Shown here: piece after piece, positions 1-64,000 of the stretch
Numbering within the stretch: position 1 is the first letter of the stretch
Layout of the letters: each line of letters starts with the position of its first letter
Assembly (NCBI GenBank): GCA_012520575.1
Contig: JAAYOB010000007.1
Location: forward strand, 62,001-126,000
DNA: 64,000 bases
Direction: 5' to 3'
From: Candidatus Stramentimicrobium fermentans
GTDB lineage: Bacteria > Atribacterota > Phoenicimicrobiia > Phoenicimicrobiales > Stramentimicrobiaceae
Notes under the pieces: generated by a model
Seen by the model: the letters and a program-made list of their open reading frames with translations, nothing else
Databases searched by the model: none
What the model was told of the DNA's origin: nothing
Position numbers and translations under genes: made by a program

Positions 1-778
1 GTAAAATTACTATATCATGCTTTAATTCTACCAGTCTTTTAGCCCGTTCCAATACTACTTCGGCAACTTTAATATGATTGCTGATAGGCTGATCAAAAGT
101 TGAGCTAATAACCTCAGCCTTTTCCACAGAACGTTTCATATTGGTGACCTCTTCAGGCCTCTCATCAATTAACAGAATCATAAGAATAGTCTCAGGATGA
201 TTGGCAATAATTCCATTTGCTATCTTTTCCAAAAGAGTAGTTTTTCCAGCTTTAGGGGGAGATACTATCAATCCTCTCTGTCCTTTTCCTATCGGTGAAA
301 ACAGGTCAATCACTCTGGTAGATAATTCATAAGGCTTTGTTTCTAACGTGAATCTTTCCAAGGGGAATAGTGGGGTCAAATTTTCAAAATCAATACGCTC
401 TTTAGACAATTCAGGGTCTTCATAATTAACAGCTTCCACTTTAAGCAAGGCAAAATATCTTTCACCTTCTTTTGGATAACGGACCTGTCCGGATACTAAA
501 TCTCCATTACTCAAGTTAAATCTCTTAATTTGTGATGGTGAAATGTAAACATCATTAGGACCGGGCAAGTAGCCCCCTGTTCTTAAAAAACCAAATCCTT
601 CCTTCATGATGTCCAGAATACCTTCTGAAAACATGTAACCCTGTTTTTCAGTCTGTGCCCTTAAAATATTGAAAATCAAGTCAGTCTTTTTCATCCGTGC
701 ACAATTATTGATATCATATTCATGGGCAATTTTACATAATTCACTTATTTTCATTTCTTTTAATTCATTTAATTCCAA
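1..778 (-). CDS. rho: Transcription termination factor Rho, 5' part (runs off the window)
   Basis: The 259 codons visible here encode the front half of the hexameric RNA helicase that ends transcription on untranslated RNA. The ORF track omits it because it has no stop inside the window. I read an N-terminal Rho domain (ELNELKEMKISELCKIA), a cold-shock-like RNA-binding domain (EGFGFLRTGGYLPGPNDVYI) and the Walker A loop SPPKAGKTTLL, then ILLIDERPEEV. The start is a TTG at 778 with GAGGGGG seven bases upstream; an ATG eight codons further in is possible but has no ribosome site and would trim the conserved N-terminal helix. Frame is open to base 1. The identity is certain; the C-terminal half lies outside. 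Confidence 0.96.
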   Translation of the reverse strand, partial: MELNELKEMKISELCKIAHEYDINNCARMKKTDLIFNILRAQTEKQGYMFSEGILDIMKEGFGFLRTGGYLPGPNDVYISPSQIKRFNLSNGDLVSGQVRYPKEGERYFALLKVEAVNYEDPELSKERIDFENLTPLFPLERFTLETKPYELSTRVIDLFSPIGKGQRGLIVSPPKAGKTTLLEKIANGIIANHPETILMILLIDERPEEVTNMKRSVEKAEVISSTFDQPISNHIKVAEVVLERAKRLVELKHDIVIL

Positions 779-954
779 AATAATACCCCCTCAAGGTCTA
801 TTATCTTTAATATTTAAAATAGGAATTTGATTTATTTTCAAAAATAAATATTCTTAATTTTAATAATCGTTTTAAATAAATCGAATACATATTTTCATTA
901 TGAGAAGTGGTGGAGAAAATTCCTGAAGAATAACCCTGTAGTCATAACTACTAA

Positions 955-982
955 ATTATATCACTTCCTTTTTAAAACACAA
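955..982 (-). promoter_or_regulatory. Possible promoter for rho
   Basis: Read on the minus strand, TATAAT (955-960) follows a weak -35 TTGTGT (977-982) at 16 bases. It would give a leader of about 170 bases before the rho TTG. The rest of 779-1018 holds no gene that I can see. The -10 is perfect and the -35 is poor. Confidence 0.45.
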
Positions 983-1018
983 GGGATAATAAAACATTTT
1001 TAAATGATTATTCCTTAC

Positions 1019-1810
1019 TCAAGATGGGGTGGTGGGCTCTTTTTGATTCATGACCTTACTTATCAACTCATAATCGCTAAGCTTGTCCAGGTCAATCATT
1101 ACTTCAGGGTCTTCAATTATAATGCCTTTCACCGGATAGCCAACTATCTCGGCTGCCTTTTTTTCAATTTCATTAATGGTTAATGATTTCATAAGGTATT
1201 TTACTAGAAATCTAGCACCTAAAATACTAATATATTTTTTAACATCTTTGCGATTCTGGTAAAGTTCATCTAATAGTTGTCTGTTCCTATCAAATACAGG
1301 TTTACCTACTATTACCATATTGCCGCCGCAATAAATTCCCTCTTTCAAATTAACATATGAACGGATGGTTTCAGGATATTTCTTCAAAATATTTTCTTTT
1401 AAGATAATTGGGTAATAAAAAAAGGCATTATGGGGTTCACATTTTTTAATAAAACGATCAACAATCTCTCCGGTAATTAAAGGAATGTCAGAGGTAAGTA
1501 TTAAAACTTTACTATCATGGGGGAAGTAATCAAGGCCAATCTGTACATTTCTCACCATAGATTCTGTAGAGTTAAGGATTTTTCTTACTTTTTCCCCTAA
1601 AAATGGTGCTAAATCATATTCCGGCCCGACTACTACTATATCCCTCACCAATGCTGCTGTCTGTAAGGCATTAACTATATACTCTATCATAGGAATCTCA
1701 TTAATCTGCAATAAAGCTTTGTTGGTAAACCTATTGTTCTCTTCAACTTTTCCAGTATCTTTTTTTCCGGCTAGAATTATAGCGTTTATTTGTTGTTTAC
1801 TCCTTGCCAT
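1019..1810 (-). CDS. NTP-transferase-fold nucleotidyltransferase (MobA-like), substrate unknown
   Basis: This 263-residue protein has the nucleotidyltransferase signature near its N-terminus (INAIILAGKKDTGK, with KALLQINEIPMIEYIV after it) and the metal-binding strand ILTSDIPLITGEIV around residue 105, as in MobA-like and sugar-nucleotidyl transferases. The family usually joins an NTP to a phosphorylated sugar, cofactor or polyol. The usual glycine-rich LAGGxGxR loop is altered to LAGKKDTGK, so the arginine is absent or moved. A C-terminal part (residues 190-263) contains an acidic stretch near IIIEDPEVMIDLD, which in such enzymes often carries the second metal ligand. It lies 27 bases after pyrG and ahead of rho, probably in one transcript. 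Fold is clear; the substrate cannot be named. Confidence 0.75.
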   Translation of the reverse strand: MARSKQQINAIILAGKKDTGKVEENNRFTNKALLQINEIPMIEYIVNALQTAALVRDIVVVGPEYDLAPFLGEKVRKILNSTESMVRNVQIGLDYFPHDSKVLILTSDIPLITGEIVDRFIKKCEPHNAFFYYPIILKENILKKYPETIRSYVNLKEGIYCGGNMVIVGKPVFDRNRQLLDELYQNRKDVKKYISILGARFLVKYLMKSLTINEIEKKAAEIVGYPVKGIIIEDPEVMIDLDKLSDYELISKVMNQKEPTTPS

Positions 1811-1837
1811 TAGTAAAAAGCTGATAATTTATCAAGA

Positions 1838-3442
1838 CTAGCACTTTCTCATAACTGCTTCCAGGAAACTTACAAACATCGGGTGAGGTCTATTTGGTCT
1901 GGATTTGAATTCTGGATGGTATTGCATTCCTATAAACCAAGGGTGGTTGTTTATTTCAAAAACTTCGATAATATTGTCTTCCAAATTAACTCCGCTAAAT
2001 ATTATACCAGCCTGTTCAAACTTTGGCAAAAATTGATTATCGAATACGTAGCGGTGTCGATGCCTTTCTTGTACCTGGTCCTGCTGATATATTTTATAAG
2101 CAAGAGTCCCTTTTGTCAAATGACAGGAATGACTTCCTAAACGAATCATTTCTCTTTTCCCGTTAATATTCTTTAATATTTCTAATTGCTGAAATATGGG
2201 ATGAGGCGTATTTGGTTCAAACTCCACACTATTAGCTTCAGACAGTTTCAAGACATTTCTGGCATACTCAATCAAGGCACATTGCATACCTAAACAAATA
2301 CCCATGAAAGGTATCTTGTTCTCACGTGCATATTCAATTGCTCCAACCTTTCCTTCTACACCTTTTGCGCCAAATCCACCGGGGATTAATATCCCTTGAA
2401 TGCCTTTTAGCACTTTCTTTAAATCACCTTTACTTAACAATTCAGCATCAATTTTCTTGATTTCAATCTGACAGTTATGGTAAATACCTGCATGAATCAG
2501 GGCTTCATTGACACTCAGATAGGCATCCTTTTGGCGAACATATTTAGCAATTATAGCTACAACCGCTTTTTGTTCAGGATGATAGAGGCGATGTACCATT
2601 TCTCGCCATTCTTTAAGATCAGGCTTTTGCACAGGTAACCGCAGCATTTTAATTATAAAATTCCCCAAGCCCTGTTCCTCAAGTATGATAGGCATTTCAT
2701 AAATAGAAACTGCATCCTCGGCTTCTATAATACCCTCTTTGGGAATATCGCAGAAAAGAGCAATCTTTTCCTTTACAGAATCAGTCAATCTGGATTGGGA
2801 GCGACATATCAATAAGTCTGGCTGAATACCTATACCACGCAATTCTTTAACGCTATGTTGGGTTGGTTTTGATTTAATCTCTCTGGCTGTCTTTAAATAG
2901 GGGAAAAAAGAAACATGGATATACAGTACATTTTCTTTGCCAATATCATTCCTGAATTGCCTAATGGCTTCCAAAAAAGGCAGTCCTTCAATATCACCTA
3001 TAGTGCCTCCAATTTCTACAATAATAACATCCAAAGGGGGCTGTTCTGGCTTATTCAATCTTTTGATACTGGCCTTTATTTCATCGGTAATATGAGGGAT
3101 AATCTGCACTGTTTTTCCTAAAAAATCTCCATTTCTTTCTTTGGAGATAACGGTATTGTATATTTTCCCGGTGGTAACACTATTGTCTTTAGTAAGGTTT
3201 ATATCGATAAATCTTTCATAATGACCTAAATCCAAATCCGTTTCAGCTCCATCTTCCGTAACAAAGGCCTCTCCATGCTGGAAGGGGCTCATGGTACCGG
3301 CATCTACATTAAGGTAGGGGTCATGCTTCTGAATTGAAACTCTCAATCCCCTGCTCTTCAAGATTTGCCCAATGGATGCTGCGGTAATCCCCTTTCCTAT
3401 AGACGAAACGACTCCTCCGGTTATAAAGATATATTTGGTCAT
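1838..3442 (-). CDS. pyrG: CTP synthase
   Basis: Makes CTP from UTP, ATP and glutamine, the last step of pyrimidine nucleotide synthesis. The N-terminal synthetase domain starts TKYIFITGGVVSSIGKG (P-loop-like) and contains the CTP-feedback segment; the C-terminal class I glutamine amidotransferase has the nucleophile motif GICLGMQ and the histidine-glutamate pair in QYHPEF. The ORF track extends 16 codons upstream to 3490, but every family member begins at MTKY, and AAAGGA sits about nine bases before the ATG at 3442, so I use that start (534 aa, normal length). The downstream gene is the nucleotidyltransferase, 27 bases away. Confidence 0.97.
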   Translation of the reverse strand: MTKYIFITGGVVSSIGKGITAASIGQILKSRGLRVSIQKHDPYLNVDAGTMSPFQHGEAFVTEDGAETDLDLGHYERFIDINLTKDNSVTTGKIYNTVISKERNGDFLGKTVQIIPHITDEIKASIKRLNKPEQPPLDVIIVEIGGTIGDIEGLPFLEAIRQFRNDIGKENVLYIHVSFFPYLKTAREIKSKPTQHSVKELRGIGIQPDLLICRSQSRLTDSVKEKIALFCDIPKEGIIEAEDAVSIYEMPIILEEQGLGNFIIKMLRLPVQKPDLKEWREMVHRLYHPEQKAVVAIIAKYVRQKDAYLSVNEALIHAGIYHNCQIEIKKIDAELLSKGDLKKVLKGIQGILIPGGFGAKGVEGKVGAIEYARENKIPFMGICLGMQCALIEYARNVLKLSEANSVEFEPNTPHPIFQQLEILKNINGKREMIRLGSHSCHLTKGTLAYKIYQQDQVQERHRHRYVFDNQFLPKFEQAGIIFSGVNLEDNIIEVFEINNHPWFIGMQYHPEFKSRPNRPHPMFVSFLEAVMRKC

Positions 3443-3657
3443 GCCAATCCTTTCTCTAAGATTTTTATAGCTTATGTTGCCCACCCTCAATACTGACTTA
3501 TTTGGAGAATCTTTTTAATAAATTTTAGATACCCTTGATTATATAATAGTGACAGTATTTGCTGTTCTTATAATACAGAGATATTATAATATATAATCAA
3601 TACTATTAAATATTTTAAAAGTTAAAAAACATTTTTATTATTTTTTATAATCAATGA

Positions 3658-4299
3658 TTAGATTATATAATCCAATACATAGATGGCAGTTTCCTCAGGA
3701 AGAGATGACTGGTCAATTTCAAAGGAATTGTTTTCGACAATCTTAATATTCTGTTTTTTATTTAAAAACACGGAAAGCGGATCTAAAGACCACTTAATAG
3801 CATCGGTCTTATAATGCATGGGAAGTACTATTTTTGGTTTAATCTGTGCTATTACCTGATCTGCTTGTTGATAGCTAATAGTATAATATCCCCCAACGGG
3901 AACAAACAAAACATCCACTTGTCCAATTTCAGTCAGCTGAACATCTTCTAATAAATGACCCAAATCACCCAGATGGCATAATACCATTTCATCTGCCCTA
4001 ATAACAAAGATAGTGTTAATCCCTCTATGTTTTCCATAAGCACCATCATGATAGGAAGGTATTCCTTTAAAGAACATCTTATGGGTATCTCGATGAACAG
4101 CTCCCTTTAGCACTGTCGGCTTTCCCTTAATCCCCATAGTATTATTGTGATCATAATGCTCATGGCTGATAGTAATGATGTTAATCTTTTCTTTAGTCAT
4201 AGTATAGCCCAATGTAGTATCAAAAGGGTCGGTAAGGATATTGATACCTCTCTGATTAGTAATTAAAAAACAAGAATGTCCCAACCACTTGATTTTCAT
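3658..4299 (-). CDS. Metal-dependent hydrolase of the metallo-beta-lactamase fold (UPF0173 type)
   Basis: The 213-residue protein begins KIKWLGHSCFLI, the characteristic start of UPF0173/UlaG-like hydrolases, and has the metal site SHEHYDHNN near residue 48, a second histidine region in HLGDLGH and a late MHYKTD. These bind two metal ions in the metallo-beta-lactamase fold. The physiological substrate of UPF0173 proteins is not established. Length fits the family. It follows the HARE-HTH gene by 31 bases and is probably co-transcribed with it. A 167-base AT-rich gap then separates it from pyrG. Confidence 0.85.
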   Translation of the reverse strand: MKIKWLGHSCFLITNQRGINILTDPFDTTLGYTMTKEKINIITISHEHYDHNNTMGIKGKPTVLKGAVHRDTHKMFFKGIPSYHDGAYGKHRGINTIFVIRADEMVLCHLGDLGHLLEDVQLTEIGQVDVLFVPVGGYYTISYQQADQVIAQIKPKIVLPMHYKTDAIKWSLDPLSVFLNKKQNIKIVENNSFEIDQSSLPEETAIYVLDYII

Positions 4300-4330
4300 T
4301 ATTCTATCTTTATTTCTCCCATGTTACAGA

Positions 4331-5836
4331 TTAATTTTTCGGGTTCCCAATAATATATTGCAAAATATTGCTAACCTTCTCCCGAGCAAGATGGTCAGGG
4401 TAGGCTAATATTATACTACCTGATTCTGATAATTCTAGCAATTTGAGCGGTTCCTTGCTTAAAACGGTAACCGCTTTTTTCACCTGAGCAGATTCGATAT
4501 TAGTTTTGTTATGAGTTTTCCCAATATTGTTCAGTTTTTTAGTTAACAAATTTATATCTATAAAGGTATTCTCAGTTCTAACTGCCTGCAAAATACTAAT
4601 AATCATTTTTAGCAATTGCCAACTTTGCCATTGATTCCTTCTAATTCTCTGTAGCATAACCAGATTATTATTGGCAGTATGTAAAGGGCTAAAAGCGAGC
4701 CTTAAATCAACTAAAGAAAAAGGTACTTCCCCATGCTCCTTAATGATATACTCTAAGATAGCAAGTTCATACAATTGCACTCCTTCTTCACTGGCCCTTT
4801 CGATTAATCCCGGCAAAATAAATTCTTCTGAAAACAGAATAACCGAATCAGCATTTTGGTCCTTTTTCACTTTTTTTAGCGTTGACCAGTCGATAGAATA
4901 CACGATATTGTTATCATAATTATTCAGTAAACCGGTAATGATTAAAGAATAAGATTTAGAAGCCAATTCGGCTCTAGCCAGAAAGGCTCCTGAGGTATAT
5001 TTCTCAACAAATTCGGTATTGTACCCCAAAAAGTTGAAACATTTTTGCAGTGAGATATGGTAGTCTTCTATATTTTCCTCTGTACCAAGATTAACAAAGA
5101 GCCTTTCTGATTCATCCAACCATTCTAATAATCCCCATTGTTCTTTATTTGTTTTAGCAAACCGATTATCTTCATCTAAGATACCCCGCAGGTACTTCTC
5201 TAACAAGTTACCGGGACCGGGTTCCTGTTGGGTAATTTCTGAGTATATCTGAGAAAAGCTAAGCGGCTTATCTTCAATCCGTAATATTTTATAAATTTTA
5301 TCACCTATATCTTTTTCGGTATCATGTTCAATCTCTTTTTGGGCAATTATAAAATATATCTTTTTGCTCTGGTCTATCAAACCCAGTAAAATTGTATCAT
5401 TGACCTCTAGTGCCTTCTTTTGAAACCATTCTTTTAAGCCAATAATTGTCTTTTTCCGGTAGTCTACTACAACATTGATCTCCTCTCCTTCACTGTCAAT
5501 AAAAGTAGCTTCCCTAAGTTGCTCTCCCTGCTGTCCGGCAAAATAAGGTTTTAAATAGTTGGTCAAAAAAATGGTACCGTTATGCAGACAATAAGAAGTT
5601 AGGGAATAAGGTAGATTAGCCTCCCGGTATTTCCATTTTAGCAATCCCCAAATTCCTCGTTGATATCTGACAAACCTCTGGTCTGCACCCATCAAAGCAT
5701 TCACCCCATGGTGTGGTTTTTCTGCCTTTATATCGCTGATTTTCATTACTTCTTCAGTAATCTTTCGATAATGCATGGGGCGCCGGTTTTCTTCAAGGAT
5801 ATCATAGGCTAAATCAGCGATTGATTTCCTGGACAT
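4331..5836 (-). CDS. HARE-HTH protein with two winged-helix-like repeats and a possible Mrr-like core
   Basis: A 501-residue protein of unknown job. Residues 1-70 (SIADLAYDILEENRRPMHYR through FVRYQRGIWGLLKW) match the HARE-HTH module, a DNA-binding helix-turn-helix shared by chromatin proteins, RNA polymerase delta and restriction enzymes. A second copy appears near residues 175-240, again ending in NKEQWGLLEWLD. After it, residues 260-370 (CFNFLGYNTEF, then a strand ending DSVILFSEEF and EEGVQLYELAILEYI) resemble the strand order of Mrr-type nuclease folds, but I see no catalytic D-ExK trio. The start has an unusually strong GGAGG site. The HTH call is solid; the nuclease-like reading is inference. 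Confidence 0.7.
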   Translation of the reverse strand: MSRKSIADLAYDILEENRRPMHYRKITEEVMKISDIKAEKPHHGVNALMGADQRFVRYQRGIWGLLKWKYREANLPYSLTSYCLHNGTIFLTNYLKPYFAGQQGEQLREATFIDSEGEEINVVVDYRKKTIIGLKEWFQKKALEVNDTILLGLIDQSKKIYFIIAQKEIEHDTEKDIGDKIYKILRIEDKPLSFSQIYSEITQQEPGPGNLLEKYLRGILDEDNRFAKTNKEQWGLLEWLDESERLFVNLGTEENIEDYHISLQKCFNFLGYNTEFVEKYTSGAFLARAELASKSYSLIITGLLNNYDNNIVYSIDWSTLKKVKKDQNADSVILFSEEFILPGLIERASEEGVQLYELAILEYIIKEHGEVPFSLVDLRLAFSPLHTANNNLVMLQRIRRNQWQSWQLLKMIISILQAVRTENTFIDINLLTKKLNNIGKTHNKTNIESAQVKKAVTVLSKEPLKLLELSESGSIILAYPDHLAREKVSNILQYIIGNPKN

Positions 5837-5947
5837 TTTTCACCTCCATCCTCCCTCCCCCAGACATAGCCATCTGGTAAACCTAAATAATAAATCAGAT
5901 ACAATTATTTTTATGTTTTTAGCAGTTTATTCTCTGCAAAGAGGATG

Positions 5948-6478
5948 CTATTGGGATATCTTGTTTTTAAAACTGTTCTCTTGATATGATTTCATTAGCT
6001 GCACATATTCTTCTGCATGTTCCCTTAAAAAAGATACTTCTTCCGGGGAAATTGTTCTGACCACCTTACCTGGTATACCCATAACCATAGAATTAGCCGG
6101 AATTACAGTTTTTGGAGTTATAACAGCACCGGCAGCGACAATAGAATTTTTCCCAATAATAACCTCATCTAATACGTTGGCACCGGAACCAATCAATACA
6201 AAATCATCGATTATGCACCCATGCAAGATCGCTCCATGTCCAATTGTAACATAGTTTCCAACCTTGGAAGGTAAAGTTTTTGTAACATGAATCACGACCC
6301 CATCTTGTACACTGGTATAATCACCGACAGAAATATAGTTAATATCACCACGTAATACGGCAGAAAACCAGATACTGCTATACTTGCCTATATATACCTC
6401 CCCAATCAATGCAGCATTCTCTGCTACAAAAGAAGTTTTATCTATAGCTGGGGTCTTATTCCTGTATCTTAAAATCAT
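5948..6478 (-). CDS. Gamma-carbonic-anhydrase-like hexapeptide-repeat protein
   Basis: A left-handed beta-helix protein of 176 residues built of hexapeptide repeats (AALIGEVYIGKYSSIWFSAV, IGSGANVLDEVIIG, IVAAGAVITPKTVI). Three histidines that bind zinc in the family are present (VIHVTK and IGHGAILHGC). Some members hydrate CO2; many are uncharacterised, as in the YrdA/PaaY group. The ORF track starts at 6526, but the family begins at the ATG at 6478 (ILRYRNKTP), which has GGAGG upstream. That start overlaps the last 23 bases of uvrC in another frame, so translation is probably coupled. Confidence 0.85.
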   Translation of the reverse strand: MILRYRNKTPAIDKTSFVAENAALIGEVYIGKYSSIWFSAVLRGDINYISVGDYTSVQDGVVIHVTKTLPSKVGNYVTIGHGAILHGCIIDDFVLIGSGANVLDEVIIGKNSIVAAGAVITPKTVIPANSMVMGIPGKVVRTISPEEVSFLREHAEEYVQLMKSYQENSFKNKISQ

Positions 6479-7952
6479 GTCTTGCCTCCAGTATATCTTT
6501 GATTTTTTGAGCACTCTTTTTACCAATTCCGGGTAGTTTTTTAAGCTCCTCTAGTGAGGCATTTCTGATATGCTCAATACTTTTAAATTTTGTTAACAAT
6601 AATGTCTTTCTTTTTTCACCTATACCGGGAATAAAATCAATCAGTGAATTTCTAATTGTTTTACTGCGCAGTTTTTTATGGTAGCTAAGGGCAAAACGAT
6701 GCGCCTCATCCCTAATTCTCTGTATCAAAAAAAAGGCATCAGAATTTCCGGGCAACAATATGGGGTCCTTAACCCCATGTTGGAAAAGTAATTCCTCTCT
6801 CTCTGCCAGCGAAACCAGGCTTATCAGCAAATTCAACTCCTGTAATACCCTTGCCGCAATATTTAGTTGGCCCTTCCCCCCATCTACCAGTATTAAATCT
6901 GGTAACTTTTCCTTATTCAGTTGGTAATTACCAAAACGCCGCCTTAGCACCTCTTCCATCATAGCACAATCATTGATGCCCTGTTCATATCTGATTTTAA
7001 AGTGTTTATATCTCTTCTTATCAGGCATACCATACTGAAAAGAAACCATGGAACCTACGGCAAGCCTGCCCTGTATGTTAGAAATGTCATAAGCTTCAAT
7101 GGTACGAGGTAATACTGGTAATTTTAAATATTCTCTTAGTTCTTGAAGTCCCTTTTGTAAAGATTCTTTAGCGGTATTTATCTTATTATAACTATCTATT
7201 CTCTTTATATAAGACCTGCTGGCCTTTTCCTGACTGAGCACTTTTTCGATCATGCTGATAGTATCTCTAATTTTTGCTGCTTTCTCATAAAGCATCAACT
7301 GTGCTGCGATTTTCATCTCCTGCTTCATATTCTTTAATAGAACTCTATGCCTACCGGATAAGAGCAGTGTACACTCTTTGACTTTTAAAAGATATTCATC
7401 CTGTTCTATTCTTCCGGCACAAGGAGCTGAACATAATTCTATCTGATAATCCAGGCAGGGTTTCCCCGAATTAAATTTCTGTTGGCTGCAATTTCTTATT
7501 TTAAAAATATTTCTTAGTTTCTGCACAACCTTCCGAGTAGCTTCTACATCGGTAAAAGGCCCATAATAAAGGGCTTTCTTTTTCGTAATTTTACTACTCT
7601 TCCGGATGAGGCAAATAGCAGGAAAGGGATTGTCTCTAGTAATCTGAATAAAAGGGTAACTCTTATCATCTTTTAATTGGGTATTGAAGTATGGTTTAAC
7701 TTTTTTTATTAATCTGCTCTCTAAAAGCAGGGCCTCTACCTCGGAGGCAGTTACAATATACTCTATATCAATAATTTGTTTTATCATTTGCTTAACTTTC
7801 GGTGAATGGGGGTAGTTCTTAATGAAGTAAGAGCTGACCCGATTCTTAAGGGAATTTGCCTTTCCGATATAGACAATCTCGCCATTCTCATTTTTAAAGA
7901 GGTAAACCCCGCTATTTTCAGGTAAGTTCTTTATTCTATCTGTTAGATTCAT
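6456..7952 (-). CDS. uvrC: Excinuclease ABC subunit C, short form
   Basis: The dual-incision nuclease of nucleotide excision repair. Seen in order: GIY-YIG nuclease (GVYLF at 15, YIG at 28), a cysteine cluster (CSQQKF...CLDYQIELCSAPC, 155-178), the UVR motif that binds UvrB (about 207-241), the RNase H-like 3' nuclease (EAYDISN with D289, LILVDGGKGQL, DEAHRFAL) and two helix-hairpin-helix motifs (IPGIGEKR, LPGIGKKSA). At 498 residues it is about 100 shorter than usual: the segment normally lying between UVR and the EAYDISN strand is gone, leaving a short helix. No frameshift is visible. It sits 41 bases after uvrA. Confidence 0.95.
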   Translation of the reverse strand: MNLTDRIKNLPENSGVYLFKNENGEIVYIGKANSLKNRVSSYFIKNYPHSPKVKQMIKQIIDIEYIVTASEVEALLLESRLIKKVKPYFNTQLKDDKSYPFIQITRDNPFPAICLIRKSSKITKKKALYYGPFTDVEATRKVVQKLRNIFKIRNCSQQKFNSGKPCLDYQIELCSAPCAGRIEQDEYLLKVKECTLLLSGRHRVLLKNMKQEMKIAAQLMLYEKAAKIRDTISMIEKVLSQEKASRSYIKRIDSYNKINTAKESLQKGLQELREYLKLPVLPRTIEAYDISNIQGRLAVGSMVSFQYGMPDKKRYKHFKIRYEQGINDCAMMEEVLRRRFGNYQLNKEKLPDLILVDGGKGQLNIAARVLQELNLLISLVSLAEREELLFQHGVKDPILLPGNSDAFFLIQRIRDEAHRFALSYHKKLRSKTIRNSLIDFIPGIGEKRKTLLLTKFKSIEHIRNASLEELKKLPGIGKKSAQKIKDILEARHDFKIQE

Positions 7953-7993
7953 ATCCGGACTCCGGGAAGACCATATTTATTTTCCAATCCATT

Positions 7994-10822
7994 CTAATTC
8001 TCATCCAATATCCTCTTTAAAAATTGACCGGTAAAGGAGATCGGAACGTTAATAATTTCTTCCGGTGTACCGCTAAAAATAACCTCTCCCCCTTCTTCGC
8101 CGCCTCCCGGCCCCAAATCAATTATGTGGTCAGCAGATTTAATTACCTCTAAATTATGCTCTATAACCAATACGGTATTACCCTGTTCCACCAATCTGTT
8201 TAAGACATCCAGAAGTTTCCTGACATCATCAAAATGCAGTCCGGTGGTAGGCTCATCTAAAAGGTATAGCGTTTTACCGGTACCTTTTTTACTCAATTCT
8301 TTAGCCAATTTTACCCTTTGCGCCTCCCCTCCTGAAAAGGTGGTGGCTGATTGTCCTAATTTTATGTAACCCAAACCTACATCGATAAGAGTCTGTAAAC
8401 CCTTTTCAATTTGCGGAATATTTTCAAAAAAATGACTGCACTCTTCTACTGTCATATTCAGTACCTGGGCAATATTCTTATCTTTGTATCTTATTTCCAA
8501 TGTTTCCTGATTAAATCTTTGCCCCTTACAAACTTCGCAAGGAATGTATATATCGGGGAGAAAAAACATCTCAATTTTCACTATACCAGCACCCTGGCAG
8601 GCCTCACATCTTCCTCCCTTTATATTGAAACTAAACCGGGCCGGTTTATATCCTCTCATCCTGGCTGCACTGGTCTTTGTAAATAGCTCTCTAATAGGGG
8701 TAAAGACCCCGGTATAGGTGGCAGCATTGGATCGTGATGTCCGTCCTATTGGTGATTGGTCAATAATGATTACCTTATCGATATTTTCAGTTCCCTCCAA
8801 TCGCTCATAATCCCCCGGCCTAACCCTACTGTGATAAAGCTTTTTTAAGAGCGCTTTATACAATATTTCCTCTATTAAGGTACTTTTACCGGAACCGGAA
8901 ACCCCGGTAACACAATTGAATTTTCCCAAAGGTATACTGATATCAACATTTTTTAGATTATACTGCCGGGCTCCAATTATCCTTATATTTTTTCCATTAC
9001 CTGGCCTCCTCTTTAGCGGAACCATTATTTGACTTTTTCCACTTAAATATTGACCGGTTATGGAATTTGGACAAGCAATTATATCTTTTTGGTCTCCCGC
9101 CGCCACTACATTACCGCCATGTATGCCTGCTCCCGGACCTAAATCAACGATATAATCTGCTGCCCTAATAGTTTCTTCATCATGCTCAATTACTATAACT
9201 GTATTCCCCTGGTCTCTCAATTGGAATAGGGCTTTTAGTAATTTGTTATTGTCTCGCTGATGCAGTCCGATGGAGGGCTCATCTAAAATATAGAGAACTC
9301 CAGTTAGGTTAGAACCAATTTGCGTAGCTAATCTTATTCTCTGACTCTCACCACCGGCTAAGGTGGAAGAAGCACGGGAAAGGGTTATATAATCTAATCC
9401 TACACCTATTAAAAAATTTAATCTGCCCAAAATTTCCTTCCTGGCCTGCTCAGAAATCTCAGCATCTCTTTCCTTTAAAACCAACTTTTCGAAAAAATTA
9501 ATGAGTTGTTTCACAGTCATATCAGAAAGGTCGGCAATAGAATACCCTCCTATTGTAATCATTAAGCTTTCCGGTCGTAGTCTTTTCCCTTTGCAGACCG
9601 AGCAATCATTCATGGTCATGAACTTTTGAATCTCGGCACGTATGTACTCAGATTTAGTCTCACGATATCGTCTCTTTAAATTATTAATAACTCCCTCAAA
9701 TTCATTCTGATGAATCCAAGAATTGTCCCCCTCTATGTTATTATACTCAAAAGATATTTTAGTACGACCGGAACCATAAAGCAGGACTCTCTGCTGTTCT
9801 TCAGTCAATTTATTAAAAGGTGTGGTCAATTTAAATCCATAATGTTTGGCTACACCAAGTAAAATATGGTAGAGATATCTCCCCTTAATAAATCCCCAGG
9901 GTACCAAAGCCCCATTAGTTATTGATTTGCTTTTATCAGGTACTACCAGGTCCGGGTCAAATTCCATTTTGTAACCTAGCCCTCCGCAATTAGGACAGGC
10001 GCCGTAAGGACTGTTAAAAGAGAATATGCGGGGTGTAATTTCAGGCAAGCTGACCCCACAATGTGGGCAAGAAAATTTCTCGCTAAAAATATGCTCTTTA
10101 TCCTCTTCCTCAAGTACAATTACCAATCCCTCACTTAAACTTAGTGCAGTTTCAATAGAGCCATTCAACCGACTTCTATTCTCCGCTTTTATCACTAAGC
10201 GGTCAACTACCACATCAATTTGATGCATCTGATAACGAGCCAGGCTGATTTCATCATCCACCTCTACCATCTTTCCATTTACCCGTAATCTAATAAACCC
10301 TTTCTTTCTAATATCATCAATAACCTGTTTATGCTCACCTTTTTTTGACCTGATAATTGGTGATAATATTTTTATACTTGTATCAAGGGGCAGCTTCATT
10401 ACCTGATCTACAATCTGGTCAATGCTCTGCCTTACTATTTTTCTGCCACAGCTGGGGCAATGGGGTACGCCAATTCTGGCATAGAGGAGACGCAGATAAT
10501 CATAAATCTCGGTAACAGTGCCCACCGTAGAACGAGGGTTCTTGCCCGCCTTTCTCTGGTCAATAGAGATAGACGGTGATAATCCTTCCATATAATCTAC
10601 ATCCGGCTTATCAATCTTCTCTAAAAATTGGCGGGCATAAGAAGACAAGGATTCCAAATAACGCCTCTGGCTCTCTGCATAAATAGTATCAAAAGCCAAA
10701 GATGATTTCCCTGAACCGCTTAAACCGGTAATCACAATAAGCTTATTGCGCGGTAGGCTGAGTGAAATATTTTTTAAGTTATGTTCACGGGCACCCTTTA
10801 TAATAATCTTATTTTGTCCCAT
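7994..10822 (-). CDS. uvrA: Excinuclease ABC subunit A
   Basis: The damage-recognising ATPase of nucleotide excision repair, 942 residues and normal in length. Two ABC cassettes are visible: Walker [21 protein letters not shown] and [15 protein letters not shown]; signatures [12 protein letters not shown] and [15 protein letters not shown]; Walker [13 protein letters not shown] and [12 protein letters not shown]. Paired CxxC zinc sites are intact ([36 protein letters not shown]). The start has GGAG upstream. uvrC follows directly, and uvrB is upstream across a 460-base gap, so the three repair genes are adjacent but probably not one transcript. Confidence 0.97.
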
Positions 10823-11283
10823 TTTAAGTTTAACTCCATCATATACACTACCAGATCCTTATACTGGCGGTGCTCTTAAAGTTCAATCTCTCTTTCCTGT
10901 AACTTCCTTTGGCAAGTGAATATATACCTGTATGACCTGGTCATTGCTCCTAACTGTAGCAACAAGGTAATATTTTAGACTAAATACCTTTATCATTTTA
11001 GTATACTTTTCGCAAGAAACTAACTCCTTCCATACTATTTTTCCAGCATTGAATTTAAAGTATTTGCTACATTACACAATTCATAATTAGACAAAATCTA
11101 TCCGGAAGATATGGTATTGAGTTTAGTATATAGTTTAAATAGATCCTCTAAGTCTCATACTTATCATTATATATCAAAGCACAAAAGTGGATAAGTAAGA
11201 TACGGTTACCTATTTTTCCCCTTGCAGACGGGAATTTCCGTTGGGCTGAATCCAAATTATTATTGCTTATAGAGGTATAGTAA
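10823..11283. other. 461-base gap between uvrB and uvrA
   Basis: No tRNA, hairpin with a T-run, or long ORF is visible. It is AT-rich. The only coding-like object is the 37-codon minus-strand ORF listed separately. The uvrA promoter should lie here, but I find no convincing -35/-10 pair. Confidence 0.5.
10883..10996 (-). CDS. Possible 37-residue peptide or gene remnant
   Basis: An ATG ORF on the minus strand reads [18 protein letters not shown] and continues with a plausible amphipathic strand ([13 protein letters not shown]) to a TGA. I do not recognise it. Its amino-acid make-up looks protein-like rather than random, but a ribosome site is missing at usable distance (the nearest GGAG is about 24 bases upstream). 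It could be a small gene, or the end of a decayed one. Confidence 0.25.
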
Positions 11284-13284
11284 TTATTTGAAAATAATTT
11301 TTTCTCGTTTCAGCCTTTTTATTTCATCTCTCAACAAAGCGGCTCTTTCAAAGTCCAGCTCTTTGGCTGCCTGATTCATCTCATTCTTCAAGGATTTTAT
11401 TAAAGCACTTAGGCTGCTGTGAGGTAAATACTTTCTTTGACCTTCGCTTGCCTTATAGTTACTATCCCGCTCTTCGTCTCCTTCAAAATCTTCAAAGTAA
11501 ACCATATCATCCAGTGGTTTTTGTATGGTCTGTGGAACAATATTATGTTTACGATTATACCCTAACTGAATCTTTCTCCTACGGCTTGTTTCCCTTATTG
11601 CCCTTTTTACCGAACCGGTTATCTCATCACAATACAGAATTACAGTACCGTTAACATTTCGGGCTGCTCTTCCCATGGTCTGTATCAGAGAAGTTTCCGA
11701 ACGCAAAAACCCCTCTTTGTCAGCATCTAAGATAGCAACTAATGAGACTTCCGGCAAATCTAAACCCTCCCTTAACAGATTAACACCCACCAATACATCA
11801 AATCTGCCTTCCCGTAAATCTTTTAATATTTTAATTCTCTCAATAGTACCAATCTCGGAATGGAGGTATCTAACCTTTATATCAATTTCCTGTAGATATT
11901 CAGCGGTATTTTCAGCCATTCTTTTAGTAAGGGTGGTCACTAATACTCTTTCTTTCTGAGTAACCCTTTTTTTGATTTCAGCAATTAAATCATCTATCTG
12001 AAATTGGGCTGGTCTCACTATTACCTCCGGATCTACCAGTCCGGTCGGCCTTATTATCTGCTCCACAACCTGCTCGCTTTGCTTCAACTCATACTTTGCC
12101 GGTGTTGCTGAAACAAATAGCACTTTTTCCAAATACTTTTCAAATTCATGAAATACTAAGGGTCTATTATCATAAGCCGAGGGAAGTCTAAATCCATATT
12201 GTACTAAACTATCTTTTCTAGATTTATCCCCGGCATACATTCCCCTCAATTGAGGAATAGTTACATGTGATTCATCTATCAATATCAGAAATGGTTTGGG
12301 GAAATAATTGAGTAAGGTGGCTGGCGGCTCACCTGCTTTTCTGCCACTCAAATGCCGAGAATAGTTTTCAACACCGGTACAATATCCGAACTGTGTTAAC
12401 ATTTCTAAGTCATATTTCGTTCTTTGCTCCAACCTTTCGGCTTCCAGCAGTTTGCCATTCTTTTGAAAATAAAACAATCTCTCTGTTAACTCTTTTTTAA
12501 TAGTTCTGATTCCCTGCTCCATTCTTTCTGGTGGAGTTATAAAGTGCTTAGCCGGGTATATAGCTATCTTTTCTTTTCTTTCCATCCGGTGTCCGGTCAG
12601 AGGGTCAATCTCGTGAATTGCCTCTATAGTATTACCAAAAAACTCAAGACGAAAGGAACTCTCGAGATATGCCGGAAATACATCTAAAACATCTCCTCTT
12701 ATTCTAAATATACCTCTTTCAAATTCAATATCATTCCGCTCATATTGGATATTAATTAATCTTCTGGACACCTCTTCTATCTCTATTTGTTGATCTTCCT
12801 TTAGCAACAAAACTTGCTCAGAAAAATCACTGGGTGAGCCTAGCCCATAAATACAGGAAACACTTGCTACTATCACCACATCCTTTCTTTCCAGTAAAGC
12901 TGTAGTGGCAAACAATCGCAACCGGTCTATCTCATCATTGATAGAGGCATCCTTCTCGATATAAGTATCGGTACGAGGTATATAGGCTTCCGGCTGATAA
13001 TAGTCATAATAACTGACAAAATAACCGACCGCATTGTGAGGGAAAAATCGCCTGAATTCGGTACAGAGCTGTGCTGCCAGCGTTTTATTGTGAGAGATAA
13101 CCAAGGTCGGTAATTGTAAATACTGGATAACATTGGCCATAGTAAATGTTTTACCAGAACCGGTTACCCCCAAAAGAGTCTGTACATCTTTACCTTCTTT
13201 AAATCCATCACATATTTTTTTGATTGCTTCCGGTTGGTCCCCCTGGGGGGAATATTTAGAACTCAGTTGAAAGTTTTTATTCAT
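11284..13284 (-). CDS. uvrB: Excinuclease ABC subunit B
   Basis: The DNA-loading helicase of nucleotide excision repair, 666 residues. It shows Walker [16 protein letters not shown], the beta-hairpin that inserts into DNA ([20 protein letters not shown]), the DEAD-like motif LILIDESH, motif [11 protein letters not shown] and a C-terminal UVR coiled-coil ([20 protein letters not shown]) that meets UvrC. All parts are intact, in contrast to the shortened UvrC. A 211-base gap separates its start from coaE and holds an extended -10 promoter. Confidence 0.97.
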
Positions 13285-13376
13285 AGATTATCTTTCTTAA
13301 TTTCCAGCAAGGTTCTAATTTAAGATTGTAGAGTTTTTTATTTTAACATTACCTAATAATGAATTTATCGCCCTAA

Positions 13377-13385
13377 ATTATACCA
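13377..13385 (-). promoter_or_regulatory. Extended -10 promoter element before uvrB
   Basis: On the minus strand the sequence TGGTATAAT matches an extended -10 (TGnTATAAT). The best -35 nearby (TTGATT) would be 19 bases away, longer than ideal. It lies about 93 bases before the uvrB ATG. I saw no LexA-type palindrome next to it. Confidence 0.5.
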
Positions 13386-13495
13386 TATAGCGCAATTACT
13401 GAATCAAATCTTAATAATTCTAGAGGGAAGGCGTGGGACGGACAGGATGGATCTTTTTATTGTTTAAAAATGTAAAATCAATTTCATAAAATTAT

Positions 13496-14110
13496 TTACT
13501 TTCTATTCAGGTATTGCTTTAGCTCTTTCCAGATCCGTCTTACTTGTTTTCCAGTCTGCTCTCGAGAAAAAGAATTATTAATAACATAATCGGCTAAAGA
13601 AAGCTTCTTTTCCATAGGTATCTGTGACTCTATTCTTCTTAATGCATCTTCCTTGCTGAGGTTATCTCTAAGCAGCAACCTCTTTAACTGCTCCTCTTTA
13701 CCTATATAGACCACAATTATCTTATCCATCATTTCTTCTAATTGGGCCTCAAAGAGCAAGGGTGCATCAATAATGCAAATCAAATCCCGGCCATAATTCT
13801 TTTTCAATTCCTCAATCTTCTGTTTTATAACAGCCGTAATTTTGGGATGGGTTATTTTGTTTAATATTGCTAATTTTTCTCTATCAGAAAATACAATTTT
13901 GCCTAATTCTTTACGATTAATATGTAGATTGCTTTCTAATATTCCTTCGCCAAAATAGTCAACAATTTCTTGCCAGGCACTTTCTCCCGGACAAATAATA
14001 GTATGGGCAATCTGGTCGGCATCAATCACCTGTGCCCCTAATTGTCGGAAAATTTCGGCCACAGTTGTCTTTCCCGAAACAATTCCGCCTGTTAAGCCTA
14101 CGATCAACAT
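13496..14110 (-). CDS. coaE: Dephospho-CoA kinase
   Basis: Phosphorylates dephospho-CoA at the 3' hydroxyl, the last step of coenzyme A synthesis. The P-loop is GLTGGIVSGKTTVAEIF, followed by the conserved VIDADQIAH and by IDAPLLFEA, where the substrate is held. At 204 residues it is a normal length. It lies 52 bases after polA in the same direction, a pairing seen in many bacteria, and coaBC of the same pathway is found elsewhere in this window. Confidence 0.95.
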   Translation of the reverse strand: MLIVGLTGGIVSGKTTVAEIFRQLGAQVIDADQIAHTIICPGESAWQEIVDYFGEGILESNLHINRKELGKIVFSDREKLAILNKITHPKITAVIKQKIEELKKNYGRDLICIIDAPLLFEAQLEEMMDKIIVVYIGKEEQLKRLLLRDNLSKEDALRRIESQIPMEKKLSLADYVINNSFSREQTGKQVRRIWKELKQYLNRK

Positions 14111-14162
14111 TTTTAAAAATACAAGCCTTTCTTTCTTCTTTTAAAACAAAATCTGATTTGTT

Positions 14163-16832
14163 TTATAGTTCGCCCCATTTATATCCACTAGCAAAATTTA
14201 CCTTTAATGGTATATCTAAATGTATGCAATTCTCCATAATCTCTTTAATAATGGCTTGCCTCCTTGCTAGCTCAGATTCGATAATTTCGAAGATTAGCTC
14301 ATCATGAATCTGTAAAATTAAGCCGCTATCCTGATTCAGTTCTTCCATTTTAGAGTCTATACCAATCATGGCTATTTTTATTAAATCTGCCGCGGTCCCC
14401 TGTATGGGAGCATTGATAGCGATGCGTTCAAAAAATTCTCTGATTGACTTATTAGGACTATCAATTCCTTCTAAATACCTGATCCGATTAAACACGGTCT
14501 TCACATATTTCTTTTTTCGGGCAATCGTAATCTGTTCATCTACATATTCTTTAACCCTGTGATATCTTTGAAAATAAGCAGTAATATAGGTTTCGGCATC
14601 TTCCCTGCTTATTCCCAAGTTAGCCGATAGGCCAAAACTACTCATTCCATAAATAATACCGAAGTTAATAGTTTTAGCAATTCTCCTCATTTCTTCACTA
14701 ACCAGACTGAGATCGACATTAAATAATTGGGCTGCTGTGTAGGCATGAACATCTTGCCCTTGTAAAAATGCCTCCTTCAGATTTTCGTCTCCAGATAAAT
14801 GTGCAAGAATTCTAAGCTCAATTTGAGAATAATCGGCAGATAAAAAAACATTTCCTGCCTCACAAATGAAAGCATCCCTGATGGCACGTCCCAATTCAGT
14901 TCTGACCGGTATATTCTGTAAATTAGGATTATTGCTGCTCAGCCTGCCTGTTGAAGTACCTGTTTGATTAAAACAGGTGTGAACTCTTCCGGTTTGAGGA
15001 CTAATCAATTGTGGTAATTTGTCAATGTAGGTATTTTTTAATTTTTCTAATTCTCGGTAATCCAATATCTTGGCGACTACCTCATGTTTTTCCGATAATT
15101 CTGAGAGAACACGGGCATCTGTGGAATAACCGGTTTTAGTCTTTTTAATAGGAGGTAGTTTCAATTTTTCAAATAAAATTCGGCTTAACTGCTTTGGTGA
15201 ATTCAGATTGAACTCTTCTCCCGCGAAATTAAATATTTCTATCCTAATTTGGGCAATTTTATGAGAAAATTGTTGGGACATCTTCTTTAAAAAAACATTG
15301 TCCAGCTTAATTCCTCTCTTTTCCATCTGATAAAGGACTTTAATAAGTGGAAGTTCGACTTCAAGGTATAATTCAAGTAGATTTTTTGCTGAGAGTTGCT
15401 GCCATAATGCCTGTTTTAAAGATGGTAAAGATTTAACCTTAGCACAAAGTTCTTCTTCCCAACCGGCAATATTTTTATCCTGTTTACCTTCTCTTTCCTG
15501 ATAGTTGCTATCAGGTAGATATTCTCTTAGCAGACTTGCTAAGGGGTAATCCTGCCGGGAGGGATTCAATAAATAAGAGGCTATCATGGTATCAAAACAA
15601 GGAAGGTAGAAAAAATTTAAATCTTTAAAGAGATATTTGCCTGAACTCTTTAGGTCAAAACCAATCTTTTCAATTTTTTCATCTTGAAAAAGTTCTTTTA
15701 ACTTTTTTGATAATATTTCCTCAGAAAGGCCGTTGTTGTCTAATAGACTACCACAAGTATTGTATCTCACCAAAAACACTTCGTCTGAAAGGGCAAAGGT
15801 AATTCCCTGCATTGTTTTATTGGTAGGCGATTGGTTTATTTGCGCCAACCAAGAAAAAGTTCCTACAGATTTAATCTTTTTATACAAATCCAATAGTTGT
15901 CCCTCTGTAGTAATTTCCCGAAATTCAATGCTCTTCTTTTTAATCTCTTGATTACTCTTTTTCAAAGGAGGGAGCTTTTCTAATAGTTTTTTAAATTCGT
16001 ATTTTTGATATAATTCCCTTAATTGCTCCTGGTCCGGGCCCAAATAAGCTATCTCATTCAATCTTAAATCAAGGTCAACATCTTTGTTAATCACAGCCAA
16101 TTCTTTACTCAAGCGAGCCTGATTTTCGTGCTGCTCAATCCTCTTTTTAATAGATTTATTCTCTATTTTTGATAAATTATTAATTATTTCCTCCAAGCTG
16201 CCATACTGTTGTATTAGCTTTTGGGCTGTTTTTACTCCGATGCCGGGAACACCGGGTATATTATCAGAGGAGTCACCTTTTAAGCCTATATAATCAGGAA
16301 TCAATACCGGCGGAAATCCTAACATTTCCTCAATATTTGCTAAACCACGCTGTTCAACTTGGGTAAACCCTTTCTGCATTAAAAAAATCTCAGTATCTGT
16401 ATCTGCCAGCTGCAATAAATCACGGTCACCGGTAACAATTACTGGTTTATATTCACTATCTTTTATCTTATGGACAATAGTACCGATAATGTCATCAGCT
16501 TCATATCCTTCAATTGCAAAAGATAGTATATTAAAATTTTTTACAATCTCTTTAATAATGGGAACCTGTTCAATTAATTCTGTCGGCATCTTTTCTCTCT
16601 GAGCTTTATATTGCTGGTAAAGTTGGTGCCGGAAGGTGGGTTTTGGTGTATCAAAGGCAATAATGAGGCCATCCGGTTTTTGTTCTTCTAATAATTTTAG
16701 CAACAGCAGAGTGAAGCCATAGGCAGCATTGATAAGCCGACCTTGGGAGGTTGTTAATTTAGGTAAGGCAAAAAAAGCTCGATAGATTAAACCCTGCCCA
16801 TCTATTAAAAATAGTCTTTTAGTTTTTTCCAT
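14163..16832 (-). CDS. polA: DNA polymerase I, probably without proofreading
   Basis: Repair and Okazaki-maturation polymerase, 889 residues. The 5' nuclease domain (1-290) is intact: LFLIDGQGLIYRAFFALP, GYEADDIIGT, TGDRDLLQL and a helix-hairpin-helix GVPGIGVKTA. The polymerase has motif A DYSQIELRILA, motif B RRIAKTINFGIIYG and motif C LQIHDELIFE. In the middle domain the first exonuclease motif, which should hold DxE, reads TFSWLAQ, so the metal-binding acids of 3'-5' proofreading are missing, as in several bacterial Pol I enzymes. The fold otherwise remains (FDTMIASYLLNPSR). Confidence 0.96.
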   Translation of the reverse strand: MEKTKRLFLIDGQGLIYRAFFALPKLTTSQGRLINAAYGFTLLLLKLLEEQKPDGLIIAFDTPKPTFRHQLYQQYKAQREKMPTELIEQVPIIKEIVKNFNILSFAIEGYEADDIIGTIVHKIKDSEYKPVIVTGDRDLLQLADTDTEIFLMQKGFTQVEQRGLANIEEMLGFPPVLIPDYIGLKGDSSDNIPGVPGIGVKTAQKLIQQYGSLEEIINNLSKIENKSIKKRIEQHENQARLSKELAVINKDVDLDLRLNEIAYLGPDQEQLRELYQKYEFKKLLEKLPPLKKSNQEIKKKSIEFREITTEGQLLDLYKKIKSVGTFSWLAQINQSPTNKTMQGITFALSDEVFLVRYNTCGSLLDNNGLSEEILSKKLKELFQDEKIEKIGFDLKSSGKYLFKDLNFFYLPCFDTMIASYLLNPSRQDYPLASLLREYLPDSNYQEREGKQDKNIAGWEEELCAKVKSLPSLKQALWQQLSAKNLLELYLEVELPLIKVLYQMEKRGIKLDNVFLKKMSQQFSHKIAQIRIEIFNFAGEEFNLNSPKQLSRILFEKLKLPPIKKTKTGYSTDARVLSELSEKHEVVAKILDYRELEKLKNTYIDKLPQLISPQTGRVHTCFNQTGTSTGRLSSNNPNLQNIPVRTELGRAIRDAFICEAGNVFLSADYSQIELRILAHLSGDENLKEAFLQGQDVHAYTAAQLFNVDLSLVSEEMRRIAKTINFGIIYGMSSFGLSANLGISREDAETYITAYFQRYHRVKEYVDEQITIARKKKYVKTVFNRIRYLEGIDSPNKSIREFFERIAINAPIQGTAADLIKIAMIGIDSKMEELNQDSGLILQIHDELIFEIIESELARRQAIIKEIMENCIHLDIPLKVNFASGYKWGEL

Positions 16833-16917
16833 TATTCATAACACTCTTTTATTAAATAAATTTTTACGATTGATTCAGAACTTGGGGGAACAATCCGGCA
16901 AATAACTGGTGAGCAAC

Positions 16918-16946
16918 TTGACATTAGTATCGGTCTAATCTATAAT
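16918..16946 (+). promoter_or_regulatory. Consensus sigma-70 promoter of tRNA-Leu
   Basis: TTGACA (16918-16923), a 17-base spacer and TATAAT (16941-16946) match the consensus exactly. The expected start falls 10-15 bases before the mature tRNA. It faces away from polA, whose own promoter must lie in the same gap on the other strand. Confidence 0.9.
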
Positions 16947-16966
16947 TTTTAAGAATCTTTCTTTAT

Positions 16967-17055
16967 GCCGGAGTGGCGAAATTGGTAGACGCACTGGACT
17001 CAAAATCCAGCGAGCCTCACAGCTCATGTCGGTTCGACTCCGACCTTCGGCACCA
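16967..17055 (+). tRNA. tRNA-Leu (anticodon CAA)
   Basis: The acceptor arms GCCGGAG and CTTCGGC pair (one G-T), the anticodon stem CTGGA/TCCAG frames the loop CTCAAAA with anticodon CAA, and a long variable arm typical of leucine tRNAs is present. The T loop is GGTTCGACTCC. CCA is encoded (17053-17055). It lies on the opposite strand to dnaE and polA. Confidence 0.96.
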
Positions 17056-17067
17056 TCATTAAGTCCC

Positions 17068-20000
17068 TCAATATTTTCCACTTTGATACCATATTTCAGC
17101 TGAGGGTAAAAATTCCTGAATTTCCCGAATCAACTTATCATTATAGGCAATGCTTATTTGTTCACTAACCTGCTGTCGATATGTTTTTAGTCCAACTTTA
17201 AAATACAAAATTATACCGTTTTTTCCGGGATATTTTTGAAATATCTCTTTTAAATCTATTAGTTTTTCCGGACTCAGTTCGGTAATATCCACCTTAATAT
17301 TAAGATTTCTATTGTTATTACTCTTTTTCTTTTCCTTTGTATCAGCGTTTTTCCGATTATCGTAGTCATGAATAGAGTAAATCGCTTCTGCCAGTAGTTT
17401 TATGTTGACCTCCATGGCATCCAAACGACCCTCAACAATGACAATACTCTCATTAGTAAGAACTTCTTTGCATTCTTCAAATATTTTAGGGAAAACAACA
17501 ACCTCCACAGTTCCGAATAAATCTTCTAAGGAGAAGTAAGCCATTGCATTCCCATTTTTAGTAGTCTTCTTTTTGATATTGGTAACTACACCACCCAGGA
17601 TTACATGGCTCTTGTCGGAAAAGTCTTCCAGATGAGCGGAATCGGTATTGGTAATCTCAGCTAACCTATCATGATAATCATCTAAGGGATGGTGCGTAAG
17701 ATAAAAACCGAGGGTTTCTTTCTCCATAGTGAGCAGTTCTTGCCTGGTAAATTCTTGTACTGTGGACATATCGGGAAAACCCTGAAAATTGTCGAGCAAC
17801 CTTTCATTTTTTATCACAAAGAGACTAGCCTGTCCATTCCTCTTTTCTCTTTGTTGGTCCTGAGCTATTTGTATGGATTTATCTAATACTGCCAGTAATT
17901 GAGCCCTAGAGGTTTTAAGTGAATCAAAAGCGCCACACTTTATTAAACTCTCTATCACCCTCCTGTTCATAGACCTTAAATCTACTCTCTGACAAAAATC
18001 GAGTAAAGAAGAGAATGATCCGCCTTCCTCTCTCTCTTTAATGATATTTTCTACTGCTACTCTCCCTACGTTTTTAACGGCAGCCAATCCAAATCGTATA
18101 GTCTTATCATCTACTACTGTAAAATCAATCAAACTTTCATTGATATCGGGCGGCAGTATCTTCAATCCCATATTCTGGCATTCTTTAATATATTTCACAA
18201 CCTTATCAGTATTTTGCATAATACTGGTAAGCAGAGCAGCCATAAATTCCACCGGATAATGCGCCTTCAGATAGGCGGTCTGATAAGATAGGAAAGCATA
18301 AGAAACACTGTGGGATTTATTAAATCCATACCCTGCAAAATAAGCGATAAGGTCATAGATCTCCTCTGCAGTCTTTTTGTCAATTCCATTTTTTACAGAA
18401 CCCTCAATAAACTGTTTTTGCTGCTTTTTCATTACCTCTTTTATCTTCTTACCCATAGCTTTTCTTAGGATATCTGCCTGCCCTAAGGAATAACCTGCCA
18501 ACTGACTGGCAATCTGCATAACCTGCTCCTGGTAGACTATTACCCCATAAGTATCTCTGAGTATGGGCTCCAGTTTGGGATGCAAATATTTAATCTCTAC
18601 TTTACCTTTTTTCCTATTGATAAAATCATCAATCATTCCGCTGCCCAATGGTCCCGGCCTAAACAGTGCTAAGAGGGCGGTAATGTCTTCAATGCTTTCT
18701 GCTTCCATTCTTTTTACCAGATCTACCATTCCGGAACTTTCTAATTGGAAAATACCACAACATTCTCCCTTAGCCAATAGTTCATAGACTTTCGGGTCAT
18801 CTAAGGGAACTTTGTCTATATCAATCGTCTCTCCTTTGGTTTTACTAATAATATTTAAGGTATTGTAGATTACAGAAAGTGTTCTCAATCCTAAAAAGTC
18901 CATCTTTAATAATCCCAAGGGCTCTAAATCTTCCGCTATATATTGTGTTGATATTTCCCCTTCACTGGTTAACTGGAGGGGAACAAAATCGGTCAACGGT
19001 TCTCGGGAAAGAACAACTCCTGCAGCATGAGTGGAGGCATGACGGGATAAGCCTTCTAATTTAGATGAGATTTCAATCATCTTCCTGACAGTAGGCTCAT
19101 TTTCCATCCTATTCTTCAAATCCGGCTCCATCTGTAAAGCCTTCTCTATAGTCATATTGGGCTCGAAGGGAATCATTTTAGCAATCTTATCTACCTGACT
19201 ATAAGGGACCCCCAGGGCTCTACCCACATCTCTAATTACTGCCCTAGCCGCCATGGTTCCAAAGGTAATTATCTGGGAAACTTTATCACGTCCATACTTT
19301 TTACTAACATATTCAATTACTTCTCCTCTTCCTTCAATGCTAAAATCAATATCAAAATCCGGCATACTGATTCGTTCCGGGTTTAGAAACCTTTCAAAGA
19401 GTAGATTATAATCTAAGGGATTAATGTTGGTAATGTTGAGGCAATAAGCTATTAAGCTACCGGCAGCCGAACCTCTTCCGGGCCCAACCATAATATTATG
19501 TTTTTTGGCAAAATCAACAAAATCCCAAACGATCAAGAAATAGGTAGCAAAACCCATCTTTTCGATTACTGCTAACTCGTAATCCAAACGTTCCTTCACT
19601 TCAGCGTCCACATGTTTAAATTTATTTAAAGCCCCCTCATAGCACAATTGTTTTAAATAATCTTGGTCTGTAAGGTTGTTCGGTACATTGAAGTCAGGAA
19701 GATGAGCATTGCGAAATTCAATTTCCAGATTGCATTCATCGGCAATCTTGAGTGTATTTTCCAGTGCCTCAGGAACGTCCGCAAAATGTTGCAGCATCTC
19801 TTCCTGGGTATTAAAATAGAATTCATTGGTACTAAACTTCATCCTATCCGGGTCATCTAGATTGGTGGCAGTCTGAATACATAATAGGATATCATGTGCT
19901 TCAGAATCTTCTTTATTAATATAGTGCACATCATTGGTAGCAACTAAAGGAATCCCGAGAGTTTTACTCAGTTCGATTAATTCCTGATTAACCTTAAGCT

Positions 20001-20556
20001 GTTCAGGCATGGTATTGTTTTGCAGCTCTAAATAAAAATTACCCTCACCGAATATTTCTTGATAATTCAGTGCCAATTTCTGAGCTTCTGTAAAACTGTT
20101 CTGTAATATGAGACGTGGAATCTCCCCTTGCAGGCAGGCGGATAGTCCTATGAGTCCTTCACTATACTCTTTAAGTATCTCCTTATCAATCCTAGGCTTG
20201 TAGTAGAAGCCTTCCAAAAATGATTTAGTAACCAATTGAATGAGATTTTGATAACCGATCTTATTTTTCACCAGAAGAATTAGATGGCTGGGCGTTTCTT
20301 TCTTACCATAGGATTTATCCTTCCTGCTGTTAGGAGCAAGATAAACTTCACAACCAATTATAGGTTTGATACCCTGGGCTACCGCTTCTTTGTAAAACTG
20401 GATAACTCCATACATAACCCCATGATCAGTCAAAGCTAGAGCAGGCATATTGTTTTCTTTAGCTTTATTGATTAATTCTTTGATACGGCAAGCCCCGTCG
20501 AGCAGGCTATACTCGGAATGAACGTGGAGATGAACAAATCCTTGTTTTTTTGACAT
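17068..20556 (-). CDS. dnaE: DNA polymerase III alpha subunit (DnaE)
   Basis: The replicative polymerase, 1162 residues. The N-terminal PHP domain keeps its metal ligands (HLHVHSEYSLLDG), the polymerase core has PDFDIDFS and GPGRGSAAGSL, and the region AYFAGYGFNKSHS is conserved. After the helix-hairpin-helix domain an OB fold is visible (VILGGVVTNIKKKTTKNG through LFGTVEVVVFPKIF). The intact PHP metal residues suggest it may still carry proofreading or phosphatase activity. It follows pfk by 44 bases, so fba-pfk-dnaE may be one transcript, and its stop is 12 bases from the convergent tRNA-Leu. Confidence 0.97.
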   Translation of the reverse strand: MSKKQGFVHLHVHSEYSLLDGACRIKELINKAKENNMPALALTDHGVMYGVIQFYKEAVAQGIKPIIGCEVYLAPNSRKDKSYGKKETPSHLILLVKNKIGYQNLIQLVTKSFLEGFYYKPRIDKEILKEYSEGLIGLSACLQGEIPRLILQNSFTEAQKLALNYQEIFGEGNFYLELQNNTMPEQLKVNQELIELSKTLGIPLVATNDVHYINKEDSEAHDILLCIQTATNLDDPDRMKFSTNEFYFNTQEEMLQHFADVPEALENTLKIADECNLEIEFRNAHLPDFNVPNNLTDQDYLKQLCYEGALNKFKHVDAEVKERLDYELAVIEKMGFATYFLIVWDFVDFAKKHNIMVGPGRGSAAGSLIAYCLNITNINPLDYNLLFERFLNPERISMPDFDIDFSIEGRGEVIEYVSKKYGRDKVSQIITFGTMAARAVIRDVGRALGVPYSQVDKIAKMIPFEPNMTIEKALQMEPDLKNRMENEPTVRKMIEISSKLEGLSRHASTHAAGVVLSREPLTDFVPLQLTSEGEISTQYIAEDLEPLGLLKMDFLGLRTLSVIYNTLNIISKTKGETIDIDKVPLDDPKVYELLAKGECCGIFQLESSGMVDLVKRMEAESIEDITALLALFRPGPLGSGMIDDFINRKKGKVEIKYLHPKLEPILRDTYGVIVYQEQVMQIASQLAGYSLGQADILRKAMGKKIKEVMKKQQKQFIEGSVKNGIDKKTAEEIYDLIAYFAGYGFNKSHSVSYAFLSYQTAYLKAHYPVEFMAALLTSIMQNTDKVVKYIKECQNMGLKILPPDINESLIDFTVVDDKTIRFGLAAVKNVGRVAVENIIKEREEGGSFSSLLDFCQRVDLRSMNRRVIESLIKCGAFDSLKTSRAQLLAVLDKSIQIAQDQQREKRNGQASLFVIKNERLLDNFQGFPDMSTVQEFTRQELLTMEKETLGFYLTHHPLDDYHDRLAEITNTDSAHLEDFSDKSHVILGGVVTNIKKKTTKNGNAMAYFSLEDLFGTVEVVVFPKIFEECKEVLTNESIVIVEGRLDAMEVNIKLLAEAIYSIHDYDNRKNADTKEKKKSNNNRNLNIKVDITELSPEKLIDLKEIFQKYPGKNGIILYFKVGLKTYRQQVSEQISIAYNDKLIREIQEFLPSAEIWYQSGKY

Positions 20557-20600
20557 AATTATTTCTCTCTTCCCAAAAATTACCGGGTTTATTAAAAGAA

Positions 20601-21632
20601 TTACTTAAAAAATATTTTAGCAAAATCAAGCCACTCTTTATTTACTATTTTAATCTCTTTGGTTGCCTCTTCTAAGGGTACCGAGATAATCTTATCACCA
20701 TTCATAGCTGCCATCTTACCAAAATCTTCTTTTGCTATTAATTCCATGGCTTTAACCCCGGTACGTAAACCTAACATCCGATCAAATACGGTAGGGATAC
20801 CGCCTCTTTGAATGTGACCGATAACCGCATGGCGAGTTTCCAGACTGGTTTTCTCACAGATTAAGTCTGCTAAGACTTGCCCAATCTCTCTCTTTCTCAA
20901 AATCATATGCCCAAACTGGTCTAATTCTTCTTTTTCGATACCGATACTCGGTAATTTAATCCCCTCCGATACTACTACCAGGGCATATTTTTTTCGGGCA
21001 TACACTCGCTGGAGCTGTTTGCACATCTCCTCGATATCCGGTTCTTCTTCCGGCAGTAATATCCAATCGGCTCCGGAGGCCAATCCGGTATAGAGAGCAA
21101 CCCAGCCTGCATATCGACCCATTACCTCCAGTATCATAACCCGATGGTGAGATTTTCCGGTATCCTCTAAACTCTTCATTGCTTCTACTGCTCTCGTAAC
21201 TGCACTATCAAAACCAAAGGTGAAATCAGTGGAGGATAGATCGTTATCCATGGTTTTAGGTGCTCCTACTATCTTCACCTTACATTCCTTATATAGTCTA
21301 GAGGCAACTCCTAAGGTATCTTCTCCACCCATAGCTAAAAGAGCATCAAGACCATAGTTTTTTATGGTACTTATTACTCTTTCTACTCCATTTTCCATTT
21401 TAAACGGGTTGGTACGAGATGTCCCTAAAATTGTACCGGACTTATCTACTAATTCCTCCACATCCTGCAAGTCAATTTTAACTATATTTCCATCGATCAA
21501 GCCTCTCCAGCCATCTTTAATACCAAAAACTTCATAATCGAAATCATGGGCTCGATAGACAGCACCACGAATAGCCGGATTGAGCCCGCAGCAATCTCCT
21601 CCGCCTGTTAAAATACCAACTCTTTTCGACAT
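20601..21632 (-). CDS. 6-phosphofructokinase, predicted pyrophosphate-dependent
   Basis: Phosphorylates fructose 6-phosphate in glycolysis. The 343-residue protein starts KRVGILTGGGDCCGLNPAIR. Two positions that decide the phosphoryl donor in this family read as the pyrophosphate type: GGEDT instead of the GGDGS/GGEGT of ATP enzymes, and PKTMDND instead of PGTIDND. The catalytic aspartates TMDND are present. It sits 39 bases after fba and 44 before dnaE, so it is transcribed with its pathway neighbour. If the donor is pyrophosphate, the step is reversible and saves ATP, common in fermenting anaerobes. Donor choice is a residue-based prediction. Confidence 0.9.
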   Translation of the reverse strand: MSKRVGILTGGGDCCGLNPAIRGAVYRAHDFDYEVFGIKDGWRGLIDGNIVKIDLQDVEELVDKSGTILGTSRTNPFKMENGVERVISTIKNYGLDALLAMGGEDTLGVASRLYKECKVKIVGAPKTMDNDLSSTDFTFGFDSAVTRAVEAMKSLEDTGKSHHRVMILEVMGRYAGWVALYTGLASGADWILLPEEEPDIEEMCKQLQRVYARKKYALVVVSEGIKLPSIGIEKEELDQFGHMILRKREIGQVLADLICEKTSLETRHAVIGHIQRGGIPTVFDRMLGLRTGVKAMELIAKEDFGKMAAMNGDKIISVPLEEATKEIKIVNKEWLDFAKIFFK

Positions 21633-21671
21633 CTTATTCTCTCCCTTATTCTTTACTTTTTTCTACCTAAT

Positions 21672-22538
21672 CTAAACTCTGTTCTGGGAACCTAATACTC
21701 TGATACGGTCTCGAATAACCTCTTTAGCAGCCTCTTTAGCCACACCCAAAACCTTTCTGGGGTCTATCTCTTGGGGATTTTTGGTTAAGTATTCTTTTGC
21801 TGCCCTGGTAAAGGCCATCCGTATCATAGTATCTATATTTACCTTGCATATTCCGGCTGTTATTCCTTTTCTAACTTCTTCATCGCTTGCTCCCGATGCT
21901 CCATGCAATACCAGAGGAAGACCGGTCAAATTTCTTATTTTTTCAATCCGGGGTATGTCTAATTGAGCTATTGGTTCTTGGCAACCATGTATAGTACCTA
22001 CAGCTGCGGCCAGTGAATCAATACCGGTTAATTTGACAAATTTTTCCGCTTCGATAGGATCAGCAAAAAATTCTTTTATCTTCTCCCGAGCTACCCCGGG
22101 TTCATCACTGGAATCCATCTTACCAATCTGGCCTATCTCTGCCTCTACCGGAATACCAACAGCATGTGCCATCTCCACAACTTTTTTGGTTAACATGACA
22201 TTTTCATCAAAAGGTAAGGCTGAACCATCGAACATCAAAGAGGTAAATCCGGCCCTCAGACACCTAATGTTTTGTTCGTAATCAGTTCCGTGGTCTAAAT
22301 GCAAAACTACCGGTATAAAGGTCCTCTCTGCTAACACTTTCACCATAGCTACAATCATATCCAAACCGGCATACTTAATGGCACCTTGAGAAGCTTGAAC
22401 TATTACCGGTGCTCTTTCTTCTTCTGCAGTCTCGATAATAGCCTGTACTATCTCCATGTTATTGGCATTAAAGGCACCAATTGCATATCGGTTTTTTAAT
22501 GCATCCTGCAATATTTCTTTACTGTTTACTAATGGCAT
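21672..22538 (-). CDS. fba: Fructose-bisphosphate aldolase, class II
   Basis: Zinc-dependent cleavage of fructose 1,6-bisphosphate into two triose phosphates. The 288-residue protein has the zinc-binding VVLHLDHGTDYEQ, a VEAEIGQIG strand, LAAAVGTIHG and the phosphate-binding LVLHGASGASDEEV and VNIDT. GGAGAG lies just before the ATG. It leads the fba-pfk pair, and a promoter about 130 bases upstream is listed separately. Confidence 0.96.
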   Translation of the reverse strand: MPLVNSKEILQDALKNRYAIGAFNANNMEIVQAIIETAEEERAPVIVQASQGAIKYAGLDMIVAMVKVLAERTFIPVVLHLDHGTDYEQNIRCLRAGFTSLMFDGSALPFDENVMLTKKVVEMAHAVGIPVEAEIGQIGKMDSSDEPGVAREKIKEFFADPIEAEKFVKLTGIDSLAAAVGTIHGCQEPIAQLDIPRIEKIRNLTGLPLVLHGASGASDEEVRKGITAGICKVNIDTMIRMAFTRAAKEYLTKNPQEIDPRKVLGVAKEAAKEVIRDRIRVLGSQNRV

Positions 22539-23046
22539 TCTACTCTCCTTTCTAATGCTAAGTTTAAATTCAGTTTAACTTTTTTGGAAACTATTTAAAG
22601 GCGGTCTTGACCATAAGCAACTAATCCCAGGAACTAACAAGAAAAATTAATTTGCCGTCATTTTATTATATATTTCTGAAGAATTTATTGCAATTAACTT
22701 TACTATTAACTTTTTTGAGAGCCTCTTTTTCAGAGACAATACAAATTACTTTGCATAATTCCGGTTGGGGGAACCTGTTTTCGGAAAAGAGTTGTAGACC
22801 AACCTTACCTTTTACTATAGCATATCTTGATACTATTTAAGAAAAAAATTATTACTATCTTCTTATTATTTGATAAGTTCAATTTTAAAGACTCTAACAT
22901 CTTTAGCGAAAGAGGGTTCCCGTAGAGTCAAAGAGCTATGGAAAAGAGAAATATGAAATATAGGTGGAAGATAAAACTATTGATAGTAATTATAGGATTC
23001 CTATCAAACTATTACCCCAACAGAAACGAGATTTTAGTATGCTATA
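22539..23046. other. 508-base gap upstream of fba
   Basis: It contains the fba promoter and a leader of roughly 120 bases. The 62-codon plus-strand ORF of the track (22652-22840) has no ribosome site and no recognisable content, so I do not call it. No stable hairpin with a T-run was found, so the fusion gene that ends at 23047 has no obvious terminator. Confidence 0.5.
22665..22693 (-). promoter_or_regulatory. Probable promoter of the fba-pfk operon
   Basis: On the minus strand TTGCAA (22688-22693) is followed after 17 bases by TATAAT (22665-22670). Spacing is ideal, the -10 perfect and the -35 matches four of six. Confidence 0.65.
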
Positions 23047-24696
23047 TTAATAACCTTCCTCCAGGTTTATTTTATTTTCTGGTTCTTCCCCCTCGAAGAT
23101 CCGTTTAATATTTTTATACACCTCTAATACATTTTCTTCTACTGCTTTGTCGGTATAGCCAGCACTATGCGGTGACATTACAACATTAGATAATTCCTGA
23201 AAGGCAAATTTACTGGGTAACCTTTGCGGGAAATCTCGGTTGGGGTACTGGTACCAGGTATCTATCCCCGCTCCTGCCAGGGTTCCGTTTTTTAGATATC
23301 TATAGAGAGCCTCCTCATTAATAACCTTTCCCCTACCTACATTGACCAGATATTTCCCTTTCATTAATTTTAACATAGAACCACCAATTACATCTTCGGT
23401 CTTGGCTGTCAGGGGCAAGGTAACAACGATGAAATCAGATTGTGATATAACATATTCTAATTGTTCCATCGTTCCTAAGAAGGTTAAATTATATTTCTTT
23501 TGCAGGTCTTCCTCTTTTTTAAGAGTACGTTTTACCGCATAAACCTTCATACCAAAAGAGATGGCTCTTTGAGAGATCTCCAAACCGATGGCACCTAAAC
23601 CTATGATTCCTAAGCTTCTACCGGCGAGTTGAATGGTAGGCTCTTGAGTAGTATACCCATGCCACTCACCCTTTCTCAATTCTCTGTCACTGTATATTAA
23701 ATTTTTAGCCAATGCCAGTAATAGGCAGAAGGCTAATTCTGCAACTGCAGAACTATTGCCATGAGTATTGCAAACATTTATCTGGGGAAACCTTTTAAAA
23801 ACATTCATGTTCTGTTGGTCGACTCCGGTAAAAGGTATTTGAAATAATTTTAAACTTTTAGCCATATCGAGCTCGGATTCACTCAACTCTCCTCCTATAA
23901 TTACCTCAGCCGAGGCCAATTGGTCACTCGTTAGCTTGCTATCTCGTTCCGGAAAAATGAACTCAAGGGGTAATTGCTCTTCTTGATTATATCTATTTAA
24001 TAATTCTACCCATTGTTTTTGACTGACCATCTTGCTAAATATTATTATCTTCATTTTTCTATAATCCCTTTCGGTTATTTGACTTTCTTCGCCTTTGAGG
24101 TATTCTCGAACTGCTACTAAATGCTTACACTCTAAATTCCATTTTCGGCAGTTATGCTCGAAATCATAACAATCACATTCAGGAACTGATAGATTGACAT
24201 GATACACTTTGCTATTCTTTTTATTCTTAACCAGAAAGTGCTCTCCTGCATCCTCTACTCTTAAGTCTTTAGAGGCAAGCGCCCTCTTATTCTGCTCTTC
24301 CTTTACCAGTAGCTTCCTTGCTAATTGATCTGCCAGCTGATTGTTTTCCCTTCTGTTCCAAATAAAAAAGATTGGCGCCTTTATTTTTTTAACCAATTCC
24401 TGTGTTTTTTCATAAAGTGGAATTATTTTCTTGTTTTTTACCTTAAACTGCCCATTCAATTGCTTCACTACTAATTGACTATCACAATAAAACTCAATAG
24501 AATCAGCCGACAAATCTTTTATTTCTTCTAAGCCTCTAATAACGGCACAATACTCGGCAATATTGTTGGTTCCTACTCCAATCAGTTCATTGATTTTTTT
24601 CCATAATTCACCATCACGATAGATAACAATCCCGATAGCCATATTACCAGGATTGGGAATACAGGACCCATCTACACGTATTAACAGTTTCGCCAT
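23047..24696 (-). CDS. RNase HI - SWIM zinc finger - D-2-hydroxyacid dehydrogenase fusion
   Basis: One 549-codon frame joins three modules. Residues 1-130 are an RNase HI-type domain with all four acids (D9, E48, D72, D123 in RVDGSCIPNPG, NIAEY, YCDSQL, QLADQLA). Residues 170-195 form a SWIM-type zinc site, CxC...CxH (C174, C176, C190, H192). From M215 a full 335-residue D-2-hydroxyacid dehydrogenase follows: GIIGLGAIGLEI for NAD, R455 in VNVGRGK and H510 in SPHSAG; the usual catalytic glutamate position (DVFxxEP) reads Y484 in DTWYQYP. M215 has its own weak ribosome site (AAAGGGA), so separate translation of the dehydrogenase is possible. It follows the LOG-type gene by 13 bases. Confidence 0.85.
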   Translation of the reverse strand: MAKLLIRVDGSCIPNPGNMAIGIVIYRDGELWKKINELIGVGTNNIAEYCAVIRGLEEIKDLSADSIEFYCDSQLVVKQLNGQFKVKNKKIIPLYEKTQELVKKIKAPIFFIWNRRENNQLADQLARKLLVKEEQNKRALASKDLRVEDAGEHFLVKNKKNSKVYHVNLSVPECDCYDFEHNCRKWNLECKHLVAVREYLKGEESQITERDYRKMKIIIFSKMVSQKQWVELLNRYNQEEQLPLEFIFPERDSKLTSDQLASAEVIIGGELSESELDMAKSLKLFQIPFTGVDQQNMNVFKRFPQINVCNTHGNSSAVAELAFCLLLALAKNLIYSDRELRKGEWHGYTTQEPTIQLAGRSLGIIGLGAIGLEISQRAISFGMKVYAVKRTLKKEEDLQKKYNLTFLGTMEQLEYVISQSDFIVVTLPLTAKTEDVIGGSMLKLMKGKYLVNVGRGKVINEEALYRYLKNGTLAGAGIDTWYQYPNRDFPQRLPSKFAFQELSNVVMSPHSAGYTDKAVEENVLEVYKNIKRIFEGEEPENKINLEEGY

Positions 24697-24709
24697 AGAT
24701 ACCTCACCT

Positions 24710-25186
24710 TTAATAATTATAAATAATTGCTAACCTTTCCTTTACAAGTGTTTTTAACTCTGCCACCTCATTGATATAATAAACTTTTCCTTCTTTTTGG
24801 AATGGCTTCAGCCAGCCACCAACCTCGAACCTGAATAAGATAACTTCTTTCCCATATTTCAAAGCGAGGGCAATCTCTGAAATGGTCCCGGCACTTCCCG
24901 GCAGAGCTATAATCAGATCTGAACTCAATATATTAATTACATTTCTAGCCATACCCATCCCGGTTGCAATAGGTATATCAATGTATTGGGAAGCCCAATC
25001 GGGGTTATCTACCGGTAAAATTCCCACTGTAATTCCACCGTTATCTTTGGCGCCTTTTGCTGATGCCTTCATCACTCCTGCATCCCGTCCACCATTTAAC
25101 AATACCCAACCTTCCTGGGCAATCATGGCCCCTATTTGATAGGCAAACTGTTCATCCTGGGGATGCACAAATTGTGTTCCCCCCAT
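24710..25186 (-). CDS. LOG-like / TIGR00725-type Rossmann protein, 5' end uncertain
   Basis: A 158-residue SLOG-fold protein with the family motifs LLNGGRDAGVMKASAKGA, DIPIATGMGMARNVI and ALPGSAGTISEIALAL. Relatives include nucleotide-binding proteins of unknown role and cytokinin-type phosphoribohydrolases. The track's ATG at 25186 is too far in: upstream codons in the same frame read IPIKRIVIGV, the expected first beta strand. No ordinary start codon joins that strand in frame. An ATG at 25242 would, if the 11-base G run between them held 9 or 12 bases. The dehydrogenase fusion is the next gene. Confidence 0.75.
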   Translation of the reverse strand: MGGTQFVHPQDEQFAYQIGAMIAQEGWVLLNGGRDAGVMKASAKGAKDNGGITVGILPVDNPDWASQYIDIPIATGMGMARNVINILSSDLIIALPGSAGTISEIALALKYGKEVILFRFEVGGWLKPFQKEGKVYYINEVAELKTLVKERLAIIYNY

Positions 25187-25216
25187 TACCCCTATGACTA
25201 TTCTTTTAATAGGAAT

Positions 25217-25227
25217 CCCCCCCCCCC
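25217..25227 (-). repeat. Run of 11 G (coding strand) at the 5' end of the LOG-like gene
   Basis: A homopolymer of 11 C on the plus strand is the longest G/C run I saw in the window. It lies between an upstream ATG (25242) and the reading frame of the gene below. With 11 bases the ATG frame ends at a TAG soon after the run; a multiple of three would open the frame. It may be a slippage-prone switch, a ribosome site, or a base-count error. Confidence 0.8.
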
Positions 25228-25260
25228 TTCTTTTAAGAACATTCTACTTATTTACACCCT

Positions 25261-25290
25261 ATTATATGCTTCTGTATAATACTTTCGCAA
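25261..25290 (-). promoter_or_regulatory. Possible promoter of the LOG-like / fusion gene pair
   Basis: On the minus strand TTGCGA (25285-25290), 18 bases and TATAAT (25261-25266). Transcription would begin only about 12 bases before the ATG at 25242 and include the poly-G run. Confidence 0.5.
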
Positions 25291-25505
25291 GCTTGCCTTT
25301 TTTAAATCTAAAAATAGGCTAGAAGAAAGCACAATACCGGTGTTTTAGCAAATATAATCAAACTCTTCCCAATTGGGTCATTTTAACCATTCAAGTGTTA
25401 GCGTTCTTTTAATTTTCCTCTCTAATAATTTTTAGCTTAAAACTAACTTTGGAATAGGAAAAAATATTTGACTATAAGTGTTAGAAATCAACTTAGCCCT
25501 GTTAT

Positions 25506-25533
25506 TTGACATTTTGAAATAATTCGTTAAAAT
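25506..25533 (+). promoter_or_regulatory. Promoter of the two-gene plus-strand operon
   Basis: TTGACA (25506-25511), 16 bases and TAAAAT (25528-25533), about 100 bases before the first ATG. The rest of the divergent gap (25243-25632) shows no gene. Confidence 0.75.
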
Positions 25534-25632
25534 GTGGTATGGGAATTTGTTGAATAAAAATCACAAGCTGATTTGGATATTCTTGAAAAATAACTGTTAT
25601 TCTAAAAATTATAGCCTAAAGAGGTAGACTAC

Positions 25633-26367
25633 ATGAACATGGATGAAAGAATAAAACATGCTTTTGAGTATTCCAAGATATTGAAATGGCCTAAACAATT
25701 ACTCTCCTCCTTTGGTTCTTCCGAAGTTAACTACCATGTTTTAACTGAACCTGTTTATCAAGAATTTACCAAAGGAGAGGTAGAAACAGTTGTAAGAGAA
25801 GGAAAGGTAAGCTGGTATAGGCCTCAATTGATAACACCAGAATATATTTTACGTATCGAAGGTTTTAGTGAAGAGGCCAGAAAAACACTTCTTTCCATAG
25901 CCCAGGAGATGCCTGATTTAGCGAATATCCTTTATCGTTTCCATTTTAAAAGAGAAGTAGACTCTATGAGCTTTGTTTCGGGAAGTATCGAAGCGGTCGC
26001 TGACAAGATATCACGAGATATTGACAAAAGGGGCGATAATCTTTCGGCAATTATCAGGGGAGAGGGTGATTTGTGGGATATTTCACTCTCAAAATTTATT
26101 CTTGATATGATGACCAGGAGCGCAATGCAATCTCAATTTCCGGAATTAAGGAAAAGGGGGCTAATCAACTACAACAGCTCAGGGTATCAGACCATAATAC
26201 GTGATAGACAAGGTATTCCCCTAGTAGCCAAGAAGGAGATTGAAATTATGTTTGATATGGTAAAACACGGCGATATGGAGCCTAAAGAACTAAAGATTGA
26301 ATTAGACCGTTGGGGATTATTCCAAATATACCAAGACCGTTTTTTTAATCTTTTTAGAAGGAGGTAG
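25633..26367 (+). CDS. Unrecognised 244-residue protein, first gene of a two-gene operon
   Basis: I do not recognise this family. It has no signal peptide and no membrane segment. It is soluble, charged and mixed alpha/beta by eye, with a distinctive middle (FHFKREVDSMSFVSGSIEAV) and a C-terminus rich in W, F and R (LDRWGLFQIYQDRFFNLFRR). A GAGG site lies eight bases before the ATG. The next gene starts six bases after its stop and is surely co-transcribed. The pair carries its own promoter and terminator and runs against the prevailing strand. No sign of transfer or decay is seen. Confidence 0.8.
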   Translation: MNMDERIKHAFEYSKILKWPKQLLSSFGSSEVNYHVLTEPVYQEFTKGEVETVVREGKVSWYRPQLITPEYILRIEGFSEEARKTLLSIAQEMPDLANILYRFHFKREVDSMSFVSGSIEAVADKISRDIDKRGDNLSAIIRGEGDLWDISLSKFILDMMTRSAMQSQFPELRKRGLINYNSSGYQTIIRDRQGIPLVAKKEIEIMFDMVKHGDMEPKELKIELDRWGLFQIYQDRFFNLFRRR

Positions 26368-26373
26368 TATATA

Positions 26374-26973
26374 TTGGTATTTATTAAATCCGCTCGCGAA
26401 ATAGCCTTAGAAAAAGTTTCCCAAAAAAAACTCAGCAGCAAGGAAATTGATGAGATAAAACAACAAGCTAAGATAGATACTGTCTTAGCAAAATATTACA
26501 AAGACCAGATTGAACCTGACCAATTATGGTCTCACTTAAAAGAAATTCCTGAAAAATATCTCAGTCTGGCGCAGAATAATTTTCTTAAAACCTTGACTTT
26601 TTATAGTAATCCTTATGATACGGAGAAAAGGAAAAAAGGACTACTGGCTATAGAAAAGGTAAAAAAAATTGACCAATCCTCTGATGTAGAATTCTATTTC
26701 AATCAATTAGTTGAGGTCCAAAATGGTTTCCAAAATGAGATTGACCAGTCAATGGAAAAGGTAAAAAAAGATTTAGAAAACAATCCTGAAAAGAGATTGC
26801 GGACTTTTCAACAGGGAAATCAGATTATTATAAAAGAACTGAGCGTTGAAGAAATTGTGGAACAGGATAAAGGACTAAAAGAAGCATTAAAGCAAATAGA
26901 AAAAGAATATATTGATAAATATAATATCTTAAAAGAGAGACTGGCTGATTTTCTGAACAAAGCAGTCCAATAG
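26374..26973 (+). CDS. Unrecognised 199-residue helical protein, second gene of the operon
   Basis: A TTG start preceded by AAGGAGG seven to eight bases upstream gives a 199-residue product. It is almost wholly helical by composition, highly charged (many K, E, Q), with likely coiled-coil segments at residues 15-40 and 105-190 (for example EEIVEQDKGLKEALKQIEKE). No transmembrane or catalytic motif is seen. The N-terminus (IKSAREIALEKV) is a short amphipathic helix. I infer that it partners the 244-residue protein encoded just upstream; function unknown. Confidence 0.78.
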   Translation: MVFIKSAREIALEKVSQKKLSSKEIDEIKQQAKIDTVLAKYYKDQIEPDQLWSHLKEIPEKYLSLAQNNFLKTLTFYSNPYDTEKRKKGLLAIEKVKKIDQSSDVEFYFNQLVEVQNGFQNEIDQSMEKVKKDLENNPEKRLRTFQQGNQIIIKELSVEEIVEQDKGLKEALKQIEKEYIDKYNILKERLADFLNKAVQ

Positions 26974-27020
26974 AAGGAAAGCTTTTGATTTAAGGATTAT
27001 CATAATTAGCACAAATATCC

Positions 27021-27066
27021 AAAGGATGGGTTTCCAAAGATTTAAAGGAGGCTCATCCTTTTATTT
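27021..27066 (+). terminator. Terminator after the plus-strand operon
   Basis: AAAGGATGGG (27021-27030) pairs with CTCATCCTTT (27052-27061) with one G-T, followed by TTATTTAT. The loop is long (about 21 bases). It sits between convergent genes, 48 bases past the last stop. Confidence 0.65.
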
Positions 27067-27077
27067 ATATTATTTCT

Positions 27078-28337
27078 TCATTCATCGAGTGCAGTACCCT
27101 TTACTAGTTTAGAAGCTTTATCTTCAAAATAATTGAGAAGATACATTAAGAAAGAAGAAAGGATTGCCAACAAAAATACTATGGGCCAAATATTTTCCAC
27201 TCCATAATATTTTATAAATAATCCCGCCAGATAGGGTCCAAGAATAAAGCCAGACCCAATCAAAATATGGATAATAGCGCTAAACCTTCCTCTATGAGAG
27301 ATGGGGGTATGGTTAATTATATAGACATCCGAATAGGTAGTAGCAATAATCTCACCCAAAGTCCACAAGATGGTAGTAAGTGAAAATAGAAGTAGATTAT
27401 GGCTAAAATAAATTGCACCAAATCCAAAAGCATACAATATTCCGGCTAAGGATACATTAAGAATCGGCTTAATATTTCTGGTCATTCGAATAATCACTAC
27501 CGTACAAAAAATAACCACCAGACCGCTAATAGTCATAATAGTGCCGAAGTACTGTGGCCCGGCCTCTCCAAATATCTTTATCATTTGAATGGGAAGAGTA
27601 AAATCACTGTTCACATAAATGAAAGAATAGAGTGTATATATTAAGGTAAAAACAATCAGATGGGGCCTAGTTAGCAATACTCTCCAAATGCTCCCCTCCT
27701 CTGGTCTTTCCGAACTGCTGTCAGAAACAAGAGAATCTTTGATATTGTCCTGTATAGGAATAGTCTCTTCAATTAAGAAAAAAATCAACAGTACGGCAAT
27801 AATGGTAGAGAGAGTATCGCCCACAAAGATTAGATTCAGATAATTATTATATAATAAACCGGCAACCAATGGACCAACAGCAAATCCAATGTTCAGACCC
27901 AAATACAACAAAGAAAAGGCTGCTTTTCTATTGTCAGGATTAGTTAAGTCGGCAGCCATCGCCTTTAGAGCGGGGTAATTAGCTCCATTGAAAACCGCTG
28001 ATAAGACTAAGAGCCAGGGTATTATTTCTTTTTTCTGAACTATTAAGCAGGAAAGAATAAATAGTGCTGATATGGTGCTGAAAATGACAAATATTCTTTT
28101 TCGACCAAAAATATCGACTAATTTTCCCCCCAACAGTAAACCGGGTATCTTAGCACCAGTAGCCAACATTACATAAAAACCGGCTTGCTGTTCACTATAC
28201 AGCAGGGTTTTGGTGAAAAAAATAGTCAGAAAAGGAAATACAAAGCTACCCATTGAACTGACTATCTGGGCAAAAAATAGAATAAATATGCTTTTAGGTA
28301 ATTCGGTGTAATCTTCGAAAAAATTTTTTATTTTCAT
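27078..28337 (-). CDS. Major facilitator superfamily transporter
   Basis: A 419-residue inner-membrane protein with about twelve hydrophobic segments in two halves. The loop after the second segment carries the MFS signature GGKLVDIFGRKR (motif A), and the central loop is hydrophilic (QDNIKDSLVSDSSSERPEEG). The overall pattern resembles proton-driven drug or metabolite exporters, but the substrate cannot be told. It stands alone: the small exported protein upstream is separated by 136 bases, and a terminator from the convergent operon lies just past its 3' end. Confidence 0.88.
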   Translation of the reverse strand: MKIKNFFEDYTELPKSIFILFFAQIVSSMGSFVFPFLTIFFTKTLLYSEQQAGFYVMLATGAKIPGLLLGGKLVDIFGRKRIFVIFSTISALFILSCLIVQKKEIIPWLLVLSAVFNGANYPALKAMAADLTNPDNRKAAFSLLYLGLNIGFAVGPLVAGLLYNNYLNLIFVGDTLSTIIAVLLIFFLIEETIPIQDNIKDSLVSDSSSERPEEGSIWRVLLTRPHLIVFTLIYTLYSFIYVNSDFTLPIQMIKIFGEAGPQYFGTIMTISGLVVIFCTVVIIRMTRNIKPILNVSLAGILYAFGFGAIYFSHNLLLFSLTTILWTLGEIIATTYSDVYIINHTPISHRGRFSAIIHILIGSGFILGPYLAGLFIKYYGVENIWPIVFLLAILSSFLMYLLNYFEDKASKLVKGTALDE

Positions 28338-28473
28338 CTAAATAGACACCAGTCCAGTATTATTGTATTCATTTTAATCTATACTGCCTTGCTGGTACTC
28401 AAATGTCTTTATCTGTGTTTCTTCCCTTTTTAACATGTTCTGATGTAATCTTAATCCACCAAGCATAATTATT

Positions 28474-28995
28474 TTATATTTCTCCACGAGCCTTAAAAAA
28501 GATAATAGCCAGACTTTCGATCATCCTGGTTATCTCATTCCTGACAATCTGCTTAATACCTTTTATGTCACTATATCCCAACGCCTCTTGGTGCCACAAT
28601 TCATAGTTTTTGTAACTACCTGCCCGACATTCTACATAGTAAGCGATAGGAAAATCATCACCTACAGTCCATACTCTGAACCAGATACTGCCCACTTTTT
28701 TGGCTTGTTCTTCTTCCTGATAGAGGTATGTTTCTTCAACCGGTATCTCCTGAAAAGCAATATGGGCAAAATTATTTTTATATTTCAGACGAGCAAAACT
28801 GGTAAGCTCCTCACTATTCAAACCGATTAAAAAAGCCTGTTCTCCCTGTACTTTTACCGCAATGTAACCAAAGTTTTCAATTTCTTTAAAATCCTGATAT
28901 AAAAAATCTTCCAGTGATTCCTGAGAATGTATGCTATTGCTAATAGTTAAAAGAATTGAAAAGATTAATAGCAGTGTTAAATTTCTTTTATTCAT
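28474..28995 (-). CDS. Small exported protein of unknown function
   Basis: A 173-residue protein with a clear signal peptide (MNKRNLTLLLIFSILLTISN, then HSQ as a likely cleavage region). The mature part has about 145 residues with mixed strands and helices and no cysteine pair except one lone C (YYVECRAG). The ribosome site AGGTGAG is good. I do not recognise a family. It lies between the flavodiiron gene upstream (34 bases) and the MFS transporter. Confidence 0.75.
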   Translation of the reverse strand: MNKRNLTLLLIFSILLTISNSIHSQESLEDFLYQDFKEIENFGYIAVKVQGEQAFLIGLNSEELTSFARLKYKNNFAHIAFQEIPVEETYLYQEEEQAKKVGSIWFRVWTVGDDFPIAYYVECRAGSYKNYELWHQEALGYSDIKGIKQIVRNEITRMIESLAIIFFKARGEI

Positions 28996-29028
28996 TTTAT
29001 GCTCACCTATACTACTTATAGACTTGTC

Positions 29029-30207
29029 TCATTCTATCTTTTGATGGTTTAGCATAATTTGCTCGGCTAAAGAATCTAATTTCTGAAAATCTTCAGCCCT
29101 GGGGTAACCTTTAATAATTATAGATGGTAAGAACTCTGCCTTTAGATTTCCCAACATTTCCAAGATATCCTGTTCCATCTTTCCCCCCCAACCGTATGAG
29201 CCGATAATTCCGGCAAAACGGACTTTAGGTCTTAAAAAATTACAGAGATAGGCAGCAAAAGCAACTTGAGGGTGAGGACCGGTTATTACTGTAGGTGAGC
29301 CCAGTATAATAGTAGCTACATCTACTAAAGCCATAGCCAGAACGCCGATATCGGTATAGGTTAAATGGTAGGGGGTTACTTTTATCTTTCTTTTTATTAA
29401 TTGCCCCACAAGGTATTCTACCATTGCAGCTGTACTGCCATGCATAGAGATGTAAGGAATAATAACCTCTTTCTTTACTAAATCGGAGACCCATTCACTA
29501 TAATAGTTTAAAATGGTAGCGGGATTTTTATGAAGAGGTCCATGGCTGGGAGCTATAATGTCAATAGAAAATTCCTGCAGCATCTGCAGGTGTTTCTGTA
29601 TATTTTTTCGGAAAGGCATCATTATTTCCGCATAGTAACGTTTCGCCGCTAAATAGCTATTAGTGCTTTCAGAGGCCCACAAACTACTACTGGCTAGATG
29701 TGAACCAAAAAGATCACAGGTAAATAGTATCTTTTTTTTAGGGAGGTGGGTTAGAAACGTTTCAGGCCAATGAACCCAGGGGGCAAATAAGAATTGCATC
29801 TCCTGCCCACCAAAAATAAAAATCTCTCTATCTTTAATTTCATGAAAATCTTCTTCTTTTAAATGTAATTCGTCAATTAAGATATCAATACATTTACGAT
29901 TGGTAATAACTTTACAGCCAGGAAATCTTTTTAGTACTTCCCTTATACAGCCAGAGTGGTCCTGTTCAGCATGTTGAGCAACTATATAGCTAATTCTCTT
30001 TACCTGCAACTCCTCAATATTTTGAAAGAATTCGGTAATTTTTGAGGGGTCTACTGTATCGATTAATAAGGCATCATCCTGACTCTTAATTAAATAAGAA
30101 TTATAACTGGTTCCCTCAGGTAGCGGGATAAGTTCATCAAAAAGCCTTCTGCTCCAATCAATAGTACCCACAAAATAGATATCCTTAGAAATTTCCCGGA
30201 AAGCCAT
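29029..30207 (-). CDS. Flavodiiron protein (A-type flavoprotein, FprA family)
   Basis: Reduces oxygen to water, or nitric oxide to nitrous oxide, without making radicals; typical of anaerobes. The N-terminal metallo-beta-lactamase domain has the diiron ligands in AQHAEQDHSG and further histidines (PWVHWPETF, PSHGPLH). The C-terminal flavodoxin domain binds FMN with SMHGSTAAMVEYL and GSYGWGGKMEQD. Length 392 is standard. The rubredoxin gene ends two bases before its ATG, so its electron donor is translated beside it. O2 versus NO preference cannot be read from the sequence. Confidence 0.95.
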   Translation of the reverse strand: MAFREISKDIYFVGTIDWSRRLFDELIPLPEGTSYNSYLIKSQDDALLIDTVDPSKITEFFQNIEELQVKRISYIVAQHAEQDHSGCIREVLKRFPGCKVITNRKCIDILIDELHLKEEDFHEIKDREIFIFGGQEMQFLFAPWVHWPETFLTHLPKKKILFTCDLFGSHLASSSLWASESTNSYLAAKRYYAEIMMPFRKNIQKHLQMLQEFSIDIIAPSHGPLHKNPATILNYYSEWVSDLVKKEVIIPYISMHGSTAAMVEYLVGQLIKRKIKVTPYHLTYTDIGVLAMALVDVATIILGSPTVITGPHPQVAFAAYLCNFLRPKVRFAGIIGSYGWGGKMEQDILEMLGNLKAEFLPSIIIKGYPRAEDFQKLDSLAEQIMLNHQKIE

Positions 30208-30209
30208 GA

Positions 30210-30371
30210 CTATTCCTCCTTTTCAAATTCATCTTTACCTACCCCACATACGGGACAAACCCAATCCTCAGGCAGATCGGCAAAAGATGTTCCTAGCTCA
30301 ATGCCCGAGTCAGGGTCGCCGATTTCGGGGTCGTAAACATACCCGCACACTGTACAGACATATCTATCCAT
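30210..30371 (-). CDS. Rubredoxin
   Basis: A 53-residue iron protein that the ORF track missed because of its size. It reads [18 protein letters not shown] near the start and [16 protein letters not shown] near the end, so the four cysteines of the single-iron FeS4 site are present, with the usual aromatic and acidic residues. The ribosome site is a strong GGAGG. It almost touches the flavodiiron gene downstream, and its 3' end contains that gene's ribosome site (GGAGGA). It most likely passes electrons from NAD(P)H via a reductase encoded elsewhere to the flavodiiron protein. Confidence 0.96.
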
Positions 30372-30423
30372 TATTACACCTCCTTTCTCAATTCTCTGTT
30401 TTTTTTGAAAAGAAAAACATTTT

Positions 30424-31878
30424 TTAATACGGTTTGTTAATTCTTTCCTTAAGAAGCTCCAGTACTAAATCCGGCTGAGCCCTACCCTTAGTGTGTTTCA
30501 TAACCTGCCCCACTAAGAAATGTATTGCTTTTTCTTTACCGGAACAGAAGTCCTGCACAGTCTGAGCATTATCTTTGATAACCCTATCAATTATACCATT
30601 AATTTCATTCTTATTACTTATCTGAGTAGTTCCACTCTCTTTAATTAGCTTTGCCGCACTCTTACCGGTCTTAAACATCTGTTCAAAGATATCTTTGGCA
30701 ATTTTACCACTGATAGTTTTATTATCTATCAGTTTTAATAATTCCACAAGTTTAGAGGCAGAAATAGGGCATGTTTCAATATTGGCATTCTCTTCACCTA
30801 AACATCTTAACAGTTCACCAAGAATCCAATTTGCTAAATGCTTGTAATTATGATAGTCTTGGGCAGCTCTTTCAAAATAATCACCTAGAGATCTGACTTC
30901 AATCAGTCTACGGGCATCGTAATCAGAAAGTTGATAATCGGTAATAAATCTTTCTTTCCGCTCCTCCGGTAATTCCGGTAGAGTACTGTTAATCTCTTCA
31001 ATCCATTCCTGTTTAATAGTCAGAGGCAATAAATCCGGTTCCGGAAAATATCGGTAATCAAGAGCCTCTTCTTTGCTGCGCATAATTATAGTTCTGCCAT
31101 TCGCTTCATCCCAGCGCCTGGTCTCCGATAATACTGACTCTCCATTCTTAATGAGCTTCTTCTGCCGGACTATCTCAAATTCCAATGCCCTTCTAATAGC
31201 CCTAAACGAATTCATATTTTTAAGTTCAGTCTTGGTGCCCAATGCACTCTTTTCGGATTTCCTAATAGAGATATTGGCATCACAGCGCATTGAACCTTTT
31301 TCTAAATTACCGTCACAGACCCCGAGATATTGGACTATGGCTCTCAATTTCTGCAGAAAATCTATAGCTTCTTCCGGTGATTGTATATCCGGTTCTGTTA
31401 CAATTTCCAATAATGGAATACCCGAGCGGTTGTAATCAACCAACGAGTGCACTATTTCACCATCTCTTTCTAAATGGATTAGCTTGCCTGCATCCTCTTC
31501 CATATGCACCCTGTTGATTCTAATTCTTCTTCTTTCTGCACTACTTCCAGAATCTACCATCAAAAAACCATTCACGGCAATGGGTTTATCATATTGAGAT
31601 ATCTGATACGCTTTTGGTAAATCGGGATAGAAATAATTTTTGCGGTGAAATAGATTAGTCCTGTTTATTTCACAGTTTAAAGCCAGAGCAGTCTTTAAAG
31701 CAAATTCTACCACTTTTTTGTTTAGTACCGGTAGACTTCCCGGTAGCCCTAAACATACCGGACAGGTATGAGTATTGGGTTCCTGCTCAAAATAATCGGT
31801 ACTGCAATTACAAAATATTTTAGCCTGTGTCAATAGTTGGATATGTATCTCTAGGCCTATTACAATGTCATCTGGCAT
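30424..31878 (-). CDS. gatB: Asp-tRNA(Asn)/Glu-tRNA(Gln) amidotransferase subunit B
   Basis: Binds mischarged tRNA and activates it with ATP, so that GatA-supplied ammonia makes Gln-tRNA or Asn-tRNA. The 484-residue protein begins [20 protein letters not shown], has the zinc-type cysteines ([20 protein letters not shown]), the cradle motif [17 protein letters not shown] and a YqeY-like helical tail. It is the last gene of ligA-gatC-gatA-gatB. Confidence 0.97.
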
Positions 31879-31961
31879 ACAGAACTCCTGATTCTTTGAT
31901 TCTTTATTATTTTAAAAACTACTGGGATTAGAAAAAGTATTTAATTAAGATATTTTATTCA

Positions 31962-33440
31962 TTAATTTGGAATTGGATTAAATGATAAATTTGGCCGGAT
32001 TTTATTAACTTCTTCTAAGGCAACCTCTAAATTATAAGCTGCTCTCAATATCTTTTCCTCTTCAAATACACGTCCTATAATCTGCAGTCCTATTGGTAAA
32101 TTATCATTTTTACTAAAACCACAATTAAGGGATAAGCTGGGTAACCCCGCCAGATTGCCAGGCACTGTATAGGCATCTGCTAATAATGTATCTTTTTTCC
32201 CAGCCCCTATCTTAAAGGGAAGTATGGGAGAGGTAGGACCAACCAATAGGTCGAATTTTTTAAAAGCATGGTCAAAATCCTCCTTGATGAGGGCTCTTAC
32301 CTTTTGTGCCTTTAAATAATAGTCCTCATAATTTCCCTCGCTCAAGATATAGGTACCCATAATGATTCTTTGAAGTACCTCAGTACCAAATCCCTTGCCT
32401 CTGGTCTTTAAGTACATATCTTCCAGGTCATCATTGTTATCTATTCTTAAGCCATACTGCACCCCATCAAATCTAGCCAGACTGGAACTTGCTTCAGCAA
32501 AGGCAATTAAACGATAGGTAGGTACGGCATATTCTAAATGGTGCAAAGAAGTCTCCTCAACTTTCCCCCCCAAATTTGAAATCTTTTCAATGGCACCTTT
32601 TACCCTTTCTCTTACTCGGCAATCTACCTCTGAACTAAAAAATTCACATGGAATGCCGAACTTTAAATCATTGATACCCTCCCGACAGGACAATAAGAAA
32701 TTGGGAACAGTAACCTCAGAGGATGTGGAATCATGGGAATCATAACCACAAATTATATTCATCAATTGAGCTCCGTCTTTAATGCTCTTACTTAGAATCC
32801 CAACATGGTCTAAGGAGGAGGCATAGGAAATTACTCCATAACGAGATATTCGGCCATAGGTTGGTTTAATGCCGCAAATACCGCAAAAAGAAGCCGGTAA
32901 TCTAACTGAACCACCTGTATCGGTTCCCAAGGCAATTAAGGTCTCGTCTGCTGCCACAGCAGCTCCTGAACCACCGCTGGAACCGCCAGGTACACGGGTA
33001 ATATCCCAAGGATTGAAAGTAGCATGAAAAGCAGAATTTTCAGTAGAAGCCCCCATAGCAAATTCATCAAGATTGGTTTTGCCAATGATAATTCCGCCAG
33101 CCTCTTTTATCTTTTTAACTATGGTAGCGTCATAGGGTGGAATAAATCCTTTTAAAATCCGAGAAGCACAGGTAGTCTCTATGCCTTGTGTACACACATT
33201 GTCCTTTATAGCTATAGGCAACCCTGCCAGAGGCGGTATTCTCTGACCCTCTTTTATTCTCCGGTCCATTTCTCTGGCCTCTGATAAAGCCCCTTCTTTA
33301 TTCAGATATAAATAGGCCTTTACTGTCGGTTCAACCTTATCAATCTGGGAAAAAATGTCTTTCACTACCTGCTCTACACTAATCTTCCTCTCTTTTACCA
33401 TCTCTAAATAATCAACAACTTTTAATTCATTTAGTGGCAA
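31962..33440 (-). CDS. gatA: Asp-tRNA(Asn)/Glu-tRNA(Gln) amidotransferase subunit A
   Basis: The glutaminase that frees ammonia for GatB. The amidase signature GGSSGGSGAAVAA is followed by TDTGGSVRLPAS, and the catalytic lysine lies in AIKDNVCT, completing the Ser-cisSer-Lys triad. It is 492 residues. The start is a TTG with a GGGGGG stretch upstream. gatC lies 51 bases upstream and gatB 83 downstream. Confidence 0.97.
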   Translation of the reverse strand: MPLNELKVVDYLEMVKERKISVEQVVKDIFSQIDKVEPTVKAYLYLNKEGALSEAREMDRRIKEGQRIPPLAGLPIAIKDNVCTQGIETTCASRILKGFIPPYDATIVKKIKEAGGIIIGKTNLDEFAMGASTENSAFHATFNPWDITRVPGGSSGGSGAAVAADETLIALGTDTGGSVRLPASFCGICGIKPTYGRISRYGVISYASSLDHVGILSKSIKDGAQLMNIICGYDSHDSTSSEVTVPNFLLSCREGINDLKFGIPCEFFSSEVDCRVRERVKGAIEKISNLGGKVEETSLHHLEYAVPTYRLIAFAEASSSLARFDGVQYGLRIDNNDDLEDMYLKTRGKGFGTEVLQRIIMGTYILSEGNYEDYYLKAQKVRALIKEDFDHAFKKFDLLVGPTSPILPFKIGAGKKDTLLADAYTVPGNLAGLPSLSLNCGFSKNDNLPIGLQIIGRVFEEEKILRAAYNLEVALEEVNKIRPNLSFNPIPN

Positions 33441-33491
33441 GCCTGCATCCCCCCTGCTCTAGTAAAAATCAAATTATTTATTTCTAATTCT

Positions 33492-33785
33492 TTAAAGTAT
33501 TCTCGGAACTTGAATATAGCCGCTTTCTCTGTATTTGGTCATAGCTAGAACTGTACTCTGGGAAAGAGAGGGTTTTACAATATCCTCATTAAAGCGTTCC
33601 CCGTGATTAGTATTATTAGTATCTACCCCTATCTTACCTACTTCTAATTCTCTAAACTTAGAATAGCTGGAAAGGAAATTATTTATTTCTCTATAGAATA
33701 TCTCTTTTTGTCCCTCATCTAACCCTAGTTTCGCTAATTTTGATACCGTTTCTAATTCTCTTTTAGAAATTATTTCTTTAACCAT
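33492..33785 (-). CDS. gatC: Asp-tRNA(Asn)/Glu-tRNA(Gln) amidotransferase subunit C
   Basis: A 97-residue belt subunit that stabilises the GatA-GatB interface. The helical N-terminus (TVSKLAKLGLDEGQ) and the C-terminal REDIVKPSL-like segment (FNEDIVKPSLSQ) match the family. GGAGTGAGGA precedes the ATG. It follows ligA by 25 bases. Confidence 0.93.
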   Translation of the reverse strand: MVKEIISKRELETVSKLAKLGLDEGQKEIFYREINNFLSSYSKFRELEVGKIGVDTNNTNHGERFNEDIVKPSLSQSTVLAMTKYRESGYIQVPRIL

Positions 33786-33810
33786 AAAAAGTCCTCACTC
33801 CTATCCTGAA

Positions 33811-35823
33811 TCAGAGCTGTAACATTTTTTTAAAATCTTCTTCTTCAATGATTTTTATATTTAAGTCTTTTGCCTTTTGGTATTTTGAACCGGGTTCTTT
33901 ACCTAATAGTAAAAAATCGGTTTTTTTAGTAACGCTGCCTGTTACACGGCCACCCAATCTTTCAATTAAATCTCTAGCTTCTTCTCTGGTAAAGTGCTCT
34001 AGGGCTCCGGTTAAAACAAATTGAGTACCCTCTAAATATTTTTTTTGTGCAACCGGCTTCTCCTGCGAAAAATTCACCCCGGCTTTCTGTAATCTTTCAA
34101 TTAGATCTCTGTTCTCTCTTTGCTGGAAAAATAAAACAATGCTGTCTGCCATAGTGGGCCCTATACCATCTATTTGCATTAAATCTTCTCTGCTAAAGCT
34201 TTCCAAATCGCAGAGATTATTAATTCTTTCTGCCAGCAATTGAGAAGCATATATCCCTATATGACGAATACCTAGAGCAAAAATTAAATTAGCCAGTGGC
34301 CTATTTTTGCTATCCTTAATGGCTTCAATAATATTATTAGAGGATTTTTCAGCCATTCTTTCTAACTTAAGCAGGTCTTCCTTCTTTAAATAATATAAAT
34401 CAGCAAAATCTCTGATTATCTTTTTGTCTACCAACTGATTAATAAGGGCGGGACCCAGACCCTCCACATCCATTGCGCTACGTGAAACAAAATGCCTAAT
34501 AGCCTCCTTAACCTGGGCCGGACAAGAAACATTATTGCAACGGGAAACAACTTCGCCATCTATCTTTACTACCTGTGAGCCACATACGGTACACTTGGTA
34601 GGCATCTGAAATATTTTTTCTTTTCCGGTCCTCTTCTCTTTCACTACCCGTACAATTTCGGGTATTATTCCACCGGCTTTCTGTACTAGTACAGTATCAC
34701 CGATACGCACATCTTTCCTTTTTATTTCATCCTCATTGTGCAGCGTAGCCCTCTGTACTCTGGAACCGGAGATAAAGACCGGGTCCAAGATTGCCACCGG
34801 CGTTAAAGCGCCTATACGCCCTACGCCAACTATAATATCTAAAACTGTAGTAGTCATCTGCTCAGCCGGAAATTTATAGGCAATTGCCCATCTGGGGGTC
34901 TTGGTGGTTGAGCCCAGTTTTCTTCTTAAATCCAATTGATTAACTTTAATAACCATCCCATCAACGTCATAGTTTAATTCATTTTTCTTATTCTGCCAGT
35001 GTTTACAATAATCAATAGCCTCTTCAATAGTGGAGCAGAGCTTGACATTGGAGTTAACCCTGAAACCCGCCTCTTTCAGAAAACTGAGCAGCTCCATATG
35101 AGTGGAAAAATCATCTATTTTACTACCGACGGCTTGATAAATAAAAGTATCCAATTTTCTACTCGCGGTAATAGTTGAATCAAGCTGACGAACAGAGCCA
35201 GCCGAGGCATTTCTCGGGTTAGCAAATATATTCTCATTATTCTTAGCACGTTCTGCATTAAGTTTTTTGAAACTCTCCCTGTTCATGTAAACTTCCCCAT
35301 ACACCTCAAGTACATCCATTTCTGAGTACTCTCTTAATTTAAGGGGTATACTTTTGACAGTTCTTAAGTTTTGGGTTACATCTTCCCCTAAAACACCATC
35401 TCCTCTGGTCGCACCCCGAGAAAGAAGACCGTTTTCATACAACAGAGCTATGGCTAATCCATCAATTTTCAATTCTACAACATAGTCATAATATTCCCGG
35501 GGGTGATTTTTCTTGATGCGCCGGTCGAAATCTATCAATTCTTTTTCCAAAAAAGCATTGGCCAGACTGAGCATAGGCACCATATGCCTGGCAGTCGTAA
35601 ATTGCGCTAAGGGCTTAGCCCCTACTCTTTGTGTAGGAGAGTCGGCAGTGATGTATTCCGGAAAATCCTTCTCTAATCGAGTTAACTGTCTCATCAATTC
35701 ATCATATTCCCGGTCTGATAGAATAGGCTGATCAAGCACATAATAATAATAATTGTGCTTGTTAATCTCTTCCTGTAAACTTTCTATTTCTTTTTTTATT
35801 GCCACATTATTTTTTTGGGGCAT
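33811..35823 (-). CDS. ligA: NAD-dependent DNA ligase
   Basis: Seals nicks in replication and repair with NAD as the adenylate donor. The 670-residue protein has the N-terminal Ia domain, the active-site lysine in VELKIDGLAIALL, an OB fold (VGRIGALTPVAILDPV), four zinc cysteines (CTVC, CNNVSC), helix-hairpin-helix repeats and a C-terminal BRCT domain (GTQFVLTGALEHFTREEA). All domains are complete. It heads the gatCAB transcript. Confidence 0.97.
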   Translation of the reverse strand: MPQKNNVAIKKEIESLQEEINKHNYYYYVLDQPILSDREYDELMRQLTRLEKDFPEYITADSPTQRVGAKPLAQFTTARHMVPMLSLANAFLEKELIDFDRRIKKNHPREYYDYVVELKIDGLAIALLYENGLLSRGATRGDGVLGEDVTQNLRTVKSIPLKLREYSEMDVLEVYGEVYMNRESFKKLNAERAKNNENIFANPRNASAGSVRQLDSTITASRKLDTFIYQAVGSKIDDFSTHMELLSFLKEAGFRVNSNVKLCSTIEEAIDYCKHWQNKKNELNYDVDGMVIKVNQLDLRRKLGSTTKTPRWAIAYKFPAEQMTTTVLDIIVGVGRIGALTPVAILDPVFISGSRVQRATLHNEDEIKRKDVRIGDTVLVQKAGGIIPEIVRVVKEKRTGKEKIFQMPTKCTVCGSQVVKIDGEVVSRCNNVSCPAQVKEAIRHFVSRSAMDVEGLGPALINQLVDKKIIRDFADLYYLKKEDLLKLERMAEKSSNNIIEAIKDSKNRPLANLIFALGIRHIGIYASQLLAERINNLCDLESFSREDLMQIDGIGPTMADSIVLFFQQRENRDLIERLQKAGVNFSQEKPVAQKKYLEGTQFVLTGALEHFTREEARDLIERLGGRVTGSVTKKTDFLLLGKEPGSKYQKAKDLNIKIIEEEDFKKMLQL

Positions 35824-35868
35824 ACACTCTCTCTATTTTTCTATCTTATCAAGCTACCTAGTATGTAT

Positions 35869-35897
35869 ATTATAATATGTTGACATAATTTTGGAAA
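35869..35897 (-). promoter_or_regulatory. Possible promoter of ligA-gatCAB
   Basis: On the minus strand TTTCCA (35892-35897), 17 bases and TATAAT (35869-35874), about 45 bases before the ligA ATG. The -35 is weak. Confidence 0.45.
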
Positions 35898-36031
35898 TAT
35901 TGGTATGGAAATTAAAAAGCAAAATAACTAAAACAAATTTTAGAAGATACCATGGTTATAGTATATACCAAAACTAACTAAAAGCTCAATAAAAATATCC
36001 TTATTTGATAGGCTATGGCAATTTTTACTAT

Positions 36032-36060
36032 TTGACAAAAAAGTTGCTTACAATTATATT
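36032..36060 (+). promoter_or_regulatory. Promoter of the PpiC/SurA-type gene
   Basis: TTGACA (36032-36037), 17 bases and TATATT (36055-36060), about 45 bases before the ATG. Confidence 0.8.
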
Positions 36061-36104
36061 AATAATCGATATTCAAAATATTCTGAAGGAGAACAATAAT
36101 TATT

Positions 36105-37235
36105 ATGCAATTTATTAGGAATAATATGAAGCCGGTGTTACTGGCAATAGTTATCGTTTTTATAGCTTCAATTTTCTACGGATTTGGCCAGCACAGGAGA
36201 TCTACCGGCAACCAAATACAACATGCCGGGAATATTATAGCTGAGGTGAATGGCAACGCTATTACCTATCAACAATGGTACAATGCCTATATGGGGCTCA
36301 TATCTCGCTATGACAGTCAAACACTTTCTTCTATCGGCGATGAACTATTAGCTAATCTTAAAAATAATGTTACCGAGCAATTGATAAATACCACACTTCT
36401 ACATCAATTTGCCGAAAAACAGAATATAAGCGTTTCTTCTGATGATGTAAATGAGGAGATTGAGCGGATTAAAGCTAATTTTGATTCAGAACAGGAATTC
36501 AATGATGCCTTGAAAAGGAACAATCTGACTTTGAACCAATTAAGAGAAAGCTTGAAAAGCCAGATAAAAGTAGATAAGGCAATTCAAAATGAATATGATA
36601 AAATTGATACCTCCGATGAAGAGCTCGCACAGTATTATGAAGAGAACAGGAGCTACTTTTTCCAACCAGAAAAAAGAAAGATAAGCCATATCCTGGTAGA
36701 AGATCAGGAAGAAGCAGAGTTGCTTCGCAGCCAATTAAATGAAGGCCTTCTTAATTTTGAACAGACTGCTAAAGATAAATCAACCTGCCCTTCTGCTGAG
36801 CAAGGCGGTGATTTAGGTTATATCATGCGTGGACAGATGGTCTCTGAATTCGAAGAGGTTGCCTTTTCTTTAGAAGTTAATGAATTGAGTAACGTGGTAA
36901 AGACCGAATATGGCTACCACATCCTGCAATGTTATGATATTCAGGAAGAGAAACAGCTTAGTCTGGAGGAGGCAGAAGATAATATTAAAAACATTTTGAC
37001 CAACCAAAAACAGAATGAAGCAATTCAAACACTCTTAACTCAATTAAGAGAAGAGGCTGATATAAAAGTAATTTATGATTTTACTTCCGAATTAGAGCCA
37101 AAAGAAGAGACCAAAGATATCGACCAGACTGAGGAGATTGGGATAGTCTCCGATGGTGAAGAAGAAGCCGTTCCCGAAGAAGATATTTTAGATAGCAGTA
37201 TTATGGAAGAGGCTATCGAAAAAAACACAGAGTAA
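36105..37235 (+). CDS. Membrane-anchored SurA/PpiC-type peptidyl-prolyl isomerase
   Basis: A 376-residue extracytoplasmic folding factor. One N-terminal membrane helix (PVLLAIVIVFIASIFYGFG) is followed by a SurA-type chaperone region (GNIIAEVNGNAITYQQWYNA) and a parvulin domain at about 190-290 (RKISHILVEDQEEAE, then GGDLGYIMRGQMVSEFE and YGYHILQC). The C-terminal 60 residues are very acidic and probably disordered. AAGGAG precedes the ATG. It stands alone on the plus strand with its own promoter and a strong hairpin behind it. Confidence 0.92.
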   Translation: MQFIRNNMKPVLLAIVIVFIASIFYGFGQHRRSTGNQIQHAGNIIAEVNGNAITYQQWYNAYMGLISRYDSQTLSSIGDELLANLKNNVTEQLINTTLLHQFAEKQNISVSSDDVNEEIERIKANFDSEQEFNDALKRNNLTLNQLRESLKSQIKVDKAIQNEYDKIDTSDEELAQYYEENRSYFFQPEKRKISHILVEDQEEAELLRSQLNEGLLNFEQTAKDKSTCPSAEQGGDLGYIMRGQMVSEFEEVAFSLEVNELSNVVKTEYGYHILQCYDIQEEKQLSLEEAEDNIKNILTNQKQNEAIQTLLTQLREEADIKVIYDFTSELEPKEETKDIDQTEEIGIVSDGEEEAVPEEDILDSSIMEEAIEKNTE

Positions 37236-37262
37236 ATATCTGTCAATTCTATTAAATCTAAA

Positions 37263-37298
37263 AAGCCCTCGGGCGATATTTCTTTTGCCCGAGGGCTT
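37263..37298. terminator. Strong bidirectional terminator
   Basis: A perfect 12-bp stem AAGCCCTCGGGC / GCCCGAGGGCTT with a 12-base loop. Read on the minus strand it is followed by TTTTTAGATTT, so it ends the VanW gene well; on the plus strand the tail is only ATCTTTC. Confidence 0.92.
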
Positions 37299-37329
37299 AT
37301 CTTTCATTATTAGCTTTGGGTAAAATCTT

Positions 37330-38718
37330 TCAATCTACTATTACCTTCTGAGGGACGCTATTATAGCGATCTTCAGAAATAAATTCTCTTCTTTCTCCGT
37401 TATAATCTTTGATAAAACGATAAACTCTAACGGTGTATCCCGGAATTCCCTCCTGCAGAACATTACTATCAACCCCGGTTTTAGTTAGCTCTCCTCGCTT
37501 AATTTCTATCACATCACAATCATAGGTCTTTAAATCCTCAGTAATAATTCTGATATCCTGTTCCGGTTTTTCAGCTCCCCAAATAGTAACTGTTAAATAA
37601 TCAGATTTGAGTTCGCTGAATATGACAATGGGGTGACCTAAAGAATTGGTAAATTTTAGGTCTTTATAGCCGTAAAATACTGCCGCATCCCTCCCCTGCG
37701 GCACATAATTGGTAGCCTCTCCATAAATAGAATGATTATACCTCTCTGTAATAGGTAGATTTGCCAGCAAAGCAGCATTATAGAGAGTTGTAGATACCTG
37801 ACAAACCCCTCCTCCATAACCAATTACAAACTGTCCATTAGCTATTATAGTACTTTCTCTATAACCATCCTCCTTCTCAGCCGGACCAATTAATTTATTA
37901 AAGGAGAAGGCTTCACCCGATCTTAATATGACACCGTTAAGCTCATTAGCTGCCTTCTCAATATTATAGAGGGAATTTTCTTGCTTGCCCCGCAAAGAAG
38001 TTTCATAACTGCTTATGGGCTCTAAAATTCCAAGGTCAGCCAATACCTCTTCTGTTGATAGCTCATATTCCTGATAAAGCACCGGTAAATCGAAATTATT
38101 TGGAATATTTGGTTGAACGGATTTAATCATACTATCTTCTATATTTTTTATTAATTGTTCTCGTTCAATGACTATACCCATCCGTGCCGGAATTATTTTA
38201 TTGACAGCAAGAGAGGCATTACGGGGAGACCTTTCTATTTCTTCCTGCAGTTGTTGATAAAAAGATCTAAAACTATTAGTTTCCAACTTTAAAAAATTAG
38301 GGAGTTTATAATTATTCCTGGTTAAATATATTCTTTCTCTTGCCTTAAATAGGAGAGAGCCTCTACGACCGATAGAATAAGCATTGTTAATTAACCCTTC
38401 TAAATCAATTGTTGCCCCTAAGGTGTCCTGAGGAACAATACTGATCTTCCTTCTTTCATAATTGATTATTAGCGGATGGCTAAGGATTTCTAATGCAACC
38501 GGCTGCAGTCTTTGATAAGCCTCATTACGGGTTAATCCGCCGATTCTGTGCTGCAATGCTATTACATTAGGATAGATTTTCCCCCTATTCATTAATGAAT
38601 CTATAGCAAAAAGAAGTAGAAATAATAAAATAAGAGCTGTAAAAATAATAAATATCTTACTAATAATCTTACTGCCTTGACTTACTTTCTGCTTACTATA
38701 TTTGCGGTAACTATACAA
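37330..38718 (-). CDS. VanW family protein
   Basis: A 462-residue protein with a membrane helix at residues 20-45 (FIIFTALILLFLLLFAID), a peptidoglycan-binding-like region (about 60-250) and the VanW domain (SFNKLIGPAEKEDGYRES, GGGVCQVSTTLYNAAL, AVFYGYKDLKFTNS). VanW proteins are named after a vancomycin-cluster gene, but their function is not established and they occur widely without resistance. The start is TTG with GGGAGAGG upstream. It ends at the strong terminator. Confidence 0.9.
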   Translation of the reverse strand: MYSYRKYSKQKVSQGSKIISKIFIIFTALILLFLLLFAIDSLMNRGKIYPNVIALQHRIGGLTRNEAYQRLQPVALEILSHPLIINYERRKISIVPQDTLGATIDLEGLINNAYSIGRRGSLLFKARERIYLTRNNYKLPNFLKLETNSFRSFYQQLQEEIERSPRNASLAVNKIIPARMGIVIEREQLIKNIEDSMIKSVQPNIPNNFDLPVLYQEYELSTEEVLADLGILEPISSYETSLRGKQENSLYNIEKAANELNGVILRSGEAFSFNKLIGPAEKEDGYRESTIIANGQFVIGYGGGVCQVSTTLYNAALLANLPITERYNHSIYGEATNYVPQGRDAAVFYGYKDLKFTNSLGHPIVIFSELKSDYLTVTIWGAEKPEQDIRIITEDLKTYDCDVIEIKRGELTKTGVDSNVLQEGIPGYTVRVYRFIKDYNGERREFISEDRYNSVPQKVIVD

Positions 38719-38778
38719 CAGCCTCTCCCTTTTGATTCTACTCTGAAAATTAGTAAGGTTTAATATTTAAAAATCTGA

Positions 38779-38807
38779 TTGAAAAAAAGAGAAATTCCTT
38801 ATATAAT
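38779..38807 (+). promoter_or_regulatory. Promoter of tRNA-Gly
   Basis: TTGAAA (38779-38784), 17 bases and TATAAT (38802-38807), 39 bases before the tRNA. Confidence 0.85.
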
Positions 38808-38846
38808 ATTACAGGTCGTCTTTTATGTTCTTCTCTTTTAGATTAA

Positions 38847-38919
38847 GCGGGAATAGCTCAGTAGGCAGAGCGTTGGCTTCCCAAGCCGAAGGCCGCGGGT
38901 TCAAACCCCGTTTCCCGCT
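38847..38919 (+). tRNA. tRNA-Gly (anticodon CCC)
   Basis: The acceptor GCGGGAA/TTCCCGC pairs perfectly; D arm AGCTCAGTAGGCAGAGC; anticodon stem TTGGC/GCCGA with loop TTCCCAA gives CCC; T loop GGTTCAAACCC. CCA is not encoded. A TCTTTTTT run right after the gene may end transcription. Confidence 0.95.
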
Positions 38920-38962
38920 CTTTTTTATAAGTTTCCTACTGTAATTTATAGAATGAAGTGTA

Positions 38963-39181
38963 TTATGAAGATCCGAATAGTTTCAAGATTATATCTTCAC
39001 CCTGTAACATCAAAAATATCAGATAAGCCAGCATAGCCAGCAAGAATCCCAAAAGCATTCTTCCTAAAAAAATAGGTGTCCTGTATTTTGGATTACCTGC
39101 TCTCATCATTCTGACAATAACCTGAGCCAGAAGAAGAATTATAAAAAAAATAACAAGGAGTAAAATAATCTGGTCATTCAT
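38963..39181 (-). CDS. Small two-helix membrane protein of unknown function
   Basis: A 72-residue ORF with two strongly hydrophobic segments (IILLLVIFFIILLLAQVIV and FLLAMLAYLIFLML) linked by a basic loop (RMMRAGNPKYRTP). It lacks a good ribosome site (only AAGAAG at distance), so the call rests on composition. It could be a small integral membrane protein; no family is recognised. Confidence 0.5.
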   Translation of the reverse strand: MNDQIILLLVIFFIILLLAQVIVRMMRAGNPKYRTPIFLGRMLLGFLLAMLAYLIFLMLQGEDIILKLFGSS

Positions 39182-39241
39182 ATTGCTTTATGCATCTTCT
39201 TAATTCTGTACTGTCTTTATCCATTATTTTTAAAATACCCT

Positions 39242-39500
39242 TAACAGTTTTTTACCGTTCTTTTATCGATTTCACGGACAGTTATTACACCAGAAACAAA
39301 AAATCAAATAAGACCTCTGGTAATTCCAGCTTCATCACCGATAGCAAAGAGATTTTCAATTCTGGTTTCCAACTGTAGCGATAGACCTAATCTCGCCGAG
39401 TAAAATTTGACCCCTGCCCTGTAGGGTAAGGTTTGTTCACTGTAATGTCGGAAATAATTCTATCTAAAGCTTTCAACATCTCTAAAATATCGCTGAAAAT
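39242..39500 (-). pseudogene. Decayed C-terminus of an FAD-dependent dehydrogenase (COG2509-like)
   Basis: On the minus strand one frame reads RLGLSLQLETRIENLFAIGD then EAGITRGLI, a TGA stop, and FFVSGVITVREI. This is the typical ending of NAD/FAD-dependent oxidoreductases (normally ...GLYAIGDGAGITRGI then ASGVIAARE). A second frame just upstream reads ILEMLKALDRIIS, also as expected for the family, so at least one frameshift separates them. The rest of the gene is absent. It fills most of the 439-base gap before the membrane ORF; the remainder shows nothing. Confidence 0.65.
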
Positions 39501-39620
39501 TCAACAGGATTAAACAATATCCCTATCGTTAACTTAAAATAAGACCGGGTAATTTATTACACTTTATTAAAAAAGAAGTTTACCCTTACCTTAAACATCG
39601 GATACTTCGATACCATAAGA

Positions 39621-40838
39621 TTAGTCTGCCAATTTGGAGATAATTATATCTTTTAATTCTTCCAATGTACTTGCAGCAACATTAAAATTGTGTTTCTCTA
39701 AAATGCCCGTATATTTTATGCCGGCACCGGTTATTATAGCGACACAGCGAGATTCTTTATTAATAACTCCCTCTGCTTTTAATTTTTGCAGGGCGGCAAT
39801 AGATACAGACGCTGCTGGCTGAGCAAATATTCCCTCTCTCGCCAGCATAAGCTGTCCCGATAATGCCTCCTCATCTGAAACAGTAGTTACTATGCCCCTA
39901 AATTTCCTTAATAGTCTTAACAGTGCCTTGCCGCTAGGCGGAAAAGGATTGGCAATAGCATTATCTATAGCTACCGGGTTTTTTATAGTAGATACACTAT
40001 CTTCTTTATTAATCCAGGCTTGATAAATAGGAGCACATCCGGCCAATTGGATACAGATAAATTGGGGCAATTTTGTGATCAGCCCTTTTTCGTAAAATTC
40101 TAAGAATCCCTTTATAATACCACGCCCATTACCTCCGGAACTGGTGGGAATAAGTATATAGTCCGGTACCTTATAGTCTAATTGCTCACAGATTTCAAAG
40201 GCGATACTCTTAGAGCCTTCTACTCGGAAAGGCACATCTGAACTCAGAAAATAGATACCCAGCTCTCGACCAATTTTTAAACTGTCATAGTATATCTGAC
40301 CATAATCGCCACTAACTTTAATCAAAATAGGGTGATAAATTAAGATGGGGCCAATCTTTTCTGAAGGTATGTCGGCACTGACCAGAATAATGGTCTTCAG
40401 CCCGGCACGAGCGCCGTAGGCCGCTACAGAAACGGCCATATTTCCACTGGAAAGAGTTCCAATAGTATCACATCCCAAGCTAAGTGCATGCTGTACACCA
40501 ACATAGGTACCTCTGTCTTTAAAGGACCAGGTCGGATTAACGGTCTCATTCTTGAGATATATATTATCTATTTCTAATAGTTGGGAAAGCTTATCAGCCT
40601 TGATTAAGGGAGTAAATCCCTCCTTTAAAGAAAGTTTTTGCTCAATTTCAGAAAAAGGATAGAAATGGGCATAATGCTCTAAAATATTTCTGGAAAAGAG
40701 TGCTTTATCTGTAATAAATTTTTTTGTGGAGACAAATCTGACTTCTAACGGTTCAAAGCAGTTATCACAGCGCGGAAAAATCCTATCCAGAGGATACTCT
40801 TTTTGACACCCGGTACAAATTAAGTAATTACTACTCAA
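39621..40838 (-). CDS. thrC: Threonine synthase
   Basis: Turns O-phosphohomoserine into threonine with pyridoxal phosphate. The 405-residue protein starts with a rubredoxin-like zinc ribbon (CTGCQKEYP, CDNC), as in the longer bacterial and archaeal threonine synthases. The PLP lysine lies in SFKDRGTYVG, and the phosphate-binding loop is SSGGNGRG. The start is a TTG with GGGTGAG upstream. tRNA-Pro lies 30 bases upstream on the same strand; no homoserine kinase gene is nearby. Confidence 0.93.
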   Translation of the reverse strand: MSSNYLICTGCQKEYPLDRIFPRCDNCFEPLEVRFVSTKKFITDKALFSRNILEHYAHFYPFSEIEQKLSLKEGFTPLIKADKLSQLLEIDNIYLKNETVNPTWSFKDRGTYVGVQHALSLGCDTIGTLSSGNMAVSVAAYGARAGLKTIILVSADIPSEKIGPILIYHPILIKVSGDYGQIYYDSLKIGRELGIYFLSSDVPFRVEGSKSIAFEICEQLDYKVPDYILIPTSSGGNGRGIIKGFLEFYEKGLITKLPQFICIQLAGCAPIYQAWINKEDSVSTIKNPVAIDNAIANPFPPSGKALLRLLRKFRGIVTTVSDEEALSGQLMLAREGIFAQPAASVSIAALQKLKAEGVINKESRCVAIITGAGIKYTGILEKHNFNVAASTLEELKDIIISKLAD

Positions 40839-40867
40839 AGTTACTCACCCAAATTAATAATGAGCTC

Positions 40868-40945
40868 TGGTCGGGGCGAGAGGACTCGAACCTCCGACCC
40901 CCTGAACCCCATTCAGGTGCGCTGGCCAAACTGCGCTACGCCCCG
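40868..40945 (-). tRNA. tRNA-Pro (anticodon GGG)
   Basis: Read on the minus strand: acceptor CGGGGCG/CGCCCCG, D arm AGCGCAGTTTGGCCAGCGC, anticodon stem CCTGA/TCAGG with loop ATGGGGT giving GGG, T loop GGTTCGAGTCC, discriminator A and encoded CCA. The gene is 78 bases with CCA. Confidence 0.95.
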
Positions 40946-40964
40946 ACTAAACTTTTACGAATAC

Positions 40965-40993
40965 ATTATACAGCAGCTTCCCTTCCCTCGCAA
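40965..40993 (-). promoter_or_regulatory. Promoter of tRNA-Pro (and perhaps thrC)
   Basis: On the minus strand TTGCGA (40988-40993), 17 bases and TATAAT (40965-40970), 19 bases before the tRNA. No terminator lies between the tRNA and thrC, so thrC may ride on this transcript. Confidence 0.75.
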
Positions 40994-41049
40994 CTAAACA
41001 AATAAAAAATATGATCGATTTGTGCTTTATTTAAACCTTTTTAATACTG

Positions 41050-42201
41050 TCAGATAGTTATATATCTCTTACCTTCAATCTCTTTAATCATATTCTTTAA
41101 TTCTAAGGAGAGCAGTACCTCGCTTACCTTGCTGAAAGAAAGAGCGGCTAATTCTGCTATCTCATCTATATGCAAAGGCTCAATAGAAATATAGTTTAAC
41201 AGCTTCTTCTCATAACCGGTCAGCTCTTGCATAGTCTTAGATTTCTTCTCTTTATTGTCAATAGTGCTTCCCCGGAACGGCTCTTCTCTTTCCGAAAATT
41301 CTTCCAGAATATCCTGAGAACTATTTACCAGCTTTGCCCCCTGTTTTATCAGATTATGACAACCGGTAGAAAGAAAAGAATGAATAGAACCGGGAACCGC
41401 GAATACCTCTCTCCCCTGGTCTAGGGCATAATCAGTAGTGATCAAAGCTCCACTTTTTCGGGCAGCCTCTACCACTAAGGTTCCTAGTGACAATCCGCTA
41501 ATAATCCTATTTCTCCTGGGAAAATTATTTTTCTCCGGTTTGGTAAAGAGAGGAAATTCGGTTATAACTGCTCCGTTATCCTTAATGCGTTTAGCCAGAT
41601 TCCTGTTTTCCGGCGGATATATTCTATCAAGGCCACACCCTAAAACTGCAATGGTCTGCCCTTGAGCCTCTAGGGCTCCCAAATGAGCATAGGTGTCGAT
41701 ACCCTTAGCTAAGCCGCTTATAATAACATAACCGGCTCCAGCCAACTCAGCTGCAATTTCTCGGGCGACTTTACGCCCATAATAGGTTGCCTTCCGAGAA
41801 CCAACTATAGCTAGACCCTTAGCTTTTTGCATAATAGTTACCAGTTCTCCCCAATAGTAGATAACCGGTGGTGGACTATAAATATTTTTTAAAATAGCAG
41901 GATAACCATCCTCCTTGATAGTAATGATTTTGATATCCCACTTTTTTAATAAACCCCATTCCTGCTCCGGGTCAATCTGCTTCCTTTCCGTTTCAATCTT
42001 ATGTAAAGTCTCTTTCCCCAAGCGTAGATTTTTTCTAATCTCACTGGTATTCAAATTAGAACTCCAGGCTTCTTCCAGCGAAGAAAAATGTTGAATTAAC
42101 TTTGAAAGACGGATGGGGCCTATCTCTTTCACCTTATTCCAGGCAACCCAGTATTTTAATTCTTCTTTTTCCATGTTTCTTGACCCAATTTTTATTTGCA
42201 C
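41050..42201 (-). CDS. dprA: DNA processing protein DprA
   Basis: Loads RecA on incoming single-stranded DNA during transformation. The 383-residue protein has an N-terminal helix-hairpin-helix-like region, a full Rossmann core (VGSRKATYYGRKVAREI, SGLAKGIDTYAHLGAL, FPRRNRIISGLS, VEAARKSGALIT) and a C-terminal winged helix (LHIDEIAELAALS). The start is doubtful: GTG at 42201 or ATG at 42174 (MEKEELKYW), neither with a good ribosome site. It is the last gene of the yicC operon. Confidence 0.93.
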   Translation of the reverse strand: MQIKIGSRNMEKEELKYWVAWNKVKEIGPIRLSKLIQHFSSLEEAWSSNLNTSEIRKNLRLGKETLHKIETERKQIDPEQEWGLLKKWDIKIITIKEDGYPAILKNIYSPPPVIYYWGELVTIMQKAKGLAIVGSRKATYYGRKVAREIAAELAGAGYVIISGLAKGIDTYAHLGALEAQGQTIAVLGCGLDRIYPPENRNLAKRIKDNGAVITEFPLFTKPEKNNFPRRNRIISGLSLGTLVVEAARKSGALITTDYALDQGREVFAVPGSIHSFLSTGCHNLIKQGAKLVNSSQDILEEFSEREEPFRGSTIDNKEKKSKTMQELTGYEKKLLNYISIEPLHIDEIAELAALSFSKVSEVLLSLELKNMIKEIEGKRYITI

Positions 42202-42207
42202 TTTCTG

Positions 42208-42750
42208 TTAATAGGCACCCTTACTGACTAAAATATTCACCCTTCCGCTATTATTCTTATCCTCTCCAGCCATCGGCTCCTGAGCAATAATCATTCCTTC
42301 TGGTAATGTTTGGTGTAAAGCGTAGGCAATGCTTCCAACTTGAAAACCATATTCCAAGAGTATTACCTCTGCTTCAGAAATAGTCTTTCCCGCTAAATCA
42401 GGTACCCGCTTGAATGTTTTAGCTGTTCGAACTTCTACCTCTACCGTACGATTCTTTTTTATCACTGTACCGGCGGCGGGATTCTGTTTTACTGCTATAT
42501 AACGTTCCCCTTCTTGAAAAATATTATCATCAACGACGGCCATCTTTAATCCTGTTTTATATAGTGTTTGTCGTGCTGCATCAAGCTCCATTTCCAGGAC
42601 TGAGGGAACGCGGACATTGGGAACGGCAAAGACAGACTGATAGACAAGAAAGGCGGCATACCCTCCCAGAATAATAGCGGTAATGCTAAATGAGACCAAA
42701 ATTAAGAAACGAATAAATATTCTCACAGGGTTTACTCTAAAATTACCCAT
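42208..42750 (-). CDS. Membrane protein with PASTA domains, no kinase domain
   Basis: A 180-residue protein with one membrane helix (IRFLILVSFSITAIILGG) and two PASTA repeats (VRVPSVLEMELDAARQTLYK and RVPDLAGKTISEAEVILLEY), each ending in a VxVxVSKG-like strand. PASTA domains bind peptidoglycan stems and usually form the outer part of PrkC-type kinases or penicillin-binding proteins. Here only a short basic tail (NFRVNPVR) lies inside the cell. Its place after rsmB is where prpC-prkC stand in many Gram-positive genomes. Confidence 0.87.
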   Translation of the reverse strand: MGNFRVNPVRIFIRFLILVSFSITAIILGGYAAFLVYQSVFAVPNVRVPSVLEMELDAARQTLYKTGLKMAVVDDNIFQEGERYIAVKQNPAAGTVIKKNRTVEVEVRTAKTFKRVPDLAGKTISEAEVILLEYGFQVGSIAYALHQTLPEGMIIAQEPMAGEDKNNSGRVNILVSKGAY

Positions 42751-42761
42751 AATTATAGCCT

Positions 42762-44147
42762 TCAGCCGACCTTCCTCATTTTAACAATATAAAATCCATC
42801 CATATTGCTGCCAGAATATCCGGGGACTATTTGTATAGCCTCTTTAATGCTACTATCATATTTAACTAAACCTTTTTCTTTAACAAACTGTGAGCTTTCC
42901 CTAACAACAAAGTTGGTATTCTTTTTAAGAAACCTTAATATTATATCCTCATTTTCCTCTTTTTCCAAACTACAGGTAGTATAGAGTAATTCTCCTCCCG
43001 GCTTTAAATACCGGGCAGCGGTCTCAAGCAGGTTTTCCTGTGTTTTGTTTAATTCTTTAAAGTAATTCCGACCCCATTTTTTCCATTTTATATCGGGTTT
43101 TTTTCTGATTACCCCTGTTCCGGAACAGGGGGCATCAACTAATATCTTATCAGCTTTTTCTAGATATTCTTTAATTAATAGGCAAGAATCTGCTAAGACA
43201 GGTACAATCATATCGATTCCCAACCTGCTGGCTTCCTTCTGAACCATTTCCAACCTACTTTTGTTTTTTTCCAGAGCAAATATGGTACCTTTGCTCTGCA
43301 TAATTTGAGCTATATGGGCAGTCTTTCCCCCCGGTCCACTGCACATATCTATGATGGTTTCCCCTGCTAAGGGGGCTAAAAATTCTGAAGCCAACATGGA
43401 GCTCTCATCTTGAATAGAAAATAATCCCTTCCTATAAATTGGTGAATTAGCAATATCGTCAAAACCCTTTACATTAAGTGCAATATCCGGAAGGAATGGA
43501 CTCAATTTAAAAGAAATTTTAAATTGAGTCAATATTTTTTGAAATTGTGCCATATCTATTTTTAGAATATTAACGCGCAAGGCAAGATCGGATCTAATAT
43601 TACTTGCTGCACAAATGTCCTGACACATTTCTAAGCCAAATCTTTTTATCCATCTTTCTACTAACCATTCCGGAAAGGAATAAAATACTGAGATATATTT
43701 GACCGGTTCTTCTCCTCGATCAGGCCAAATGATTTCAGTGGATTTCCGTGTGATATTTCTTAAGACGGCATTTATCATGCCGGCATAGCCCCGGTATGAA
43801 CTATTCTTTACCAATTCTACCGACTCATTTACTATAGCATAATCCGGTATCTTTTCTAAATAAAAAAACTGATAAACAGCAATCCTTAAAATATTTCGAA
43901 CAGTCAGAGGAATTTGTTTATCTTTATATACTAGAAATTGCCCGATAATCCAGTCTAATTTTTTTTTAAAGCGGGTAACTCCATAGCTTATTTCCTGTAG
44001 AAGGGCCTTATCCAAACTATCTAAACGGTGTTTTGAAAAATAGGAGGGTAGCAAAATATTTAAATATGAATCCTGCTTTTCCATCCTATCTAATATTTCA
44101 ACAATTAATTTTCTGCTACTATTCATATTAAAATAATTTACCATCAA
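42762..44147 (-). CDS. rsmB: 16S rRNA m5C967 methyltransferase
   Basis: Methylates C967 of 16S rRNA with S-adenosylmethionine. The NusB-like N-terminal RNA-binding domain (SSRKLIVEILDRME...LQEISYGVTRFKKKLD) is followed by the catalytic domain with the SAM loop DMCSGPGGKTAHIAQ and the two cysteines in DAPCSGTG and LLYTTCSLEKEEN. 461 residues. The first methionines have poor ribosome sites, and M8 (MNSSRKL) is an equally good start. fmt lies 32 bases upstream. Confidence 0.95.
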   Translation of the reverse strand: MMVNYFNMNSSRKLIVEILDRMEKQDSYLNILLPSYFSKHRLDSLDKALLQEISYGVTRFKKKLDWIIGQFLVYKDKQIPLTVRNILRIAVYQFFYLEKIPDYAIVNESVELVKNSSYRGYAGMINAVLRNITRKSTEIIWPDRGEEPVKYISVFYSFPEWLVERWIKRFGLEMCQDICAASNIRSDLALRVNILKIDMAQFQKILTQFKISFKLSPFLPDIALNVKGFDDIANSPIYRKGLFSIQDESSMLASEFLAPLAGETIIDMCSGPGGKTAHIAQIMQSKGTIFALEKNKSRLEMVQKEASRLGIDMIVPVLADSCLLIKEYLEKADKILVDAPCSGTGVIRKKPDIKWKKWGRNYFKELNKTQENLLETAARYLKPGGELLYTTCSLEKEENEDIILRFLKKNTNFVVRESSQFVKEKGLVKYDSSIKEAIQIVPGYSGSNMDGFYIVKMRKVG

Positions 44148-44179
44148 AATTAGTTAATTTGTTAAAAATTCAATCAGTC

Positions 44180-45130
44180 TTATTCAAATCTATCCCCTAC
44201 TTCCACATGATAGCCATTGATGAAGCCAGAGGCATCCATTTCTGATGAGCCAGAAGGGATTACCTTTTTAATAACTACTACCCTGCCATCTCCGGCTAAT
44301 ACCATTATCCCGTTTTTGCTCAGCTCAATTATGGAACCTGGTTGATATGACCAAGAGTTATCCCTTATCTCTTTCTGGTCTAAGAGATGTGCCTCTACTA
44401 TTTTAACTCTTCTCCCATCATATTCGGTATAAGCGCAGGGTGATAGAGTGAGCCCTCTTATAAGATTGCAAATTTTTCTACTATCCTGCTTCCAGTCGAT
44501 TCGACAATCATCTTTATCTATCTTCCTGGCATAAAAATACTCTTCTTGGGGCTGAGGACATAGGGTGCATTCCTCTTTTTCTACAGTAAATAATACTCCC
44601 TCTAGCAATTTTGCACTCTCTTCTGCCAACCTTGAGCTTAATTGTTCAAAATTTTCCCCGGCTAATATCTTTATTCTTTTCTGCAGAATAATATCACCCG
44701 CATCAATTTTTTCATCCATAAATAAAAAAGTGATTCCTGTCTCCTCTTCTCCTTTAATCAGTGCCCAGTTTATAGGGGCAGGACCCTTATATTTTGGCAG
44801 CAAGGAGGGGTGAATATTCAAGCAACCATGGGTGGGCAGCTTCAGCACTGTCCCGGATAATATCTGTCCATAGGCAACTAAAACTATCAAATCGGGCTGT
44901 AGTCTGGAAATCTCTCTAATTGCATCCTCTGAATTTATATCCTCTGGTTGAAAAACATATAACCCATATTGCAAGGCAAGTGCTTTTATAGGTGATGCCT
45001 GAATTTTTTTACCCCTTCCACAGGGCCTGTCCGGTTGAGTAATGACTGCCACTACGTCTTTTTTTAAGTCCATCAATTTGCTTAGTATTGGTATACCAAA
45101 AGAAGAAGTACCAATAAAAACAATTCTCAC
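44180..45130 (-). CDS. fmt: Methionyl-tRNA formyltransferase
   Basis: Formylates initiator Met-tRNA using 10-formyl-tetrahydrofolate. The 316-residue protein begins RIVFIGTSSFGIPIL, carries the folate-site motif HPSLLPKYKGPAPINWA and ITFLFMDEKIDAGDIIL, and has the C-terminal tRNA-binding barrel. The start is GTG with a weak upstream GAGG. It stands beside def, its functional partner. Confidence 0.96.
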   Translation of the reverse strand: MRIVFIGTSSFGIPILSKLMDLKKDVVAVITQPDRPCGRGKKIQASPIKALALQYGLYVFQPEDINSEDAIREISRLQPDLIVLVAYGQILSGTVLKLPTHGCLNIHPSLLPKYKGPAPINWALIKGEEETGITFLFMDEKIDAGDIILQKRIKILAGENFEQLSSRLAEESAKLLEGVLFTVEKEECTLCPQPQEEYFYARKIDKDDCRIDWKQDSRKICNLIRGLTLSPCAYTEYDGRRVKIVEAHLLDQKEIRDNSWSYQPGSIIELSKNGIMVLAGDGRVVVIKKVIPSGSSEMDASGFINGYHVEVGDRFE

Positions 45131-45157
45131 TATATTGTTTCCTCAACTTTTCTATCA

Positions 45158-45646
45158 CTATTCGATATTTTCTAAATCCCCTTTTAGCATTAATCTCCGG
45201 GCAGGGCTTAATCTATCTATAAAAAGATAGCCGTTTAGGTGGTCAATCTCATGTTGCAAAGCAATAGATAACAAACCTTCTTGTGTGGTCCGGAATTTTT
45301 TCTCTTCTAAATCCATTGCTTCCACGGTAACCTTGGAAAACCTCTTCACCGGTGAATATACTTCCGGTACACTGAGGCATCCCTCTTCTTCTTCTTTTAA
45401 TTCTCCCTCTTTCTTTATAATTACCGGGTTAATTAATACTATTACTCCCTGCTCTTCAGTATCTAACACCACTATTCTTTTTGATACCCCCACCTGGGGA
45501 GCGGCTAAACCAACGCCTGATTCGGCATACATTGTCTCAATCATATTTTGTACCAGTTCTTTAATTTCCTCATCAACTTTTTCCACTGGTAATGCTTTTT
45601 CTCTTAAAATGGGAGAACCATATTTTTCTAATTTTAAAATTGCCAT
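45158..45646 (-). CDS. def: Peptide deformylase
   Basis: Removes the formyl group from new proteins. The three motifs are present: GVGLAAPQVG, EEGCLSVPE (metal cysteine) and QHEIDHLNG (metal histidines and catalytic glutamate). I start at the ATG at 45646, after GGAGGA, rather than the TTG one codon upstream given in the track; the product is 162 residues. It lies 16 bases after priA and 27 before fmt. Confidence 0.96.
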   Translation of the reverse strand: MAILKLEKYGSPILREKALPVEKVDEEIKELVQNMIETMYAESGVGLAAPQVGVSKRIVVLDTEEQGVIVLINPVIIKKEGELKEEEEGCLSVPEVYSPVKRFSKVTVEAMDLEEKKFRTTQEGLLSIALQHEIDHLNGYLFIDRLSPARRLMLKGDLENIE

Positions 45647-45665
45647 CAATTATTCTCCTCCCCTC

Positions 45666-47648
45666 TCAATATAACTTGATAGGCTCAATATCTATAATTA
45701 ATTTTACCTTATTTCTTTTGTATTTTAAAATAAAGGGATGCAATAACTTTCTAACTTCTTCAAAATTTTTATTCTGCTCTTTTATTTTGAGCAAAAAGCA
45801 AATCTGGCTATCGCCCATCTCATTAATCCTAAATAGTTTATCATCTCTAAAGAGAACACTCCGCCCAACCAGCGAGCTTATTGCAGATTGCTCCATAAAC
45901 TCTCTAAACTCTTGAGCTTCCTTCCTTACCAATTCTCTATCTGCACCAATAAATCCAATCTTTATAATTTTGCTAAAGGGAGGGTATTCTAACTCTTCTC
46001 TGAGCGCCATCTCGTTTTGATAAAATAGAGAATAATTCCATTCTTTCAGGGCTAACAGAGTATGGTGTTCAGGTTGACAGGTCTGAATTAATAGGATTTT
46101 AGCTTTTTTTTGCTCCCTCAATTCCGAAGTTACCCGTAACACTAATTGAAAGGTATTCTCTGCACTGTGGTAATCGGGAATGTTTAAAAGGTGGTCTATT
46201 AGAATGAAGCCTGCCAGAGCAGTATGTTGAAAGTCTAACCTATTAATTAATAGCTGAGTGCCTATCAATACATCTATTTCCCCGCTTTTATATTTTCGCA
46301 ATATCTGCTGTTGTGTCTTAATATTGGGAGCGGTATCGCTATCAAAACATTGTACTGCCGCCTTAGGAAACATGCGGTGAATTACATCTTCCACATACTG
46401 AGTTCCAAATCCCATTGGGTTTAAAGATTTTTCCCCACAAGTAGGGCAATTCCAATTCTCTTCAATCTTTTTTCCACATTTAGAGCAAATAAAAAGCCCA
46501 CGGTTTCCGCTTTTACGATAAGACATTAAAGAATTACAGTGGAGGCATTTCAAGACCTGGCCGCACTTTCTGCAATATATATATCCGGCAAACCCTCGTC
46601 TGTTCAAAAATAAAGCAATCCCTTTCTTTTCCCTAAGGCACTGAGCAATCAACTCTTGCAGCTTATAGCTGATAACTCTCTGAAATGATTTTTCTTCTTC
46701 CAGATCCACAAAAATAGTCTGTAATAATTTATTTTGTTCAGTGAGAATCTGTTGTTTTTGAGTCTTTAAAATATAGTTCTTATTAAGACCCTGCCGATAA
46801 CTCTCTAAAGAAGGTGCGGGAGAACCCAAAATAACCTGAAAGGATTCTAATAAACCTCTTGCTAAGGCGACTTCTCGAGCATGGTAGCGAGGCATTCTCT
46901 CTTCTTTATATAAGCTAGATTCCTCTCGCTCCACAATTACAAGCCCTAACTTACGAAAGGGTAGAAAAATACTGGATCTGGTCCCGATAACTATTTTGAT
47001 ATCATTGCTCTGTACGGTGAGAAAACGAAGATACTTCTGAGCCGAACTAACATTCTGGTTAAAAGTAACCAAATATTTCCCATATTTCTTAACTAATTTT
47101 TTCTTGAGTTCACTGTTGCTAAATTGGTCAGGAACCAGAACTAAAACCTGTCTTCCTTCTTGAATGGCATTCTCTATCATCTGGAAATAATAGAGGTCTC
47201 TTTCCTTAATGTTATAGTAGTGAAAGAGTATTGGTTTGATTAATTTGCCATCACCAATATTTTTTTCTTCCAATATAGAATTCAAGATGGGAAAATCATT
47301 CAGAAAACTAATAACTTTTTTAGGGGATACTTTTGCTGGAATGATGTGAGAAATTATAGTTCCTATAGAACAGAGATAATAACCGGTAATCCACTTAGCT
47401 AAGGACAGGACTGCTTCAGAAAGAATGGGGATAGGGTCAAGAATTTCTTCAATCTCTTTGAGTTCTTTAATGGTACTCTCACAAAAAATATCTAGAATGA
47501 TTCCCACTTTTTTTTTATTTCTGAAGGGGATGGTAACCCTTTTACCAACTGCGGCTTTATCTTTTAGTGGTAGAGGGATTTGATAATAAAAACCTTGCTC
47601 CAGATTTAACTTTAGAGGGAGCACCTCTGCAATTTGCACATCTTCCAT
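45666..47648 (-). CDS. priA: PriA homologue lacking helicase motifs
   Basis: By position and overall similarity this is PriA, the replication-restart protein, 660 residues. The N-terminal 3'-DNA-binding domain (PLKLNLEQGFYYQIPLPL, GKRVTIPFR) is present and all eight zinc cysteines are kept (CRKCGQVLKCLHC; CSKCGKK; CPTCG). But the Walker A site, normally [11 protein letters not shown], reads HYYNIKERDLYYF (143-155); DEEH reads EREE (240-243); the motif V lysine-glycine and the GRAGR of motif VI are missing. ATP hydrolysis is therefore unlikely. A related loss is known in actinobacterial PriA. Its ATG overlaps the coaBC stop by one base. Confidence 0.9.
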   Translation of the reverse strand: MEDVQIAEVLPLKLNLEQGFYYQIPLPLKDKAAVGKRVTIPFRNKKKVGIILDIFCESTIKELKEIEEILDPIPILSEAVLSLAKWITGYYLCSIGTIISHIIPAKVSPKKVISFLNDFPILNSILEEKNIGDGKLIKPILFHYYNIKERDLYYFQMIENAIQEGRQVLVLVPDQFSNSELKKKLVKKYGKYLVTFNQNVSSAQKYLRFLTVQSNDIKIVIGTRSSIFLPFRKLGLVIVEREESSLYKEERMPRYHAREVALARGLLESFQVILGSPAPSLESYRQGLNKNYILKTQKQQILTEQNKLLQTIFVDLEEEKSFQRVISYKLQELIAQCLREKKGIALFLNRRGFAGYIYCRKCGQVLKCLHCNSLMSYRKSGNRGLFICSKCGKKIEENWNCPTCGEKSLNPMGFGTQYVEDVIHRMFPKAAVQCFDSDTAPNIKTQQQILRKYKSGEIDVLIGTQLLINRLDFQHTALAGFILIDHLLNIPDYHSAENTFQLVLRVTSELREQKKAKILLIQTCQPEHHTLLALKEWNYSLFYQNEMALREELEYPPFSKIIKIGFIGADRELVRKEAQEFREFMEQSAISSLVGRSVLFRDDKLFRINEMGDSQICFLLKIKEQNKNFEEVRKLLHPFILKYKRNKVKLIIDIEPIKLY

Positions 47649-48886
47649 TATACCGTCAAACCCTTACTCTGTTGCTCAAAATAAGAAACTAATATACCGC
47701 AGAGATATTCGGCAACCTCATATTTAGTCATGAGGGGTAAATCAACAATTTCTTCCTTACGGTTAATAATTGACACTTTATTGGTATCTACTCCAAATCC
47801 GCTGTCTTCTCTGGTAATATCGTTGACCACGATAAAATCTAAATTTTTAGATCTTAATTTAGAGAGTCCATTTTCTTTTAATTGACTGGCCTCTGCTGCG
47901 AAGCCTACCAGCACCTGATTTACTTTTTCCTCTCCTGCTTCTTTTAATATATCAGCATTTTTTTTCAATTCTAAGGTCAAAGTTTCCCGTTCTTCTTTTT
48001 TTATTTTTCCATCAAATTGCTCAGCAGGACGGAAATCCGATACGGCAGCTGCTGAAATAAAGACATCTGCTTTCTTAAAACGGGAGAATACCTCTTCTCT
48101 CATCTCTGCCGCGGTATTCACCCTAATCGTCTCAATTCCGGCAATATCCGCTAAAAAAGTAGGACCGGTAATGAGAATTACTTCTGCGCCACGCCTTTTA
48201 GCTGTTTCAGCCAAGGCAAATCCCATCTTACCGGTAGAATAATTGGAGATAAACCTAACTCTATCAATAGGCTCTCTGGTTGCTGATGCCGTAATTAATA
48301 TCTTTTTATTGCTTAAGGAACTCGCCTGGGTAATTCTATTATTTATAAATTTAAGGATATATGCCGGCTCTGCCATTCTACCCTCGCCAAAGTCACCACA
48401 GGCCAGGCTGCCCCTTTCTGATTTTATAAAATTATACCCTTTCTGCAACAAATAAAGGGCATTGTCCTTATAAACCGAATTATTTACCATAACCTTATTC
48501 ATAGCCGGTACAATGATAACCTCCCCCTCAAAAGCCAATATGGTAGAGGTGAGTAAGTCATCGGCTACACCATGGGCTAATTTAGAAATAGTATTGGCTG
48601 ATGCCGGTGCAATCACTACCATATCAGCCCATTGTGCCAGTGAAATATGTCTTATCTCCTGCTGTTCTTCCTCTTCGGTTGAAAAAAGATTGATATAAAC
48701 CCTGTTTTCCGATAGAACAGCCATCGTTAAAGGAGTGATAAAACGAGTGGCATTCCTGGTCATCACTACCTTTACCTGAAACCCCTCCTTTTTCATTAAG
48801 CGAACCAGTTCGGCACATTTATAGGCGGCAATTCCGCCGGTAATGCCCAGCAAAATATTCATTTTTCTGTCTGTTTTTACACCCAT
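47648..48886 (-). CDS. coaBC: Bifunctional phosphopantothenoylcysteine decarboxylase / synthetase
   Basis: Two successive steps of coenzyme A synthesis. The N-terminal flavoprotein CoaC (ILLGITGGIAAYKCAEL, active histidine in IRHISLAQWADM, ANTISKLAHGVADDLL, VVPAMNKVM) is followed by CoaB (ILITASATREPIDRVRFISN, then FNYSTGKMG-like NYSTGKMGFALA, and VNDITREDSGFG). 412 residues. Start either ATG 48886 or ATG 48862 (MNILLG); the second matches the family better. No rpoZ gene lies between it and gmk. Confidence 0.95.
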   Translation of the reverse strand: MGVKTDRKMNILLGITGGIAAYKCAELVRLMKKEGFQVKVVMTRNATRFITPLTMAVLSENRVYINLFSTEEEEQQEIRHISLAQWADMVVIAPASANTISKLAHGVADDLLTSTILAFEGEVIIVPAMNKVMVNNSVYKDNALYLLQKGYNFIKSERGSLACGDFGEGRMAEPAYILKFINNRITQASSLSNKKILITASATREPIDRVRFISNYSTGKMGFALAETAKRRGAEVILITGPTFLADIAGIETIRVNTAAEMREEVFSRFKKADVFISAAAVSDFRPAEQFDGKIKKEERETLTLELKKNADILKEAGEEKVNQVLVGFAAEASQLKENGLSKLRSKNLDFIVVNDITREDSGFGVDTNKVSIINRKEEIVDLPLMTKYEVAEYLCGILVSYFEQQSKGLTV

Positions 48887-48913
48887 GACTCATCTCTGAC
48901 AATCAAATATTTC

Positions 48914-49540
48914 TTAATTACTACAATTAAATAATCTCATTATTGTTTTATCCTGTTTCTTTATGCGGCATCTTTCACTGACAATAATGGCTTTAAGCTC
49001 TTCCACTGCTTTCTCCAATTGATTATTAACAACCATGTAATCATAGTATTTGGCCTGCTCCATCTCGGTACGGGCATCTTCCAACCTTTTTTTTAAATCA
49101 TCCTCTTTCTCTGTTTTTCTGCCTCTCAACCTATTCTCCAGTTCATCCCAAGAGGGTGGTACAATAAAAATAAATATACCCTCCGGGTACCTCTCTCTGA
49201 TCTGCATTGCCCCTTGTACATCAATTTCCAGTACCATGTCATGATCTTCGGCGAGTGCTTTATCAATGGTACTTACCAGAGTACCTTTGTAATCCCCATG
49301 CACCTTGGCCCATTCTGCAAATTTATTAGCCTTAATGTAATCTCTAAAAGTCTCCTCATCTATGAAAAAATAATCATGCCCTTCCAGCTCTTCTTTTCGA
49401 GGCTTTCTGGTCGTTACCGAAACTGAATAGCACAAATCCGGCACCAGCTCAAATAGTTTTTTACGAAGTGTTCCTTTACCAACACCTGAAGGCCCGGAAA
49501 AAATAAATAAATTACCCCGTTTTCCTTCCACTTTCTCCAC
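48914..49540 (-). CDS. gmk: Guanylate kinase
   Basis: Phosphorylates GMP to GDP. P-loop FSGPSGVGKGTLRKKLF, GMP-binding SVSVTTRKPRKEELEGHDYF and the LEIDVQGAMQI segment are intact in 208 residues. The start is a GTG with AGGTGGAG just upstream. It lies 10 bases after remA, the usual yicC-remA-gmk order. Confidence 0.96.
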   Translation of the reverse strand: MEKVEGKRGNLFIFSGPSGVGKGTLRKKLFELVPDLCYSVSVTTRKPRKEELEGHDYFFIDEETFRDYIKANKFAEWAKVHGDYKGTLVSTIDKALAEDHDMVLEIDVQGAMQIRERYPEGIFIFIVPPSWDELENRLRGRKTEKEDDLKKRLEDARTEMEQAKYYDYMVVNNQLEKAVEELKAIIVSERCRIKKQDKTIMRLFNCSN

Positions 49541-49550
49541 CTGTTACTAT

Positions 49551-49808
49551 TTAATTATCTCGCTTTTTATAGCTACTCAAACGGTTTACCACTGTCTCCG
49601 GTTGTAAGGCAGATAGAATAATATGACTGCTGTCAGTAATTATTATAGACCTGGTCGGCCTGCCGTAAGTAGCATTAACTAATCTTTGAGCCTCTTTGGC
49701 ATCTTCTCTCAATCTCTTCATGGGAGCTGATTTAGGGTCCAAGATAGCTATGACCCTTTCCAAATTAACAAAATTTGCAAAACCAATATTCATCATAATC
49801 TGTTTCAT
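49551..49808 (-). CDS. remA: RemA/DUF370 family regulator
   Basis: An 85-residue protein with the DUF370 pattern (NIGFANFVNLERVIAILDP, then GRPTRSIIITDSSHIILSAL). In Bacillus subtilis RemA is a ring-forming DNA-binding activator of matrix genes; its role elsewhere is unknown. AGAGGGG precedes the ATG. yicC is upstream by 18 bases and gmk downstream by 10. Confidence 0.92.
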   Translation of the reverse strand: MKQIMMNIGFANFVNLERVIAILDPKSAPMKRLREDAKEAQRLVNATYGRPTRSIIITDSSHIILSALQPETVVNRLSSYKKRDN

Positions 49809-49826
49809 ATCATATCAACCCCTCTC

Positions 49827-50702
49827 TTATTCAATATTCCTGGCTTGTTCTTTAACTTTTTCTAATTCATCTTTCAATCTGATGACCTTTCGGCCGATAC
49901 TCTGCGTAATAGATTTAGCGCCAATAGTGTTTATTTCTCGCCCTATCTCCTGAGTATAAAACTCTAATTTTCGTCCGATAGGCAGCTTGTTGCCGGTAAT
50001 CCTCTTTAGTTGGCTAAAATGGCTCTTTAACCTTGCTATCTCTTCTGTGATATCGCTTTTTTGCACTAAGAAAGCGGTCTCCATTTCCAATCTGCCCTCA
50101 TCCAGCGAGACAGTTTGGGCTAATTGTTTTATTCTTTCTAATAACTTTTCCCGATATTCCTGCAAACATCCCCTTTTTTCTATTTCTATCTCTTTCAATA
50201 GTTTTTTCATTTTGGCAATACTTTTTTGAATATCTTCCATCAGTTTATTCCCCTCTTCTTCTCGGCTTTGCAGCAGCAAGTACAGAGCTTTATTTAGAGC
50301 TATTCTGATGGATTCCCATTTTTTTTCCTCTTCTTCTGTTTTGACTAATTCAAATATTTCTCTACACCTCAGCAAGTCTGCCAAGTTTATTTTCTCCTCT
50401 AATTGGGCAATATCTTTCAGTCTGGCTAAAGACTGTAAGTAGGATTTTAAGAGTGCTTCATTCAGCCTTATCTCATTAATATGATCACAGCCACTATCGA
50501 TTTTTACCAAAACATTAACAGTCCCCCTCTTAATACTCTTTTGAATAATGTTCTCAATTCTTTGTAGAATATCTAAGGAGAGCAGGGGCATCTTGACTTT
50601 GATATCACAGTAGCGATTATTTACTGTTTTTATCTCAACAATTGTAGTAATTCCATCCACCACGGCTTCGCCCGTTCCGAAACCGGTCATGCTCCTTACC
50701 AA
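49827..50702 (-). CDS. YicC family endoribonuclease
   Basis: A 291-residue YicC/YloC-type protein, a family shown to include endoribonucleases acting on RNA. The N-terminus VRSMTGFGTGEAVVDG and C-terminus with KLEFYTQEIGREINTIGAK and a final coiled helix (LKDELEKVKEQARNIE) are diagnostic. The start is a TTG (50702) with GGAAGGAG seven bases upstream, which gives the family's usual MxRSMTGFG. It heads a ten-gene operon. Confidence 0.93.
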   Translation of the reverse strand: MVRSMTGFGTGEAVVDGITTIVEIKTVNNRYCDIKVKMPLLSLDILQRIENIIQKSIKRGTVNVLVKIDSGCDHINEIRLNEALLKSYLQSLARLKDIAQLEEKINLADLLRCREIFELVKTEEEEKKWESIRIALNKALYLLLQSREEEGNKLMEDIQKSIAKMKKLLKEIEIEKRGCLQEYREKLLERIKQLAQTVSLDEGRLEMETAFLVQKSDITEEIARLKSHFSQLKRITGNKLPIGRKLEFYTQEIGREINTIGAKSITQSIGRKVIRLKDELEKVKEQARNIE

Positions 50703-50737
50703 AAATGACTCCTTCCAATTCCTATTATTTTACAATC

Positions 50738-50766
50738 ATTTTAGGTAATTACCGTGCCCCTGTCAA
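50738..50766 (-). promoter_or_regulatory. Promoter of the yicC-to-dprA operon
   Basis: On the minus strand TTGACA (50761-50766), 17 bases and TAAAAT (50738-50743), 35 bases before the yicC TTG. Intergenic distances after it stay short (about 33 bases or less) down to dprA, with no terminator seen, so it probably serves all ten genes. Confidence 0.85.
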
Positions 50767-50830
50767 ATATATCAGCCATGTTTTTTGGTTTGCAGTTAAT
50801 TGGCTTTGGCTCTGCAATAGTTATCTTTTC

Positions 50831-50859
50831 TTCACATAGTAAGTTTCTTGCCCTATAAT
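50831..50859 (+). promoter_or_regulatory. Promoter of rqcH
   Basis: TTCACA (50831-50836), 17 bases and TATAAT (50854-50859). The leader to the ATG would be about 115 bases. It is divergent from the yicC promoter, with about 65 bases between their -35 boxes. Confidence 0.7.
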
Positions 50860-50979
50860 AAAAATAGTACTGCACTTTTATACTGAATAGAATATTGAGC
50901 TGGCCTGAATTCTAATTAAGCGGCAGCCTATTATTTAGTATAGAAGAAATTCCATCAGGTTTGGAAAAGAGGTAAATAT

Positions 50980-52779
50980 ATGAGGCTCGATGGCATAACT
51001 CTGGCATTGGTACTCTCTGAAATCAAAAAACAATTAATCCCTGCTGAGATAGTGGCTTTCCACCAGATTGACCAATACGGGAACATGCTGGTTTTAAAGA
51101 ATAATCAGGATTATCACAGATTATTCTTCTCCCTTCGGCCGGACCGTATGGCTTTCTTTATAAGTGAACTTGTCCCTCTCCCAAATAATACTAACTCCAT
51201 GTTTTCTAGGCAACTGAACAGTTTACTAAGAGGAGGCAGATTATTGGCTATCAAACAGGTAAACTTAGACCGTATAATTGAATTGGACTTAGAACAATAC
51301 CACAAATTCGGACCAACCAGCAAATATAAACTGATAATCGAATTTATGGGCAAACATAGTAATGCTATACTGATTGATGCAAAAGGCTCCATTAAAGCGG
51401 TTTTTAAACAAGTCGGTTCTGATATTAACAGATACCGAGAAATTAAACCGGGAATCTTTTATAAATCCCCTCCGGAACCAAATAGATTGAATCCCCTAAC
51501 AGTAAGCAAAGAACAATTCCTGAGCATGGCTCAAAAAGCTGATGCATCATCACAGCCGGAATATCTATGGCAATTCTTTGCCAGCCGTTTTCAGGGGATT
51601 GGCGCCAATAGTGCCCAAGAAATAATTGATTTCTTAAACTACCCGTCAAAACAGATACTCTCCGAACTCACTGCAAACCAACTTCTGCTCCTGTGGGATG
51701 GCTTTCGCAAATTAACAGAAAAAATAATAGAGCAAGATATTTTTCCGGTATTGCTATTAGATAAGGAAAGCGGGAAACCTCTCGACTATTCCTTGTTTTG
51801 TCCCAAAAAACAGCCGGGCATAGATTATCTGCCATTTGACCGGATCTCCCTCTGTCTGGAATCCTTCTATACTAAGATTAACCAAGAAGATAAAAAGCTT
51901 AAACTATACCAATTAATCCAAAAATCTCTAAATAAATATCAAAAAAAGTTGTTAGAAAAAAGAGAGTATTTAGAAAAAAGGAGTAAAAAAATAGAAAAAT
52001 TTGAGCACTATAAGAAAGAAGGAGAACTACTCAAAGCTAATTTATGGAATATCAAGCGCGGGATGAAACAGATTACTCTAATTGATTATAGTGACCCGAC
52101 CCATTCTGCCCTTACCATTGTCTTAGACCCAGATTTATCACCATTGCAAAATGTACAGCAGCTCTTTCAAAGATATAAAAAATTAGCCTCCGACAAAAAG
52201 GGTGTACAGAAACAACTTTTGGAAAACCAGAAACCTTTAAAGCAATTACAGGAGTTTTTGATAGAATTGGGTACCGCCAGAAATTCCATAAGCAGACTAA
52301 CTACGCTCTATGAAAAATTAATAGAATTAGACATTATTAAGAATAAAAGAGAGAGAACGATTAAAGGCAGCGGACAGAGAATTCCAACTCCGCTAAAATT
52401 TATCTCAGCAGATGACTGGACTATACTGGTAGGAAAGAACAACCGGCAAAATGAATATATTCTGACCAACCTCTCACGGGGGAATGATTTCTGGTTACAC
52501 AATGAGAGCAGATCCGGCGCTCATGTCTTAATAAAGAATCATCAAAACTTAGCAGCTCCTCCCCCTGCCACTTTAAACTTTGCAGCTCGATTAGCCGGTT
52601 ATTACAGTAAAGTTAAAGATGGAGAGACCGCCCCCATAGTATACACCTTCAGAAAATATGTTAGAAAACCTAAAGATGTTAAAGTTGGCAAAGTCGTTTA
52701 CTCTCAGGAAAAGAGCATACCGGTCCGCATTGCTTACGAGGAAATCGAAAAAGAAATAAAGAAGATGACAGCAAGGTAA
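50980..52779 (+). CDS. rqcH: Ribosome quality control protein RqcH (NFACT family)
   Basis: Binds stalled 50S subunits and directs C-terminal alanine tailing of unfinished chains. The NFACT-N domain spans about 1-260, a helical coiled region follows (310-430), and the NFACT-R domain is at about 450-560 (DDWTILVGKNNRQNEYI, NDFWLHNESRSGAHVLI). The aspartate-arginine pair at residues 97-98 (NLDRIIEL) falls exactly where Bacillus RqcH needs D97/R98 for tailing, so it is probably active. 599 residues. It runs alone on the plus strand and ends five bases from rluD. Confidence 0.95.
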   Translation: MRLDGITLALVLSEIKKQLIPAEIVAFHQIDQYGNMLVLKNNQDYHRLFFSLRPDRMAFFISELVPLPNNTNSMFSRQLNSLLRGGRLLAIKQVNLDRIIELDLEQYHKFGPTSKYKLIIEFMGKHSNAILIDAKGSIKAVFKQVGSDINRYREIKPGIFYKSPPEPNRLNPLTVSKEQFLSMAQKADASSQPEYLWQFFASRFQGIGANSAQEIIDFLNYPSKQILSELTANQLLLLWDGFRKLTEKIIEQDIFPVLLLDKESGKPLDYSLFCPKKQPGIDYLPFDRISLCLESFYTKINQEDKKLKLYQLIQKSLNKYQKKLLEKREYLEKRSKKIEKFEHYKKEGELLKANLWNIKRGMKQITLIDYSDPTHSALTIVLDPDLSPLQNVQQLFQRYKKLASDKKGVQKQLLENQKPLKQLQEFLIELGTARNSISRLTTLYEKLIELDIIKNKRERTIKGSGQRIPTPLKFISADDWTILVGKNNRQNEYILTNLSRGNDFWLHNESRSGAHVLIKNHQNLAAPPPATLNFAARLAGYYSKVKDGETAPIVYTFRKYVRKPKDVKVGKVVYSQEKSIPVRIAYEEIEKEIKKMTAR

Positions 52780-52784
52780 AGGAG

Positions 52785-53732
52785 TTAAATCGGCGCTAGC
52801 ATTCTTAGTTGTTCTTGAAAATCTGCCGGCAAAAGTGAGGTAAAGTCTAATAATTGATGAGTAACCGGATGTCGAAATTGCAAAAAGTGAGCATGCAGGG
52901 CTTGCCTTTTTATTATTATCAGAGAATTCTTTTCTTTACTCAACCCGTAGACTTTATCTCCTACAACGGGGTGCCCTATGAACTGCAAATGAACCCTTAT
53001 CTGATGAGTTCTACCGGTATACAAAGTGATTAATAGCAGTGTAAATGAACCGAACTGCCGGACAACCTGAAAATAAGTTATAGCTTCACGACCCTTTATA
53101 CCAGTTACCGCCATTTTATTACCATGTTTTGGATGTCGGCCAATAGGTGCCTCGATACAACCTTCCTGATTGAGTACTACACCTTTAACTAAAGCTAAAT
53201 ATTTTTTAACAATCTCTCTTTCTTTAAGCTGCTGGCTCAAAAAATGGTGTGCCGGTTCAGTTTTAGCAACCATCAAAAGCCCTGAGGTCTCTTTATCCAA
53301 CCGGTGCACAATACCGGGGCGCTCCTTTCCGCCAATATCGGGAAGCTGTCTCCGGCAATGGAATAGCAGGGCATTTACCAGAGTGCCGCTCTTTACCTTC
53401 CCCGTTGGATGAACAATCATACCGGCTTCCTTATCAACCACCATAATATGTTCATCTTCATAATATATATTAAGGGGGATATCTTCAGCCGGTAATGGTG
53501 TTCCCTGATGATTAGGAATAGAAAAAGAAACCAGGTCTCCGGGTTTTAGTATGTAACTGGGCTTTATCTTCAGATTGTTTACGGTAATATGACCATGGGT
53601 GATAAATTCTTTAATTCTGCTTCGGGATAAACTAGCAATCTCTTCTTTTCCCAGAAAGACATCTATTCTAATCTTTTCTGGTTGATTGTATCGTATTTGT
53701 CCGGAAAGTTTTCCAGAAATAGCTTTCTCCAT
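52785..53732 (-). CDS. rluD: RluD-type rRNA pseudouridine synthase
   Basis: Isomerises uridines in 23S rRNA. The N-terminal S4 domain (RIDVFLGKEEIASLSRSRIK) and the catalytic motif GIVHRLDKETSGLLMVAK with its aspartate are present, followed by the RTHQIRVHLQFIGHPVVGD signature. 315 residues. Because RluA-family specificity is hard to read, rluD rests on size and its usual place next to lspA. It is convergent with rqcH, with no room for a terminator. Confidence 0.9.
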   Translation of the reverse strand: MEKAISGKLSGQIRYNQPEKIRIDVFLGKEEIASLSRSRIKEFITHGHITVNNLKIKPSYILKPGDLVSFSIPNHQGTPLPAEDIPLNIYYEDEHIMVVDKEAGMIVHPTGKVKSGTLVNALLFHCRRQLPDIGGKERPGIVHRLDKETSGLLMVAKTEPAHHFLSQQLKEREIVKKYLALVKGVVLNQEGCIEAPIGRHPKHGNKMAVTGIKGREAITYFQVVRQFGSFTLLLITLYTGRTHQIRVHLQFIGHPVVGDKVYGLSKEKNSLIIIKRQALHAHFLQFRHPVTHQLLDFTSLLPADFQEQLRMLAPI

Positions 53733-53756
53733 TCTTTTTACCGCCTGACAAATACC

Positions 53757-54221
53757 TTACTTTTCCGGTCTTTCCTCTTCTGGTGGTTTTTCCTGACAGA
53801 ACAAATAGTGAATGATGAGCATAAAAACCCCAATATTTATAGCTAAGTCAGCCACATTGAAGATGGGCCATATTCTAAAATCTAAAAAATCAATCACGCT
53901 GCCGATTCTAAAACGGTCTATCAAATTACCTAAAGAGCCACCCAAAATTAAAATAAAAGAGTAGAAAACCAGCTTATCACGTCTGGCAAACCTGCTCAGA
54001 AAAATAATGCCCAGTATTATAATTATTATTCCTATTATTATGAAAGTTCTATTACTGAAAGGTAGCAAACCAAAAGCAGAACTGGGATTTTGAATATAAG
54101 TCAGATGAAAGATCCCATTTATTACCGGAATACTCTCCCCTAATTCCAAATGGCTTGCTATCCAGATTTTACTAACCTGGTCAGTAAGAATTACTAATAA
54201 TACCCCTATTACAAAACCCAT
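53757..54221 (-). CDS. lspA: Lipoprotein signal peptidase (signal peptidase II)
   Basis: Cleaves signal peptides of prolipoproteins in the membrane. Four hydrophobic segments are visible, and the two catalytic aspartates lie in GNLIDRFRIG and FNVADLAI. 154 residues, GAGG before the ATG. It follows ileS by 84 bases and precedes rluD by 24, the classic ileS-lspA-rluD order. Confidence 0.95.
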   Translation of the reverse strand: MGFVIGVLLVILTDQVSKIWIASHLELGESIPVINGIFHLTYIQNPSSAFGLLPFSNRTFIIIGIIIIILGIIFLSRFARRDKLVFYSFILILGGSLGNLIDRFRIGSVIDFLDFRIWPIFNVADLAINIGVFMLIIHYLFCQEKPPEEERPEK

Positions 54222-54305
54222 TAAGTATCCTCTGTCTAAAATAATAATACCGGTAAGGAAATACTTTTTTAACTAATATCATTAAGGAACTGCTCTTTGC
54301 CATTA

Positions 54306-57113
54306 TTAGTAGCTTTCTGCTTTTTCCAATACCGAAACACATTTCTGGCAAATATCGGGATAACGGCTATTCTGCCCTACTGTTTCAGAATAGCACCAGC
54401 ATCTCTCACATCTTTCACCCGGAGCTGCCTTTATTGTGATAGAAAGCTCTGGCACTTCTTCTCCCGTAAAGGTATTCTCCTCCGGAATATTTTCTTTACC
54501 AAAGAATAGATTTACCTTCGATACGATAAAAACCATTGCTAAATCATCTTCAAACTGTCTTAAATATTCATACCAAGACTTATCCTTGGCATACAAATCT
54601 ACTTGAGATTGCAGGGAATTACCGATAAAACCCTCTTTCCTACGAATTTCCAGAGCCTTTAAGACATCCCTTCTCACTGTTAGAAGCTTATCCCATTTAC
54701 CCTCCATTTCGGTTTGCACTAATTCTTGATCCACTTGGGGCCAGCTGGCTAAAAAAACACTCTCTTCTAAATTATTGCTCTTTTTTAAGACCTGCCATAT
54801 CTCCTCAGCAGTAAAGCTCAACACCGGGGCTAGTAAGCGGGTCAAATCATCGATTATTCTATATAAAACAGTTTGAGCAGCCCTACGGGATGGGGAATCG
54901 GAATTTAAAACATAAAGCCTATCTTTTATTATATCCAGATAGAAGGAGCTTAGGTTTAAAGTGCAGAAATTATGAATATCATGATAAAGTGAATGAAATT
55001 CATAATGGTCATAATTTTCAGAAGTCTTCTTAATTAAATTCTGAAATTGACTCAAGATAAGTTTATCTATTTTTTCTAATTCTTCATAGGGTACCTGGTG
55101 TTGTTCGGCAACAAAATCATACAGATTCCCCAAGATAAAACGGGCCGTATTTCTAATTTTTCGGTAAATCTCTACTAACTGCTGCAGTATTTTTGTAGAA
55201 ATTCTGATATCTTTTTTATAATCAGAAGAGGCTACCCATAATCTCAGAATGTCTGCCCCATATTGGTCTATAACTTCCTGAGGAGATACCACATTACCTA
55301 AAGATTTAGACATCTTTCTGCCGCTCTCGTCAACAGTAAAACCATGTGTCAACACAGATTTATAGGGAGCTTGGCCAAAAGCCGCCACTGCTACTAAGAG
55401 TGAGGTTTGAAACCATCCACGATGCTGGTCAGACCCCTCTAAATATAATTCACAGGGCCAGTGTAAATTCTTTCTATTCCTCAACACAGCAGCATGGCTA
55501 CAACCGGAATCAAACCAGACATCCATAATATCGGTCTCTTTTTCTAATTCAATCCCTCCGCAATATGGGCATTTAAATCCCTTGGGCAGAATTTCCCGGG
55601 CACTCATGGTAAACCAAGAATCTGATCCTTTATCTCTAAATAACTCTTTTACGATAGTTATTGTCTCGGAAGTAACCGCTATTTTGTTACACTGGGAACA
55701 ATAGAAAGCAGGTATAGGAACTCCCCATACCCTCTGGCGTGAAATGCACCAATCCGTTCTTTCTTTTACCAGGTCGGACATCTTTTCTTTCCCCCAGCCG
55801 GGAATCCATTTAACTTCATTTATAGCCTTCAAGGTCTGCTCTCTGAATTTTTCTACCGAGACAAACCATTGTTCGGTTGCTCTGAAAAGAATGGGATTCT
55901 TGCAGCGCCAACAATGGGGATAAGAATGACTTATCTTCCCTGACCCTAAAAGAGCGCCACTCTCCTGTAAAGTCGTAATTATTTTTTTATTGCCTTCCTC
56001 AACGTATAAGCCATTGAAGGGACCTGCATTTTCATTGAGTCTGCCTTTGCTATCCAATACCGAAACAATAGGTAGGCCATACTTTATACCTATCTCATAG
56101 TCTTCCTGACCATGTCCCGGTGCAGTATGTACCGCCCCGGTTCCCTCCCCCAAAATAACGTGTTGGCCTAAGATAATAACTGACTTTCGGTCCAATAGGG
56201 GATGCTGGCACTCGATACCCTCAAACTTATCACCCTTCTGATTAGCTAGAACTCGGTAATTGGAGATACCGATTTCTTTCATTACCCTTTCTACCAGACC
56301 GGCAGCAAGTATTAGATAACCCTGCTCCGTCTTTACTAAACTGTACTGTAAATCGGGATTAAAGGCAATGGCAAAATTACCGGGAATAGTCCAAGGTGTA
56401 GTGGTCCATATTAAAACATAGGTTTCACCAGATTTTGCTTCTGGAAAAATGGAATTGAGGTCATCTAAAACCTCAAACCTAACATAGATGGAATCACTCT
56501 CCTCATCACTATACTCAATTTCAGCGGCAGCCAGAGCCGTCTCACAGGAAGGGCACCAGTAGACTGCTTTTAATCCCTTATAAATGTAACCTTTATTGTA
56601 CATTTCTCCAAAAATGGCAATCTGAGTAGCTTCATATTCCGGTAAAAAGGTTAAATAAGGACGCTCCCAATCACCTATAACCCCTAATCTCTTAAACTCC
56701 TCTCTTTGGATATCGATATATTTTTCGGCATATTCTTTACACTTTTTCCGTAATTCTACCGGGTCTATATCATGAATCGTTACTTTGAGTTCACGGCTAA
56801 CCTGATGCTCAATGGGCATACCGTGAGTATCCCAACCCGGTACATAATAGGAATTAAATCCCTTCATCCACTTATACTTAGGTATTATATCTTTAAGAAT
56901 TTTATTATAGGCAGTCCCGATATGAATCTTCCCATTGGCATAGGGCGGTCCGTCATGTAAGATAAACTTTTCTCTATCCTGATATTTTTCTAATAATTTT
57001 TTGTCCAACTCTATATTTTGCCAGAATGTCAACATTTTTGGTTCTTCTTGGGGCAAATTAGCCTTCATTGAAAAATCAGTCTTTGGTAAGTTTAGTGTCA
57101 ATTTATAATCCAT
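54306..57113 (-). CDS. ileS: Isoleucyl-tRNA synthetase
   Basis: Charges tRNA-Ile. The class I motifs are PPYANGKIHIGTAYNKI (HIGT instead of HIGH, common in this enzyme) and GRKMSKSLGNVV. The CP1 editing domain is present (TTPWTIPGNFAIAF, GTGAVHTAPGHGQEDY) and the C-terminal zinc cysteines CERCWC and CQKC are kept. I start at 57113 (MDYKLTLNLPKTDF) with AAGGGAG upstream, not at 57131 as in the track, giving 935 residues. Expression is set by the T-box leader upstream. Confidence 0.97.
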   Translation of the reverse strand: MDYKLTLNLPKTDFSMKANLPQEEPKMLTFWQNIELDKKLLEKYQDREKFILHDGPPYANGKIHIGTAYNKILKDIIPKYKWMKGFNSYYVPGWDTHGMPIEHQVSRELKVTIHDIDPVELRKKCKEYAEKYIDIQREEFKRLGVIGDWERPYLTFLPEYEATQIAIFGEMYNKGYIYKGLKAVYWCPSCETALAAAEIEYSDEESDSIYVRFEVLDDLNSIFPEAKSGETYVLIWTTTPWTIPGNFAIAFNPDLQYSLVKTEQGYLILAAGLVERVMKEIGISNYRVLANQKGDKFEGIECQHPLLDRKSVIILGQHVILGEGTGAVHTAPGHGQEDYEIGIKYGLPIVSVLDSKGRLNENAGPFNGLYVEEGNKKIITTLQESGALLGSGKISHSYPHCWRCKNPILFRATEQWFVSVEKFREQTLKAINEVKWIPGWGKEKMSDLVKERTDWCISRQRVWGVPIPAFYCSQCNKIAVTSETITIVKELFRDKGSDSWFTMSAREILPKGFKCPYCGGIELEKETDIMDVWFDSGCSHAAVLRNRKNLHWPCELYLEGSDQHRGWFQTSLLVAVAAFGQAPYKSVLTHGFTVDESGRKMSKSLGNVVSPQEVIDQYGADILRLWVASSDYKKDIRISTKILQQLVEIYRKIRNTARFILGNLYDFVAEQHQVPYEELEKIDKLILSQFQNLIKKTSENYDHYEFHSLYHDIHNFCTLNLSSFYLDIIKDRLYVLNSDSPSRRAAQTVLYRIIDDLTRLLAPVLSFTAEEIWQVLKKSNNLEESVFLASWPQVDQELVQTEMEGKWDKLLTVRRDVLKALEIRRKEGFIGNSLQSQVDLYAKDKSWYEYLRQFEDDLAMVFIVSKVNLFFGKENIPEENTFTGEEVPELSITIKAAPGERCERCWCYSETVGQNSRYPDICQKCVSVLEKAESY

Positions 57114-57221
57114 ATTTAGCTCCCTTTTCACTAATAAATAATATGTTAATAATAAATTACTGTACTTATAAAACTATTATAATAGCATCACAATGTTCAC
57201 AATATTACTTTTTGATTCACA

Positions 57222-57570
57222 AATAAAACAAAACCCCTTGCCGGTAAAGGGCAAGAGGTTGCGACTTCCTGCGGTACCACCTTATTTTTTAACTATAGTT
57301 TTCATAAGATTAAGAGATGATTCTTACTAATCGCTAAAAATATAATTAAGAATATAACGGATTAATACGAATGTAAAACTATAAGACTTAAATAAAAGAA
57401 TTTCATTATTCTTTATTATTCTGTTCTAACGGCCCAACCGCCTCAGCTTACTGTCACTAATTCGGCCGAAGCTATTTGAGGTGATTTTTGGTATACCATT
57501 ACCTACTCTTCCTCAGTTTCTGATATTATTAAAAATTTAAAGAGCATTGGGGCTTTTTCATTCAACCTTT
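57222..57570 (-). promoter_or_regulatory. T-box riboswitch leader of ileS
   Basis: On the minus strand the T-box sequence GGTGGTACCGC (near 57271-57283) is followed by the terminator CCTCTTGCC-loop-GGCAAGGGG and TTTTGTTTTATTT (57222-57260). Further upstream, GAAGAGTAGGTAA resembles the first strand of stem I. Uncharged tRNA-Ile should bind and stop the terminator forming. I could not place the specifier codon with confidence. The leader is about 450 bases from its start to the ileS ATG. Confidence 0.88.
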
Positions 57571-57684
57571 GAAGATAAGCCTTACAGTTAAAATTAGATT
57601 CAGTTTATACTATCAACTGACTTTTAGCAACTGTTTAGAAAAAATACAGACCAGGGGCTGAATAAACATATTCAAGCGATATAT

Positions 57685-58278
57685 TCAAACTTCTGAATCT
57701 TTTTCTTTATTTTCAGTACCCACCTCAAATAGGTTTTTGTTTTCCGGCTCTCTTTCAGGATATGATCTCATTTTTAAGTTTTCTGTGGTCTTGTCCTGAA
57801 GGTATTGAGCATCTTTCTCCTCATCCGGTTCTTCTGCCATTTCTTCCTCAAGCATACGAATATAAAGTTTCAGTGTACTTTTCAACTTCTCTAAAATCAG
57901 AAACTTCCTCTTCTTTAGAGCGGTAATCTCATTAGTGGTATCCAGAGTTTCTTGCATTGCTCTTTGCCTTATTCTTTCGGCTTCTATCTGTGCATTTTCG
58001 ATAATATTTTCAGCATCTTTTTGTATAGATTCTTTGATATGGGAGGCACTTTGCTGAGCATTAACCAACGCAGTTCGTAAAGTCTCCTCCATTTTTACAT
58101 ATTCATCTAACTTGGCTTGCAGTCTTTCCACTTCTTCTTTAGTCTTAGCATTCTCCTGGAGTATTTCTTCATAATCTTTGGCAATTCGATCTAAAAAAAT
58201 ATCAACTTCTTCTTCATTATATCCTCTAAATGACCTTCCAAATTGCTGTTGTTCAATATCCATAGGACTAATTCTCAT
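57685..58278 (-). CDS. divIVA: DivIVA domain protein
   Basis: A coiled-coil protein that senses curved membrane and organises poles or septa. The N-terminus (RISPMDIEQQQFGRSFRGYN, then EEEVDIFLDRI) carries the membrane-binding segment of the family, followed by long heptad repeats (to about residue 150) and an acidic tail. I start at the ATG at 58278 with GGAGG upstream, giving 197 residues. It sits in the division cluster between yggT and ileS. The 406 bases between it and the ileS ATG's upstream region are mostly the T-box. Confidence 0.92.
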   Translation of the reverse strand: MRISPMDIEQQQFGRSFRGYNEEEVDIFLDRIAKDYEEILQENAKTKEEVERLQAKLDEYVKMEETLRTALVNAQQSASHIKESIQKDAENIIENAQIEAERIRQRAMQETLDTTNEITALKKRKFLILEKLKSTLKLYIRMLEEEMAEEPDEEKDAQYLQDKTTENLKMRSYPEREPENKNLFEVGTENKEKDSEV

Positions 58279-58342
58279 CAATTACCTCCTTCTCTATCAT
58301 GGTCAATTCTATTATCATCATGGATTCGTCTACCCTGATAGA

Positions 58343-58612
58343 TTAATAGTATATATTAATAATAAGTCTAATTAAAGATGTCCTCAAAATGTTCAGCAAA
58401 AAAAGGACAATGATGGGTGATAGATCTAAACCCATTCCATCCAGCGATATTATTACTCGAAAAGGTTCTAAGATTGGCTCGGTAATCTTGTATATTAACC
58501 GGACAATGGGATTATTATGATCAATCGGAAACCAGGACAGTAATATCCTGGCTAAAATAATATAACTATATATTTTAAATATATAGTTAATAATTTTAAT
58601 GATTGGTATCAT
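58343..58612 (-). CDS. YggT family membrane protein
   Basis: An 89-residue protein with two hydrophobic stretches and the YggT pattern ILARILLSWFPIDHNNPIVR, then YKITEPILEPFR. Function unknown; in Gram-positives it lies in the ftsZ-sepF-yggT-divIVA stretch, as here, where it may assist division or membrane biogenesis. It is the first intact gene after the island of remnants. Confidence 0.92.
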   Translation of the reverse strand: MIPIIKIINYIFKIYSYIILARILLSWFPIDHNNPIVRLIYKITEPILEPFRVIISLDGMGLDLSPIIVLFLLNILRTSLIRLIINIYY

Positions 58613-58773
58613 TTCGGTTTATTTCTTTCTGCTCTCTTCTGTTAAGCATAAACCCGGGAGCTCTAATCTTTTCTTAACTATTTTCCATTATTAAATTATA
58701 AGAACTTTCATATACTATAACAAAAAAGTTTATTCTTTTCAATTAAATTAAAACAAGCAGTTCCGTAGTCTTG

Positions 58774-59040
58774 TTAGCCCCTCTGAGAAACAGCCGGTGC
58801 CTTCCGGATATTCTGCTCCACCAGTAATATAGCCACACTCTGTTTATTGATTTCTTTAATGATTTTAAAGATCTGCTGCACCAATATGGGAGCTAAACCC
58901 AAAAAAAGCTCATCTGCAAGTAATGGTTTAGAATCACTCATCAATACCCTGCCGATAGCCAGCATCTGTTGTTCTCCTCCAGAAAGAGTGCCTGCTAATT
59001 GATTCTTCCTCTGGCTAAGAATAGGAGATAGACGGTAAGC
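58774..59040 (-). pseudogene. livF: livF fragment (branched-chain amino-acid ABC transporter ATPase)
   Basis: The frame reads RLSPILSQRKNQLAGTLSGG, EQQMLAIGRVLM and LLVEQNIRKA, a clear middle part of LivF with the ABC signature LSGGEQQ. The Walker B region has decayed (LLADELFLGLAP for LLLDEPSLGLAP), a TAG stops the frame just upstream (near 59043), and the protein ends after AVSQRG where about 30 more residues are expected. No Walker A, no other liv gene. The track shows only its last 63 codons. The gap 59041-59114 holds nothing more. Confidence 0.8.
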
Positions 59041-59114
59041 CCGCTACTTCCTTTCCCTAATCAGTCGATGGTCTCTACGCCGACATTTCATTTAGACCAC
59101 TGAAGGCTCTAAAA

Positions 59115-59384
59115 TTAATTCTCCCCGTTCAAAAAGGTCCTCAAAGGTATAGGTTTGACGGGTGGACGGAAGGTAGATAAGGAAATCTCCTCAGGTGATT
59201 TATTAAAATAACGGGCTATGGCATAGATTAATGTACGACGGCAGGTCTTGCCCTGACAGGGCCCCATACCGGCACGAGTAATACGCTTTATCTCATCGAG
59301 TGTATGATAGCCCTTGTCTAACTGTTTTCTTATCTCTCCCCAGGTAATATCCTCACAACGGCAAATAATAGTATTATCATCCAT
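59115..59384 (-). CDS. BFD-like [2Fe-2S] protein of an HcnABC / dye-linked dehydrogenase cluster
   Basis: An 89-residue protein with four cysteines in the BFD pattern: IICRCEDITWGEI and GMGPCQGKTC, plus the typical ending FRPPVKPIPLRTF. In related gene sets it forms a small electron-transfer subunit (or domain) of hydrogen-cyanide-synthase-like or dye-linked proline dehydrogenases. It looks complete and overlaps the ferredoxin gene by 8 bases. The expected catalytic flavoprotein gene that should follow is absent; a livF scrap follows instead. Probably a non-functional leftover. Confidence 0.85.
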   Translation of the reverse strand: MDDNTIICRCEDITWGEIRKQLDKGYHTLDEIKRITRAGMGPCQGKTCRRTLIYAIARYFNKSPEEISLSTFRPPVKPIPLRTFLNGEN

Positions 59385-59874
59385 TGAGGCTCTCCTTTAC
59401 TTTGATATTGCGTACCACTAAGGCCAACTCCTTAGGTACTATGATGCTTATTATGTAGGTCTTCTGTTTGGTCTTCTGTACTTTTATTACCTCTGTTTGA
59501 GCGACTTCCCGGCCTTCACGATTTAGAGCTGTAACCAGCTGCCCGGGTCGGGGCAAGGGAAGCATTTCATAGGGCAGCTTGATGAGCGCTTTATCTTTTG
59601 AATAGGTCATATCAAGTACAAAGATAGCCAGTCCCGGACAGGAGGCGATACAGAGTCCGCAGCCGATACATTTGTCATAGTTTATCTGGGGCAGATCATT
59701 GATATCGGCAAAGGGGAGTATTGCCCCAAAAGTGCAGCTGGCTGCACAGGGATCACAGGGGATATGCTGAAAGCATTCTACCATAACTGACGGCTTCTTA
59801 GCGAGAATATCGGCAGGAGGTGTAACTCTTTTTATCTCTTCCTGATCCGGTATACCGCTATGTGCTACAGACAT
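59377..59874 (-). CDS. 4Fe-4S ferredoxin-type subunit of the same remnant cluster
   Basis: A 165-residue protein with two cysteine groups, ECFQHIPCDPCAASC and CIGCGLCIASC, enough for two clusters, then a beta-rich C-terminal domain (LPRPGQLVTALNREGREV). Such proteins accompany HcnB-like flavoproteins in multi-subunit dehydrogenases. No frameshift or early stop is seen. It overlaps the chimeric gene upstream by 17 bases and the BFD-like gene downstream by 8, so the old operon spacing survives. Base composition is richer in G+C than the neighbours. Confidence 0.85.
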   Translation of the reverse strand: MSVAHSGIPDQEEIKRVTPPADILAKKPSVMVECFQHIPCDPCAASCTFGAILPFADINDLPQINYDKCIGCGLCIASCPGLAIFVLDMTYSKDKALIKLPYEMLPLPRPGQLVTALNREGREVAQTEVIKVQKTKQKTYIISIIVPKELALVVRNIKVKESLNG

Positions 59875-60527
59875 GGCTTCCTCCTTTTCTGAGTGTGGCT
59901 TTCTCTATTCCACGCAGAATAACTTTGCTTATCTCATTGTGACGCAATTGGGCTAATTCTCCCTTAAAGGCTTGGTTTAATTCATAATAATTAGGGGGAG
60001 CGAAATCCAGGCTTGCTGCTGTATTGAGTCCGGCAAGTTGCCCTTCGACCATGGCGGAACTGGCCTCCTCTATCCCGGTGACATCACCGGCAATATAAAT
60101 GTGGTCAAGTGATGTTTTCAGGTTCTCATCCCGTAAGGCTACATAACCGCAGAGTTCCGGTATGTAACGCATCTCACACCCGGTCTGAAAGAGCAGTTCG
60201 GTTAAAGGAGAGAGGCCTACAGCGAGACAGATGGTATCTACTTCTAAGTTTCTTTCGGTACCGGGAATATAATTAAATTTCTCATCGAGTGATGCGATAA
60301 CAGCGCCTGTTACCTCAAGGGTAACCTTTACCTCCTTATAAGGTGGTAGAGGTGTAGATGGGGATACCGAGTCTACAAACTTTGCTCCCATATATCCAGT
60401 AACCGGCTGCGGCGAGAGCGGCAGCTATAGGTTCACCGGAGTAGCCCTCCATCTGCCTTCCTTCAAAAGTGAAGGTGACAGTATTGCCAGAGGTGAAGTG
60501 TAAGATGGGGTGGTTCTTGATACACAT
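59858..60527 (-). pseudogene. Chimeric, frameshifted HcnA/HcnB-like flavoprotein remnant
   Basis: From 60527 the frame starts like HcnA, a 2Fe-2S subunit (CIKNHPILHFTSGNTVTF, GYSGEPIAAALAAAG). After about 43 codons it turns, without change of frame, into the middle of an HcnB-type FAD/NAD oxidoreductase (SKVCRLGIPIYTSTT). A stop follows, and the other frame continues with YKEVKVTLEVTGAVIASL, TICLAVGLSPLTE and IYIAGDVTGIEEASSAMVEG to the normal end. So most of hcnA and the first half of hcnB were deleted, and one extra base (near TTATAAGG) breaks the frame. Ribosome site GAGGAG is still there. The track's two ORFs here are parts of this one object. Confidence 0.85.
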
Positions 60528-60574
60528 AGATACTCCTCTTTATCTTTAGCTACCATAGTTTATAACATAAAAAG

Positions 60575-60616
60575 AAAAAGTAGAGCACAATATTAATTCT
60601 TCATACTCTACTTTTT
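60575..60616. terminator. Terminator after ftsZ
   Basis: AAAAAGTAGAG (60575-60585) pairs perfectly with CTCTACTTTTT (60606-60616) over a 20-base loop. On the minus strand it is followed by TTTTTCTTTTTATG (the A-rich 60568-60579 of the plus strand), so it ends the ftsQAZ transcript and cuts it from the island. Confidence 0.8.
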
Positions 60617-60771
60617 TTAATTAAAAATATTCGCACCGGAGGAATTAAAACTCTTTTTTGTCATACTCTCCTTGCTTTCATTTTTCTGTTTTATTATCTT
60701 TGTACAGCTAAAAATGGCCAAATTAGAGGGTTTATATTAAAAGATTCAGGAGAGGTTTCTCCTTATATGAA

Positions 60772-61887
60772 TTATCTTTTTTTCCTTAAAAATGTCGGAA
60801 CTTCTAAATCCTCATAGTTTAAGTCATTCTGACCGGCTTCTTCAATAACCGCTTTTTCATTTACACCCTGTACCTCTTTAACCCTTGTCTGTTCTGGACC
60901 TTCCTCTTCTGTGGGTATCTCTTCTTCAGAGTGAGCTTCATCAAAACCGGTGGCAATAACTGTAATTCTAATATCTTCACCAAGAGCATCATTCACTACT
61001 GCCCCAAAAATAATATTGGCATCGTTATTGGCAGCTTCCTGAATTATTTCAGCAGCCTGGTTAACTTCATAGAGGGTCATATTCTTACCACCAGAAATAT
61101 TAAATAAAATACCCTTGGCATTGGTTATTTTTGTACCTAACAGAGAACTGTTTACTGCATTATAAGCTGCCTCAGCCGCACGATTTTCACCAGTTGCCCG
61201 ACCTATTCCCATAATGGCAGTACCGGCACTTTCCATAATCATCTTGACATCAGCAAAATCAACATTGATTAATCCCGATTCCACCACTATCTCTGAAATT
61301 CCCCGGATACCATGCAGTAAAATTTCATCGGCAACCTTAAATGCCTCTAAAACGGGAGTATCCTGAGTGGTAATTTGCAATAATCTATCATTAGGAATAA
61401 CAATTAAAGTATCCACATGCTCCTTTAATAAAGTAATACCTTCCAGAGCCTGTTTTTGTCGCTTTATGCCTTCAAAAGAAAAAGGTAAGGTAACTACCGC
61501 CACAGTCAAAGCACCCAATTCTTTCGAAATTTTGGCAATAACCGGACTACCACCGGTACCGGTTCCACCACCCATACCGGCAGTAATAAAGACCATATCT
61601 GCCCCTTCTAATGCCTTGCCAATTTTATCCTTATCTTCTTCTACAGCCCTTTTGCCAATTTCGGGATTAGAACCACTGCCTAAACCCATAGTAATCCGTG
61701 TACCTATTTGGATCTTCTGTTCGGCATTGGAAAGAGCCAGTGCTTGGGCATCTGTGTTGGCAGAAACATAATTAACTCCGTTTATCCCCTCTTCAATCAT
61801 ACGGTTAACCGCATTCCCTCCGCCGCCGCCCACGCCAATAACTTTGATGCATACGAATGAATCAGCTTTTTCTGGTATGTTACTCAA
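60772..61887 (-). CDS. ftsZ: Cell division protein FtsZ
   Basis: Tubulin-like GTPase that forms the division ring. The GTP loop is [19 protein letters not shown] (GGS in place of the more common GAA), the T7 loop [12 protein letters not shown] is intact, and the C-terminal peptide [11 protein letters not shown] that binds FtsA follows a short acidic linker. 371 residues. The start is TTG with AAGGAGG upstream. It ends ftsQ-ftsA-ftsZ; a terminator lies about 160 bases downstream. Confidence 0.97.
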
Positions 61888-61964
61888 AAATTAACCCTCC
61901 TTCCATTCTTTCTTTTATTCTTTTATTATCTTTAAATTAATATTCTTTTCTCTCAAGCTATATT

Positions 61965-63197
61965 TTAAAAGAAATCTCGTAACCAACTAATTGCTTTGAT
62001 CAAAAAAGATATACCTTTCTGTCTTTTATTTTTTCTAGGAGAACCAACAATTGACGCTTTTAACGCATACTCCAGTAACCCCATTTCCGTAGAAAAGCGA
62101 GGGTCGTTAACCAAGTCACTTAGGGCCCCCTGGTAATTAGGTCTTCCAATCCGTACATTAGTTTCGAATACTTTTGCTGCTAAATCAACAATTCCGGGCA
62201 GAAGAGCGCAACCACCAGTCAATACCACCCCTTGAGTGATACTATTTAAGTAATTTGCTCGCTCCAATTCTTCCTTAATTAGGCTAAAAATTTCATGTAC
62301 TCTGGGCTCTATGATATCAACTATAAATTTCTTGGCCACCTTTTCTTTTGTTGCCCCGCTCTCCCGGTTAATTTCGACTACTTCATCCGGGGAGATATAG
62401 TTTTCCATCACATTGCCGTATTTAATCTTCAGCCTTTCTGCCTCTTCAATAGTAGCCTTCAGACCTATAGCTAGATCATTAGTAACCTGTATTCCCCCCA
62501 AGGGTAATATGGAAGAATAAGCCATATTATCATTGATAAAGATTGATATATCAGAGGAACCGGCTCCCATATCGATAAGTAGAACGCCTAATTCTTTTTC
62601 GGTCTTATTCAAAATAGCATTGCCGCAGGCTAAATTGCCAAATATCAAATCATCTACCTCTATTTCAGTAATTTCCAAACACTTTAATAGATTTTGAATA
62701 GCGGTTGCTGAACCGGTCACTATATGTACTTTTCCTTCCAGACGGGAACCGGACATCCCTAAAGGATCCAAAATACCCTTCTGTCCATCTAATATGAATT
62801 CTCTGGGTAAAATATGTATCAACTCCCTTTCCGGAGCGATTACTCCAGCTTGGGCAGCCTCAATTACTTTTTCAATATCATTTTCTGTTATCTCAGAATG
62901 CTCCCCCGAAATAGCTATGACTCCCTGGCTGTTAAAAGAGGAGATATGACTGCCGTTAACTGCTACTACAGCTGAATCAATCTGTATGCCGGCCATCCGT
63001 TCTGCTTGCCCTACCGATTCGCTTACTACCTCAGCAGCCTGCTCCAGATCAATAATAACTCCTCTTTTAATCCCTCTGGAAGGGGCTGAACCTACCCCCA
63101 CAATCTCTAAGCTATTATTTTCTCCCAATTCGGCTAAAAGTGTATTAGTCTTATCGGTTCCGATATCCAAACCGACTAATAGTGTTTCACCTCTCAT
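61965..63197 (-). CDS. ftsA: Cell division protein FtsA
   Basis: Actin-like membrane anchor for FtsZ. It begins with the ATP-binding motif VGLDIGTDKTNTLLAEL, has the SHS2-type 1C region, the second phosphate loop GVLLIDMGAGSSDISIF and GVVLTGGCALLPGI, and ends with an amphipathic helix (FLIKAISWLRDFF) that binds the membrane. 410 residues. GGAGGAT before the ATG. It lies 77 bases before ftsZ. Confidence 0.96.
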   Translation of the reverse strand: MRGETLLVGLDIGTDKTNTLLAELGENNSLEIVGVGSAPSRGIKRGVIIDLEQAAEVVSESVGQAERMAGIQIDSAVVAVNGSHISSFNSQGVIAISGEHSEITENDIEKVIEAAQAGVIAPERELIHILPREFILDGQKGILDPLGMSGSRLEGKVHIVTGSATAIQNLLKCLEITEIEVDDLIFGNLACGNAILNKTEKELGVLLIDMGAGSSDISIFINDNMAYSSILPLGGIQVTNDLAIGLKATIEEAERLKIKYGNVMENYISPDEVVEINRESGATKEKVAKKFIVDIIEPRVHEIFSLIKEELERANYLNSITQGVVLTGGCALLPGIVDLAAKVFETNVRIGRPNYQGALSDLVNDPRFSTEMGLLEYALKASIVGSPRKNKRQKGISFLIKAISWLRDFF

Positions 63198-63279
63198 AAA
63201 TATCCTCCTATCTGCTCCGGTAAATAATTATTATTACTCATTTACCTGCCTAAAGTAATGCAGTTATTATCTAGAACAG

Positions 63280-64000
63280 CTATTCTTTCAATATTAGCAA
63301 TAGCCTTTCCTTATATTTCATATTAATTTCCTGCAGTGGTATTTCTTCCTGGTTAACTTTTTGCAAGGCCGATTCCAATAAATACCATTCATTTATCAAT
63401 TGCTCTCCATTTTCTATTCTAACTTTTATCTTATTATTGCTGTGAAAGATTAAGAACTCATCTTTGGAAATGATTTGTATCTTATAAAATTGTCCGGGGA
63501 AAAGGTTATCCAGTCCATAGATTATTCTTTGTATTTCTAAATATTCTCGATTATCAATAACTTCTCCCGGTCGTCTATTGCCAACATCCAGGCCGGTTAT
63601 CAGATACTGTCTGAAATCAGTATTCAGCTGTTCAAAGCGTTCCAGAATTATGCCTTCTTCCGTAACCAAATAATAACGGTTATGGGCATAGATAAGGGCT
63701 CCCGGCTTGCGTTCTTTAATGTTAATATCCAAGTGATTGGGTAATACTTTTTTCAAGACGGCTTCTTGAACCCAAGGATTTTTTAGTATTTTTTCACGTG
63801 TTCCTTTAATATCAAAATGAAAGATATTATGAGAACCCTTTATTTCAGCCTGCTCTAAAATAGCGTCTTTGCTAAGATAATAATTCCCTCGAAATGTAAT
63901 TCGGGATACATCAAACCAGGAAGAGGTAAACATAAAGGAAAATACAATCCAACCGGAAAACCCTATAACAATGTAAAGCATCAAAATTTTAAATAAATTA
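63280..64000 (-). CDS. ftsQ: Cell division protein FtsQ (5' end probably outside the window)
   Basis: Bitopic divisome protein. A membrane helix (LMLYIVIGFSGWIVFSFMF) is followed by a POTRA domain (FDVSRITFRGNYYLSKDAIL, NPWVQEAVLKKVLPNHLDI) and the FtsQ beta domain (YYLVTEEGIILERF). The track begins at a TTG-ATG pair at 63984, but no ribosome site precedes it, and the same frame stays open to base 64000 with plausible residues (NLFKILM), so a cytoplasmic tail probably starts beyond the window. It precedes ftsA by 82 bases. Confidence 0.9.
   Translation of the reverse strand, partial: NLFKILMLYIVIGFSGWIVFSFMFTSSWFDVSRITFRGNYYLSKDAILEQAEIKGSHNIFHFDIKGTREKILKNPWVQEAVLKKVLPNHLDINIKERKPGALIYAHNRYYLVTEEGIILERFEQLNTDFRQYLITGLDVGNRRPGEVIDNREYLEIQRIIYGLDNLFPGQFYKIQIISKDEFLIFHSNNKIKVRIENGEQLINEWYLLESALQKVNQEEIPLQEINMKYKERLLLILKE

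Follow-up and report, generated by a model that had tools for sequence, protein, structure and literature searches.

The protein encoded at this locus is a genuine, conserved fusion, and probably an ancestral one, fixed in one order of Atribacterota, of two independent enzymes, an RNase HI with a SWIM-like grip and a D-2-hydroxyacid-dehydrogenase-fold half, which are held on a neutral tether and do not regulate one another. The two halves occupy one conserved frame and are inherited together, the catalytic residues of the RNase are intact, the tether is neutral, and the fusion is the only RNase HI of its kind in the genome. Within the window, the 64,000-nucleotide stretch of DNA that was analysed, the ORF listing and translation gave a 549-residue frame on the minus strand (24696-23047) with an ATG start and no internal stops. 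Its features, and the evidence for each, are as follows:

23047..24696, minus strand: RNase HI, SWIM-like zinc site and D-2-hydroxyacid dehydrogenase fusion, 549 aa (open frame, Pfam, 18 full-length orthologues including the window's)
24307..24693, minus strand: RNase HI (RVT_3) domain, residues 2-130, catalytic D9, E48, D72 and D123 (Pfam, PDB relatives, invariant residues)
24112..24183, minus strand: putative SWIM-like CxC...CxH zinc site, residues 172-195, C174, C176, C190 and H192 (sub-threshold Pfam SWIM, invariant ligands)
24055..24102, minus strand: tether, residues 199-214 (neutral in sequence, yet kept open and in frame; pLDDT below 50 at 207-211)
23050..24054, minus strand: D-2-hydroxyacid-dehydrogenase-fold half, residues 215-549, with GxGxxG at 366-371, R455, DTWYQY at 479-484 and H510 (Pfam, structure relatives, invariant residues)
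24710..25186, minus strand: SLOG cluster-4 / TIGR00725 gene, upstream, 13 bp before the fusion (profile matches; same place in many, not all, relatives)

Pfam profiles placed RVT_3 at residues 8-128 (E 4e-17) and RNase_H at 4-128 (1e-10), followed by 2-Hacid_dh_C at 324-512 (2e-44) and 2-Hacid_dh at 227-544 (2e-10). An AlphaFold2 model of the whole protein had a mean pLDDT of 80.5 and a pTM of 0.56. We surveyed 101 related genomes for orthologues, and a co-linear, full-length protein without stops was found in 18 of them (the window's included), distributed over two families (f1 and f2) of one order; these intact orthologues share 52-73% identity with the window protein, and the named relatives are Atribacterota. 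The earlier note on this DNA, which had read three parts in one frame and proposed a search for the same domain order in other genomes, is borne out on the first point by the 549 open codons and these in-frame orthologues (n = 18), and the proposed search recovered the intact frame in both families. Pairwise distances of the two halves correlated with r = 0.95 overall, 0.96 within f2 and a moderate 0.66 within f1, and the two halves are thus co-inherited. No match to the N-terminal half was found in four members of the order of lower completeness (63-76%). Elsewhere in the phylum, RNase HI was either undetected at the threshold used or present as a stand-alone protein that lacks the zinc site. 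We rejected this stand-alone protein as the positional ancestor of the fusion, since it has a different neighbourhood, no SWIM and only 32-38% identity. In other families of Atribacterota (loci L057-L064) it is preceded by a coiled-coil gene and a NIF3-like gene; on its far side lie antisense ORFs of the type that frequently overlies a gene for a structured RNA. Separately, a contig binned in family f5 (G045:C201, locus L085) carries a SLOG gene and, next to it at the contig end, a partial copy of the fusion with 80% identity to the window; this copy is probably mis-binned.

The tether proved informative as to whether the locus encodes one protein or two. Across residues 199-214 of the 18 sequences no in-frame stop was observed against 24 expected by shuffling, and none of 2000 shuffles reached zero, which together with the in-frame orthologues excludes a frame held open by chance; the other two frames contain 12 and 29 stops. 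Furthermore, the tether changes length in threes only, and within f1 its variation is spread about evenly over the three codon positions (0.39, 0.42 and 0.48), while both flanking halves show a strong third-position bias. From the missing stops, the indels in threes and the equal codon positions we conclude that the tether is near-neutral and that its sole constraint is to remain open and in frame. A weak ribosome site that had been pointed out at M215 is there in the window, but it is not a general feature: codon 215 reads ATT, ATA, CTA and ATA in four of the 18 orthologues, where it is not a start, and a ribosome site is absent in most. An internal start at 215 was thus rejected for these four and is weak in most of the others.

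The fused state was found in 18 of 20 relatives. In the remaining two, G002 and G008, the halves form two frames, frameshifted by indels in A-runs inside the tether, and both halves are otherwise intact, save that the N-terminal end in G008 is lost at a contig end. In a tree of the dehydrogenase, G002 is paired with the window's fused protein and G008 with that of G009, also fused, so that the split state, nested beside fused sisters, represents recent-looking derived fissions or assembly indels. Separate genes with a stop near residues 200-215, which the earlier note had held to speak against a fusion, therefore do literally occur in 2 of 20 relatives, in this nested position. The meeting of two frames in the tether of G002 and G008 would also be expected if two genes had been joined in the window's genome alone, through loss of a stop or a mistake in assembly. 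The probability of this is negligible: 18 of the 20 relatives, from two families, are fused, the split ones adjoin fused sisters, none of the 18 tethers contains a stop, and codon 215 is not a start in four orthologues. As a general account, the missed stop suggested earlier is refuted by the 18 intact orthologues and their stop-free tether. Covalent joining of the halves is probably not essential; its long retention across two families, with splits at two tips only, means that it could nevertheless be under selection.

The RNase HI half scored 62.6 bits against PF13456 (RVT_3; cut-off 21.6) and belongs to this family. Its closest solved relatives are Sulfolobus ST0753 (2EHG/3ALY; 2EHG E 5e-21) and the RNase domain of Rv2228c (3HST). 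The stand-alone ST0753-type enzymes share with the fusion an entire RNase HI domain with all four acids, but lack both the zinc site and the dehydrogenase. The DEDD metal-binding residues D9, E48, D72 and D123, on which the half had been called active-looking, are indeed all present and are invariant across the 18 sequences, and the half would be expected to act catalytically on RNA/DNA hybrids. In each of 11 members of the order that were tested, the fusion is the sole RVT_3 RNase HI, and RNase HII was detected as a separate gene in nine.

The ligands C174, C176, C190 and H192 of the CxC...CxH site, likewise noticed earlier, are invariant in the 18 orthologues and conform to the CxC(n)CxH pattern of Pfam SWIM (PF04434). 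However, the profile itself scored 14.2 bits in the window and 17.5-18.1 bits in relatives, under the curated cut-off of 19.6, and we therefore name the site SWIM-like. Judging from its residues, it may bind zinc and nucleic acid. RNase HI of the class found in the fusion lacks the basic protrusion by which E. coli RNase HI binds its substrate, and the SWIM-like finger most likely stands in for it as a nucleic-acid grip. The analogy is with RNase HI carrying an extra hybrid-binding domain (dsRHbd), which, in those enzymes that have no basic protrusion, is thought to compensate for it (PMC1950709). That module is N-terminal, whereas the module of the fusion is a C-terminal SWIM-like zinc finger that is followed by an enzyme. 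A similar CxC...CKH zinc site was seen in a 332-aa protein of a same-genus genome (L075:3620-4615), near a DNA-methyltransferase-like gene; this is possibly a nucleic-acid-binding protein of a mobile element.

The C-terminal half matched PF02826 (151 bits) and PF00389 (41 bits), both above cut-off, and its closest solved relatives are archaeal glyoxylate reductases and related enzymes, with which a Foldseek search of the AlphaFold2 model concurs. Like D-2-hydroxyacid dehydrogenases such as glyoxylate reductase, PGDH and formate dehydrogenase, it has the fold, the GxGxxG (366-371; G366/G368/G371) and the catalytic Arg and His (R455 and H510), all of these residues being invariant in the 18 orthologues. 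Unlike in these enzymes, the usual catalytic Glu position is occupied by Tyr484, within an invariant DTWYxY motif, so that the Arg-Glu-His triad is not intact. The half had been described as a complete dehydrogenase; its NAD site, Arg455 and His510 stand, but with Tyr484 at the Glu position "complete" is overstated, and dehydrogenase activity becomes uncertain. The Tyr is common to related stand-alone dehydrogenases of other phyla, and a more distant one retains the Glu. By its sequence, the half is a member of the dehydrogenase superfamily and not of the classical triad enzymes; it would be a putative NAD(P)-dependent oxidoreductase from a subfamily of D-2-hydroxyacid dehydrogenases in which Tyr replaces the catalytic Glu, and it may be catalytically active. 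No NCBIfam equivalog reached its cut-off for this half (best 142 bits against 455). The neighbours of stand-alone relatives were inconsistent, and gene context was therefore rejected as a pointer to the substrate.

Across the order the locus is syntenic: a 244-aa gene comes first, in many cases with the SLOG (TIGR00725) gene next, and the fusion is followed, in some genomes after an inserted pair of genes, by FBP aldolase, PFK and DnaE. The SLOG gene is missing beside the fusion in four genomes (G006, G007, G011 and G013), which rules it out as an obligatory partner. One scan of viral_contigs gave no viral relatives of the RNase HI-SWIM half, and with synteny being chromosomal we rejected a viral or mobile origin.

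The nearest known system is the actinobacterial RNase HI/CobC protein (Rv2228c, MSMEG_4305; PRK07238), which likewise joins an N-terminal RVT_3 RNase HI to an unrelated metabolic enzyme through a variable linker. In M. smegmatis its linker is hypervariable and its domains are reported to be separable in vivo, and the authors concluded that the fusion was fixed by drift (PMC7466739). It differs in its phosphatase partner, in that no SWIM-like zinc site has been reported and in belonging to another phylum; M. smegmatis also has a second RNase HI, unlike the genomes studied here with their single RVT_3 copy. The PRK07238 model matched residues 2-143 of the fusion, which is not a member of that family since its C-terminal half is a dehydrogenase and not a phosphatase. 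No report of the three-part RNase HI-SWIM-like-dehydrogenase architecture was found in the literature searched.

We also searched 386 genomes by alignment with the RNase HI-SWIM half and inspected long open frames. In-frame fusions of RVT_3 RNase HI were found to IspF in at least two genomes (G159 and G295; loci L088 and L091), to a DAHP_synth_1 partner that reads as KdsA in at least two (G315 and G178; L095 and L096), to an acyl-CoA synthetase with CoA-binding and Succ_CoA_lig domains in at least three (G073, G220 and G358, three genera of one family; L076, L097 and L098), and to IMPDH in at least one (G200; L101), with a frame of similar length in a second genome of the genus. Among the matches listed, the long frames inspected held no second RNase HI-dehydrogenase fusion outside the order, and the literature searched held no reports of RVT_3 RNase HI fused to IspF, KdsA-like, acyl-CoA synthetase or IMPDH partners. 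The fusion with the dehydrogenase is thus one of several unrelated joinings of RVT_3 RNase HI to metabolic enzymes, and the earlier statement that such activities are not normally linked is wrong in this respect (PMC7466739). Two further frames were of other kinds: a PD-(D/E)XK (PDDEXK_3) domain with RNase HI in a single open frame (G281, L092:500-1402), and a triple tandem RNase H in one frame (G083, L087:1402-2808), the second and third copies of which look degenerate at active-site positions.

These data bear on what the joining does. We infer that the two halves are independent: they would work separately on the neutral tether, and the joining would amount to co-expression that is tolerated, not to redox control of RNase H. 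The earlier idea of redox-linked hybrid handling found no support, as the tether varies neutrally and a split is tolerated in two lineages. Coupling, in which the RNase HI-SWIM half is regulated by a dehydrogenase half that acts as a sensor of NADH/NAD or of a hydroxyacid, is accordingly unlikely, even though the joined state has long been conserved throughout an order, the conserved yet atypical active site with Tyr484 could suit sensing, the cell has no RVT_3 RNase HI besides the fusion, and the CobC domain of Rv2228c was reported to affect RNase activity in vitro (PMC7466739). Besides the splits and the neutral variation of the tether, low model confidence in this segment, the lack of an obvious common signal among IspF, KdsA-like, acyl-CoA synthetase, IMPDH and CobC partners, and the in vivo separation of the M. 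smegmatis halves (PMC7466739) all argue against it. It is very unlikely that the dehydrogenase half, as a redox or metabolite sensor, gates the sole RVT_3 RNase HI and that the recurrent metabolic fusions in unrelated bacteria reflect a general dependence of R-loop clearance on metabolic state. The dehydrogenase family of the solved relatives is generally dimeric, and IspF, KdsA-like proteins, acyl-CoA synthetase and IMPDH are generally oligomeric enzymes too. Dimerisation of the dehydrogenase half, if it occurs as expected, would render the RNase half bivalent. That this half has been retained chiefly as a scaffold for oligomerisation, making RNase HI-SWIM bivalent for long hybrids, is nevertheless quite unlikely: a scaffold would have no need of invariant NAD-site residues, R455 and H510, and two lineages tolerate the split.

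Two independent enzymes on a neutral tether thus remain the preferred reading of an architecture that is conserved in one order of uncultured bacteria and is unusual, yet metabolic-enzyme fusion of RNase HI was already known from CobC. Besides that case, at least five unrelated kinds of metabolic enzyme, the dehydrogenase included, are found joined to RVT_3 RNase HI. Such fusions may arise by drift, as proposed for CobC, or may follow a functional trend; G009 and G008 are a natural pair of fused and split sisters.
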